Assembly: GCF_910592395.1 (NCBI RefSeq)
Contig: NC_088310.1
Coordinates: 9,743,501-9,807,500, forward strand
Origin: Lineus longissimus
Taxonomy: Eukaryota > Nemertea > Pilidiophora > Heteronemertea > Lineidae
DNA length: 64,000 nucleotides
Direction of reading: 5' to 3'
Notes under the pieces: model-generated
Databases searched by the model: none
The model's input: only the letters and a program-made list of their open reading frames with translations
Told to the model about the DNA's origin: nothing
Translations under genes and position numbers: made by a program
Shown: positions 1 through 64,000 of the stretch, piece after piece
How the letters are laid out: every line of letters begins with the position of its first letter
How positions within the stretch are numbered: position 1 is the first letter of the stretch

Positions 1-19
1 CAATAAAAAAAGTAAAATA

Positions 20-197
20 CAGTGGAACCTCCCTTAGCGGACACCTCTCTTTTAAGGACAACCTCTCTATTAAAGACACTAGTTTCGGTCCCAAATTGGT
101 TGTTTCCATTCAATTTGACCTCTCTAATCAGGACACTTCTCTATTAAGGACAGCACTTGTCAGTCCTGAGGGTGTCATTAATAGAGAGGTTCTACTC
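20..197. mobile_element. pogo/Tigger-like MITE flanked by TA
   Basis: Ends CAGTGGAACCTCCC and GAGGTTCTACT, with TA on both sides (18-19, 198-199). Internal motifs TCTCTATTAAGGACA and TTCAATTTGACCTCTCTAAT recur in four other places in the window. No coding capacity. Confidence 0.75.
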
Positions 198-346
198 TAC
201 TAACTGTAACTGAACTACTAATACGATTAATGACTCGGACTATATGGAAGTTCACACGTATGGTGACCCTAAAGTTGGCTACTTCAAGAAATCTTTCAGC
301 TAGGTGAACTAAGTGTAAAAAGTAACAAAAAGGCATAATACTAATA

Positions 347-535
347 TGTGACCCGTCACAGCAAAACCAGTCGCATGTCGCACAGAAGATGAGCCTAAAT
401 GACACCAGGAGATAATGGAAGAAATTGATGTGCTCATATTTCACAAAAGGCAGACAATAGAGAAATGAACAAACAGTCCGTCTCAACCTGCCAAGCTCGG
501 AGCGACATGCGACTGGTTTTGCTGTAACGGTCACA
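347..535. mobile_element. TIR MITE (TGTGACC family) with TA duplication
   Basis: Inverted ends with TGTGACC outermost and AGTCGCATGTCGC / GCGACATGCGACT inside, and TA on each side (345-346, 536-537). Another copy is at 20685 and a partial one at 10337. Confidence 0.75.
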
Positions 536-958
536 TATCTCCTCATTAATTTGGCAAGTTGATGGATTATACCTCGTGTGACGTGCGCACTTGTTTTATA
601 TGCTTTTATATTTCTAGAGAAAAAACGGAATGATCACGAGGGATCTGTACATCGTTAAACATGAAAAATGTTGGCAAAGTTATTATAATAAGTTATTGGC
701 AACATTCAGAACAAGTAGGAAAAGCTTATATCAAGTTCTCAGTATGATTTGAGAGAAATTAACAATTACTTTATGATACTGTCAGGACCTGCTATCATTT
801 TATTTTGAACTTCCTTGTTTAACTTCATTACTTTACTTCACATGAAAGAGTGAACCCAAGGTTTGTGAAATCCCGGTGCTTGTTAAGTGTCATGCATACG
901 TAACTGTTTTGAAGTGGACGCTTCTGGTTGTCCTGTGGTATTTCACATAATGACAGTG

Positions 959-1180
959 TTAAAGGGGCAATATAGGCATGAACTAGGCAGGCAAGATAAA
1001 GTTACACAAAGTCGCCTATAGGGGTCTCTCACATCTCTCAGTTGGTCAAAATGATTCACGCTTGTACAAGGGATATATTTAGTGCTTAGTCTGACATGAC
1101 CAAGGGCCGTTACTGTGTATACTGGTCACTTGAAGATGGCCAAATTAGCCCCTCTCCTCCTGCCTATAGTCTCCCTTTAA
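959..1180. mobile_element. TTAA-flanked MITE (AGGGGACTATAGGCAG family)
   Basis: TTAA at 959-962 and 1177-1180. Ends AAGGGGCAATATAGGCATG and GCCTATAGTCTCCCTT are inverted. Shared interior: TGTAACTTT...TTGGCGAC / GTCGCC, GAGAGACCCC, GTCATGTC. TTAA target duplications are typical of piggyBac-type transposition. Confidence 0.75.
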
Positions 1181-2315
1181 TGCCTGAAATACGGTGTAAA
1201 TACACATATTTAACCACTTTGCTACAGGACGTTCCCCAATATTGTTTGATTGGCTGCAGCTTTCTGCGGCCTATTTGTGGCAGTGATGCAACGCCATGCA
1301 TTGTATTACATTGAGTCATTCATGATGTCAGACTAATTCGGTTGATCATATCGGGCAAAATGAGGCCCCGGGCCAAACTACCAGTCCGCAGTTGTGAAGT
1401 GGTTGATAAGTATAGATTTTCTGCACTCTTCCCGAATTTTGCTTCATGTGATACCCCTGTGAATCGCTGACCATCACAAATATTTACCGGCACTTGTAAA
1501 CTTCCTGTTTATCGAGCAGTGCTGGTATCCATCTGGAGTTTTCGCTGTCTAAAACAAATCAATGTTCTCAAAACTGGAATAAGCTATACTATTTCTGACA
1601 AAATTTTCTTTGAAGTTGGGGGGGGGGATTTGAACTTTTGTGGTGTATGTGTATATCTGTTCATCTGTTCATCTGTTCATCAGTTCATTTTGTCTCTCTG
1701 CAAATGTTTTAGTTCTTCATAATGTGTATTTCTATTTCTTTCTTTAACTGGAAAAAATGCAGTCACTTTTGGTACCAAAAATTCATCTGGATTGAACAAC
1801 GTCATGGCACAAAAAAATATAATGTCTGCTCCAACACACAATCAAAAATCTTCAGACTCAGATGGATTTCGAAATGTTAATTTGTTAAAAAATAGCAAAG
1901 TAAGTCTTTGAAATGTCCCAAATTTTAATTGTCTCAGCTAAAAAAATTTAAAATTCAGAGTCAGGTTTCATAATCTGCTGTGATGTTTAGAATACAGGTG
2001 AGTGATAGGAGAAAAATGTCATTGTAACTAGTATAAATATTATAACGGTACCTAAAATAGTTGTCATTTGATGATTTCAGTAAATACTATTATAGCAAGG
2101 ATTATCACGGTCGAATTCCGTACGGTTTAGTATTTTTGGGATTGAAATTTGAGATCTCTTCATTACTTTGATTCTTTCCCTCCCTTTTCAGATATGAACC
2201 CCGGTCTCCTTTTCATTTCAAACCAATTTTTTTATATCCCCCAAGATTATTCACTGGAGTAGAACAGTCTCTTGACTACTACTACATGTAGTACTCGATA
2301 AAAAAATCATAATCT

Positions 2316-2684
2316 TTAAGTGATACTATGATGTGATTTACAACTTTGCGGAAATACGTCCGTTTTTAATTGTTGATCACAAATGTAAAGCTCAAATTTT
2401 CCATTTTTGATTAGATTTATTATAAAGTCGCTGTTTTAATTGAATGTAAACCACGGCGACCGCAAAAATGTTCATGTTGTGACGTCATCAACGAAAAACG
2501 TCGTCGGCGTAGCGCAATTTCAACGGCATCGAAGCGAGCTGTCCGGGCGGGATTAAAACCATCAATTTCTAGAAAATGTGCATTTCGATTCGAAAACCTT
2601 ACCGGTTTATGAGAAAGTGACGTAGTCATTTGTCAAAAAGCGCTAAACATTATATGGTGAAATTTGACACGAGTTACCCTTTAA
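2316..2684. mobile_element. TTAA-flanked repeat containing TGACGTCA
   Basis: About 370 bp between TTAA words. Starts GTGATACTATGATGTGATTT and ends GACACGAGTTACCCTT. A second, shorter copy is at 19154-19481. Interior has TTGTGACGTCATCAACGAAA. Confidence 0.7.
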
Positions 2685-3425
2685 AAGGGATTAAAGAGTG
2701 AACTATGTTTCGGAAAAACATGAAATATATCAACAGAAGACTGAGACAAGATGATTGTATAACTAACTGGTATGGCTAACAACTACATCTTAAACATGTT
2801 AAAGTCTCATGTTCAATACATGTACATTTCGTTTTGTCCCAGGTCAGAATGTTACCTGACATAACAGTACCCATTTTCTAAAAGTTTCATAAACGTGTAC
2901 TTGTTGATTTCATCTGGTCCCAGGTGAGAATGCTGCCCGACGTTACAATGTCCATTTTCTTTTCATTTGGTTCTGGTGGCCCTGAAAATGCCTTTATTTT
3001 GTATCAGTTATGTTTGGTTTGAATGTTGTATTTTCCAATGTGTTTCTACTGTTATTTTTACCAATTTAAAGCTAATTTCTTGTAGTGTAAGTTCCTTTCC
3101 TCTCTCTTTCTCTCTTTTATGTCTTACATGATTCTGTCCGTTTCTGAAAAAATGATTTCGTTATCAAACCAATCTTCTATGGTCCAACTGATCTTAAATC
3201 CTGTCTCTCACAATGTAAATTCTGAATTCTTTTCTCTGTCTCAAATTCCTACTTAATAAGTTATAGCAATAATTATTCTATTTTAGTACAAAGTCTGTCA
3301 CTATTTCCTTGTTTCAAGTTTAGTACATGTATTTCCAATGTCATTTTAAGACAAAACACATTTTTTGGCATGTTTTTCGAAATTTTGTATTCAAATCTTA
3401 ATCTTTAACACTTGCTTTATTTCAG

Positions 3426-3469
3426 GCCTCTTCCCGGATATGGCTTCTTGAACAAACCACAATCAACAG
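3426..3469 (+). CDS. ERO1: ERO1 exon, proline-rich linker (first exon seen in window)
   Basis: Acceptor ttattTCAG and donor GTTAGT flank a 44-nt exon. The first base completes a codon from an upstream exon, then it reads [14 protein letters not shown] and ends in phase 1. It matches the region after ENCF...R-PLNPL in animal ERO1, just before the LEGLC block. It is short and poorly conserved, so it rests mainly on splice signals, phase and collinearity. Confidence 0.7.
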
Positions 3470-6400
3470 GTTAGTTTAAAAATTGACACGAAATAACTTT
3501 TTGACACTTTTGGAATTACAAAAATGTGTGTTTGATCTCAATTTTCATCTGTATTTACAGACCTTTGACTGTTGCTAATCTTTAGTGATTCTGACGAGCC
3601 CATCTACTCAGATTTTCTAGATATTTCATATTTGCACCTTCCTGTCAGCTTAAGTGTTTGACCTTGATAATTTTATTGGGACTGTTGCTCAATACACGAG
3701 AAGAACTTTAAGGGTACGATTTCCTTCGGGTTTGAAGTTATCAATAATTTAATGTACATTCAAAACTCTAAAAGAAATTCATGTATTTTGAAATGTAGGC
3801 CATGAAATAAAATCGGGTAAGTCCTCAAATGCAATACAATCTGAATAAGTTGTTGGTCTGAGTGGTATTTCCAAGCGTTCCCTTATCAGTTTGATTTTGG
3901 CTGTGCTTATAAATGAGTTAGAAAGAAATGCGGCTGTGGTGTCGGGGGTTAGTGTTAGGGAAGGACGATTTTGGATGCTAGGATACTTACATCAGGACTC
4001 ACATAGAAATAGCCAGTTTGGTAAAATAAAGGGACTGCCATAAAAATAGCCGTACATACAATTGTTGTTTTCATAATATGGTAATTTTGATAGTGTCATA
4101 AATTGTAAACCAAAAGTTTCAATTCGCGTGGTTAATCTGAAAATCTGTCAGTTAACTAATGAGTCAAAATAGGGCCACAAATTCAATGACACTGGCCACT
4201 TTTTGTTCATGTGAATGTGTTTTTTGAGGCTCGGATCTTTAAAGGACATTTACCCTCGGCCCCGCCATTACAATTTGTCTTCGTTTTAAAGATATAGCCT
4301 TTCAGGACCACTCTGGTAAGTGTTTCCTGAGAGCTGAATGCCGAAGTCAATTTGGTAGACTGCAGCCTGGAATGCTACATTCTTATAATGGGGGAAAATG
4401 CAACTCACATAGCATGAAGCTGCTGCAAGCTTTGGACCAGCAATTAGTGCTGAAGTATTGTGTTACAAAAGGCAATTAGGGCTGAAGCATTGTGTTACAA
4501 AAAGGCAATTGGTGCTGAAATATTGTGTTTCAAAGAGGCAATTAGTGCTGAAATATTGTGTTACAAAAAGGCAATTAGTGCTGAAATATTGTGTTTCAAA
4601 GAGGCAATTAGTGCTGAAGCATTGTGTTACAAATGGCAATTACAAATGTAGTGCTGAAGCGTTGTGTTCTTAGGAGGCATTAAGTGCTGAAGCATTATGT
4701 TGTATAATAAAGGCAATTTGTGCTGAAACGTTGTGTTTCAAAAAGGCAATTAGTGTTGAAGCAGTGTGTTATCAGGCAATTAGTGCTAAAGTATTTTGTC
4801 AGATAAAGGCAATTAGTCCTGATGCACTGGGTTTAATGAAGAAAAAAATATTGTTGTAAATTGATGGTGGTGTAACACAATATATAATATTGATGAACAC
4901 AAAAAGGTACAAAGTCTTGGATCTTGTTGCCATGCTGAACTTGTTTTCAAGGACTTCATGTTTACATTGCTCTTGGGCAAAAAGAACAGAGCTTGCAGTA
5001 GCGCTGCTCGGGGGATTAATCAGAATGCAGGTTTTGCACTGACTGGTCGTACACCATTGGTTCTGGGGCGCACCAAATAAGATACCAGGATTCAGTCATG
5101 TTATTTCACAGGATTCTGATCATGGTTTACTTCAATACACTGAGAGTGCTAGGGTCTGTAGCATGTGAAGCAAAAAAAAACTAAATGGTTAAGTTTCTCT
5201 GCAGACTCCCCCACTTATTTGACTTCAAAATACAATATCTACAGCCCCTTATGGTATCATACTTTAAAAACACGATCCCATATTTATTTCCTAAATATGT
5301 GTTGACCCTGGTTTCTGTCATTTCCTAGAACCTTCATTGAAGCCCCTTACGATGAGGACAGAATTACGTCAACATGATTCCCTTCATTTGAAATCCAACC
5401 CAACAAATGCATCAGTAGGCCCGTACAACATAATAAAGGTTACGGAAGAGCAAAGTACGGTATATTAGCACACTGTTGCGTCTCGCTATGTTTCGCTGCC
5501 TTCTTTGACGAGAGGGCTGATTGTTTGTGGGATAGTGTCCGGGATCTCGATGTTGCTGATCAGTGCTTTATGTTGTGTGTGTGTGGCTTTAAAGAAAAGC
5601 ATACTGTACAGAATCTCGATTTAGGATAATAATTAAAAAATAGTAAAAAGAAGTAAGGAAACTTGAAAAGATCTTTATTCTAAATTTCCAAGTAAGCCTG
5701 CATGTCGCCTGTTTTTAAACAGGCACTGGATGGTGACACTTGTGTGTCAGACAGAGTTGAGTGCACCGCAGATTAAAATTTTATTGCGAAATGTGCGATA
5801 ATGATGGTGAAATAAGTGATAAAAGTTTGCTGGTCTAGGAGAAACTCATTTGTCTTGGCAACGTGCAATAAAATAGTACCAGTTGATGAATTATACCACA
5901 CGTCGCAGCGATGACAGATTTATGTTGCAGGCAACTGACTAGCAATTTTTGTCACATGCAATAAATATTGCATGTCTGCAATAAAAATTGCAAGTCTCCA
6001 GCACGCTTTAGCCACATCGTTTGTCAAGTACAGTATGCTTTGTTCTTCAGGCTTCTCTTTCTAACCTGTCTGTTTCCGCCATGTTTTCAGAGGCTAATAA
6101 GATGGAAAAGTGGGGTAGGCAACTGTTGTTTTGTGATATCTATCTGTCTGTTATCTCTGTCACTCTTTGCTCAACTAACACTGCTTACCATCAACACCAA
6201 GGGCATAAGTCTTTGAGAGGTCTTAGAAATGAGTTGTAGACCTATGATCCGAAAGGTTATTTGATTTCAAAACGACAGTTAAATATATTCATCAGTTGAC
6301 TTTCAAAGAAAAATCCCAAAATTTAAAAGAAACTTGAAATATGCCTACGTGAACTTTAGAAATATGCATATTTTGTTATAAAACTTGACCAAATCATATC

Positions 6401-9400
6401 ACCAGTGATGCACTATGTATTGTCATCAAATAACCAGAAATATTTGAATTAACTTTTAACTTGTGTTACCAAACTAACTTCTTGATCCCACCACCCTTTT
6501 GAATAAATTGTGCCTGCAATTATCTGCAAGATATTTGATTTAGCATGTGAATGTAGTTAGTAACCATCAGTATCTATAGAACCAAAAACTTGTTCCTTTA
6601 AAGTACTTTGAAGTAATAAGATTTTGACAGAACTTTAAGGATTCATCTCTATTTGTTGAAGATATTTTGGACAGTTAACTTATGTATTAACAATAGAGAT
6701 CAGATGACCCAGAGTTTTTGAGAAGCCGAAAGTTTTTGTGAATAAATTTTTACAAATATCCAGAATTATCAAGTTATTAACTGTCCAAAGTATCAACATG
6801 TAAACAATATATAATATTCATTTTACTGATAAGAACTTCAAGAAGCATGCTGGAGTCTTGAAACGGCTTCAAAGTTGACGATCCACGTGTCCAAGCCTAG
6901 TAGAGTTCACGGGTGATCAAATCTCGCTCAGATCCCATTTCAAATAATTTTCACAACTCTTGAGGGCTTTAAATTATTACCACAATTGCCAAAAGTGTAT
7001 GAGAGAAAATGCTAAATAATGTAAGTACCAAGAATTAAAATTTAATTTATTCATTTTCACCAGTGCAGTGCAGTTTTCATAATTTGTTGCCTTATTAATA
7101 CTTTTTAATACCGCACTGTGCCTGCATATACCCGATACATTATTTTGTTTCCTCCAATATTTGATGATTGTGGCATCGATGCCAAGTCCTCAAAGAGATG
7201 CCTCCCTGAATGTATTCATTATCCCAACCATTCATTTCCGTCACTAACCCAGCAGACCTTTCCATTACTGTTTTTGCCATGTGTCATTTTTAGCTACAGT
7301 CCATATCACAATTGACTTCCATCATGCTTCGCGTCATTGACACGTGAGTTACGCGCCAATGACGCACTAGTCTCGCACTTGTCTCTACATGTATGTTTCG
7401 CGTAAATTATGCGCGACCCGAACTGGGCTCGAAAGACGCAAATTTAGGGATGACAGTTGTGATTTGGACTGTATGATGCAGTGGTGTTTTCCAGTGCATG
7501 AATGTATGAAATGGCTGTCTAACAATGTCAAATGCTGTGACAGACATTGTCAGCATGTTTTGATGTGACAGTCTCTCAAAATTGCTTTTCATCATGTCAT
7601 TCCTTGCTTACTAACCCTTCAACGATCCCCATGCGTTTCTCCAACTACTTAGTAATGAATTAAAACCGACAATTTTCACCATGAATTTCACCAGATAGTG
7701 AGTGGCTTATCAAGACCCGTAAGTGTTTTGTGTTTTTCGAAAAGTCCAGAGATCTTAATATAGTTCACCAGGAACTGTTACCAATCTAGCTCCTTCTGAT
7801 TACACTCGAATACTGTATTCCTCCTGTCTTATCTTGTCTCTTACTCTCATTAGGTGTGTATGGCTATTTTACATTTTCTGTAACTTTCCTTCTTATAAAC
7901 TCATATTCCTTTCTGAAGTGCAGCCGAAACATGAGGGATGAGACATCATGGATTTTCTTCTTTTCTTACTTTACTCTCGTTTTCTTGCAGGTGATATGAC
8001 CTTTGCCTTATTATCATTGCCAGAATTTTTCTTTCTTTCCTTTACAGCTCTCTTGCAAAAACTTCTGCCGGGTACTAGTCCTAGGTTCAGTACATAAAAG
8101 CATGAAAAAGGTGCCGAGATATTTGCTATCCTAGACCAATAATTTTTCTGCCTCGCCGAGAGAAAATCCTTTTCCAGCTGTTCAAATTGACTTGCCTTTC
8201 AGTTCTGTGTGTTTATTATGGGAACTCAAAATGTGTTTTTTTAATTTGATGCGAGATCCACAGGTGCTTCCCCCCAAGTCTTTCCCATACTGAGACCTGA
8301 TCTTCTCATAGGTACTCCATTCCTAATCACATAATCGCCCTGGCAAATCCGTATTCTTCCGACTGTGTGTAAGGCGAGACACACATTGCCTGGCACGCCA
8401 TCCTTCTGTGGACATTTGTGGGTTTTGTGGCAACATGTTGCAATAAAATACCAACAAAGCTTGAAATGAGTGAAAGTTGTGGTATGGTGTTTTTCAATGC
8501 AATTGGTGCTAAACTAACAGGTCTTTGCTTCAGAAATTGAGAAAATATCCAGTGCAAAATGTACATGACACACATACATTTGGTGTTAAACTAACCTTTG
8601 CTTCAGAAATTGAGAAAATATCCAGTGCAAAATGTGCGTGACGCACGTACATTTTGTAGGGTTGGCACGCCAGCACAATGAGGAAATAGAACTGATTTGC
8701 TGTGGTTTGTGATATCAAAAGCATTTCCAACTGCTAACTCTTCCTTCTCATCTTTTGTTTTGTTTCAGCCGACTACCTTGAAGGTAACCAAGGGCCTATG
8801 TTGTTTTATTGGTTTCTTCAATTGCACTTTGTAGTGAAGCTACCCAAGCATCGCAACATCTTTTTACTAATGTTTTTAATATGTTCTGAGTTCTATTGGC
8901 CAGAGACCGTATTAGACCTTGCGTATCAGGTTCTTAACTCCTTGCTTCTCTTACTCTCTCAACAATTCAAAAATCTAATAATGCCCGTACAACTGTCACT
9001 TCATGATTCATGCCATACTCTCATTCCTAAACAAGTAGTTTTGTAGCGTAGAGTTGTGTGATTAGGATTAGCCGTGTAAAATTGCTTCCAAGTCTTCAAC
9101 AGTTGCTGGGCTCTCTGTAGAAAGTACACATCAACCTAGTTTCAAAAAGTTAAAGTGCTATTTGCAATGTTTGCAAATCTAGTAGCTAACTGTGTCTGTC
9201 TGAGTGGACAGTACCCCCTCAATTATCTGTTGATCCATGTTGTTTAAAAGTTGCCCGATGGAAATGCTAGTGTAAACCTATCTGCATAGGTGGCAGTAGC
9301 ATTTGCAATGTCACTATGTGTTCTACAGGGTGGCCCAGAATTATTTTCCCTCACACAATGGATACACAATAGAATTCTATTGTGCATGGGAAAATAATTC

Positions 9401-12400
9401 TGGGCAACCCTGTGGTAATCTACATGTAGTTTTAACTACATGTAATACAACAACTGCAATTGTCATCTATGGGAATAGGTTTGCACTAAGATTTTTTCAG
9501 AGGGCCGCATGTTAACAATGTACTTGAACCTGGCCCGACCCTTAATAGGGTTTGGGAGGGGACTTGAGCAAGGAAAGTTCCTAATGAGATTATATTGGTC
9601 TGCTCTGTAAATTACAGGCATAGATTATAAAAGAATAGACAGGGAGACTCTTTAAGTTGATTATAGACACGAAAACTAACCTGTTGAATACGGATTCTTT
9701 TCAAAAGAAACATATCAATAGTCGTAGTTCCACCTATCATAAAACCCCGTGTTTTTTCAAGACCCGTGTCTTCGCCGTGTGTCAAAAAACCCGCGGCGCA
9801 CTTACACCTATCAGTTGTGTTAGATAATGGTTAATAGCCCCGGCAACAGGTGCGCTGTAGGTAGGGAGCTCTCCTGTTTCTTTCCCGTTGGAGGGGGCGC
9901 AATACCGAGGCAAATACACCGCGCCATCTGTCGCCGGATCTCAGAACTTGCAATTGCCGTGTCTATTCAGATTCCACCTATCAAAAAACTCGTGTTGAAC
10001 ACGGGTCTAAATTAGCCCCCGATTAGCCCCATTGAGCTTGATGGGGCTAATAGACACGGGGATTTGACACACAGGTCTATTTAGACACGGCAATTCATAG
10101 GTGTAAGCGCAAAAGACACGGGGATTTGATAGGTGGAAGTACGCGACTATTGTATTCGCCGACTTTGTTAAGAAAGATATTGGGTAGCTTCCTCTCATAA
10201 TTCGAGTTTCTTGCCTGTTTGATTTCTTCAATGCGTGTAATCTATTTCTCCTCCAATGAACATTAATCTGGGCAACAACACGTACATGCAACAATATAGC
10301 TTGTGTATCAAATCTAATGATTTAAGGTTTGACCATATGTGACCCACCACAGTAAAATGAGTCGCATGTCCTTCGAGCTTGACAGGTTGAGACGGACTGG
10401 TTGTTCATTTCACTATTGTCTGCCTTTTGTGAAATATGAGTGTATCAATTTCTTCTATTATGTCCTAAGATCTTTGGTAGCTATGAAATGTCAGTTTTTA
10501 TAAAGCACTTTATGCTGTGCAGGTATACTGTCTCAAAGCACTTGACATTTATTCCCTAGTCTACTCCAGAAACGTTTCTCTGAAAACCATCATTCTCCAC
10601 ACATACTGCACTTCACTTGGCCATTTCAGGCCAGTTGAAAGTACCAGGTAGCACATTCTGAGCCTGGAACCCACGACCATCTGATCACAAGTCATATGGT
10701 CTTACCCCGTGCCACCGTGAATCCCAAAATCTGCTCAAGACTGAGTCGATTAAGTTATAACTGAGCATTGGAGAATCTCGTAACATTCAGCGGGTTAAAA
10801 GTGAGCCATTTGCGGGTAATTCTGAAGAGCAATTTGAGGGTCATTCTGAAAAACAATGAAAGTTGCATGGACGTCGTGTTGGACCAGATGATGTTAAGTT
10901 TTATCACATGCTGCATTGGAAAGGATTTATGGAAGTTGCTGGTGCCGTATTTTAGGGGGAAATTGCACCAGGCTTTCATCTCTCATAATTCTATACTGCA
11001 TGATCTACCATGATCTAACTGACTGTAGGTATCTACACAGCGAATAAACATGGTTCTGAATAGCTTCAAAAGACAACATCATTGCTGCAAGGCAGTTGGT
11101 GACTTCAAAGTCGTATTTTTTTTCGTACCATGTATGTGTGTGTGCATCACTGTTTTCACTCAATTATTCTTAAAAGTGTAATAATTTGTGAACAGGGAGG
11201 TTTTTTAGCAGATTTCCTGGATTACGAGTTGCGAATTGTTAATATTTCTCCAAGAACGTGATGACGCAATCATTGTTTTTGTGCAGCAGTTACTCCAGGA
11301 AGGGTCACCCGAAAAGCAAAATTCTTTTGCCAATAATCCATTGCATTCTCTTACAAGCAGCGAGCTTTGAATTCATGGCAACAAACTGGCCAAGCTGTTA
11401 CAAATTCATTACATTCTTGCTGCATCTGGAGTTTTAAACAGATGCAGAACTGGGCAAGCATTTCCGGCTCCTTCAAATACTTAACCTTGAATGTCCCGGC
11501 TATCTGAGAAAACAGGATGAGTTGATTTGAAACAAAAAATTTGTAATTCATTAGATTTGTGAAATCTTCATGATGATGTACACATACATGGTTTGTACTT
11601 TAAGGTATGTGATAAACAGCTGCTCAGATGGTGTTTGGGTGTGTTTGCTGATATGTTTGACAAACAGCCGCTCAGATGGTATTTGGGTGTGTTCACTGAT
11701 ACGTTTGACAAACAGCCGCTCAGATGGTATTTGGGTGTGTTTGCTGATACGTTTGACAAACAGCCGCTCAGATGGTATTTGGATGTGTTCACTGATACGT
11801 TTGACAAACTGCCGCTCAGATGGTATTTGGGTGTGTTCACTGATACGTTTGACAAACAGCCGCTCAGATGGTATTCGGTAGTGTTTGCTGATACCTTTGA
11901 CAAACAACCACTCAGATGGTATTTGGGTGTGTTCACTGATATGTTTGACAAACAGCCGCTCAGATGGTATTTGGGTGTGTTCACTGATACCTTTGACAAA
12001 CAACCACTCAGATGGTATTTGGGTGTGTTCACTGATATGTTTGACAAACAGCCGCTCAGATGGTATTTGGGTGTGTTCACTGATATGTTTGACAAACAGC
12101 CGCTCAGATGGTATTTGGGTGTGTTCACTGATACCTTTGACAAACAGCCGCTCAGATGGTATTTGGGTGTGTTCACTGATATGTTTGACAAACAACCACT
12201 CAGATGGTATTTGGGTGTGTTCACTGATACGTTTGACAAACAGCCGCTCAGATGGTATTTGGGTGTGTTCACTGATATGTTTGACAAACAACCACTCAGA
12301 TGGTATTTGGGTGTGTTCACTGATACGTTTGACAAACAGCCGCTCAGATGGTATTTGGGTGTGTTCACTGATATGTTTGACAAACAACCACTCAGATGGT

Positions 12401-15400
12401 ATTTGGGTGTGTTCACTGATATGTTTGACAAACAACCGCTCAGATGATATTTGGGTGTGTTTGCTGATACGTTTGACAAACAACCGCTCAGATGGTATTC
12501 GGGTGTGTTTGCTGATATGTTTGAAAAACAACTGCTCTGGTGGTATTCGGGTGTGTTTGCTGATATGTTTGACAAACAGCCGCTCAGATGGTGTTTGGGT
12601 GTGTTCACTGATATGATTGACAATTTGCTACTCTGAAATTGGGGCATGGAAGGTATTGCTTGTTTTATTGGTGATTAGCTAGAGTTCACAGTGTCATGTG
12701 ATGTCGGTCGATTTTCCGTCACCTGAAAATATCTAGGAGGTACCAAATTTGATCTATCTGACAAAAATGAATGCATTTATTTAAGGATAAGATGAAATAT
12801 TTTCCCTTTTTTCTGGTCGCAGTGCTGTATTAAAAATTTTAACTGTTATTGGGGGGTTAGGCAAGGTGGTGTGTTGCTTGTTTTTCTGGTGACAGTCCGG
12901 GTTCAAACTGTTTTGTTTGTCGGTCAGTTTTATTCATCTGAAATGCCAAAGTGATTTCAAATTGGATCTATCGGGCCAGGTGAGCATGACAAAAGTAAAG
13001 GTTTTTTTAGGATTAGATAAAATGTTCTCCTTAAAAGCCATGATGCTGTTATCTAATCTAATCATGTTGTTTGGGGGGGGGGGGTGATGATAGCAAGTAC
13101 AATCGCAGTTAAACATATTTTACTAAGTTGTATGTTTACCTTTGCAACTGCTCATATTAACTTATATTTTTCAGCATAACATTGTTTATATGTATTAATC
13201 TACCAAAGAGGTTCTAACATGTCTGATACCTTTCTTTCTTACAGTAGCCACTTTTTCAACAGCACAGTTGCTCCTCTCCTTTCTCATATCAGTATTATCT
13301 CTTACCTTCATTTGTTGTTAGAACTTCTAGAACCCTCGAATTGTTTGTGATCTATCGTATTCCTCTACCAGCACATTAAATATGAGAGTTTTTTTTTGAA
13401 AATTGTGAAAAGACACAATTGTTAAAGGTCAAGAGGGTGTAAAAATGTTTGAGTCAAGGTATTGGAAAATGTGAGTTTCGGTGCTAAGGGTCCGTCAGTG
13501 TTTAGAAAACAAATAGGCATCCCAAGTAAAATCATGTCACAATTAGCCAAATTCATGTCACAATGAGCCAAAGCCATGTCACAATTAGCGTAAGTCGTAT
13601 CAAATTTAGCCAAAGTCATGTCACAACTTACTTAAGTCATGTCGCATTTAGCGTAAGTCATATCAAATTAAGCCAAAGTCATGTCACAATTAACTTAAGT
13701 CATGTCGCATTTAGCGCAAGTCATATCAAATTAAGCCAAAGTCATGTCACAATTAACCTAAGCCATATTACAATTAACCTAAGCCATGTCGCAATTACCG
13801 GTAACCTAAGTTTATTGTCGTTAATCCCACATCCTGAAGCTTGGTCATCGTTCTATTTATCACCCAAATCCTATGTACTTATTTATAGTGATGTCACTGT
13901 ACCACAAAATGATGTTCGAAGTTCTGTTTGAAAATCACCTTCTTGTTTAATCTGATCAGTAACCGTGATATCTCTTTATGTATTTCAGGATTGTGTTTAG
14001 AAAAGCGTGTGTTCTTCCGTATGATCTCTGGTCTTCACACCAGCATTAGTGTACATTTAACATATAACTTCTTCTTTCCTGGTAAGTTAATAAGGTCCTT
14101 TCCCGCCATTAAATATTCGTCGAAAGTATATTTTTGCTGGTGGTGATAATGATATCCCTATTTTATGTTCCTTTAATTGAAGAAGAGAAGCCTCAGAGCC
14201 CAGTGTTTAAAGGGGGACTATCGGCAGGAGCAGAGGGGCTAATTTAGCCATCTCCAGGTGGCTAATATACACAGTAAGGGCCCTGGGTCATGACAGATTC
14301 AGCACTAAATATATTCCTCGTACAAGCGTGAATATTTTCGACGTACTGTGAGATGTGAGAGACCCCTATTGGCGACTTTGTGTAACTTTTTCTTGCCTGC
14401 CTAGCTGCTGCCTATATTGTCCCTTTAACACGTAATAGGGCCGGAGAGAACCCAGAATTATATTTCTGGATGAACCAGTATGGTTTTCAAGGAAACAAAA
14501 TTCCTGGCTCTTCACAAATGTGAGAGTCTGTCTGATGAGACTAAAAATCGTGGTCGCTGGTACCTGAGTGTCTATGCTAGGGCAAGTAAGAAGTCCTGTA
14601 CAGGTGAGCAGTAGCCTATAGTTATTTCTTCCCAGTGGGGGCAGCAGTCTTGAATCTCCATCATTTGATCAGTAAATTCCCATTGCAGGCAATGGCTTTC
14701 TCAGCAGTGGCCACTTTGCTCCGAATGTGGACCTGTTTCAGAAGAGATTTGATCCTGCAACTAGTGATGACGAAGGACCCCAGAGGCTGAGGAATCTTTA
14801 TTTCACCTACCTGGTGGAACTACGCGCATTGGCGAAAATAGCACCATATTTAGAAGAGGTGAGTCTTCTTGAGAGCAGTTGAGCTTTAGTGCTGGCAGAC
14901 AAGTGATTTGAACTGCGAATGTGCCGATTGGCAAATTTCTAATCTGCCACAATGTTTGGCAAATTTCTAATCTACCGCAGTCTTTGGCAAGTTTCTAATC
15001 TACCACAGTGTTTGACAAATTTCTAATCTACCACAGTGTTTGGCAAATTTCTAATCTACCACAGTGTTTGGCAAATTTCTAATCTACCGCAGTGTTTGGC
15101 AAATTTCTAATCTACCACAGTGAATGGCAAATTTCTAATCTACCACAGTGAATGGCAAATTTCTAATCTACCACAGTGTTTGGCAGGTTGCTAATATACC
15201 ACAGTGTTTGGCAGGTTGCTAATTTACTGCAGTGTTTGGCAAATTTCTAATCTACCATAGTGTTCAGTCATGTTTGTAGATATTTGTAGATAGTAGATGT
15301 CAAGTCTACCTGTGCCAATAAACGCGCAGGTAGACATTGGCCTTGGTTACGAGTTGGCTTTCGCCAGCGCCGAGGCCTAGACTACATTGAAGCGATACAA

Positions 15401-18400
15401 ATATCAGCCGGTGGAAGGAGCTCATACTTGAAACTTCTTCCTTTTCCAGGAAAACTTTTATACAGGCAATGAAGTTGAAGATGCAGAAACCAAAGAAGCT
15501 GTGATCAATCTTTTGAATATTATAAAGTAAGTTTCGTTCTGCATGCGTTATAAATGAAAGAGAACTCCTTGCCAATCAGACATGCCTTTACCATGACGAA
15601 GGGCTAAAGCCTGCAGCACACTAGCCGCCAACTTCGGCGTTCACAGGCATTTTTTGTGCAAGAGTCCTGAACGCCTGAAAAATCCCTAGTCTGCTACGAA
15701 CGGTGTCGGTGAACGCGACTTGACGCTACTTGCCGCAACTAAACGCCAAATATCTAACATGTTTGATTTTTGACGCGTGACGCCACGCTTGAACGCAAGA
15801 AAAAGCCAGGTGTGCTACGGATGGTTGCCTGACTTGGCGTCGGCGGCGAGGCTATGGCCAATCAGCTTGTGTCTTGATGTCACATGATATCAAAATGGCA
15901 GCCTAAAGTGGCGGAAAAGACGCTACTGGACGCCAATTGTGGGCAGGTGTGCTCTGACCGGGATCCACTGGCTGCCAACTTTGGCATCGAGAGGCGTCAG
16001 GCAAATGCTTCTTGTTGCCAAAGTTGGCGGCTAGTGTGCTGCAGGCTTAACTCCAGATGGGACAAACCATTCTCCAGATAAAGGAGTTCCTATCGGGTCA
16101 TACCCATTCACTCATGACCTGGCCACGAGTGCTACCTGCTTCATGGTAAAGTGAAGCCAGTATTAAAGTGACTGCAGATATTTATCCAAACAAAATCGTA
16201 CGATCTGATGATAATCATCTGCTGTCACGTACCAGCGGGTTGCTTGGTGTTTGCTCTAAGTCCAGTCTGTTTACTTCTGATGGAATAAAACTTGTATTTG
16301 ACTTGATAAATCTCGATTTTCTATTCTAAACTTTTGTCTTGTTACAGATCTTTCCCAGAGCAGTTTGATGAGAGTAAACTATTTACTGATGACACTGTAG
16401 AAACTTTAAAACTAAAGGTGAGTTTAATGTTGTTAGACCATATCCACAACTCCGTGGATATGGTCTATTGTTTTTACTGAGCCGATCGCCAGTACCCGAG
16501 GGATGTGGTTTTCGACACGTATCTCCGAAACTGCCGCACGGAACGACCTGGAATTTGGTTAGGTTACGTTTCATAACCTGCTAACGAACAACGTGTACTT
16601 TATTTTTGCAGCCGTTGCTTACTTTTTTAGTTTTCGGGTGATTTTTGATGAAAATCGCCGGTTCTGAACCGTTCCGGTAATAGCACTGCCTCCCGCGTTT
16701 TTACCGATTAGGCAAGTTGCTCAACGTTGATCTGTCCCGACCTGAACAGGTGGGAGGATACCCGCTACATGGAAGAGCCAACAGACATTTCGTCTACGCA
16801 TTCTAGACTGGGTGAGTGTGATTTTTTCGTGATTGTAATCGCCCTCAAATTTGTGTTGAAACACTGCATCAGACAAAATGAACTCATCAGAGGTCATGAA
16901 AAGGATCTTAAGAATATATATTCGCTGTTAGTTTGGGTGATTATAGGGAGCACGTCCATCTTTTGAGGCAAACTTGTCATCCGAAAGTTTCCAGATCCCC
17001 GCAATGGCGGATATACATTCATCAAAAAAATTACGAATTCGGGCAAGTTTCATCAAACTGTGCGCCTTAAACACCTAAGAATGTCTCAAAATCACCCAGA
17101 CTCTACACATGAGATATACCTTCACTGAAAATAATTGCTAAAACCTCGCTTAACGTGTCGCGAGTGCTGAAAGCAACAGTTTTGGAGATCGTTTTTCTGT
17201 ACATCCTGCTCACTCCTGTAGAAATGTACAGTAAAGCACGTATACACGTGCAGTGTAAATGGACACACGAATGTACACACCTTCTGAAAATATTGTCAGC
17301 AAAGGTGATAAGTGTTTGTTCTGAATTATGACAATGAAATTCATAGACTATTAGCAGGTAGTCAGTGTCTGTTGGTCTGAATAATGAATGATAAAACTTC
17401 TGGTGAAGTTAAAATATTTCCTCGCTCTGTTTTACAGCCTGACGCAGTGACGGGGATGATCAGCATCTGTTCTGTTCTGCGACCGCATCAGTCACGGATA
17501 TAGGAGCCTTGACCACGAGGAGCTGATGAGGCAAAGTCGTATAACCGTCTTAACCTTGACATCGGTGCAGTGCTGAATTTGCCGTCCGAAGACAAACCAG
17601 TATAATATTCCAGCCGTATTTCGTTCTTTTCACTGTAATTCTTTTACTTCAAAAAGACTGAATAAATAAACCTGCTGTGGCAGTTAGTTTAAAAAGATAT
17701 TATTGCATTTTACGTTTTTACTCTTAGTGCTGATCGGTCATACCCCTTGGGCCTGGCCGTAACCTTGCATACTGGTTGCCTCGATGCCGTATGCTATGAC
17801 CATGTATATATCTACTGGACTGGTTTGTTGCACCATGTCGAAGGAATTTTATGTAGAGATCAAGACACTTCCCTCACATCACAATCTACACCTCAAAAGA
17901 ATGGTTGTAAAAATCCTTGCCATGATTCCCGGTTGCCCCTATGTTGTGACCATGCATGCATCAATGGCCTGGGATGTTGCAACCTACACTTCAAAGGAAT
18001 GCGAAGTCTAAATCACATTTATTTTTTGTCCCCAGGTTGTGACTTTCCTAACAGCAATTGCAGACCATATCCCTGGTGATAGTGTTTTGTCATCTTAAAA
18101 ATGAGCACCAGGACAAAGCACCAAAAACCTGCCACTTAAGATCAGATCAGAAGTTACCTACGTGGTGCCAGTACCCACAAGTGCATGATTGACACCTAGA
18201 TCATTTGAAGAAAAAATTGGCAGCAGAACCATGTGTGCGTGGAGGGAGGTATTATAATATAAATACTGTGGAGACGCAATGTATTATTGGTCGTCCCAAC
18301 ATTGGGAGCTTTCATCCCCACCAGCCATATCAGATGGCCAACTGGTTTCCCTCACTCGACCAAAAAACTCATCAAAAGATACGAAAGATGTTGAGATTCA

Positions 18401-21400
18401 GATTACATTTGCTTGTTGTCTGCTGGATTCTGACCATCCATATGCTGAGTTGTTGCAGTCCCAGAACCATCGCTAATTCTAGTATTTATGATGCACCTAC
18501 TGTCACAACCTAATTCAGCTGGTTATTCAGGGTTATTTGCCTCTGATTTATCTGGTTATATCCTGGTGCAAACCTAATTTCTCAACATGACAAAATACTT
18601 TCACCAGGGATATGGTCTGCAATTTGCTGTTAGGCGAATTGCCCAATACTAGTTCAATTTGTTGTAGTTTGTGACCTTAAAGGGACTCTATAGGCAGCAG
18701 CCAGGTAGGCTAGTAAAAGTTACACATAGTCACCAATAGGGGTCGCTCACATTTCACAGTATGTCAAAACTATTCACTTGTTATGAAGAATACATTTAGA
18801 AATGAATCGAACATGACTCGGTGCCATTACTGGGTTCACCTGAATATGGCCAATTCGAACCCCCTGCTCCTGCCTATAGTCCTCCTTTAAGCCTTAGCCA
18901 TAGCTCAGGTATAATGAAGGAATTGGTACCAAACTGGAGGTATTGGTTTGCTGGAGCTAAAATGTAGGTGAAATGACAGATCTACCTGAGTGGTGTTTGG
19001 TGAGACAACCAGTACCCACAGTGAGGTATCAATTTCTATTCTAAAACACCTCAAATGCAAGATTTTGACTGCCTCAATACTTTGCACCAACCAAAAGTGG
19101 TTATATCCTTGTGAAGATTAGTCGTCCAGGTATCGTAGTAATTCCATGAAAGGTTAAAGTGATACTATGATGTGATTTACAACTTTGCGAAAATGCGTCC
19201 GTTTTTAATTGTTGATCAAATTTTTCAAATTTTCCATTTTTGATTAGATTTATTATAAAATCACTGAATGTAAACCACAGCGACCGCGAAAATGTTCATG
19301 TTGTGACGTCATCAACGAAAACGGCATCAAGCGAGCCGTCCGGGCAGGATTAAACCATCAATTCGTAGAAAATGTGCATTTCGATTCGAAAACCTTACCG
19401 ATTTATGAGAAAGTGACGTAGTCATTTGTCAAAAACAGCTAAAACATTATATGGTGAAATTTGACACGAGTTACCCTTTAAGTCGAATGACTACTGGATT
19501 AAGAGAGAAACTTACAGAACGTTTCGATTAGCATCCGCCATTCCTCGTCAGCTGATCTACTGCTGTTGTTGTTGTCGTTGTTCGGTACGGGAATTTTCGG
19601 AAGTGTGTCTCGAGAGGGCGGGGTCCCAGGTACCTGAAAGTTCCACTCGTAATCTTCAATGGTTGCCTCATTATAACCGCTGCTGCCAAAATGAGGCACA
19701 GTGCTTCATACACAGTAGACAGTGCTGCCTTGTAACCAAGGCATTTAAAAAAAACAATCTCAACGATGCAAGTGTTATAAGATACCTGTCTCTCTCATAT
19801 TTATAGATATTAGTCAGATATTTATCACAATGAGTATCAAAGTCCATTATCACTGGAGACTGCAGCTCCATACCTTGTCTTATCTTTTCTGTTCTTCTCT
19901 TTTTCAGGAGGATTTCCGACAAAAATTCCACAATATATCCAAAATCATGGATTGTGTAGGCTGTGATAAATGTCGATTATGGGGAAAATTACAGGTTAGT
20001 TTGGGTGAAGATAACATCTAAATGTGAAGTGTTTCAAAATAATGAGGTTTAGAGAGTTTAGCACGATATAGAGGGCTGTTTTGGGAGTGTCAGAAAATGT
20101 ACACAATTCTTTACAAACTGTTTGTGCACATTTTCAGATATACAGTAGAACCTCTCTATTAAGGACACCCTGGGGACTGACAGGTGCTGTCCGTAATAGA
20201 GAGGTGTCCTGATTAGAGAGGTCAAATTGAATGGAAACACCCAATTTTGGACCAAAACTAGTGTCCTTAATAGAGAGGGCATCCTTAATTGAGAGGTGTC
20301 CGCTAAGGGAGGTTCTACTATACATCCATTGTGCCCTCTACAACTCTTTAAATATCATAAGTGCCGACATTGTATTATTTTTAGACACTCCTCTTTTAAC
20401 ATTCTATGTTTCAAAATAAATTAATGGTTAAACAACTCAATTGTGAGGTGAGGTCCTTTTGGTGTTCGGTGATGTTGTTAAAATGCCAGGCCTTTGACTG
20501 TAAAACATTTCACCAGAAAATGACACTAAGATTTGAGGCTCACACAGCTACTGTCATCAGTCTCAACCCTCTCTTTGGTCTGCAGCCTGTCTAGATTTTT
20601 CCCCCGGGTTGGACCAAGCTGCCAAGCTTCTTTTCTTTCGTACAGCGGCAAGTTTGACATTTAATGTATAATCATTTTCATAAATGTGACCCACCGCGGC
20701 AAAATGAGTCGCATGTCGCACAGAAGATGAGCCTAAAATGACGCCAGAAAATAACAGAAGAAATTGATGCATTCAGATTTCACGAAAGGCAGACAACAGT
20801 GAAATGAACAACCAGTGCGTCTCAACCTGTCAAGCTCGCAGCGACATGCGACTCATTTTGTCGTGGTGGGTCACAAATGTTCATCATCTTTTAACCTGTT
20901 TGTTCATCTTGCAGACTGTGGGTATGGGCACCGCCCTAAAAATTTTATTCTCCGGTGATGTTGGGCCGGATGCCACCCTCTCCGCCTCCTCAAAAACAAA
21001 ATTCCAGCTTAGAAGAACAGAGATTGTGGCGCTTTTTAATGCATTTGCTAGGTAGGTCATATAATAGGATATCGGTTGAAAATCACTACTGGGTAGGAAA
21101 TGTCAGGGGCTATTGTAAGCAATAATATCATATTATTCCCGGCGTCATTACCCTGGATTTTTGCCGGAGGTATGGAGTCCACTATAGGCTACTGTCCACC
21201 TATGTGGGATCTTTTACTTGCCCTGGCATAGACAATCGGTACAAGGGACCACGGCTTTTAGTCTCATCCGACAGACCCTCGAATAGTTCATACGTTGTAG
21301 CCTACGTGTTGTGAAGAGCCAGGAATTTTAGTACCTTGAAAGCCGCGCCGGTTCATCCAGAAATACAATCCTGGGTTCTCCCCGGGATCGAACCTGGGCC

Positions 21401-21954
21401 CTCTTGCGTGGTAGCCAGCAGTGTTGACCACTAGGCTATGAGGCGCCTCTGTGTGTGAATAATGCAGAGAAGGCTTAGGGTTAGTGGTGGGGCCACAATC
21501 CATCCCATCATTACCCTTTAAGTCATTCGTTACCGTGCCCGGTAACACTGTATACTATTGGCCCTCATCAATCCGTACTACTAAGTTTTCTTCAAGTTTA
21601 ATCGGTCACAACATTCCCGATAAAATTTCGGTTACACCTAAAAAACCCGAGATGGACTGCACTAGATTAAATGTAGACCTCGTCCCCGAGATTGGGTAAT
21701 GCTAGCTACTTTGCAATGAAACTTTTCTAAGCCAAGTTGGGAACCAGGCTGCCTGGTCTATATCGGGTATGAGCCAGGGGTACTATACACTACCAAACCC
21801 TGCAGTAGTGAAAAAGTCGACAGTACCAGTAATAACCCTGTATAGATATCTCAATACATAAATCCTGTTTCCATCTGACATCGTCCTTCATCTTTCTTCC
21901 AGATTATCAAGTAGCATCCATGCCATAGAAGAATTTAGAAAGATGATGAGGTGA
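3426..21954 (+). CDS. ERO1: ERO1-type ER oxidoreductin, C-terminal half (multi-exon, 5' incomplete)
   Basis: ERO1 is an FAD-dependent thiol oxidase of the ER lumen that re-oxidises protein disulfide isomerase and passes electrons to oxygen. Coding exons seen: 3426-3469, 8769-8783, 13989-14081, 14689-14858, 15450-15526, 16348-16417, 19908-19994, 20915-21051 and 21903-21954 (TGA at 21952-21954). All have AG acceptors and GT donors, and phases are consistent throughout, giving about 247 residues. Recognisable blocks in order are [23 protein letters not shown] (FAD-contact region), [33 protein letters not shown], the active-site [16 protein letters not shown] (CxxCxxC) and GTALKILF. The C-terminal half is collinear with animal ERO1. 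The N-terminal half, with the signal peptide and shuttle disulfide, must lie upstream of the window. A further 24-nt exon at 6091-6114 is possible. The family assignment is secure. Whether the gene is expressed cannot be seen. Confidence 0.95.
4440..4829. repeat. 33-bp minisatellite in an ERO1 intron
   Basis: About 11 copies of GGCAATTAGTGCTGAAG plus TATTGTGTTACAAAAA. The first half is regular at 33 bp and later units vary. Two short ORFs across it are products of the period being divisible by three. Confidence 0.92.
4830..8499. other. ERO1 intron, no supported gene
   Basis: AT-rich intronic sequence. Other than the candidate micro-exon at 6091 nothing is recognised. Short ORFs (60-82 codons) have no recognisable motifs. 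Confidence 0.6.
6091..6114 (+). CDS. ERO1: Candidate 24-nt ERO1 micro-exon
   Basis: A TTTTCAG acceptor precedes 24 nt that keep phase 1 to phase 1 between the exons at 3426 and 8769. It would add EANKMEKW-type residues before ADYLEG, where vertebrate ERO1 has SEENTFYSW. The donor (GTAGGC) is weak, and skipping it also leaves the frame open, so this is tentative. Confidence 0.3.
8500..8650. repeat. 73-bp direct duplication
   Basis: GCTTCAGAAATTGAGAAAAT (then ATCCAGTGCAAAATG) occurs at 8527 and 8600. The second copy differs by transitions (ACATGACACAC against GCGTGACGCAC). Confidence 0.9.
8769..8783 (+). CDS. ERO1: ERO1 15-nt micro-exon
   Basis: TTGTTTCAG acceptor, 15 coding bases, then GTAACC donor. 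With one base from each neighbour it encodes A-D-Y-L-E-G, supplying the LEG that precedes LCLEKR in the next exon. Phase fits on both sides. Confidence 0.7.
9326..9412. mobile_element. 87-bp near-palindromic MITE
   Basis: CAGGGTGGCCCAGAATTATT (TTCCC) pairs with (GGGAA) AATAATTCTGGGCAACCCTG. The centre CACAATAGAATTCTATTGTG is a perfect 20-bp palindrome. A transcript would fold into one long hairpin. Confidence 0.8.
9716..10152. mobile_element. 437-bp inverted-repeat element
   Basis: CAATAGTCGTAGTTCCACCT (ATCATAAAACCCCGTGT) at the left pairs with ACACGGGGATTTGATAGGTG (GAAGTACGCGACTATTG) at the right. The interior repeats TTCCACCTATCA and ACACGGG motifs. Confidence 0.75.
10337..10470. mobile_element. 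Partial TGTGACC-family MITE
   Basis: Begins GTGACCCACCACAGTAAAAT and GAGTCGCATG, then jumps into the inner part (GACAGGTTGAGACGGACTGG) in inverted orientation. The right terminus is missing. Confidence 0.6.
10470..11604. other. ERO1 intron, nothing recognised
   Basis: No repeat unit, exon or RNA gene seen. ORFs at 10755-11013 overlap each other on opposite strands and look random. Confidence 0.5.
11605..12637. repeat. 48-bp minisatellite in an ERO1 intron
   Basis: About 21 copies of a 48-bp unit (TTTGACAAACAGCCGCTCAG then ATGGTATTTGGGTGTGTTCACTGAT). Because 48 is divisible by three, long frames are open on both strands (up to 359 residues). No frame has a recognisable domain, and it lies between ERO1 exons. 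Confidence 0.95.
12638..13530. other. ERO1 intron with a G tract
   Basis: Only a run of 12 G near 13074-13085 stands out. Confidence 0.5.
13531..13810. repeat. 21/63-bp minisatellite just upstream of an ERO1 exon
   Basis: About 13 units of TCATGTCACAATTAGCCAAAG type (21 bp), with a three-unit pattern (CATGTCGCATTTAGC, CATATCAAATTAAGCC, CATGTCACAATTAAC). It ends about 180 bp before the exon at 13989. Confidence 0.9.
13989..14081 (+). CDS. ERO1: ERO1 exon with LCLEKR...SGLHTSI block
   Basis: The exon follows TATTTCAG and ends before GTAAGT, phase 1. It encodes [20 protein letters not shown] and then [10 protein letters not shown]. The SGLH segment is one of the most conserved ERO1 stretches and contributes to the FAD site. 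Confidence 0.93.
14207..14428. mobile_element. TTAA-flanked MITE copy, ERO1 intron
   Basis: TTAA at 14207-14210 and 14425-14428. Ends AGGGGGACTATCGGCAGGAG and GCTGCCTATATTGTCCCT. Confidence 0.78.
14445..14600 (+). mobile_element. SINE body fragment lacking the tRNA head, ERO1 intron
   Basis: ATTTCTGGATGAACCAGTAT, CCTGGCTCTTCACAA, GTCTGTCTGATGAGACTAAA and CTATGCTAGGGCAAGTAA match the SINE body in the + direction. It lies 90 bp before the exon at 14689. Confidence 0.7.
14689..14858 (+). CDS. ERO1: ERO1 exon with [16 protein letters not shown] block
   Basis: Acceptor CATTGCAG and donor GTGAGT; enters in phase 1 and ends in phase 0. It encodes [20 protein letters not shown], then a conserved [20 protein letters not shown] helix that lines the flavin pocket in ERO1 structures. 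Confidence 0.95.
14929..15262. repeat. 28-bp minisatellite in an ERO1 intron
   Basis: Twelve copies of TTTGGCAAATTTCTAATCTA plus CCACAGTG between the exons ending 14858 and starting 15450. There is no spacer variation, so this is not a CRISPR. Confidence 0.93.
15450..15526 (+). CDS. ERO1: ERO1 exon ([16 protein letters not shown])
   Basis: Follows CTTTTCCAG and ends at GTAAGT, phase 2. It encodes [18 protein letters not shown] and then INLLNIIK, matching the LFTGN...LLLEILHEIK region of vertebrate ERO1. Confidence 0.93.
15607..16050. mobile_element. 444-bp MITE with ~28-bp TIRs, ERO1 intron
   Basis: AAGCCTGCAGCACACTAGCC (GCCAACTT) and AAGTTGGCGGCTAGTGTGCT (GCAGGCTT) are inverted and nearly perfect. 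Interior is C/G-rich with CGCC(A/T)A repeats. Confidence 0.82.
16348..16417 (+). CDS. ERO1: ERO1 exon ([12 protein letters not shown])
   Basis: Follows TTGTTACAG and ends at GTGAGT. It encodes [15 protein letters not shown] and then TVETLKLK, and ends in phase 0. Confidence 0.93.
16434..16467. repeat. Hairpin with 14-bp arms just after an ERO1 donor
   Basis: TAGACCATATCCAC-AACTCC-GTGGATATGGTCTA, 17 bp downstream of the exon ending 16417. Confidence 0.85.
16468..18046. other. ERO1 intron, nothing recognised
   Basis: No exon with ERO1 similarity is expected here, since LKLK joins directly to EDFR. No repeats were identified. Confidence 0.5.
18047..18634. mobile_element. 588-bp MITE with ~48-bp TIRs, ERO1 intron
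   Basis: CCTAACAGCAATTGCAGACC (ATATCCCTGGTG) at the left pairs with CACCAGGGATATGGTCTGCA (ATTTGCTGTTAGG) at the right, with a few mismatches. Frames inside are not conserved proteins. Confidence 0.8.
18677..18890. mobile_element. TTAA-flanked MITE copy, ERO1 intron
   Basis: TTAA at 18677-18680 and 18887-18890. Ends AGGGACTCTATAGGCAGCAG and CTGCCTATAGTCCTCCT. Confidence 0.78.
19154..19481. mobile_element. Second copy of the TTAA-flanked TGACGTCA repeat, ERO1 intron
   Basis: Same ends and interior as 2316-2684, same orientation, with about 40 bp of internal deletions (AAACGTCGTCGGCGTAGCGC missing). Confidence 0.7.
19908..19994 (+). CDS. ERO1: ERO1 active-site exon (CVGCDKC)
   Basis: Follows CTTTTTCAG and ends at GTTAGT. 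It encodes [16 protein letters not shown] and then [13 protein letters not shown]. The CxxCxxC contains the cysteine pair next to the flavin, and all three cysteines are present. Confidence 0.97.
20143..20320. mobile_element. pogo/Tigger-like MITE in an ERO1 intron
   Basis: Same family as at 20-197. CAGTAGAACCTCTCTATTAA at the left, GAGGTTCTACT at the right, TA outside. Confidence 0.75.
20685..20875. mobile_element. TIR MITE (TGTGACC family) 39 bp upstream of an ERO1 exon
   Basis: TGTGACCCACCGCGGCAAAA...TTTTGTCGTGGTGGGTCACA with AGTCGCATGTCGC inside. The two arms pair over about 34 bp. It ends just before the polypyrimidine tract of the exon at 20915. Confidence 0.8.
20915..21051 (+). CDS. 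ERO1: ERO1 exon (GTALKILF)
   Basis: Follows CATCTTGCAG and ends at GTAGGT, phase 2. It encodes [16 protein letters not shown], then a variable loop, then [15 protein letters not shown], which is the penultimate conserved ERO1 block. Confidence 0.95.
21130..21450 (-). mobile_element. tRNA-derived SINE
   Basis: Read on the minus strand, the head at about 21447-21375 has a tRNA-like A box (TAGCCTAGTGGTCAACA) and B box (GGTTCGATCCC). The body follows (ATTTCTGGATGAACCGG, CTGGCTCTTCACAA, GTCTGTCGGATGAGACTAAA, CTATGCCAGGGCAAGTAAA). The same body occurs at 14445-14600 (+) and 56380-56530 and a full copy at 26510-26735. Confidence 0.82.
21903..21954 (+). CDS. ERO1: ERO1 terminal coding exon
   Basis: Follows CTTCCAG. 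It encodes [16 protein letters not shown] and TGA, matching the ISTSVKELENFRNLLQNIH terminus of vertebrate ERO1. The stop overlaps a possible internal donor (AG|GTGATA). Confidence 0.88.
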
Positions 21955-23054
21955 TACGGTGAAATTGGTTTTGTCAAATATTTTTCTTAGCAGACGACAA
22001 TGTGCTGTGCATACTGGAAGCGAACTTCAGAACGAACAGACCATCAAGAGGAATTGAGAAAGTTTTGAGTTTTTACATCTTCAGTTGAAGACCTGGGACC
22101 GGCTGTTCAAAAGAACAAAAGTCACGTTATCCCTGGGACGTTTTCTCTTTCAGTTGAAAAATTTCACGTGAAGACTTAACGACTCCATTAAAGCTAACAG
22201 GGTTTTGAACACCCAGTCCTGCGTGCAAGAACCTCGTAGTCCACATAGCACTCCTTTCGAGAAAAAAACAGGTTTTTGTTTACACTCATCGGGTTGCACC
22301 AGGTAATGAAAATTGGTGCCAATGAAGTCATCCGCTGATAGGTTTATGCATTAAAGAGATCAGGTTGCGACTAAAGTCTTTATTTAGACTAACTGAACAT
22401 AGTAAAACTAACTATCTTATGCAGTTCATTGACTGGAGTCAGTAATGTTATGCAACGTTATACAGTGTTACCCAGATGCCCAGCTTACATAATCAACTCC
22501 CTGAGGGAAACTCAAAACTGCTATGAATTATCAAAGGAAGCATATTCCCGCCTTAGGTTTTAACCGGGCCGTTCAAAACTCCCCATTTTTATAAGCGTTT
22601 CGCTACAGGTTTCCTTTAATAATGAGTCTTTTATATAGCGCAATTCCGTGACACTATAGTTCTCCCTCAAAGCGCTTTGGGATATCATATTATTAACTGA
22701 AGACTCGCTTTAAGCATTGTACTTACTTACATGGTTTTTCCTCTCCTTGAAACTGTAGTTTATGGTATTTTGCTTTTCAAGGACATTTTCAACAACTGAA
22801 GACTGGTTCCACGTAGAGCAGTGCTTTAGATTCCAGTCAATACAGGGCTGTGTGATGAACTAAACTGTACCAATCAGTCTTTTTTGCCAAAGACGTGGGT
22901 TGCTGGGTTCTAGCACACAGGTTTTCCATTTGCATTTAAATGTACCCAATACGGATATTGTATAAGATATGGTGCGTATTTCTTGTGGTACATCAAGTAG
23001 GGGGCAGCAGGGTTTTGAATTAAAACTTTATTGCATATTACAATTTGTAATATA
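21955..23054. other. ERO1 3' UTR and flank
   Basis: Follows the ERO1 stop. Contains TATATAGCGCAATTC ... TCAAAGCGCTTTGGGAT (22630-22685), a motif pair seen in dispersed repeats of many invertebrates. The exact poly(A) site is not assigned. Confidence 0.4.
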
Positions 23055-24165
23055 AGTATATGGTATTTGCACAAAGGGGTGTGGCCTCCCATATGGTATG
23101 GTACCATTATACAAAGGGGGTGAGCCATCTCATATGGTATGTACCATTGTAAAAAGAGGTGAGACATTCCATATGGTGTGTACCATTTATACAAAGGGAT
23201 GAGACATTCCATATGGTGTGTACCATTTGTACAAAGAGGTGAGACATTCCATATGGTGTGTACCATTTGTACAAAGGGATGAGACATTCCATATGGTTTG
23301 TACCATTTGTACAAAGGGATGAGACATTCCATATGGTGTGTACCATTTGTACAAAGAGGTGAGACATTCCATATGGTGTGTACCATTTGTACAAAGGGGT
23401 GAGACATTCCATATGGTGTGTACCATTTGTACAAAGGGATGAGACATTCCATATGGTGTGTACCATTTGTACAAAGAGGTGAGACATTCCATATGGTGTG
23501 TACCATTTGTACAAAGGGATGAGACATTCCATTTGGTTTGTACCATTTGTACAAAGTGATGAGACATTCCATATGGTGTGTACCATTTGTACAAAGGGAT
23601 GAGACATTCCATATGGTGTGTACCATTTGTACAAAGGGATGAGACATTCCATATGGTGTGTACCATTTGTACAAAGGGATGAGACATTCCATATGGTGTG
23701 TACCATTTGTACAAAGGGATGAGACATTCCATATGGTGTGTACCATTTGTACAAAGGGGTGAGACATTCCATATGGTGTGTAGCATTTGTACAAAGGGAT
23801 GAGACATTCCATATGGTGTGTACCATTTGTACAAAGGGGTGAGACATTCCATATGGTGTGTAGCATTTGTACAAAGGGATGAGACATTCCATATGGTGTG
23901 TAGCATTTGTACAAAGGGGTGAGACATTCCATATGGTGTGTAGCATTTGTACAAAGGGGTGAGACATTCCATATGGTGTGTAGCATTTGTACAAAGGGAT
24001 GAGACATTCCATATGGTGTGTAGCATTTGTACAAAGGGATGAGACATTCTATATAGTGTGTAGCATTTGTACGAAGAGGTTCAGGCCTTGCATGTGGTTT
24101 GTAGCATTTGCTCAAGAGACATTCCATATGGTATGTGGCATTTGCCCAAAGGTTGTGGCCTCATT
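23055..24165. repeat. 40-bp minisatellite downstream of ERO1
   Basis: About 27 copies of TACCATTTGTACAAAGGGAT plus GAGACATTCCATATGGTGTG. Each unit includes the palindrome CCATATGG, and ATGGT-GTGT-ACCAT across the unit border. Minus-strand ORFs of up to 405 residues (repeating Cys/His/Trp/Met-rich peptide) are a by-product of stop-free repeats in all minus frames. Confidence 0.95.
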
Positions 24166-24427
24166 TCAATGGTTGTGATATGATTTTACAAGTACAACCT
24201 TCTTTTCCTCTCTACAGATGTCATGTCACAGTTTAATGATGCATCCGGATACATTTTAGATGATGCATGGTGAATGAGACGTAGAACCAGTGTTTTCCTG
24301 ATGGATTGGGAAAATCCTGCACAGGAAATGAGTGATTGCTCCAAATTATTTAATTGTCACCAAAAGTATGATTACAGAGAACTTGCCTACACAAAGCAAC
24401 CTCCCATAGCCAGATATCAGTCATCTC

Positions 24428-24580
24428 TGTCCTGGAGGACTCGCTCTCTTTTAAGGACACTGACTTGGTTCCTGATTGGTCATTTCCACCCAATTTGACC
24501 TTTATAATCAGGACACCTCTCTAATACGGACGGTGTTGATCAGTACTGAGAGGGGTCCTGACTAAGAAGGTTCGACTGTA
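24428..24580. mobile_element. Diverged pogo-like MITE copy
   Basis: Internal TTTTAAGGACACTGACTTGG and CAATTTGACCTTTATAATCA, and end GGTTCGACTGTA, match the family. The left end is degraded. Confidence 0.6.
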
Positions 24581-24659
24581 CATAACACAATTCAACATTG
24601 ATAAAAAATTTAGTTTTGATCCATCGTCAGATGGCTTTGGTCAATGGCTAATATTTATA

Positions 24660-24850
24660 AATACTAGTAAATGCTTTTACTACAGTTTTATGCAGAGATG
24701 GCTAGTGTAAATGTACATGAAGTTTAAAGTAAAAACATTTACTAGTCTTATAAAGACTAGTAAATGCTTTTACTACAGTTTTATACAGAGATGGCTAGTG
24801 TAAATGTACATGAAGTTTAAAGTAAAAGCATAATACTAGTCTTTTACAAA
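24660..24850. repeat. Two adjacent copies of a palindromic-ended ~97-bp unit
   Basis: Each copy starts ACTAGTAAATGCTTTTACTA and ends AGTAAAAACATTTACTAGT (second copy slightly diverged), so each is an inverted-terminal-repeat unit. Two copies sit directly side by side. Confidence 0.85.
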
Positions 24851-26068
24851 TATCAGCCAATATTTTTACATATATTTTCAAAGTATTTTCTTCATCATTG
24901 TCTTCATCGCTAAATTTTGCTCTTATAGAAAAGAAAAGCACATCACCTTTGAAGTATTTACTCTTTTGCTTTGTTTGTTTTGTAAATCATTAGATCCTGT
25001 TGTTGTTTAGCATAAGTGTGTCTTGTATGATAAGAAGCATGATTTTACCATGAATTATTTCTGGATGAAACGAGGCTTTTTTGTGATACTTTAAAATTGT
25101 ATTAATTCAAAGTAACCCACCACCTCCAATAACTACATGTATATTGCAAGTAGCAAGTAATACTGACATACTGGTTCTAAAAAAACATCGACTTATTATT
25201 AAAAGCCTGTGTAGTATTTTACCTGATACAAGAACACTTGATGAAGTGAGAGTGCGTGTGGTGTAAACTATTTGCAAAATGTTTAATGCTTAATCATATT
25301 AATCTAGGTCAATGAATTAGGTCATTTGCGTACTACATTGATGTAAACTTGACTGATAGAATTTTCTGGTGCTATGTGTAATATTTCTGTCTTGTTTAAT
25401 CGGCATGGTACATATAGCGCTGCAAAAGGCAGTGTTGAGTGTTCAGCTGAACACATATTAATAAAATGAGATGTGATGTGTGTGGTGAAACATCGGATTT
25501 AGTGTAATCACCCATCCTTTTGAGTGTAGCAAAAAGATGTTAAGCTTGCCTGTCTTGAGCCAAAGACGTCGACCTTTGACCTTTAACCTATAAACTGTGC
25601 ATTGGGAGTATATAAAACCAATCGAGTCCGGATCCTGCCGGATATGCTGCCCATTTACGTATGGTGCTGGAGTGTAATATGAAATTAAATCCAGATTCAG
25701 TTATAGAACCAGATTCTATTTAAAAGGCTGCAATTGAGTTTTAACAGATGTAAACTTGTTTCGTTATTGTCTTTATAAAGTCTATTTCTTTTTCATAACA
25801 ATCACCATTATAGATTAGATTTAGTGTGTTGCTGTCAGTCGAGCAGTTTGAGAATTTTAGTTTGAGAATTTTAGTTTGAGAATTGAATTTATCGTGTTGT
25901 AACGTATTCAAGCCCACCTTTGGTGAATCTTGTAATATTCTACTGCCAAACCCATAAAAACCTATCAGTAATAGCGCACATCGAGGCCATGTTGTTTTTC
26001 TTGCTATTAGATTTGATACATATGTACTGCTAGGGTAACTGGGGGGAAATCTTGCTCTTTCATATACA
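24851..26068. other. AT-rich intergenic sequence
   Basis: No gene seen. A small triplicate TTTGAGAATTTTAG at 25850-25885. Confidence 0.5.
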
Positions 26069-26873
26069 GTGGCCCCTCCCTTAGCAGACGCCTCTCTATT
26101 AAGGACAACCTCTCTATTAAGGACACTTGCTTTGAACAACCTGGGCCCAGTTCTCTACCAATCCAGATCAGTTTTGTACTCCATTTGAAAACCTTCGAGG
26201 CATAATAGAAACAAATGGATTGGGCCTGATTTACTCCAATCCAACTGCTCAGTGGTAGGCATTTTACACTCAGAGGGCTGGCTTTCCCCCAGGTTAATCT
26301 CCTGTTTGACATATCACATGTACCAGTTTCCACACCCTTCTTCTTCAGCATTCGCTCTGCCCTTGGAGGCGATTTTCTCCAGGGAGTATTCCTCCTCCAA
26401 GGTGGGATGAGCGTTTATGTGTGACACTACTGTTATGCGCCAATTGGATTTATTGGCCTAGTGAATCCGATTTCGGCAAGAGGTTGAGTCCACGCAAGCT
26501 ACTCATGTTTCTCACTTGGTTGGGTCTTTAACCTGCCCTGGCATAGACACCAGATACAAGGAACCTCGGTTTTATATCTCATTCGAAGGACTGTGAAGAG
26601 CCAGAAATTTTAGTTCCTTGAAGGCCATGCCGGTTCATTCAGAAATACAATCCTGGGTTCTCCCTGGGATCAAACCTGGGCCCAATTGCATGGTAGCCAG
26701 CAGTGTTAACTATTAGGCTATGAAGCTCCCCAGGCCTATGGACATTGATTGTGGTTCAGAAGTGGGCATTTCTGTTCAATTTGACCTCTGTAATCTGTGT
26801 TAAATAATCAAGAGACATCCAAACCATTTGTACTTCAAAGGGTGTCCTTAATCAAGTGGTCCTACTGTACTTC
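26069..26873. mobile_element. pogo-like MITE split by a SINE-containing insertion
   Basis: The left half (ACAGTGGCCCCTCCCTTAGC to AAGGACACTTG, about 26069-26130) and the right half (about 26765-26873, TTCAATTTGACCTCTGTAAT to GTCCTACTGTAC) are the two parts of one family member. The intervening about 0.6 kb contains the SINE at 26510-26735. Confidence 0.6.
26510..26735 (-). mobile_element. tRNA-derived SINE, second copy
   Basis: Same body and tRNA-like head on the minus strand (TAGCCTAATAGTTAACACTG, GTTTGATCCC). The B box has lost C to T, so it is probably inactive. It is inserted within a pogo-like MITE. Confidence 0.8.
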
Positions 26874-26952
26874 CAAATGACTTTTCATTTCTTGCGTATC
26901 TTTTTGAATGTTTTGGTACATGTATTTTCCATTGGTAACTTTCATCATCAAC

Positions 26953-27243
26953 AATGAGGAACCTGTAGAACTAAAACTCCAGATGGCAGCACCAGTACTA
27001 AAAAGTACACTTCCAGTGCTTTTCCATTAAAATTAAGTTTTGTTGATTTTCTCCCTAAAACTCATCAAAATAGAATTAAGGTTCAATAAAAAAACAATTT
27101 TGGTGCTATTTCCCCATGTAGAGTAATTTAGGGATGAAATATTCAATAATCTTTGACCCGGGATATGGCTTTCTCATCACAACGATGGTCCACTTGCCTG
27201 CAGGGCCACCTATTGGCAGGTTTTGTTATACAGGTTCCTCATT
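26953..27243. mobile_element. 291-bp MITE with AATGAGGAACCTG ends
   Basis: Perfect 13-bp terminal inverted repeat AATGAGGAACCTG / CAGGTTCCTCATT. Interior includes CTCCAGATGGCAGCACCAGT and ATTAAAATTAAGTTTTGTTG. Confidence 0.8.
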
Positions 27244-27679
27244 CATCGCCTACGGTTGGTTCAGTTTTTAAAGTCACAGACAAGTCCAAGTAGAGACAAG
27301 AGGCAAATCCAGGAATATGAAAAAGTGACATTTTTAGTCCAAATTCAATTCAATTTTTATGAAGAAAAGCATTTTATGATAAAATTCATATGGGGTTGGG
27401 GGACCCCAGGGCCCCCTGCATATGGATCTTTACCTGGGGGATGAATTGATAATTTCCTCTATTGAGGTCTGTTCTGGGATGCATCAGAAAATTTGCATAG
27501 GTAATACACTTAAACTATTTGTGTTCACTTTTTGATCTGCCCTTGTAGCACCAGCTATATAGGCACTCTGCAACCAGTATGAATTTAAGATTACACACAA
27601 TAAAACCTTCGTCAAAGTTATCCACATGGAGATGCTTTAGTGATCAAGCTGTTTTGAAGAACAACAGCTTTATATTCCT

Positions 27680-27905
27680 TTAAAGGGGGACTATAGGCAG
27701 GAGCAGAGGGGCTAATTTGGCCATCTTCAGGTGACTAATATACACAGTAAGGGCCCTTATTGGGTCATGTCAGATTCCGCACTAAATGTATTCCTCGTAC
27801 AAGCATGAATCATTTCGACCTACTGTGAGATGTGAGAGACCCCTATTGGTGGCTTTGTGTAACTTTATCTTGCCTGTGTTGCTGCTGCCTATATTGTCCT
27901 TTTAA
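27680..27905. mobile_element. TTAA-flanked MITE copy
   Basis: TTAA at 27680-27683 and 27902-27905. Ends AGGGGGACTATAGGCAGGAG and GCTGCCTATATTGTCCT. Least degraded copy. A truncated fifth copy is near 60310-60392. Confidence 0.78.
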
Positions 27906-28047
27906 ATATTCCATGGTTTTAGTCAGGTGACCTTCTAAACTGAATGAACTGTACGTTTCACCGTTACCAGTCCTGTTATCCACGCCGGAGCTTTCTATAC
28001 TAAATAAAGTTCTATTTCTACACAATCAAACGTCTCTGGTCTGTTAA

Positions 28048-28091
28048 TGACGGGGGGGGGGGGGGGGGGTAGGAGGGGGGGAGGGGGGTAG
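28048..28091 (+). repeat. Poly-G tract, possible G-quadruplex
   Basis: A run of 18 or more G, then further G runs of 8 and 6, separated only by TAGGA and GA. Run length may be unreliable from sequencing. Confidence 0.8.
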
Positions 28092-28149
28092 AAACCTATG
28101 ATCTTGTAAAAAGCAAATCTATTATTGTCTCTCAGAAAATGCTAGATTT

Positions 28150-28610
28150 TAGCCATTGGAAAAATCAAACCTCTGCCAGCTGGTTAGCACTTCTCGGGAC
28201 GCTGCAAAATGCCTCAGCTGTCTGGTTATGATAAGGAAACTATAACCAGCTGGAAGAGTCGAGACTTCAGTAATCAACTTGCCAAAGCATGCATGAGTGG
28301 AAGAGGTAACTAAACTTGACATCTGAATGGATAGCCAGCTTGAAGAGACAGAATGCATTGATAAACCAGCGGAAGAGTAAAATATCATGATAATTGATGA
28401 CCATCTGAAAGAGACAAAATTCATTGACTACAGCTGGAAGAGTAGTGATGCATTTGATTAACCTCCTGGAAGAGACCAAATGCCACTATATTTAATTAAC
28501 CAGCTAGAAGAGTCCAAATATCATTGATAACCAGCTAGAGCAGTTGAAATATCTTGGGACTTGATAACCAGCTGAGTAAAGAGTTGCAAGCCACAAGCTC
28601 TGCAGCTGTA
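28150..28610. repeat. Degenerate CAGCTGGAAGAG repeat
   Basis: About ten irregularly spaced copies (roughly 45-60 bp apart) of AACCAGCTGGAAGAGT. Inverted copies (ACTCTTCCAGCTGA) follow at 28700-28745. Confidence 0.75.
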
Positions 28611-29436
28611 AGATTCCAAGTCCTAAAAGTCGAGGGTCGAGGGTCTCCCATGACGTGATATTTTCACTCTTCCTGCTAATGATTGAATCAAAACGATCGT
28701 TTAATACTCTTCTAGCTGATTATTGATAATTCACTCTTCCAGCTGAGTATCGATTGGCCATTATTTTTTTCGATCTTCGAGGAGGGTATTCTCAAATATG
28801 TTTTCTACACCGCTGTACGACAATGTTGTACCTAGTTTGGGATGTTACCATGGATAAATATTACCACAACTATATCGTCTACTATAATTCCCCCATCTTT
28901 CAGATGTTTATCAAAAACGAACTGGCAAAATTGAAAAATTTGAAAATAAGACGAAAGTTTTTTTCTCAATTTAATGATGTTCTTAGACTGTATCACATCC
29001 TGCAGATTGGTAGTGCCTGGTACAATTTCCACGGCACTGAAAAAAGAATTACTACAAATTTAAACATGAAATCTTAGACGCAACAGTAAAAATTATATAT
29101 CAACTATCAAAAACTCATTAGTTTTTGCAAATATATATGGATGAATTCCGGTAATGATTACATGTGCAGGTACCCGTATGTTTTATCGGCCAGACCTTTG
29201 AAATTTTTTTTAACTTGTTAGTAACTATATAGGAAATGCATCATATATGTAAGGTAAAGTGGTACAATTTAAGCCACTGTACAATATATAGTCCTTTCAG
29301 TGTAGAAATCAGCTGGCAGTATACACATAAATGCACACAGCAGCAATATTTGTACCAGAGCTATAATTGTACCTTTTTATCTTATACATGTGGTGCTCCG
29401 TAAAACAGAAATCCCCTTTTTGGTTAAAACAAATCC

Positions 29437-29727
29437 AATGAGGAACCTGCACAACAAAACCTGCCAATAGGGGGCCCTGTCGACAAGTGGACCATGGTTG
29501 TAATGTGAAAGCCATTTCCCGGGTCAATGATTATTGATTATTTCATCCCTTAATTACTCTACATCAGGAAATAGCACCAAAATGTTGTTTTATTGGTCCT
29601 TAATTATATTTTGATGAGTTTTAGGGAGAAAATCAACAAAACTTAATTTTAATGGAAAATGCACTGGAAGTGTACCTTTTAGTACTGGTGCTGCCATCTG
29701 GAGTTTTAGTTCTGCAGGTTCCTCATT
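29437..29727. mobile_element. Inverted 291-bp partner of the AATGAGGAACCTG MITE
   Basis: Same length and ends as 26953-27243 but opposite orientation. It lies immediately 3' of the ankyrin gene and likely forms part of its 3' UTR or flank. Confidence 0.8.
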
Positions 29728-29795
29728 ACTGATTCCCACAAGAACATTTTATCAAGGAACCACAAAAAATCCCACATGGTCATGGAGTTTTCCAA

Positions 29796-30419
29796 TTACT
29801 CCGTTTTGTCTCTCGCCGGTGGTCCTATACTCCCTAAGACGTAGCGTGCATAAACATCATGTCCCATTTTTGTACATCGCTCAACTGAGTATCTCAAAAG
29901 TATCCCTAATAAAAATACCAAGTGTTTTAATGTGTTTCTCATCAAACACCACCATTCTTTTAACCGCATGATACCCCAGTATCTCCAGTACGTTCGTTGG
30001 TGGATGACCCGACACATTTCGTCGAATAGGAACCCGGTGACGTCTTGGTCTTTGCACAGGTCAACCGGATAATCCCCGTCATTGTTCTGCAGAAAGATAT
30101 CCGCCCCGTAAGTGACCAGCATGCTGCAGATATAAAGTAAGTCACAGCCCGCTGCAGCATGCAGCGGAGAAAACCCGTTTGAATCCTGAATATTCACATC
30201 GGCACCTTCGCACAGAAGTAACTTGGTTGTGTCGATGTTGTTTGTGAGAACGCTGTGATGAAGGGCTGTCAACCCCATGTGGTTCGTTTGGTTGATGTTA
30301 ATGTCCTCATCCTGCTGGTTGAGGAGGCGGAGTAATTCGGTGACGTCGCCTTCCTGGACGACGGCGTGCAGCACAGCATCAGCGGGGAAGGAGATGCGCC
30401 GTCTGATTGTCTGCGCCAT
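29796..30419 (-). CDS. Ankyrin-repeat protein with PP1-docking motif (PPP1R27/MYPT-like)
   Basis: Single coding exon of 207 residues. The start is the ATG at 30419-30417, six bases after a TTGCAG acceptor at 30431-30426, which implies an upstream 5'-UTR exon. Residues 7-11 are RRISF, fitting the RVxF consensus used to dock protein phosphatase 1. The same motif-then-ankyrin order is found in PPP1R27 and in MYPT (PPP1R12) N-termini. Three ankyrin units follow (about 14-37, 49-80 and 82-113), with TALHHSVLTNNIDTTKLLL and SPLHAAAG signatures, then GDYPVDL as in MYPT (GDTPLDI). The tail (about 140-207) is basic and Trp-rich, with a hydrophobic stretch LKHLVFLLGILLRY that could be amphipathic or membrane-associated and is not in PPP1R27. 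I infer a PP1 regulatory or inhibitory subunit. Orthology is uncertain. Confidence 0.85.
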   Translation of the reverse strand: MAQTIRRRISFPADAVLHAVVQEGDVTELLRLLNQQDEDININQTNHMGLTALHHSVLTNNIDTTKLLLCEGADVNIQDSNGFSPLHAAAGCDLLYICSMLVTYGADIFLQNNDGDYPVDLCKDQDVTGFLFDEMCRVIHQRTYWRYWGIMRLKEWWCLMRNTLKHLVFLLGILLRYSVERCTKMGHDVYARYVLGSIGPPARDKTE

Positions 30420-30431
30420 TGGAGCCTGCAA

Positions 30432-33400
30432 CGATAGGCGAGAAGAGAAATTTTAAGATGCATTCAAAATTGCCTGGCACCAATGCATTGTCCGCTGCAG
30501 AGTTAAGTAGCAGCAGAGAGAGAGGAATAAAGATAGGCATGGATGCAAAACGTGGCAAAGTTTTCCAATCAAAATCGAGCTATTTTATTAGCCTTGGTTA
30601 TGTTTACAAGTATGGTCCAGGAGACCTGCCTAGGAAGAGAGGCGGCCCAGCACGGTCGAACCATAGGCAGACGCACTCCCACGGGACTAGAGCAGATACC
30701 ACACCAGAGTCACCAGGAAGCTGGCCACCGAGTATACTGCCACTGACGGGCGAATGGACCCCGAGTCCCAACTCGGAGCGGGCGAGGAGACATGTAAATC
30801 TCCTCGATCTAGCTACGCCGATGGTATCTCCTGGCGGAGTCGAATCGGTGAGTTTTTGGCGGCAGCTAACCTTTCGGGGATCCTTGCTTATACGCCCATT
30901 CCACGTGTGTTCATCAACCTGCTCAGAAAACACCCTCTTCCAGATTATCTACTTGCATACCTAAGGCTTTTGAGCCTAAAGTGCCCTCACGATCATGTCC
31001 ATTAACATGACGACGGTGTTTGCTGACGTTCTTTACAATGTGGTAAGATGTGACTGAGCCGCTTTTATGTCATCCAATTCCTGTGAGAGACAGATCAGAA
31101 CGCGGATCAGATGCCAACAACGGCACGCTTTGCTTAGTGGGTACATAGCATCGCCTTATCTGGTTTCCGTTGCATGATAAAGACGGGTTATAATGAAGCT
31201 GTGTTGTTAGTACAAATAGGGATGGACTTTAGATTGTAAGCAATTAACCCCCTTCGAAAACATCTTGTAGGCCAAGTCAGAAAAATGGACATGCGTTAAA
31301 AAATTGCTTTCGTCTTATCTACCAGTAGAAGACGCAGGAATTTCCTTGTCCAAATAACGGCTCTCTGAACCTCAGACGTTTTTAAATCGTGAACTAACTC
31401 GTTCAGGTTCATAGATCACTCAATATCATCAGTATGACAAAGAGCGACACATATAGGGGCTATCCTTGCATCCCGGGTTGCAGTATAGTCAGGCTCCATT
31501 TTTCTCTATCAACTAAACTATCAGAAATAGGTTTTTGAGCTTTCTTTCCATTCAGCAAGGAATTAGCAGCGATATACCAAAGACAGCTCGATGATCCCTC
31601 TGCATTTAAATAAAGCTGATAAATAAAATGTCAGAAGATTTAAATATCCTTAATATCGTTCTCAGATAACAACGAAGGCAATATAATGCGCTCCGAGTTT
31701 TGCGATGGAAGTGGGTCGGCCCTAATGCCTCGTCGAAGTACTGAAGCAATGATACGTGATGGAACTTATGTACCCTGTCCCTGTCAACGCTTTGACACAA
31801 GGCCGCTTTTTGTACACGATGTGAAACCAAGATCTCCGCAAACCCGTATAGTCATATATGGCCCGAAGCTATATGCAGGATGATGGCAAAGGTTATAAGC
31901 CGTTACAATTGACCGCAGTGGAGAAAAATACGGATCATGTCAGTTCAAGATATCCGCAGGCTGTAGCGCAATCCCAACGAAAGCTGGATTGCTTCTGAAC
32001 TCGCTGTTGTTGGGTCCTTAGTGTTGAGATGGACGCCGCTCCTTGCCAGTAAATAACATAGCAAAACAAAGCTGCCCTTAGAAGGTTTCAGCAATATCGA
32101 GGAGGCCTGCATGGGCCAAAATGCTGTTAGGCCCAATACATCCCGATTTCGTTCTTTGTGGCACGCATCCTCACAGGAAATCAGTGGTCGATTCTCCGGC
32201 TGCACATTTCCTCAGGATTGAGATAATTGGGCTAAGGTGCGGTAATGACTCTCAATGGAAGAGCGAAAAGGACCCATGATCAGAGAAATATTTCAGAGGG
32301 TGGACGGATTAATCTACATTTACATCTACTAATGAAAACAGTTAAGCTTTCAGCCCGAGCTGCAGTAATTGGGGTGATGTAGGAGAACGAAGAACGGAGT
32401 GGGTGGAAAGCTCTGTCAGCAGACTGCTGATTTGATCATTCTGACATCCTGACATGACGCTAAGATTGACATACCTGATGAAACAAGGATGGCCGACCTT
32501 CAGGATTAGGCTGATTTCATTGCTGGTTTTCAGAATGACGCTGATCTCACTGGCGTTCTTGACCATCAGGAAGACACCGTTTTGGAATTATCAGCAATGT
32601 CAACCAGCCTTCTGGGCCCGATTGTTCAAAAATACCAAAATTTACGCTATACCTAATGGTTACGCAAAGTATTCACGGTTATCTCTTTCCGTTAAAGCTA
32701 CAACATGCTTTGCACCAGACAGCCAAGGTTGCTGCTGATATTAATCTCAATGACAATGCTGACTCTCTGCATAAGTCTGATCTCGTTGGTATATTTGACC
32801 ATCAGGATGTCGCTAAAACATCTCATAAACAGCATGCGTGCATCCAAACCAGGTCCAAGGGTCAAGGATTTCCTGTAGTCATCGTCGTCACCGCCCGAAA
32901 CAAGAAGCAGTCGTGTGATGATCGCCCAACATCATTGGCAATCAACCGAGTGCGGTCAAGAAGGTTGATTGGTGGCGGAAACATGTTTACCAAGCCTTTG
33001 ATGATGTGGAGCACGTTATTGAATTTGTGTCCCTCGGGGAAAATAAAATAATAGCGATGATGCCTGTCTCGCCATAAAGTCTACTTTTATGGATGTTGCT
33101 GGCGAAGAACGAAGGCAAGTCATTCCAAGAGCAAGATCTGTCATAAACACACTGTTTAAAGTGAATTGTATAGACTCCCTATGAACGTAGCCGGGGCGAG
33201 ATGCAAAAACCTTGGTGGTCAAGAATCTGCACACTAGCCATTCTCTCGATATCGTTTCCCAAAGTTGATTCAATCTGCTATTCGAGATGGTTTCTCGATA
33301 CCAGTAACACGAGATTACGACTGTAAATGATTGATGGTGGACATGTTAACGTCCTGTCTCCTTGCTGATGATATCTATAGCTTCCGATGCCTGGTCGAGG

Positions 33401-34030
33401 TCAATCACAATAAGTGGACACCACAATAATGGTTGATAGGTAATAACAATAGCCAGTTAATCAGAGGTAAACTCCCGAGTCAGTGCATTCGTCATCCCAT
33501 CAAGTATATAGGATATACTTCCTTCATATTAAGTGGGCGATTTTTCAAAAATCAAAAATGGCGTTTTTGACTCGGCATTTGAGGGTCATGTAGGGAAAAT
33601 ATAACCATGAACAAGAACGTTTTTTGAGAACATGTCCTCCCACTTAAGGTGAAGAACGAGACCGGTCCACAGCGTCCGGAGTTTAATCAGTGGATGGAGA
33701 CAACATCACTGAGGTCGGCAGTCATATCAGACAATTCGACAACAAATATCTCATCCTTAATTGTACTTGTTTCTAAGAAGTATCGATGAAAGTGATGTGT
33801 ATATTTTATATAGATGTATAGCAAGATGATAATAGAAGTTGATGATAAAATTCTTCATAACGACATTTCTTTTCTATAATGATATTCAATATTGTGGTAT
33901 TCTGAACTCTTTCGAGACATAGAACCAATAATTACTCATTAGCGTAGACAACTCCCTGGCAGAACAAGAATCTTGGCGACTGTTGATTTGCTGGTTCGAC
34001 TATAATAATATCACAATAAGTTCAATGCAG
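30432..34030. other. Upstream region of the ankyrin gene, otherwise unassigned
   Basis: Should contain the promoter and the 5'-UTR exon of the ankyrin gene, but I cannot place them. Between about 32440 and 32830 words such as GACCATCAGGA, GACGCTGATCTC and CTGATTTCATTG recur irregularly, suggesting an old repeat. ORFs of up to 185 codons have no recognisable domain. Confidence 0.4.
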
Positions 34031-34724
34031 TGGTTATGTCAATCTGAGATCAGGTTTTTTTTACACCTTCTGTTTTTTTCTACTCCTTTGTCATTGAAAA
34101 CCACTGGTCATGCAAGGATGTGGTCAAGTCAGATGTCACAAGAACTTGATTTTCACTTTTACGTTGGCCTGAGGAAAGACTTGAGTTTGAACGTTGCACT
34201 GATTCGGGAGTGTGGTTCTCGAATAAAAAGAACGGCACTTTAATCTGGTATGCCCGACACAAAAACGACAGGAAAAGAGATCCGGTGAAAGTAGCGGTGA
34301 GGGAATAGGATGATTAATCTCTGGTATCGAGAAACGGGTTTGGCGTCGGCTGTTCATATTGGTTGCCGACAACCGCGATAACACCAAAGCGCCCCGAGCA
34401 AATACCAATTGAATGTCAACGCTGTAGATATTGTTCGTCCTTCACAGGGTTCTCCGGCCCTGGATCGATTTTCTTCGCGCAGTACTATACTAACTCCAGC
34501 ATCCAGTCCATAGATTATGCTGCCAATCGATAATGGCCAGCGTGATTTTTACCAGGTATAAACCTTGCTATGATATATAAGTCAGTCAGGCTTTGTACCG
34601 ATGTAAAAAGGAATCTTAGCCATGCAAGCACGCGGCAGATACAGGGTAGGGCCGGGGTTCGGGGGTCTACAGTTCGAACCCCCGGCCCTGAACGGACCTG
34701 GTTTCCATATTAAAACGATAAATG

Positions 34725-35140
34725 AGGTTTCCATTAAAAGCCTGTGAATGCAGTTTTCATAAAAACAAAGCTTGAGAGTGAGGTTTCCATGAAACCTCCT
34801 CTGTAAATGAAATTTACATGAAACATGTCCTGTGAATGTTGCCTTGAAAACCTGTCCCCACGCCTTCCATGAAAACCTGGGCCTTGAATGGGGTTTCCTT
34901 GAAAACCTCGTTTGTACGTGAATCAGGTTTCCATCAAACTCATGCCTGTGAATGAGGTTTCCATGAAAACTTCGTCTGCAGTGAATGTCTGAATGAAATT
35001 TCCCCAAACCTCGTTTGCGAATGTGGTTTCCGTGAAAACCTGGCCTGTGAATGGGGTTTCAATGAAGACCTCTACGTGAATGAGGTTTCCATGAAAACCT
35101 CGTCTGCGAATGAGGTTTTCCATGAAAGCCTTGTCTTATA
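34725..35140. repeat. Degenerate ~33-bp repeat (GAGGTTTCCATGAAAACC)
   Basis: About a dozen diverged units of GTGAATGAGGTTTCCATGAA plus AACCTCGTCTGC. Minus-strand ORFs here (ETSFTG, GNLIH peptides) are repeat artefacts. Confidence 0.85.
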
Positions 35141-35154
35141 TTTTATAGAAGGCC

Positions 35155-35275
35155 ACGGCATCATCCTGAGATCAGGCTCTTTTTACTCCTTCGTCATATA
35201 CAAATACTATTGAAATATCGACAGGCGGAGTAGACTCTATTGAAAACCACTGGATATGGCAGGATGCGGCATATT
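35155..35275. mobile_element. CATCCTG-ended dispersed repeat (also 34040-34125 and 42205-42300)
   Basis: CATCCTGAGATCAGGCTCTT (TTTACTCCTT) ... GAAAACCACTGGAT ... GGCAGGATGC. Three copies in the window share the order and the CATCCTG / CAGGATG ends. Confidence 0.6.
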
Positions 35276-35489
35276 CTGATATCACTGCATACCCTTGACA
35301 ATTCAATCAATACGACAGTCATTCATAATGCAGGATTCTCAAAGAAACTCGCAGCTGTTCACAGCATGATATTCTTAGGCAAACAACTGTTGCCGGGCGA
35401 GGTTAGGACTATATATGCAATAACGTACTGTAATGCACATAGCCCACAGAACACGGTGGTCAAGTGTTGGTGTAGGTGCTCGAACAGTC

Positions 35490-36782
35490 TGTAGAACGAC
35501 GAAAGATCGCCGTACCCCATGCAGGTATGCCTGCATGCATGGATGTAGAAGTCTGTAGAATAAACGAAAGATCACAGTATACCCCTATTGCAAGGTACGC
35601 CTGGGTGTAGAAGTCTGTGGAAAAACGAAAGATCGCAGTACCCCATTGCAAGGTAGGCCTACGCCTGGAGGTAGAAGTCTGTGGAAAAACGAAAGATCGC
35701 CGTATATATACCCCATGCAGGTAGGTCTGGATCCAGAAGTCTGTAGAAAAACGAAAGATCGTCGTACCCCATGCATGCAGGTAGGCCTAGGGATGCAGAA
35801 GTCTGTAGAAAAACGAAAGATCGCAGTACCCCATTTCAAGGTAGGCCTGCATGCATCGATGTAGAAATATGTAGAAAAACGAAAGATCGCAGTATTCCCC
35901 ATTGCAAGGTACGCCTGGGGATGTAGAAGTCTGTAGAAAACCAAAGATCGCAGTATTCCCAGTGCAAGGATAGGGCTGGATGTAGAAGTCTGTAGAAAAA
36001 TGAAAGATCGCAGTACCCCATTTCAAGGTAGGCCTGCATGCATCGATGTAGAAATATGTAGAAAAACGAAAGATCGCAGTATTCCCCATTGCAAGGTACG
36101 CCTGGGGATGTAGAAGTCTGTAGAAAACCAAAGATCGCAGTATTCCCAATTGCAAGGTATGCCTCGGGATGTAGAAGTCTGTAGAAAGACGAAAGATCGC
36201 AGTATACCCCATTGCAAGGTACGCCTGGGGATGTAGAAGTCTGTAGAAAAACGAAAGATCGCAGTACCTCATTGCAAGGTACGCCTGGGGATGTAGAAGT
36301 CTGTAGAAAAACGAAAGATCGCAGTATTCCCCATTGCAAGATATGACTGGGGATGTAGAAGTCTGTAGAAAAACGAAAGATCGCAGTACCCCATTGCAAG
36401 GTACGCCTGGGGATGTAGAAGTCTGTAGAAAAAACGAAAGATCGCAGTATTCCCCATTGCAAGGTATGCCTGGGGATGTAGAAGTCTGTAGAAAAACGAA
36501 AGATCGCAGTATTCCCCATTGCAAGGTACGCCTGGGGATGTAGAAGTCTGTAGAAAAACGAAAGATCGCAGTATTCCCCATTGCAAGGTACGCCTGGGGA
36601 TGTAGAAGTCTGTAGAAAAACGAAAGATCGCAGTATTCCCCATTGCAAGGTACGCCTGGGGATGTAGAAGTCTGTAGAAAAACGAAAGATCGCAGTATAC
36701 CCCATTGCAAGGTACGCCTGGGGATGTAGAAGTCTGTAGAAAAACGAAAGATCGCAGTACCCCATTGCAAGGTACGCCTGGA
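35490..36782. repeat. 62-bp minisatellite
   Basis: About 21 copies of GTAGAAGTCTGTAGAAAAAC plus GAAAGATCGCAGTATTCCCC plus ATTGCAAGGTACGCCTGGGGAT. Period is 62 in the right half (36540, 36602, 36664, 36726) with shorter or diverged units at the left. Long minus ORFs (up to 340 aa) are artefacts. Confidence 0.95.
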
Positions 36783-36927
36783 TGAAAACATCAGACTGTT
36801 GTGATACAATTCACCCGTGTTTATTGCTGATGATGAAATGAACGCACGCTATCGCAGCATCAGCTATAGGTTACTGGTTGTTCTGTTATTGACTCGCAGT
36901 TGGCTTTGTGTTCTGCGTGCTTTGACA

Positions 36928-38260
36928 TTAACTATATCGAGCAAAAAGATAGGTTTTTAAATGACTCGCGAAGACAGGGGTGCTGGTCATTGTCCGCAAG
37001 CTGATTGGGAGTCGGTTCCACAGCTTGGGAGCGACGCAAGAAAAGCTCTGTCTCCAAAGGTCAACAAGCTGACCCTTGGCTGGACAAAAAGCAACCGATC
37101 TGAGCATTTTAAAGTGTGGGTGCGTTGCTTTACCTAAGTTCCCGTAAATACAGTGGAGCTGTCCCCATGATGCACTTGTGGCATAGCAAAAGAATTTTAA
37201 ATTCAATACGTTCCTGGACGCACAAACACTGTAATTCGTTCAAGACAGGTGAAGTATGATCCGTGTCCTGCCGACACCACTGATGACACGGGCTGCACAG
37301 TTTTGGGGCCTCTGAAGCTTTTTAATGGTATCAGCAGGAAGGCCACCAAGTAGGGAGTTCAGGTATAGTCCAGTCTGGAAGCAACACGTGCGAGAAACTT
37401 CCGCATCAAACCTATTCTATGGAGTTGGAAGAAGGCATTTCTATAAATGGTACTGACATGTGCTTCCAAAGATAAATGTTGGTCGAAAATTGCTCCAATA
37501 TTTCTTGCTTGGGGCACTGCACAAATATTGTGTTTACCAATCTTCACGGTGGGGATGCTATGCTCGTGTGCAGCATGATGTCTAGAGGAGATGATGAGAA
37601 ACTAAGTCTTTTCATCATTGAGCTTGAGAAAATAATTATTGTGTGCCATCCACCATGTACGAACATCACTAACGCACGATTCCAGCTCAGCAAGTCCATC
37701 ATGAAGCTCAGCGTGTCTAAAATACATGTAGATGTAGAGTTGGGAATCGTCCGCGTAGAAATGGGCTTCTAAACCGTGCCTCCTGATAAGGTCTCCTAGA
37801 GGACCAATATAGATAGGGTTCGGTCCCAAGATCGAACCCTGGGGGACACCTGTTCCAAGCCTGTGTTTCGAAAATCTGTTACAACCCGCTTCTCAGTAGA
37901 AATTTGGACATTTTGCATCAAGGCCATACATCATATTCCAGTCCAATTTTGCTTGTCAAGAAGAAGAAGATATGATGCCAGCCATTTGAGTACAGTGCCG
38001 TCAACACCCGCCGGCCCTGTGTTTTTAAGCCGCTGGAAGAGTACTTGGTGGTTGAAAGTATCGAAGGCAGCGCTTAAATCTAATAGCACCAGGCCAGCCA
38101 TTTGCTTACTGTCAACTGCCAGGAGGATGTCATTCATGACATTGATAAGGACAGTCTCCGTGCTTTGGCCAGGCCGATAGGCGGACTGCAGGAGATTTAA
38201 ACCGAAAAGCCCTTCAAAAAGCCAAGAAAGAAAATACAGAAAGAAAATCCCCCGAAACCC
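36928..38260 (-). pseudogene. Broken non-LTR retrotransposon reverse transcriptase (CR1/L2-like)
   Basis: Four blocks in different minus-strand frames line up as one RT. They are QSAYRPGQSTETVLINV and GLVLLDLSAAFDTFNHQVL (about 38190-38030), GVPQGSILGP (about 37850), the catalytic YADD motif (about 37750) and a C-terminal thumb/tail block with APKLWNRLPISLR (about 37020). The order and motifs are those of LINE reverse transcriptases. No complete frame, endonuclease or ORF1 is visible, and several frameshifts and stops separate the blocks, so it is dead. Clade assignment to CR1/L2 is by resemblance only. Confidence 0.88.
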
Positions 38261-39569
38261 AACGTGAACGCCTATCCCATTGTTTGACCTCCCGAGTTGA
38301 CGTTTCGGGGGTTTGCCAAAACTCCCTATTGTCAACCTCTTCCGCATATTTGCCATGATAAATAGTAGTTGTAATGGACTTCATCGAATATTGATAATGA
38401 TTGCGCAAAATGATGCCGAGGACCCCCGGTAGCCAGGTAAATACAGTTTTCTCCTGTTTCTCGAGGACACGAAATTAGCTACCAATTTTCCCAAAGAGCC
38501 AATTATTTAGAGTTGTCTCTAATTGGGAAAGCCATTTATGATATCGACAACCATCCATGTAAAACACCATGGATAGCGTCCATTCGTAAATGTTATGTCC
38601 GCAATCTCCAGAGCACGAACTACTGGTCGGATTTCGTTGAATCTTGGTCGTTGTTGATCTGAGCTCCCAAACCAAACATAATTTTGAGGGAACAGGATTG
38701 TCAGCGCCCAATGGGTATTTTTGGGGTTGGGGGCACCTATATTGGCCGGCCATACATGTATTTACTTCCTTGGCTTTTTGAAATGCTTTTTTGGTTTCAA
38801 ACCCCAAATCAATAAAAAACAAACTTCAAATAAATCCGATCCGTAGTTTGCCCCCCGTAGCCCAAATCAATGCGGACATAACATTTAAGAATGGACTATA
38901 GCTTAGAACCAATAATACGAATAGCAGTAAGCTTTGAAATAGATGAAGGGACAACACACCGATTTGATCCTTTTACTGATGTGCGTGATCTCAGTCAATT
39001 GGAACTGTCGCTACAAAATATCGATTTTCTCAGCGCATACTTCTGACACTGTTCCTTTCAAAATCCCTATGGATGGATTTTAAGCCGGTATCAAGAAAGG
39101 ATATTTCGAATATGCCTCATGATCAAAGAACCGGGCCTGGTTTCAGTCGCATGCGTTTTGCTCGCAATTAGAGCATGAAAGGCAAACAAATACGTTCCAA
39201 GTTCGAGTATGAAAGAAACACTCAAAGGATCATGCGAGAATGGTAGCAGATACCGTGTTGCTTTACTGATGTTATCACTTTACATTTTAATCTAAGCAAC
39301 TAGCCAAACAGCAACCAGCCCGCTCTCATCTACGCGAAGGCTATTCAGTTATAAGTGCATTTGAGTTGCTAATCGCCTCCACTTGTTTTGACGAGAATCT
39401 ATCAGACAGCTCGTGTAAATGTAGCTAGAAAAAGTCGCACGAAAGTGGAAAATGATGTTAGGAGCGTATTCCAATGTGATTTAACTCATTGACTCAGTTT
39501 GTGTGAGAACTAAAGGATGATCATTGCTGATAAAAGGGGAACCATATCATGCTGACAACGGGTACCATC
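38261..39569. other. No gene recognised
   Basis: May include the degraded 5' part of the LINE whose RT ends near 38260. No motifs identified. Confidence 0.4.
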
Positions 39570-40500
39570 CCCAGATGAGGTAATGGTAACAATAATGGAC
39601 GACCAGCAAAGCAATGGTGACAATACTAGATGACCAGCAAAGCAATGGTAGCAATGCATGGGTGAGCAGCAAAGCAATGGCAACAATACTGGATGAGCAG
39701 CAAAGCAATGGCAACAATACTGGATGACCAGCAAAGCAATGGCAACAATACTGGATGACCAGCAAAGCAATGGCAACAATACTGGATGAGCAGCAAAGCA
39801 ATGGCAACAATACTGGATGACCAGCAAAGCAATGGCAACAATACTGGATGAGCAGCAAAGCAATGGCAACAATACTGGATGAGCAGCAAAGCAATGGCAA
39901 CAATACTGGATGAGCAGCAAAGCAATGGCAACAATACTGGATGAGCAGCAAAGCAATGGCAACAATACTGGATGACCAGCAAAGCAATGGCAACAATACT
40001 GGATGAGCAGCAAAGCAATGGCAACAATACTGGATGAGCAGCAAAGCAATGGCAACAATACTGGATGAGCAGCAAAGCAATGGCAACAATACTGGATGAG
40101 CAGCAAAGCAATGGCAACAATACTGGATGAGCAGCAAAGCAATGGCAACAATACCGGATGAGTAGCAAAGCACGGCAACAATACTGGATCACCAGCAAAG
40201 CAATGGCAACAATACTGGATGAGCAGCAACGCAATGGCAACAATACTGGATGAACAGCAAAGCAATGGCAACAATACTGGATGAGCAGCAAAGCAATGGC
40301 AACAATACTGGATGAGCAGCAAAGCAATGGCAACAATACTGGATGAGCAGCAAAGCAATGGCAACAATACCGGATGAGTAGCAAAGCACGGCAACAATTC
40401 TGGATGACCAGCAAAGCAATGGTAGCAATACTGGATGAGCAGCAAAGCAATGGTAACAATACTGGATGAGCAGCAAAGCAATGGTATACTGCATGGATGA
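39570..40500. repeat. 31-bp minisatellite
   Basis: About 30 copies of TGGATGAGCAGCAAAGCAAT plus GGCAACAATAC. GAGCAG/GACCAG variants alternate irregularly, and a CCGGATGAGTAGCAAAGCACGG variant recurs at 40152 and 40370, about seven units apart. Minus-strand ORFs up to 339 aa are artefacts. Confidence 0.95.
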
Positions 40501-41039
40501 CTTATAAGCTTATATATGTGAAATAGCATCTGTTAATTTTCCTCTTTTTCACAGCGTCGCAGACTATAAATGATCGATTTTCTCTTGATTTTCTCTTAAC
40601 CGCTTGGCATTGCTTCGGGCAATATCAGGCTACCGGCTGTGCTCTATATTGCGGTTCTCTATGGTTTTGTTGTTGCAAGGTCGTGTACATGTATATTATA
40701 CTATTTAATGTGGTAATTACATATTATATCTGCGCGAAATTGGAGGAGTGACCTGGAAAGTCGACTTTTTTATTGCAAAGTTCACATAAATCACCAATGA
40801 TAAAATCAGTGATCGATTGCGCCTAGAATAGGCTCCCGTCCTGCGTTTGCATGTGTGTATGTACATGTGTGTCTTTATTGACATTCGAGTGACACAGGTG
40901 GCTATCGATCCCCGTGACTAACAATACGGGACCGCACGAAAGCCTTCTTACCAAGTTGTCAAATTTGAGAAAACATCTAAAATTTCCCCGACCCCATGCA
41001 CCAACCCGGGATGGGACTGGGTTGGCGTGGTTGCTGTGG

Positions 41040-41290
41040 AGTGAATAATGCACTGTGGCTCGTTTTGGCGGCAGCGGTTGTGATAAGGCAACAATACCCA
41101 CACTTGGTTGGTGCAAGAAATCGAAGCAGTCAAAAGCAGTCAAACATTTGTGTATGTGGTTTAGGATAGAAATTGATATCTCCCCGTTCAGTCTTATCGC
41201 TAAACCTGTAGGCGCCTCGGACTTGGCCTTCATTTTAGCTCCAACCGAGCAATATTTGGTGAGAAAATTCATATCGACAGCGAGCCCTAA
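41040..41290. repeat. Dispersed repeat, inverted relative to 18900-19100
   Basis: GGTTGGTGCAAGAAATCGAA, GCAGTCAAA and TTTAGGATAGAAATTGATA match the reverse complement of 18920-19095. The adjacent CACTGTGGCTCGTTTTGGCG (GCAGCGGTT) also occurs inverted at 19665-19700 and diverged at 56325-56360. Confidence 0.6.
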
Positions 41291-41559
41291 ACCCAGTTGC
41301 AAATACCCAACAAACCCCTCTACGATCACGTGATATGATAGAACTGCACTGGCCCTATCCTCCGAAGGCTCTCGGTCGACGCCCGTCCCCTGGGTTGTGA
41401 GTGGACAGCGAAAATGCAAGGAGACGCTTACCTTGAAAAAGCGAGTTGGCCAACACCCGCTAGCAGGCTGATTGAGATATTGTAATCCTCTGAAGGTCCT
41501 CGCTAAATGTTACCGCCTGCATCTCATTGTCGTCTGCTTGTTGCTCTGGCTTGCTGCTT

Positions 41560-42500
41560 GATCAATTGCAATATTGGATGCCGCTGCTGCGGTGTATATA
41601 CACACGGAGAGCATCGGCTGTCACCAGTAACATCTAAATTTCTAGCGTATGCAAGAACAGAATACAGAATAACACCAACCAAAGTCAGGTGTCGCTGCTC
41701 TCTCAGCGAAAGAATGCCAGCAATTCCGGTCAATCTCTATGCTCAGCCGTAGGCCCAAGAGCATTGACATAACTCCAAACGACACGGAGAAGCTGCCACT
41801 AACCTTATGTTTAGCCGTATGATTGAATAGAATAACTCCAACCAACTTGGATTCCGCTGCTACATCCTAAACACAGAGAGCAAAGGCTGTCAGCAGTAAC
41901 CTCGATCTTTGTAGCGTATGCAAGAATAGAGTGACTCCATCCAACTTGGATGCCGCTGCTCTCTAAGCGCACACGGAGAGCAAAGGCTGTCACCAGTAAC
42001 CCATCTTTAGTCGCATCGATGGATAGAATGACTCCATCTAACTTGGATGCCGTATGAATAAATGGTCAAGAATAACTCAATACAACTTGGATGCCGCAGC
42101 TCTCTAAGCGTATATACAAGGGGAGCAAAGCCTCAGTTCAAGGCCTCAGTTATAGCGTCTGCAAGAATAGAGTAACTTCAACTTGGATGCCACTGCTCTG
42201 TCATCCTGACATCAGGCTTTTTTACTCCTTATGTCGTATACCAAAAATATCGAGGGGGGGGGGGTAAATTGAAAACAACTGGTGACAGGATGCTGCTCTC
42301 TAAGCCAACGGCACGGAGAGCAATGGCAGCCAGCGGTAACTTCTATGTTTTTAAGCGTATGAAAGAAGTAATTCCGACCAACTCGGCGGATCGCTTCTCC
42401 AGCGTACACGGAGACCTTGTTCTACGTTTGGCGTAGAAAAGAGTAGGAAGAGTATTTACTGCAGCTCCAGCGTACACGGAGAGAAAACCTAATGTTAAGC
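41560..42500. repeat. Decayed ~80-110-bp tandem repeat
   Basis: Recurring blocks ACTTGGATGCCGCTGCTCTC, CACACGGAGAGCAAAGGCTG and CACCAGTAACC, then AGCGTATGCAAGAATAGA, with many indels. Looks like an old tandem array. Confidence 0.75.
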
Positions 42501-42781
42501 GTATGAAACAATTATAGAATACCGGTAACTCCATGCACATGGGAAAGTAAAATCGATCGATTTTTATCTCAGTGGAGCAATCACCAGGTTCGTTTATTTA
42601 CCATCAGCAAACTAAATGCGCGTAGTCTGCGGTGTTTGATTTCCAAAGACTTCCGAGATCAATCGATTTCGGACCAGATGCTAATGTCAACTTTCAAAAG
42701 CGGAAATTGGATGAAAGCGCGCTATTAATTAAACTCATGCACTGTACGAACGTTTGTTTTTTTCTACTTTATATATAGTAT

Positions 42782-42810
42782 CTTAGAGTAACCAGACTGG
42801 TTACTCTAAG
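42782..42810. repeat. Perfect inverted repeat at the satellite left edge
   Basis: Arms CTTAGAGTAACCAG and CTGGTTACTCTAAG (14 bp each) around one A, about 45 bp before the first satellite monomer. Confidence 0.9.
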
Positions 42811-42854
42811 GTAGTATAGGTGTGCGCTCAGACAGGCTGTTTACCATTCTCAAG

Positions 42855-45800
42855 GTTGGTTGTGACTATACTAGATACGATCAGGTCATCTTAACAGTCC
42901 CTGCGTCGCCTCCTCCCAACCTCACGAGGTTGGTTGTGCCTATACTAGATACGATCAGGTCATCTTAACAGTCCCTGTGTCGCCTCCTCCCAACCTCACG
43001 AGGTTGGTTGTGCCTATACTAGATACGATCAGGTCATCTTAACAGTCCCTTTGTCGCCTCCTCCCAACCCCATGAGGTTGGTTGTGTCTATACTAGATAC
43101 GATCAGGTCATCTTAACAGTCCCTGTGTCGCCTCCTCCTAACCCCACGAGGTTGGTTGTGCCTATACTAAATACAATCAGGTCATCTTAACAGTCCCTGT
43201 GTCGCTTCCTCCCAACCTCACAATGTTGGTTGTGACTATACTAGATACGATCAGGTCATCTTAACAGTCCCTGTGTCACCTCCTCCTAACCCCACGAGGT
43301 TGGTTGTGGCTATACTAAATACGATCAGGTCATCTTAACAGTCCCTGTGTCGCTTCCTCCCAACCTCACGAGGTTGGTTGTGACTATACTAGATACGATC
43401 AGGTCATCTTAACAGTCCCTGTGTCGCCTCCTCCCAACCTCACGAGGTTGGTTGTGTCTATACTAGATACGATCAGGTCATCTTAACAGTCCCTGTGTCG
43501 CCTCCTCCCAACCTCACAAGGCTGGTTGTGACTATACTAGATACGATCAGATCATCTTAACAGTCCCTGTGTCGCCTCCTCCCAACCTCACGAGGTTGGT
43601 TGTGACTATACTAGATACGATCAGGTCATCTTAACGGTCCCTGCGTCGCCTCCTCCCAACCTCACGAGGTTGGTTGTGACTATACTAGATACGATCAGGT
43701 CATCTTAACAGTCCCTGCGTCGCCTCCTCCCAACCTCACGAGGTTGGTTGTGACTATACTAGATACGATCAGGTCATCTTAACAGTCCCTGTGTCGCCTC
43801 CTCCCAACCTCACGAGGTTGGTTGTGACTATACTAGATACGATCAGGTCATCTTAACAGTCCCTGTGTCGCCTCCTCCCAACCTCACGAGGTTGGTTGTG
43901 ACTATACTAGATACGATCAGGTCATCTTAACAGTCCCTGTGTCGCTTCCTCCCCACCTCACGAGGTTGGTTGTGACTATACTAGATAAGATCAGGTCATC
44001 TTAACAGTCCCTGTGTCGCTTCCTCCCAACCTCACAAGGTTGGTTGTGTCTATACTAAATACGATCAGGTCATCTTAACAGTTCCTGTGTCGCCTCCTCC
44101 CACCCCACGAGGTTGGTTGTGACTATACTAAATACGATCATGTCATCTTAACAGTCCCTGTGTCGCCTCTTCCCAACCTCACGAGGTTGGTTGTGTCTAT
44201 ACTAGATACGATCAGATCATCTTAACAGTCCCTGTGTCGCCTCCTCCCCACCTCACGAGGTTGGTTGTGACTATACTAGATACGATCAGGTCATCTTAAC
44301 AGTCCCTGTGTCGCCTCCTCCTAACCCCACGAGGTTGGTTGTGTCTGTACTAAATACGATCAGGTCATCTTAACAGTCCCTGTGTCGCCTCCTCCTAACC
44401 TCACAAGGTTGGTTGTGACTATACTAGATACGATCAGGTCATCTTAACAGTCCCTGTGTCGCCTCCTCCCAACCTCACAAGGTTGGTTGTGACTATACTA
44501 GATACGATCAGGTCATCTTAACAGTCCCTGTGTCGCCTCCTCCCAACCTCACGAGGTTGGTTGTGACTATACTAGATACGATCAGGTCATCTTAACTGTC
44601 CCTGTGTCGCCCCCTCCTTACCCCACGAGGTTGGTTGTGTCTATACTAGATACGATCAGGTCATCTTAACAGTCCCTGTGTCGCTTCCTCCCAACCTCAC
44701 GAGGTTGGTTGTGTCTATACTAGATACGATCAGGTCATCTTAACAGTCCCTGTGTCGCTTCCTCCCAACCTCACAAGGTTGGTTGTGTCTATACTAAATA
44801 CGATCAGGTCATCTTAACAGTTCCTGTGTCGCCTCCTCCCACCCCACGAGGTTGGTTGTGACTATACTAAATACGATCATGTCATCTTAACAGTCCCTGT
44901 GTCGCCTCTTCCCAACCTCACGAGGTTGGTTGTGTCTATACTAGATACGATCAGATCATCTTAACAGTCCCTGTGTCGCCTCCTCCCCACCTCACGAGGT
45001 TGGTTGTGACTATACTAGATACGATCAGGTCATCTTAACAGTCCCTGTGTCGCCTCCTCCCAACCTCACGAGGTTGGTTGTGTCTATACTAGATACGATC
45101 AGGTCATCTTAACAGTCCCTGTGTCGCCTCCTCCTGACCTCACGATGTTGGTTGTGTCTATACTAGATACGATCAGATCATCTTAACAGTCCCTGTGTCG
45201 CCTCCTCCCCACCTAACGAGGTTGGTTGTGTCTATACTAGATACGATCAGGTCATCTTAACAGTCCCTGTGTCGCCTCCTCCCAACCCCACGAGGTTGGT
45301 TGTGACTATACTAGAAACGATCAGGTCATCTTAACAGTCCCTGTGTCGCCTCCTCCCAACCTCACAAGGTTGGTTGTGACTATACTAGATACGATCAGGT
45401 CATCTTAACAGTCCCTGTGTCGCCTCCTCCCAACCTCACGAGGTTGGTTGTGACTATACTAGATACGATCAGGTCATCTTAACTGTCCCTGTGTCGCCCC
45501 CTCCTTACCCCACGAGGTTGGTTGTGTCTATACTAGATACGATCAGGTCATCTTAACAGTCCCTGTGTCGCTTCCTCCCAACCTCACGAGGTTGGTTGTG
45601 TCTATACTAGATACGATCAGGTCATCTTAACAGTCCCTGTGTCGCTTCCTCCCAACCTCACAAGGTTGGTTGTGTCTATACTAAATACGATCAGGTCATC
45701 TTAACAGTTCCTGTGTCGCCTCCTCCCACCCCACGAGGTTGGTTGTGACTATACTAAATACGATCATGTCATCTTAACAGTCCCTGTGTCGCCTCTTCCC

Positions 45801-47005
45801 AACGTCACGAGGTTGGTTGTGTCTATACTAGATACGATCAGATCATCTTAACAGTCCCTGTGTCGCCTCCTCCCCACCTCACGAGGTTGGTTGTGACTAT
45901 ACTAGATACGATCAGGTCATCTTAACAGTCCCTGTGTCGCCTCCTCCCAACCTCACGAGGTTGGTTGTGCCTATACTAGATACGATCAGGTCATCTTAAC
46001 AGTCCCTGTGTCGCCTCCTCCTAACCTCACGATGTTGGTTGTGTCTATACTAGATACGATCAGATCATCTTAACAGTCCCTGTGTCGCCTCCTCCCCACC
46101 TAACGAGGTTGGTTGTGTCTATACTAGATACGATCAGGTCATCTTAACAGTCCCTGTGTCGCCTCCTCCCAACCCCACGAGGTTGGTTGTGACTATACTA
46201 GAAACGATCAGGTCATCTTAACAGTCCCTGTGTCACCTCCTCCCAACCCCACGAGGTTGGTTGTGACTATACTAAATACGATCAGGTCATCTTAACAGTC
46301 CCTGTGTCGCCTCCTCCTAACCCCACGAGGTTGGTTGTGACTATACTAGATACGATCAGGTCATCTTAACAGTCCCTGTGTCGCCTCCTCCCCACCCCAC
46401 GAGGTTGGTTGTGACTATACTAGATACGATCAGGTCATCTTAACAGTCCCTGTGTCGCCTCCTCCCAACCTCACGAGGTTGGTTGTGACTATACTAAATA
46501 CGATCAGGTCATCTTAACAGTCCCTGTGTCGCCTCCTCCTAACCCCACGAGGTTGGTTGTGTCTATACTAGATACGATCAGGTCATCTTAACAGTCCCTG
46601 TGTCGCCTCCTCCTTACCCCACGAGGTTGGTTGTGTCTATACTAGATACGACCAGGTCATCTTAACAGTCCCTATGTCACCTCCTCCTAACCTCACGAGG
46701 TTGGTTGTGTCTATACTAGATACGATCAGATCATCTTAACAGTCCTTGTGTCGCCTCCTCCCAACCTCACGAGGTTGGTTGTGTCTATACTAAATACGAT
46801 CAGGTCATCTTAACAGTCCCTGTGTCGCCTCCTCCCAACCTCACAAGGTTGGTTGTGGCTATACTAGATACGATCAGATCATCTTAACAGTCCCTGTGCC
46901 GCCTCCTCCTTACCCCACGAGGTTGGTTGTGTCTATACTAGATACGACCAGGTCATCTAAACAGTCCCTATGTCACCTCCTCCTAACCTCACGAGGTTGG
47001 TTGTG
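42855..47005. repeat. 74-bp satellite array, left block
   Basis: About 56 head-to-tail monomers of 74 bp (GAGGTTGGTTGTG..CTATACTAGATACGATCAGG...). Some are 73 bp. Most monomers contain the dyad CCAACCTC-AC-GAGGTTGG. From about 44.0 to 46.2 kb the variant order repeats at 887 bp (12 monomers). Array continuity is broken by the recombinase elements at 47006. Confidence 0.97.
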
Positions 47006-47689
47006 ATAGCACCCCACGTGACTCCATCCAATCGTGTGCTCATGAGGAAGAGTATTGGGAGGAACTGAGCACGACATCTGCAAAAGCAGAAAAGCGAAAG
47101 GACGGATAACTAGGGTGGGTGGGTGGGCAAAGCAAACGTCTCAAGAAAGCTGACGACGCTATTTCTAATGTATGAACTAGGCCTATCAATTAGACGAGTG
47201 CATGTTTTTAACTCTCAAGTACATATTTGGAGAGGTTTTGAAAAAATATTTGCTGTGGCAAGTCTACAGATATAAAGAAATTATTTGATGAAAAAATTAA
47301 TTTCGAATTTTGCTAATTGGGTAATAGGGGGCATGTTTTGAGTTTTTCTGCCAGTTGGCTAAAAAGAGTGGAAATATCAAAGTCTGTCTAATTTGTCAAT
47401 TATCAAAAAAATTCCGTGGTCAACTACCAGTTTATTTTTCACCATTTACTTGCCCGACTCTCCGGAATAACATAATCTAAATTTCAGATTCACAACCCCA
47501 CGCAGTATTTGATGCGTCGCGGTCAAACTTTGACAATTTAACTGCTAAAAGGCTTAAAAAATCAATTGTGGTCTTGTCTCCTCGAACGGGACAGCTGGGG
47601 AGCAGCCATTCTCCTCCCCTCTCGGGGCAAAAGGCTGAATGAGGCCGAACAAAAGGACTTCGCACACTCGTCGATGAAGTCACGTGGGG
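47006..47689. mobile_element. Non-autonomous companion element (684 bp), head-to-tail with the recombinase element
   Basis: Its left about 75 bp matches the left end of the 2589-bp element (CCCCACGTGACT, then GAGGAAGAGTATTGGGAGGA) and its right about 66 bp matches the right end (AAGGCTGAATGAGGCCGAAC and GATGAAGTCACGTG). The interior is unrelated and shows no coding potential. It is bounded by TGTG at 47002-47005 and 47690-47693. Its ends suffice to define it as mobilised in trans by the recombinase. Confidence 0.75.
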
Positions 47690-47710
47690 TGTGATAGCGC
47701 CCCACGTGAC
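47679..47710. promoter_or_regulatory. lox-like recombination site at the junction of two elements
   Basis: Arms GTCACGTGGGGTG (47679-47691) and CGCCCCACGTGAC (47698-47710) are inverted with 12 of 13 matches, around the 6-bp spacer TGATAG. This arm-spacer-arm layout is that of known tyrosine-recombinase core sites (loxP, FRT). The crossover word TGTG (47690-47693) overlaps the left arm/spacer boundary. It equals the joined ends expected on an excised circle. Confidence 0.7.
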
Positions 47711-50282
47711 TACATCCAATCGTGTGCACATGAGGAAGAGTATTGGGAGGAACTGAGCACGACATTCCTTCAATTTCGAATGCGCCAGGCAAAATCTCGC
47801 TCATTCCTATTCCAACACTCCCACCACTCCCAAAACTCCTATAACTTCTCCAACGCGTGAAAGAAAATTATACAAGGCGGATATATCTTATACAGAGATA
47901 CTTTTATTCCTTTGAACCAAGAGTACATGTATATACGTGACATACGGCTACAGAAACGGGAGTTAACATGATGCAAACGCAAAACGTATTATTACCGAAA
48001 TCACTTTAGTGAGAATGATGATAGAAGCTAGAACTTGATGAAGAGTTTTGGTTCAGGGGCCTGCGATTACCGTGATATAGAAGTCCTCGTTGTGAACATG
48101 TATGCATGCATATCATTGAATTAATGAACTAATGTCATTGAATGAGCGCTTACAATCGTATTTTGTGCTGAATCAGATTTGCGTGAAAATTATATAGCGC
48201 TGGCGGCAAGGCATTAAAAGATGCATACTGCTCGAACTCTCTTTCCAGCCCGAGTGGTGCACTTGAGGAGCTAGCCAAACTACGGGCAACGGCGATAGCT
48301 CGCTTTAACGAGCCTTCCCTAGTGTAATAAGCATAATATTTTCTTGTCGACCAACCCACGTGCCTCATCGTGTCGGTGGCGATCGTGTCGGTGGCGTTAC
48401 TTTCACGAGGGTGTAGAGGTTGCTGCGTATCAGAAAGTGCTAGGATGATAGAGCAACCCGCTCTTATGCTGTGAGGGGTCTCACCCTGGTATATGCCGAG
48501 GGTACGTAGGTAATGGATCAGGCGATGATACATAGTAGTGTATGATACGGGTTTATTTAAGACGGTACCATTTTCCGATACCACTCTAAAGAGATAACCT
48601 AAGGAGAGATCCACCGCCCATGAACGAGCCCAGCTTACATAACGGTCAAGACCCGCAATCGGGCAGGTAGCAACATTGGCACAGCGTGTAACCGTGAAAG
48701 TGTTGCAAACGCCGGTAGCCCCCCTAATCGCTTTTGTGAAGGAGTGCGATATCGCCACACCCGAGTTGTCCGTGAATCGCCGCACACCTCTATAAAGTTG
48801 GCTTGCGACTCTGCCTAAATCACTGGCACGATCTCCCGCAAAGAATTGAAGTTTGAAATAAGCTTGATCTCTATGTAGAGCGAAACGTTGCCTTGGCGAC
48901 AGGTTACTACGAGTTATTTGATCATCAATATAGGCGGCAATTTTGATAATTTTTGAGAGAAACTTGGGCTTGGCCTGAGTGGGAACAACCTGAGCTCTTG
49001 CTTGCTCCCCTGCTATATGTTTTATGTACGCTTTAACGAGCGGAGATGCCGCCGGGTTTCCCGCGCCTAGGATGTCACAATAGGAAGTACCTCTACCGCA
49101 TTCTCTAAAGATGGCTTTATTCTTTGTTCCAACTCTGATGCAATAAAGCTTGCAAATTTAGCACAGGAGGGCGAATTTTGGAACGACTCAGTGGCTGTAC
49201 TGTTGCGACATAGGGTCGTCAGGGGGAAGAATTTCATCCCAAGAACTGGCATGCTCGTGCAACTGGCCGGCAACGAAATTATCTGGGTCTCTTAGGGCAA
49301 TACTATTTACATCAAAGCTTAGCCGCCGGGAAAAATCGTCCTCAAATTTTGGGCAAAATTGGGCGGGGAGTTGGGCTTTCTGTCCCTTGAGGTTTACCCA
49401 GCTTGGCGAGAACCTTGCAGAGCGCGAAGCTGACACCGGATCAAATGGCGTTTTAGTTCCCATGTTGGCACGTTATACGCTCTAAAGCGTTGATTCTGCA
49501 AAACAAATAGAGGATACATTTAGGAAGGACAGAAAGCTCTCAACCCCCCACCCACGTGAAAAAGATCACTAGGGAAGTTACCCCGGGTGGAAGTAAAGAG
49601 CTCAACAAGGGCGCTATTCCTTGTTATCTGACATGGGTTTAGGAACTCCAGGCTTTGTACTTACGAAACAAGGGACACAAATGCCGGCTTAGAAATTTTG
49701 CTCTTGCCCGCATAGCTAGGAATCGCCCGAAAATTCTAAAATTACGCAAGGGCGAACTGACAGCTCGTAGGGTGACTCTGACGTAAGCTTGCCCAATATA
49801 TGTGTGCACTGTCTGGCTTTGGCGATGTAAAATTGTAGAAAATTTTATAGTTCGAATCAGACTAAAAAATAGTCGAGCGTGACTTCCCCTATTATAATCG
49901 CCTATCGGCGCGTTCAGAGAGGAACTGCAACGCCCGATTCATCTCCACTGTGCTCACTGGCGAGCCTACGCAAGACTCCCAAGGCGACAGTTTTTACATA
50001 TATATATCTCTGGCTCGAGCACGCCCCCCAATGGTCTGCTACGATGCCGTCCCCCCTAGCGGAGCGAAGAAGCTCCCTAGGGTGACCCGAAGAAAGATAG
50101 ATAAAGAGCCGTGTGAGATTCAGGCAAGCCTGAGAGGAAAGACACAAAATACTCTGGTCGAAAATCCGAGAAAAGCAAAATGGACAGGAGGGAAAGCCAG
50201 TCGACCGACCAAAGAGGCGACAAAAGGCTGAATGAGGCCGAACAAAAGGATTTCGCACACTCGTCGATGAAGTCACGTGCGG
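47694..50282 (-). mobile_element. Autonomous tyrosine-recombinase element (2589 bp) in the 74-bp satellite
   Basis: Left terminus ATAGCGCCCCACGTGAC and right terminus GTCACGTGCGG, with TGTG at both edges (47690-47693 and 50283-50286). The termini are inverted repeats of each other. The satellite resumes exactly at 50287 (TCTATACTAG). The recombinase gene (48150-49463) reads toward the left end, leaving about 0.46 kb 3' and 0.8 kb 5' non-coding sequence. Orientation is given by the recombinase. Confidence 0.8.
48150..49463 (-). CDS. Tyrosine recombinase of a mobile element (N-terminal frame breaks)
   Basis: The catalytic part lies in one frame, about 49150 down to the stop at 48150. It carries the tyrosine-recombinase signatures in order: box I Arg in FFAGDRASDLGRV (Arg codon 48830-48828), HSIR (H-x-x-R, 48473-48462), HVGW (His 48362-48360) and KYYAYYTR with the candidate nucleophile Tyr (about 48340-48325). 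A core-binding-like helical region (VKAYIKHIAGEQARAQVVP onward) precedes it. The N-terminal part begins at ATG 49463 (MGTKTPFDPVS) but continues in two other frames (49463-49188, then about 49273-49125), so either short introns or one to two indels separate it from the catalytic frame. No reverse transcriptase is encoded nearby, which argues against a DIRS/Ngaro retroelement. It is Crypton-like in having only a YR. It presumably catalyses excision and integration of the element that contains it. Confidence 0.85.
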
Positions 50283-52305
50283 TGTGTCTATACTAGATAC
50301 GACCAGGTCATCTTAACAGTCCCTATGTCACCTCCTCCTAACCTCACGAGGTTGGTTGTGACTATACTAGATACGATCAGGTCATCTTAACAGTCCCTGT
50401 GTCGCCTCCTCCCAACGTCACGAGGTTGGTTGTGTCTATACTAGATAGGATCAGGTCATCTTCCCTGTGTCGCCTCCTCCCAACCTCACGAGGTTGGTTG
50501 TGTCTATACTAGATACGATCAGGTCATCTTAACAGTCCCTGAGTCGCCTCCTCCCAACCTCACGAGGTTGGTTGTGACTATACTAGATACGATCAGATCA
50601 TCTTAACAGTCCCTGTGTCGCCTCCTCCCAACCTCACGAGGTTGGTTGTGTCTATACTAAATACGATCAGGTCATCTTAACAGTCCCTGTGTCGCCTCCT
50701 CCCAACCTCACGAGGCTGGTTGTGTCTATACTAGATACGATCAGGTCATCTTAACAGTCCCTGTGTCGCCTCCTCCTAACCTCACAAGGTTGGTTGTGTC
50801 TATACTAGATACGATCAGGTCATCTTAACAGTCCCTGTGTCGCCTCCTCCCAACCTCACGAGGTTGGTTGTGTCTATACTAGATACGATCAGGTCATCTT
50901 AACAGTCCCTGTGTCGCCTCCTCCTAACCCCACGAGGTTGGTTGTGACTATACTAGATACGATCAGATCATCTTAACAGTCCCTGTGTCGCCTCCTACCA
51001 ACCTCACGAGGTTGGTTGTGACTATACTAGATACGATCAGATCATCTTAACAGTCCCTGTGTCGCCTCCTCCTAACCTCACGAGGTTGGTTGTGACTATA
51101 CTAGGTACGATCAGATCATCTTAACAGTCCCTGTGTCGCCTCCTCCTAACCCCACGAGGTTGGTTGTGACTATACTAAATACGATCAGATCATCTTAACA
51201 GTCCCTGTGTCACCTCCTCCCAACCTCACGAGGTTGGTTGTGCCTATACTAGATACGATCAGGTCATCTTAACAGCCCCTGTGTCGCCTCCTCCCAACCC
51301 CACGAGGTTGGTTGTGCCTATACTAGATACGATCAGATCATCTTAACAGTCCCTGTGTCGCTTCCTCCTAACCTCACGAGGTTGGTTGTGTCTATTCCAG
51401 ATACGATCAGGTCATCTTAACAGTCCCTGTGTCGCCTCCTCTCCACCTCACGAGGTTGGTTGTGTCTATACTAGATACGATCAGGTCATCTTAACAGTCC
51501 CTGTGTCGCTTCCTCCCAACCTCACGAGGTTGGTTGTGTCTATACTAGATACGATCAGGTCATCTTAACAGTCCCTGTGTCGCTTCCTCCCAAACTCACG
51601 AGGTTGGTTGTGTCTATACTAGATACGATCAGGTCATCTTAACAGTCCCTGTGTCGCCTCCTCCTAACCTCACGAGGTTGGTTGTGTCTATACTAGATAC
51701 GATCAGGTCATCTTAACAGTCCCTGACTCGCCTCCTCCCAACCCCACGAGGTTGGTTGTGACTATACTAGATACGATCAGGTCATCTTAACAGTCCTGTG
51801 TCACCTCCTCCTAACTCCACGAGGTTGGTTGTGACTATACTAGATACGATCAGGTCATCTTAACAGTCCCTGTGTCGCCTCCTCCTAACCCCACGAGGTT
51901 GGTTGTGACTATACTAGATACGATCAGGTCATCTTAACAGTCCCTGTGTCGCCTCCTCCCAACTCCACGAGGTTGGTTGTGACTATACTAGATACGATCA
52001 GGTCATCTTAACAGTCCCTGTGTCGCCTCCTCCTAACCCCACGAAGTTGGTTGTGACTATACTATATATGATCTGCTCATCTAATAACTGTCCTTATATC
52101 ACCATTTCTAACCCAAGGAGGTCGGTTGTGGATATACTTCATATGATCAGGTCATATTGACAGTTTTGTGTACATGTAGCCTCTTCTTATTCTCACAGTG
52201 ATGGTTTTCCTCCTCTCTATCCCATGAGGTAGTTGTGACTGTACATGATACGATCAGGTTCTATTTACATGCTGACTCAGTGCTGCCTCCTCCGAAAATC
52301 TCGAG
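50283..52305. repeat. 74-bp satellite array, right block with decayed edge
   Basis: About 24 further monomers in the same orientation, continuing the monomer interrupted at 47005. From 52080 to 52305 the last three units are heavily diverged and the array fades into flanking DNA. Confidence 0.95.
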
Positions 52306-54075
52306 GTTGTCAAGATCTGTGCAGGGCATTTCCAGAGGATTCTGGTCATGGGGCACTTTTCAGATGGGAAGGTTGGGTTCACTAAAGCCATTCTTCGAAG
52401 TGCAGCCAAGGTTTTTTTGCGCTGTAATACAGCAGACCTGGGAGATGAAGTGACCAGATTTGCAGATCTGTGTAGGGCATTTCTAGAGGATTCTGGTCAT
52501 GGGGCACTTTTCAGATGGGGAGGTTGGGTTCACTAAAGCCCTTCTTTGAAGTGCAGCCAAGGGTTTTTTGCGCTGTAATACAGCGGACCTGGGAGATTGT
52601 CATAATCATGCAGGGCATTTCTAGATGATTCTGGTCATGGGGGACTTTTCAGATGGGGAGGTTGGGTTCACTAAAGCCATTCTTCGAAGTGCAGCCAAGG
52701 GTTTTTTGCACTGTAATACAGCAGACCTGGGAGATGAAGTGACTAGATTTGCAGATCTGTGTAGGGCATTTCTAGAGGATTCTGGTCATGGGGCACTTTT
52801 CAGATGGGAAGGTTGGGTTCACTAAAGTCATTCTTCGAAGTGCAGCCAAGGGTTTTTTGCGCTGTAATACAGCAGACCTGGGAGATGAAGTGACCAGATT
52901 TGCAGATCTGTGTAGGGCATTTCTAGAGGCTTCTGGTCATGGGGCACTTTTCAGATGGGGAGGTTGGGTTCACTAAAGCCATTCTCAAAGTGCAGCCAAG
53001 GGTTTTTTGCACTGTAATACAGCGGACCTGGGAGATTGTCATAATCTGTGCAGGGCATTTCTAGATGATTCTGGTCATGGGGCACTTCTCAGATGGGGAG
53101 GTTGGGTTCACTAAAGCCATTCTTCGAAGTGCAGCCAGGGGGATTTTTGCGCTGTAATACAGCAGACCTGGGAGATGAAGTGACCAGATTTGCAGATCTG
53201 TGTAGGGCATTTCTAGAGGATTCTGGTCATGGGGCACTTTTCAGATGGGGAGGTTGGGTTCACTAAAGCCATTCTCAAAGTGCAGCCAAGGGTTTTTTGC
53301 ACTGTAATACAGCGGACCTGGGAGATTGTCATAATCTGTGCAGGGCATTTCTAGATGATTCTGGTCATGGGGCACTTTTAAGATGGGGAGGCTGGGTTCA
53401 CTTAAGCCATTCTTCGAAGTGCAGCCAAGGGTTTCTGCGCTGTAATACAGCAGACCTGGGAGATGAAGTGACCAGATTTGTAGATCTGTGTAGGGCATTT
53501 CTAGAGGCTTCTGGTCATGGGGCACTGTTCAGATGGGGAGGTTGGGTTCACTAAAGCCATTCTCAAAGTGCAGCCAAGGGTTTTTTGCACTGAAATACAG
53601 CGGACCTGGGAGATTGTCATAATCATGCAGGGCATTTCTAGATGATTCTGGTCATGGGGCACTTTTCAAATGGGGAGGCTGGGTTCACTAAAGCCATTCT
53701 TCGAAGTGCAACCAAGGTTTTTTTGCGCTGTAATACAGCAGACCTGGGAGATGAAGTGACTAGATTTGCAGATCTGTGTAGGGCATTTCTAGAGGATTCT
53801 GGTCATGGGGCACTTTTCAGATGGGGAGGCTGGGTTCACTAAAGCCCTTCTTCGAAGTGCAGCCATAGGTTTTTGCTCTGTAATACAGCAGACCTGGGAG
53901 ATGAAGTGACTAGATTTGCAGATCTGTGTAGGGCATTTCTAGAGGATTCTGGTCATGGGGCACTTTTCAGATGGGGATGTTGGGTTCACTAAAGCCCTTC
54001 TTCGAAGTGCAGCCAAGGGTTTTTTGCACTGTAATACAGCAGACCTGGGAGATGAAGTGGCCAGATTTGCAAATA
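52305..54075. repeat. 151/138-bp two-class tandem repeat
   Basis: Twelve copies of a unit containing TCTGGTCATGGGGCACTTTT. Spacings of GGTCATGG are 151,138,151,151,138,152,138,150,137,151,150. Long units carry GAAGTGACCAGATTTGCAG. Short units replace it with TTGTCATAATC. Neither length is a multiple of three, so the short ORFs in it (GDEVTRFADLCRAF) are not a repeated protein. Confidence 0.93.
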
Positions 54076-54079
54076 AACC

Positions 54080-54240
54080 CTATCACTACTTACTGCAGGG
54101 TTTTGGCAGTGAACCGTACCCTGGCCCAGCACATGGCATAGACCTGGCGGCCGGGATCCCAACTTGGCGTAGGGAAAGTTTCATTGTAAAATAGCTAGCA
54201 TTGCCCAATCTCGGGGACAAGCTCTTCATTGAATTGAGCT
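54080..54240. repeat. Dispersed repeat, inverted copy at 21683-21815
   Basis: TACTGCAGGGTTTTGGCAGT ... CCCAACTTGGC ... AAGTTTCATTG ... TAGCTAGCATTGCCCAATCT (CGGGGAC) matches the reverse complement of 21683-21815. Element class unknown. Confidence 0.7.
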
Positions 54241-54808
54241 CAGTGCTGCCATCTCTTTGTTTTCAGATGTGATCAAACAAAAACAAACGGGGAAAATTTG
54301 GCAGTACGGATTACTGCAGGGTACGGTCCCCGTAAATACCCGGATACAGTAGGGAAAGAGTTAATTGAAATGAACAAGGAATCATATGTTTCATCCTAAA
54401 TGCTGTCCGCCAACTGCACAAGAGGATCAATGAAAACGAACACACATTTCGAGATGATTAAATTATTTATAATAGTCTCCGAGAAATAATTCAAGTTCAA
54501 ACAGTAGAGAGTTATTAACAAACACATTGCCTACATAGACTCTAATATTCCCTGAACAAACTATAATAATCACTATTCACCTAGTTTTTTATAAGAGGTA
54601 TTATCTTTCAGGGGTAAACCTTCTGTAAAACCTGCTGTTTTCACAAGCACACATTGACGAGAAACTGCATACACTGGGAGTTTAGGCAGTTTAGGCAGTT
54701 TGTGGATTAAAATACTTCCAAAGTTTGGGAATTCATGATATGCACTTTGTAACTATCTTTGGATAATAATTTGTCCATGAAAACCATATCGCAGGTCCTC
54801 CTTTTTAA

Positions 54809-55135
54809 CCAAGGTTCAAGAATGAGCAGTTTCGAGGCCGAGCCTTCTCCAGGAGTGCTCCCAGAATTTGGAATGGCCTAAACAGTGACATTCGGAACAG
54901 CCCATATGACACATTCAGTAGACAATTAAAAACAGAACTATACAGAAAGTACAGTAGAACCTCTCATAGCGGACACCTCTCTATTAAGGACAGCACTTGT
55001 CAGTCCCAAGGGTGACCTTGATAGAGAGGTTCTACTGTGCTACTAATACAGATGGGAGGGCACACTTGAACAGGACTTTTGCCTGGAAAGTTTCGCCATA
55101 GAAATTACAATTTGATTGATTGATTGATCGATTGA
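54809..55135 (+). pseudogene. LINE RT C-terminal fragment and 3' tail, interrupted by a MITE
   Basis: From about 54809 the + strand reads FKNEQFRGRAFSRSAPRIWN and then a TFSRQLKTELYRK-type end, the usual C-terminus of non-LTR reverse transcriptases. After an 87-bp pogo-like MITE (54952-55038) the LINE 3' tail continues and ends in (TTGA)n near 55107-55135, a typical CR1/L2-type 3' end. Confidence 0.75.
54952..55038. mobile_element. Short (87 bp) pogo-like MITE inside a LINE tail
   Basis: CAGTAGAACCTCTCATAGCG ... GAGAGGTTCTACTG. Internal sequence is deleted relative to the about 178-bp copies. Confidence 0.7.
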
Positions 55136-55808
55136 CACGTAATGTGTTGGTTTTCCTGCTACTTGGATTGTTTCAACACTGATTTTGGCGCCCGTCAGGT
55201 CACGTCATGTGCATAGGCAGTAAAACATGAACACAATACCATTTCCTCTTCAACAGGAAAACTGATCAATTTCCCCCTGCTTAAAACCTATGCATGGATG
55301 ACGCAAAACTCAGAATTAATCAAACAAGTCCTCCACATTCTTAGGAAGTTTGCAAACAGAACAAGGTAAACAGTGTGATATATTGGTATTTCAATACCTA
55401 CAGATAAAAAATGATGGAATTCATTCAAACAAACATGGCTCATTCAAATCGTAGTTCAATATAGTGTGGTCAAAACTTGCCAATATCATTTATGGACAAC
55501 ACATTTTGTCCAGGTGGCATTTCTGATGCTTACCTAATCAGACGATGTGTAGCAGTTCCACCAATGCTTAAAGCTCAAATGCAACAGAATTTCATGATCA
55601 TCTTATTTCATGATCGCCTCAGATTAAAATTGTGGTCCATAAAGTTCTGACGACAAATACCACGTTGACGCTATTCAGCTGGTTTTGGTGCGTCTGTTTC
55701 GCATAGGCCTACTACATATAATATAGGCCTTTTGTACAGGCACCCTTCAACTGGTGTATGCGACAAATAGTACCAAGAATTATAAGCCAAAAACAGAAAA
55801 TTTTTGTA

Positions 55809-55879
55809 TGACGTCACTGAGTGTAAGTGACGTCACAGACGTCTCTGTGACGCATTACATAAAAGTTCAAGTGACGTCA
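55809..55879. promoter_or_regulatory. Cluster of three CRE-type sites
   Basis: The palindrome TGACGTCA occurs at 55809-55816, 55828-55835 and 55872-55879, with a near match TGTGACGC between. This is the core CREB/ATF site. No nearby gene start is recognised, so function is unproven. Confidence 0.5.
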
Positions 55880-56379
55880 CTGGCACTTGTACTGCTTTCA
55901 GTAACCCCTTATGTCTCATGTTATTTATTGAACGGTGATAAAAAAGCAACATAATCATGATCGTTGTGTTATTAAAATGATATCGCTGGTCACTTGCTGA
56001 ATTGAAAAGGACTAGGTCAAGATGTTATAAGCACTATGTTAAGCTTGATCATATCAATCAATAAGGTTTCTTGATAAATGACTGACATTGAGTTTTATGA
56101 CCTGACCTAGGTACTTACACCTGAAAAGTAGGTCACATTGGCCCGAGTTCTTTTTCCAGTTTTAGTACCGGTATGTACGTTTCTTGACAGCTGAATGACT
56201 CTATTCATGCATGCATTTCATCCTTCAACTAATAAATCACGATTATCACTTCAAACTCTTGGGTAAAATGTTTCCAATAGATTTTTTTGGTTATAATGTA
56301 CCACGGTGGCTCGTTTTTTAGCGAGCACTGTGACTCTTTTTGGCAGCAGCGGTTATCAACATAATCATCATCCTTATTA

Positions 56380-56530
56380 CTGGTGTGGTAACCCTATTGG
56401 ATTTTTGCCAGAGGAATAGCGTCCACTATCATCAACGAGGGATCTTTTACTTGTCCTGACAAAGACACTTACATGTAGGTATAATGACCATGGCTTTTTA
56501 TAGTCTCATCGGACAGACCCCTTGGATTTT
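56380..56530 (-). mobile_element. SINE 3' body fragment
   Basis: GATCTTTTACTTGTCCTGAC ... CATGGCTTTTTATAGTCTCA (TCGGACAGACCC) matches the distal SINE body on the minus strand. Confidence 0.65.
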
Positions 56531-58667
56531 TCAAGAGCAAAAGAATGCTTGACGAATGTCCATAAAGAACGAACACACCTAATTACCAATCTTCAGACCC
56601 CCCTCCCCCTGGTTGTACCTTGTACACTCTGGCTTTAACCCGTTTCCCCTTGTAAGCATATGCATCAGTATGTCATACATTCAACAATGTACACGAGTAG
56701 TGCGTAGAGAAGTTTGTCATCTAATCCCCATGCTTGAAATATTATCTTTTTCAGCCAGAATTTTACGCAGATCCACCAGCAGCCGTCACTTTGACGACAC
56801 GTGCACATGACTTAGTATTGACCCGCCACCAACTCGAATCCACTTGTGTACCACGTGTTGCTATGGGCAGACACTATACCTCGAGATGGCGAAACAGACA
56901 GTACTCACTGCAAAGGTACTTGAGGCGAAAATAGTGCTTCGGTGGGGAACATATTCTTAGAGATAGGCACCCCCCTCCCCCTGTACGCACCTTGTACCAT
57001 CTGGCACGACCCACCCTCCATCCCTCGGTGCACAGGTGCTTTATGGACGGCCCCATGAGGGAGCTCCGACCACCTTGAAAACGACCCCGTTCAGATTTAT
57101 GGTGCCAAATATAAGGACGGTGTATGCACCAAATGAGAAAAGTTTCTACTTCACATTTTTAACCGAGATATACACTTATGAACATTTCATTTACAAATTT
57201 ACCTTTTGAAAGAATTGAAAATGATTTCAGGGCTTTTCCAAATTCTATAATTTGTCTGTCTGGGCACTAAGCTGAAACAGAGGGGACCAGAAAACCACCT
57301 GGCTGCCTTAGGCGGCTTTTTAATTTCCATTGGTTTTTGATTTCCCAATCACATTTTAACTCCAAACGCATGGCAAATGAGTATAAACAAGTCTAGCTCA
57401 GCCTCAAAATTTTCCTTATCAGTTCAAATATTGCCTGTAATCTTTTCCAAAAAGTGAGTTTAGGGGCATTTGCATCTTTCAAGGCAATATCGCTACGTCA
57501 AAGACCTTCAGCAATGGGTCGAATTGTGGAGAAGTTGGAAAACCCTGAAATTCGTTAGCTGTGAAGATTTTTCTCCAAGTTCGAGAAAAAACACTCTGGA
57601 ACACATAGTTAACATCATTTGAACATGAAATATACATCATGATAACAAAATCTGTTGTACTAATTGTCACGACGCCTTAGCACATATCATATGGTACTTG
57701 TTCAGTGTTACCTGGAAAAGGCAACAATACAAGTATGTACAAAGTTACAGCTTTTTTATACACGTGCCTCAGGCGGCCATTTAAAAATCTTTAACCAAAA
57801 TATGTTCCCTGCCCCAACAGGCATACCTCCCTTTCCCACTCTTCCAGCAGACGTCATTGAATGGCATGCTTAATTAATGTTCCAACGGCAGTTAATTTGG
57901 ATGGCTAAGCTGCCCATGCTCTGAAGAGAATTTCTACTCTGCTAATCTTAGTTCTACTCATCTGAGCATCTTCAATATTAAACAAAGCTACCCAATCCCT
58001 ACTGAGGTGTTGTGTTTTGACTTTTTTTCACCAACTCAACCAACCTCTTTTATAATACTCATACTGGACATGAGTCTCCCTAACTTGCATTGAGGTCAAT
58101 AAGTCATATAATCCTTCCCCTCTGATTAAACATTTGTACATAATACTGGGCATAAATTCTTCCACTTCTTGTTCAATGAAATAACAAGAGGCCAAGGGCC
58201 AGGCGCTCAGCTGAAATACATGGATACAATGTACACAACATGGAAAGTACCCGATAGGTCTCTTCCAACCTCGATTTTGTTAACAAAAAGATATGCCTGT
58301 CATGCATATACACCTAAGAAAAAAGACTCTTGGACAAAAAACTTCAAAACATGGCGTTTTTTATCCATGTTTGCTTGTGACCTTTTGACACACCACACAC
58401 AAAATGAACCCACATTTGGCTTACTGGCTCCAATTGGTTGTACAAGGGAATATGCCATGGAGATAATGGAAACAACGCCCCTCGGTCACAAGGGAATAGG
58501 CCTATTGGATACACAGCCTTATAAACCCTTCCTCAGGCAGCCAACACCATCTCATCATCTTTCTCAAATACCCTGCTACAATGTAGTACTCTTACCCCGA
58601 GTGTGCACACCTATCTTGGTATTACCATACATGTTTGTACATAGAACGGAGAAAAAAAACTAGTCCA

Positions 58668-59062
58668 GTGGTATTTCCTAGACAATATAAGTATATCCTG
58701 GACATACAAGTATATCCTGGACAGAACAAGTATATCCTGGACAGTACAAATATATCCTGGACAGTACAAGTATATCCTGGACAGTACAAGTATATCCTGG
58801 ACAGCACAAGTATATGTATTTCCTGAATAGTAAAACTATGATGTGGACAGTACAAGTACTTCCTGGTCAGTACGAGTTTATCCTCAATAGTACAAGTACT
58901 TTCTGGGCAGTACAAGTACTTTCTGGGCAGTACAAGTACCTCCTGGTAGTACAAGTACCTCCTGGACAGTACAAGTATGCCCTGGAAGTACAAGTATATT
59001 CTCAATAGTACAAGTACATCCTCGATAGTAAAAATATTTTCTGGATAGTACAAGTATTTCCA
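58668..59062. repeat. 20-bp minisatellite
   Basis: About 18 units of ACAGTACAAGTATATCCTGG, diverging to the right (TACTTCCTGGTCAG, TTTCTGGGCAG). The 182-residue minus ORF over it is a repeat artefact. Confidence 0.92.
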
Positions 59063-59142
59063 GGATAGTACCAGTGATTTAAGTGTATTTCCAAGGTCTT
59101 CGGCCTTAAAGTGACATGTCATTAATGATAACGTGAACTCAA

Positions 59143-59333
59143 TAGGGTCGTTTATACGGGACCAAACCAATCTAGATCGATCTACATTGGTCCAGAAATG
59201 TGATCTGGTCTGGTCTGCTCTGGCTCAACGTACATACTTTAATATGTGATTACTAGACCTACGTCATTCATGACGTCATGAGCAATGTGATCTGGTCTTG
59301 TCTGGTTTGGTACTGTGTAAACAGCCCGTATAT
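59143..59333. mobile_element. Inverted-repeat element in the 3' flank of the kinase exon
   Basis: GGGTCGTTTATACGGGACCA (AACCA) pairs imperfectly with TGGTTTGGTACTGTGTAAAC (AGCCC). Internal TGATCTGGTCTGGTCTG repeats and a TGACGTCA. Confidence 0.65.
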
Positions 59334-59917
59334 GTATGTAAACACACCCTAACAAGCCAACTTGGGTCTTGTCTATTTCAGGGTCTTCCACAAACTCCTA
59401 TCCTCACTGTGACATAATGACTCCGAACCTGTTCAATCAAAGACCCGATTCAGAATGCTTGAATCTGGCACATGCACATGCATCACATCAATCAAGTTAA
59501 CTGTAACACCAATAGATGGCATTACTATCTTGACATCCTGGATATAGATTTTTCCAGACACTATTTTGCACACTGTCATGTCATACATTTGTAACTGCAT
59601 ATTGCACTCTTTCTTGTCAAACACGAGAAGTGTCATTTCATAGGGCAATAGACGAATTTCTACATTTGCAAAGTGACATCATTTTGACTTTAATTCAAAC
59701 AGAGGGCATTTTAGCTCGAAAACAGGTAAACTGCAAGCCCCATATGTCTGCATTGTACACTCTATTGTCACGACGTCATCAGAAATAGAAATGTGTCTAC
59801 TGGTTTGTAATCATGAAAAAAGTTCTCCTCTAAACCATCAGGTGCTGATATCCAGACAGAGAAAGACAGGCATGATCTCTACAACGTCAGGTCCTCAACT
59901 CCGTGTATTTCGAATGA

Positions 59918-60145
59918 TTAGAATGGGCCCAAGTCGGTTGTACTAGACATGCTCCTAAGACTAGTTCGACTGCCGTGAAATGAAAATTGTTCAAAGTAGG
60001 GCATGTCTTCTTGAATCGGCTCTAGGGCCTCCGACATTGATGATTTACCCGGAGGCGTCAACTGTACCCGATCGTGGGCAAACTCCTCAGGAATGTACGT
60101 TGTATCGGCCGGCGACGTGACATCAGGAATCCAAGGTGGGGTAAG
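59918..60145 (-). CDS. AGC-family protein kinase, last coding exon (Akt-like C-tail)
   Basis: After a TCTGCAG acceptor (60150-60146) the minus strand encodes 75 residues and TAA. Residues 3-7 are PPWIP, the PxxP motif that opens the AGC C-tail. Residues 29-33 LTPPG form the turn-motif site, and residues 51-56 FEQFSF fit the hydrophobic motif FxxF[ST][FY] (phospho-site Ser55). The spacing and the words DVTSPADTTYIPEEF closely follow Akt (QVTSETDTRYFDEEF ... TITPP ... FPQFSY). The tail continues 19 residues beyond the hydrophobic motif with a Ser/Thr/Arg-rich HGSRTSLRSMSSTTDLGPF, which Akt lacks. AGC membership is near certain. Akt/PKB, a PKC-like or a PKN-like member are the options, Akt-like being closest by eye. 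Upstream exons for the kinase domain were not found within 60150-64000. Confidence 0.85.
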   Translation of the reverse strand, partial: LTPPWIPDVTSPADTTYIPEEFAHDRVQLTPPGKSSMSEALEPIQEDMPYFEQFSFHGSRTSLRSMSSTTDLGPF

Positions 60146-60612
60146 CTGCAGATTAAGAAGGTAAACAATTCAAGTATCGAAATAAAATGAAGTGAAAGAG
60201 GAGTTTATGTATCCATGACACTGCAACCCTGGAAATTTTGTACGTTTTAATTTCACAGAATACTCCGTATTTGTAAAAGTGTGAATACTTCCGAAGTACA
60301 GCCACTGTGATAAAGGAGAGTCGACACCTATTGGCAACTTTGTGCACCTTCATCTGACCTACCTGGATCCAGCTTTATAGTCTCCTTTAATGAGAACATG
60401 CAGCACCCTTAATTAAAAAATTTTTTTTTCCAGACATCCAGTCAATCTGGTATTGAGCTAACTAGCCTGTCTATTTCAGTTGCTCCTTAATCCGCAGGAA
60501 GGACAATACCAGCAGGAAGCCACACAAACTCAAAGCTTCCTTTTTTGGAAGGGGGGGGGCTCCCAAAGAATGGTCATGCACATCTGTGTCCATCCAGATT
60601 TTAAAAATCCCT

Positions 60613-60791
60613 TTAGGCTGACGTTACATAGGCCTCATTCGTTCACTTCCCACATGTCACGTTCCCCTTAATGCGTTGGTTCCTCACTGAATGCATGCCA
60701 CAAGGCCGTGCATTCACCGAGGAACGTTAAGTAAAGCTGGAACGTGACATGTGGGAAGTGAACGAATGAGGCCTATGTAACGTCAGCCTTA
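60613..60791. mobile_element. MITE with perfect 50-bp TIRs and TTA duplication
   Basis: TTA at 60613-60615 and 60789-60791. Element 60616-60788 begins GGCTGACGTTACATAGGCCT and ends AGGCCTATGTAACGTCAGCC. The 50-bp arms are identical. A 3-bp TWA-type duplication is typical of PIF/Harbinger elements. Confidence 0.88.
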
Positions 60792-62194
60792 CTGGCAGTG
60801 AGTAATTCAATTCACACCCCTTACCGGAAATGTGATTTTAGGGCATATGTGGGTGATATGTTTCAAAATCAGGCCTTACCACGCTTCTCCTGAGTGCTAA
60901 TGTTGTGTTTTCAGTTAAGAATAATGCAGCAGAAGGTTGGTTATGCAAGTCTATGGACTTTTGCAGGCAAAGTTCTACAGAATGGGGGCTTTTGAATGCC
61001 TGTGTGGGCCCGCCTCATTGACAAGAATTAGCACTCTTTGCTGACTAAAACTGGGACACGGATGTGCACACTGGGATCGGTTGAGTTATGGATGGTCATA
61101 ATGAAGCAAAAGTGCTGAGTTGGCAAATTAGCTTTTCGATTTGAACCCGCAACCATTCATTCATGCAGTTAAGACAAGAATCACTTGACCACACAATTTT
61201 CAAAGACACTTTTCCAGATGATATCATATTTTATTGCGAAATATGGTGTATCTCCAAGCTGTCATTTACTTTTTCATACAAACACTGTTACATGTATCAT
61301 TCAACACAAAGACTCAAGGAAAAAATTCAACCAGTTGTGAATGCTCGATACAGCCACAAGAGGGTAGGGAGACAAAACAATTCTGTCCATCTGTGTGGCT
61401 GACGAGATATGTCCAGGGAGAGATGAACAATGTTAGTTCAGTTGGCTTCAAAATGATTTTGACATGTTCCCTAAACACTTTCACAACCAAACCACAGATC
61501 AACACAGACCAAACCCCTCTTCCAGCAGGTAATCACTACACCAACTTCAGGGTAAGACAGCAACTAAAAACATCTTCTTCAATCAAACCAATTCTTAAGT
61601 GATTCCGACTTCCCGATTTGTTTGGGGTCGGGGATACTTGAGAGGGAGTCATTGTAATATATAATTCTTAAACTTATATTTCAACCATTAACTAAAATAA
61701 AGAAAGGGGATCAGTGTACATGTAGCTATTTTTTTCTTTATTGGGATGCTCTGGCCCTAGAGAACCTAATATTGCAAAAGACCTTATGCAGTTCCAAAAA
61801 ATTTAGTATCTCCACCAAAAACTTTTTCTGGGGGTCTGAAAAGGGGCCGATGGACAGGGTTGTTGGTTAACAGTGAAAGTGTTAAACAAGCAAACATCTC
61901 CACACTCATCTGTATAACTTACGGAGGGTGGGGTAACATACTCACTGGTACCACCTGATATAACACACAGACACAGACACATGCACGCATGTACCAGTAT
62001 ATGATGAACAGCGGGAATAGTCTGCAGTTCTCCACACAACCGAGGACGTGTGTAAGTTATATTCCATTCATACTTGTTGGGTCTTCAGTTGAAAGAGTTT
62101 GAACATGTGTGTATCGTTAGTCCAATCAAAATTAGGACATCTTATGTTATTTGCTTTAGATTAACACATGGCTGTGCCTGACACAAATTGAAGA
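60792..62194. other. No exon recognised, probably an intron of the kinase gene
   Basis: Expected to lie within the kinase gene if it extends upstream on the minus strand. No kinase-domain exon was recognised on either strand. Confidence 0.35.
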
Positions 62195-62590
62195 CTTCAA
62201 ACTGAGGATGTCCTCGACTTCAAACTGAGGATGTCCTCGACTTCAAACTGAGGATGTCCTCGATTTCAAACTGAGGATGTCCTCGACTTCAAACTGAGGA
62301 TGTCCTCGACTTCAAATTGAGGATGTCCTCGACTTCAAACTGAGGATGTCCTCGACTTCAAATTGAGGATGTCCTCGACTTCAAACTGAGGATGTCCTCG
62401 ACTTCAAATTGAGGATGTCCTCGACTTCAAACTGAGGATGTCCTCGACTTCAAACTGAGGATGTCCTCGACTTCAAACTGAGGATGTCCTCGACTTCAAA
62501 CTGAGGATGTCCTCGACTTCAAACTGAAGATGTCCTCGACTTCAAACTGAGGATGTCCTCAGTTAGAGGACAGTCCTCAGTTTGAAGGAG
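62195..62590. repeat. 23-bp tandem repeat with a hairpin in each unit
   Basis: About 16 copies of GACTTCAAACTGAGGATGTCCTC. Each unit contains GAGGA-TG-TCCTC (5-bp inverted arms). The array ends in an inverted partial copy (GTCCTCAGTTTGAAGGA). Confidence 0.95.
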
Positions 62591-64000
62591 ATGAATCGGA
62601 CTCCTGTGCTTGGTTCACACCATTTACACATGCACTCACACCCACATACTGATACCCAAACATGCACAAAACGAAAGTAAGTTGGTCGAACTCAAACACA
62701 CATGGGGTTTATAGATGCTGATGTTGGATAAATATTTCCTCTGGTCTGTATATGAATGTTCTTGAAAAAACTATTAATTACCTGGAAACATGCATATTTG
62801 GACCCTGCATGGATATATTGTGCAGGGTCACACATTTCCTAATTACTTGTAACATCCGTCTGTTTTCAATTGACATGACTGATCAATTCAGTAGTTGTCT
62901 TTCACTATCACTGACCGAAGAGAGACATAACATAGCCTCATAGCCTAACAATTTATTATGAAGAATTAAAATGACACAACAGTTTATACATTCGAAACAA
63001 ATTACCAAATTCATAAACTTTACAAGTGCATCCTGCTTAATTGAACAAAAAAACAAGAGGTATAAGATGGGTCGAGGGACTACCATGCAAAAAATTGTTT
63101 CTTTTAATGTAGGAAGTACATTGCAATATTTAGTTTGCAGCAGGCTAATAAAATGCCATATCCTTGGAGAGTTACTGAAAACATTGGCAAGTTATTCTGT
63201 ATGAGGGCATCTGGTATGTACATATAATTCTGATTTTCCAGAGCCCCCTCCCCACACCTGCATGCAGACCCGTGTGTACACATAAACAAAAGACATCAAT
63301 ACTATATGTAATGCCCAAGTGTAACAAGTTTATTTCAAAAATTCATGGTCAATTTAAAATATTCTGCTCACCCCCCGCCCTTTCACCACCCCTGTGCATG
63401 GGTACATGTTGGTAAAATGGATATTTAATTTACTATTTGCTATTTACAATCTCCCCTCACCCCCACAGTTTGAGGCCAAAGGAAACTTTACAGCAGGCCT
63501 ACCTCTTACTATAAGCTAAAAGTACCAAACACTCTTTATTGTTTGCCAAAATTTTTAGTACATGCTTGTTTAGACTACCTCATTCTTGAAAGTCAGTGAG
63601 TAAGTACAATTGGGGTGAACATGCAAATTGAAGCATGCCTGAATGTGATACAGCTTCACAGCAAACAACAAACATAAAAAGCTACAATTTGCCGAATTGG
63701 ACCATCCCACTCCACAACTCTTTTGTCTTTAATGCTCTCTATTTGGATCACCCCCCTCAGAAGAAAGAAAGTGGCATGGTCCAATTCAGCAATTTTAAAG
63801 CTTTGCATGCTTGTCCACCAGCCTCGCCCTAGGCATTGGCACACTGAGAGTTGCTCACCTCTCCAAGTTGAAGCTAACAAAATCTCCATGTGAATCAAGC
63901 CTCAAAGGCCTAAACTATTCGTTGAAAATTTGAATTTGTAATCGAACTTGAAGATTTCATAAATACGCTCTATTTCAGCATTGCCTGTGCAGACAGATTA
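62591..64000. other. No gene recognised at the right edge
   Basis: AT-rich with several C-runs. Short ORFs only. Confidence 0.35.

Follow-up and report, generated by a model that had tools for sequence, protein, structure and literature searches.

What is the short palindrome that lies beside a tyrosine recombinase (YR) gene in the ribbon worm Lineus longissimus, and to what kind of mobile element does it belong? The palindrome occupies positions 47679-47710 of a 64,000-nucleotide stretch of contig NC_088310.1 (hereafter the window). An earlier note on this DNA had read it as the joint between two tandem YR elements and had proposed it as a recombination core. The sequence comparisons presented here point instead, with a probability of about 0.86, to the internal B1/A2 junction of a single non-autonomous, internally deleted YR retroelement of the DIRS order, of the ALOG-YR type.

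The palindromic joint

The joint is composed as follows.

47679-47710, no strand: lox/dif-like joint, 13-bp arm, 6-bp spacer TGATAG, 13-bp arm
47679-47691: left arm, GTCACGTGGGGTG
47692-47697: spacer, TGATAG
47698-47710: right arm, CGCCCCACGTGAC

The arms pair at 12 of 13 positions around the spacer, so that the 13-6-13 architecture described earlier is borne out, and the dyad continues outward with 24 of 30 positions paired, including a distal GCACAC/GTGTGC box. Pairing of at least 12/13 around a 6-bp spacer is expected by chance at a mean of 0.05 sites per window (60 first-order Markov simulations, 3 of which contained one or more such sites), and was reached by 2 of 2,000,000 random joins of window sequence. 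A 62-nt segment around the joint, folded as single-stranded DNA, reaches −19.9 kcal/mol (z = −5.6), a value matched by none of 200 shuffles. When the genome (391,118,348 bases, 30 contigs) was searched for the pattern, the 32-bp joint was found 17 times at up to three mismatches, 16 of them perfect, and the reversed control was never found. The unpaired position occurs in the window copy only, the other 16 of the 17 joints being paired at 13/13; the 12/13 of the window is therefore a private mutation of a 13/13 site.

Several other features of the window were recorded. A second 13-6-13 site, paired at 13/13, lies at 16435 and is apparently unrelated to the joint. The perfect 14-6-14 inverted repeat at 16434-16467 stands directly 3′ of a likely splice donor, and its arms are similar, at 3 mismatches in 14, to the ends of another inverted-repeat element, the 559-bp one that occupies 18061-18619, which has long terminal inverted repeats (CAGACCATATCCCTGGTGA...) and is possibly a MITE; the 16434-16467 repeat is perhaps a deletion form of that element rather than a YR joint. 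An arm-like 13-mer (10/13) at 49548-49560, some 90 bp upstream of the RT remnant's first ATG, may be an extra binding site or a chance resemblance. The window also contains an ankyrin-repeat frame with many ankyrin matches, one of which covers most of its length and is to a myosin phosphatase subunit; an exon-like frame bearing splice signals was noted by eye. Both frames suggest an animal host.

Layout of the inserted unit

The joint lies within an inserted unit flanked on both sides by satellite DNA.

47004-50284, minus (coding) strand: whole inserted unit, 3281 bp, inserted in a 74-bp satellite without loss or duplication
50221-50284, minus strand: A1, 5′ split direct repeat, 64 bp
47692-47765, minus strand: B1, split direct repeat, 74 bp, whose last six nucleotides on the coding strand (CTATCA) are the spacer
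47628-47691, minus strand: A2, split direct repeat, 64 bp, abutting B1
47004-47077, minus strand: B2, 3′ split direct repeat, 74 bp
47179-47580, no strand: 402-bp piece inside the 3′ part
42853-47003, no strand: 74-bp satellite left of the insertion
50285-52082, no strand: 74-bp satellite on the right side, whose phase matches that of the left part once 3281 bp are removed

The phase of the satellite is kept across the insert (distance 3355 = 74 + 3281). The ends of the unit are split direct repeats in the arrangement A1 ... B1/A2 ... B2, with A of 64 bp and B of 74 bp, and on the coding strand the joint lies downstream of the YR. With the spacer counted, the joint divides the unit into parts of 688 bp (47004-47691) and 2593 bp (47692-50284), to which the earlier lengths of 684 and 2589 bp come close. 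The two parts have their left 74 bp and right 64 bp in common, and blastn between them detected no further significant similarity besides these shared ends and the inverted arms. In 13 units (12 copies and the window) the inner left end agrees with the outer one over 74 bp and the inner right end with the outer over 64 bp, and the differences between paired repeats are mutations almost all private to one copy. The 402-bp piece also has matches by itself at about ten further places in the genome, and the old copy L076 lacks it; the piece is probably a later insertion. Copies L059-L069 carry some 90-110 bp more than the window at 49189-49191, where the window copy has probably suffered an additional loss close to the old deletion joint. 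The window's satellite register bears a weak similarity to the arms (rank 2 of 74), which 136 of 2000 shuffled arms equalled.

Coding content

Three coding features were recognized in the long part.

48153-49157, minus strand: 335-aa open frame with a YR catalytic domain
49227-49454, minus strand: remnant of the RT-frame start, residues 15-90 of a relative's 394-aa frame, 41% identity
49115-49204, minus strand: RT-frame remnant, residues 132-161, followed at about 49113 by the deletion joint to the YR

A profile built from 34 prokaryotic YRs (33 bacterial and one from a viral contig, query excluded) scores the window YR at 50.7 bits, whereas the highest-scoring of 1000 shuffles reaches 5.6 bits and the best other ORF 3.1 bits (264 ORFs, the YR itself among them); L035 and L044, which contain stops, were left out of the prokaryotic alignments. 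In a 31-row alignment R110, K142, H229, R232 and Y278 of the frame are invariant, W269 matches, and at H266 most relatives have Y. Profile score and catalytic residues thus agree that a YR gene adjoins the joint. Cre is the top fold match of the structure model (TM 0.43), itself modest (pLDDT 61.7, pTM 0.55) and built on an alignment of distant prokaryotic YRs; prediction without an alignment gave pLDDT 40. On this model the ORF is a predicted Cre-fold tyrosine recombinase. Among plasmid proteins the best match has E = 6e-4, and 19 of the best 20 of 85 records are annotated as integrases or recombinases. The window YR found no match in Pfam or NCBIfam, with none to Pfam DUF3504 at E ≤ 1; a PDB sequence search with the single protein returned nothing useful, no close relatives were found in viral and bacterial contigs, and a phage collection gave one weak match (E = 0.6). 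The element ORFs scanned contain no Pfam domain at all.

The catalytic residues that the earlier note had reported are present, but the enzyme is not complete. The stretch 49112-48195 aligns to residues 119-408 of the 408-aa YR of a related family, F2, so that the window YR lacks the first 118 residues and with them most of the ALOG DNA-binding domain, and such units are unlikely to supply the whole enzyme. The same truncation recurs in the 13 other two-part units, whose RT-frame matches run up to residue 161 or 168 and whose YR match starts at residue 119 (110 in L068; in L077 the match stops short). The deletion in L075 is a different one, and the YR of L076 is older and more complete. The window unit is without most of the RT, the RNase H and most of the ALOG domain, and the RT-frame remnant together with the truncated YR marks the unit as a non-autonomous deletion derivative. 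An intron in the YR gene had been considered, with 20 in-frame GT-AG solutions, none of which was needed once the deletion was recognized. The YR frame also holds a perfect 15-bp tandem duplication (48367-48396), between the HxxR and H/W boxes.

Copies, ends and targets

A genome DNA search with the unit gave at least 83 matches, copy counts being lower bounds in which the best candidates were scored, and 20 copies were fetched with their flanks. Both parts are present in 13 of these (L059-L069, L077, L078), the short part alone in five (L070-L074) and the long part alone in one (L075); one is old and rearranged (L076). In all 14 two-part units, the window included, the order is identical and the gap between one right end and the next left end is 0, and the flanks of most two-part copies are unrelated to each other. 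TGATAG begins all 20 intact left ends (that of L074 is lost), and right ends finish GTCACGTGGGGTG with few exceptions, namely GTCACGTGCGGTG in the window and one change in L074. The comparison of other copies' ends that the earlier note had proposed therefore found the arms in place, not unrelated ends: they are conserved at all 20 intact left ends and at the right ends seen.

In the left flank of the unit, G stands at position −4 in 18/19 cases, T at −2 in 16/19, G at −3 in 11/19 and G at −1 in 10/19, a preference that resembles GGTG, the last four bases of the right arm. Expressed as a target, this is GNTN left of the unit on the plus strand, or NANC on the coding strand, the start of A. End-to-end counts exclude L074, L076 and L077, each with one end missing, and in the right-flank tally the row for L076 is false, its end being lost. 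Eleven of the 18 insertions having both ends lie within a tandem array. There the joined 20-mer without the unit recurs in neighbouring repeats at 0-1 mismatches in 10 of 11 arrays (four mismatches in L072), and joins with six bases removed on either side show 3-9 mismatches; the target-duplication test is informative for these 11 insertions and uninformative for the other seven of the 18. As the empty sites recur intact, insertion was exact where testable, without duplication or loss, and the spacer belongs to the unit. From these exact insertions at the same boundary we strongly infer that the joint is a recombination junction.

Insertions in tandem arrays exceed expectation, 11/18 compared with a tandem-array share of 15.7% in the window when the satellite is left out (binomial 1.5e-5) or of 22.8% when it is counted (5e-4), the background being that of one window and 3 of the 11 insertions lying in one satellite family. 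These three, L062, L071 and L065, share a 68-bp satellite family; L062, which has both parts, and L071, which has the short part alone, stand in the same register, and L065 in the opposite orientation. None of nine F2 right flanks starts in an array.

Related families and the 13-6-13 site

A genome search with the window YR protein returned at least 124 matches, many of them 40-58% identical. The YR of F2 is about 55% identical to that of the window. Nine F2 copies are 98.7-99.7% identical over the roughly 3.1 kb compared, and the YR match is stop-free in seven of them (L086, L087, L088, L090, L091, L092, L094), which suggests recent spread. F2 contains RVT_1 (4.3e-8) and ALOG (6.9e-20) domains above the Pfam cut-offs, and zinc-knuckle (5e-4) and RNase H-like (0.009) matches below them; the RT-RNase H frame of L086 has an in-frame stop. 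ALOG stands N-terminal to the YR in F2 and also in L097 (9.9e-23), the scan of L098, L105 and L108 having covered part of each. Downstream of the YR in L086 lies B1 (72 bp, identical to B2 at the 3′ end) and directly after it A2, which matches the upstream A1 of L111 at 98.8% over 81 bp; the 5′ end of F2 is known from this one copy.

The arrangement A1-[ORFs]-B1A2-B2, the YR catalytic residues and the absence of a target site duplication all accord with the DIRS order. RT and RNase H are found in F2 (the RNase H-like match below cut-off), and the window holds an RT-frame remnant only. DIRS and PAT elements have a methyltransferase domain and Ngaro elements do not; no Pfam match to such a domain was obtained in the F2 stretches scanned. 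By these sequence features the window family is of the DIRS order, ALOG-YR type, its superfamily being DIRS1-like, PAT or Ngaro.

Twenty-six other loci were inspected downstream of the YR and fell into 13 groups by shared site sequence (L103, L104, L115 and L117 counted as one group each). Nine of the 13 have a 13-6-13 imperfect palindrome at B1/A2 with the last six bases of B as spacer, and each of the nine representatives has an exact second copy of arm and spacer at B2, followed by unrelated flank. Pairing out of 13 is 11 in F2, 10 in L097, 11 in L098, 11 in L105, 10 in L108, 10 in L112, 12 in L114, 11 in L116 and 11 in L107. Spacers mostly differ (TGTTCA, TGTGCA, CGTATA, GCCATA, AGGTAA, TGTGCA, CGTAGT, CTTTGG, AGCAAA). 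A comparison of ten downstream sequences, 16,383 positions in all, gave 16 positions with pairing of at least 10/13, a total that takes in the nine sites; for some groups, the best palindrome close to the end of the repeat was taken as the site. Within groups, pairing is one lower in L087 and L100, and B2 is changed in L095. The site of L103 is weak (9/13, no B2 copy), and no 13-6-13 site was found at the repeat junction of L104, L115 and L117.

Competing explanations

One could suppose two independent YR DNA transposons, one autonomous and one short and non-autonomous, adjacent because a resident end is the best target, in a tandem accretion like that of ICEs. Both halves do occur alone (L070-L074 short, L075 long), the unit's right end carries a target-like GGTG, and accretion would yield the same joint. 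Against this, all 14 two-part units have one order and no gap, one deletion is common to the window and 13 others, 16 of 17 joints are identical, and relatives with RT or a longer YR have the B1A2-B2 plan within one element; solo units, moreover, are also expected from split-repeat recombination, as solo AB repeats. We regard independent elements as improbable, and the "two tandem elements" of the earlier note become one retroelement derivative of fixed order, A1 ... B1/A2 ... B2, whose halves also occur singly.

The same note had suggested a Crypton-like or uncharacterised YR transposon class. Such a class, with inverted arms, a YR alone and no RT, would agree with window copies that have a YR and no RT domain and with YR transposons reported to lack target duplications (PMC3627910), and deletion units of a retroelement could have turned into DNA-only movers. 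It is opposed by the RT-frame remnants in the window and 13 other two-part units, by a relative whose ends are organized alike and which carries RT, by the missing DUF3504 match at E ≤ 1 in Pfam, and by a YR that lacks its N-terminal 118 residues and is unlikely to be the whole enzyme. With RT in F2 and the family placed in the DIRS order, ALOG-YR type, this explanation is very unlikely. Membership of the Cryptons themselves, as YR-only elements without RT ancestry, was rejected on the same remnants. Least probable of all, at a negligible level, is a DDE cut-and-paste transposon bounded by short inverted repeats and flanked by a 4-bp target duplication, which the window alone could suggest, TGTG flanking each part and terminal inverted repeats being present. 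Several observations count against it: the other copies show no duplication, TGATAG is part of the element, the empty site is intact in 10 of 11 tandem arrays, no Pfam domain occurs in the element ORFs scanned, and the sole recognizable enzyme is the YR. The apparent TGTG duplication arises as the satellite happens to supply TG in the window.

Proposed mechanism

The reading of the joint as the B1/A2 junction of a deleted DIRS-order element builds on features documented by sequence comparison, namely the repeats, the arms, the copies, exact insertion, the RT-bearing relative and the common deletion. B1/A2 would be a stored copy of the junction of a circular DNA intermediate, i.e., the recombination (att) site. 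The YR would join B to A in the circle and bind both 13-bp arms in the manner of Cre or Xer, and the circle junction would recombine with a genomic site that has about 4 bp in common with it (NANC on the coding strand). Integration would then put A on one side and B with the 6-bp spacer on the other, with no target duplication. RT and YR would probably be supplied in trans by fuller relatives; among the copies found, none was a full-length parent bearing the ends of the window family itself. Recombination of the joint with an outer end would generate solo A2-B2 units, like solo LTRs, and a solo A1-B1 unit.

The spacer stays on the B side in 20 of 20 cases in the window family, and likewise at all nine F2 right ends. 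In a symmetric Cre or Xer reaction with unmatched spacers, the spacer is expected on either side. The constant side could arise if (a) identity is needed and exchange takes place at the spacer/A border, or if (b) one strand is exchanged and replication settles the product, as the strand bias of SE elements might suggest. One-strand, replication-settled recombination resembles that of integron cassettes and SE elements. A bolder proposal, doubtful at present, is that of an animal YR retroelement class whose split-repeat junction carries a 13-6-13 att site of the dif/lox type, in which one-strand exchange at the spacer/A border is settled by replication and the arms are the ancestral target of the ALOG domain. 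That domain is now used by plant development regulators.

Comparison with known systems

The comparisons below draw on parts of the papers cited. The ALOG-YR class of DIRS1-type retroposons was described from several marine animals by Iyer and Aravind (2012), who predicted DNA binding by the ALOG domain, reported 159-bp terminal direct repeats in Ectocarpus and inferred that metazoan copies are inactivated (PMC3537659). Like that class, F2 combines RT and a YR with N-terminal ALOG, along with a weak Gag-side zinc knuckle, and ALOG is found in L097 as well. Unlike the class as published, the present elements have split direct repeats with a 13-6-13 site, and unlike the presumably inactivated metazoan copies, nine F2 copies are near-identical, with a stop-free YR in 7/9. 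The Ngaro/PAT-type plan, A1-[ORFs]-B1A2B2 (Hackl et al., 2021, PMC8547959; PMC4157794; PMC9210276), is shared in its repeats, in an internal joint downstream of the YR and in isolated AB repeats like solo LTRs; the solo short parts correspond to the isolated AB repeats of Cafeteria Ngaros (PMC8547959) and to SIRE in VIPER (PMC6681497). It differs in that the YR here comes with ALOG, and the parts of those papers covered describe no inverted-repeat site at B1/A2. DIRS1 likewise has a stored internal circle junction and duplication-free integration at a very short shared sequence, but inverted terminal repeats and a 3-bp junction in place of direct split repeats, a 6-bp spacer and 13-bp arms (Piednoel, 2011, PMC3266345).

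The sites of Cre, Flp and XerCD (loxP, FRT and dif) have inverted arms of 11-13 bp and spacers of 6-8 bp (PMC3212892, PMC8371274), and the joint falls within this geometry. Two inverted arms around a short spacer are common to both, and Cre is the nearest fold of the modelled enzyme; here, in contrast, the inherited crossover appears to lie at one spacer border rather than being symmetric, and function is predicted. SE-6945 and SE-6283, for which strand bias has been reported (Nonaka, 2022, PMC9345347), resemble the present elements in imperfect inverted end repeats, a 6-bp circle spacer, a target without inverted repeats and strand bias, but are bacterial, with 19-bp repeats and a locus-dependent spacer, whereas the spacer here is constant within a family. 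Cryptons share a YR, a circle model and a short shared core at insertion, but have no RT and a DUF3504-type YR, and animal Cryptons are reported to be without terminal repeats (Kojima and Jurka, 2011, PMC3212892). YR transposons were likewise stated to lack TIRs (Bao and Jurka, PMC3627910). This reported lack of end repeats explains the surprise of the earlier note at such symmetric arms.

Implications

The kind of element is known, its class having been described by Iyer and Aravind (PMC3537659). A description of a dif/lox-like site at B1/A2 was not found in the parts of the literature searched, the founding Ngaro and PAT papers lying outside that scope. In the portions covered, the integration of DIRS-order circles has so far been given as models from repeats, plus the 3-bp junction for DIRS1 (PMC3266345). 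With the present joint the likely substrate becomes readable in its arm length, spacer, 4-bp target core and crossover side, and ten families, the window's and nine others, display it with different arm sequences. One-strand versus two-strand exchange thereby becomes directly testable, and the joint offers a defined DNA probe for an ALOG-YR enzyme, and hence for the ALOG domain.
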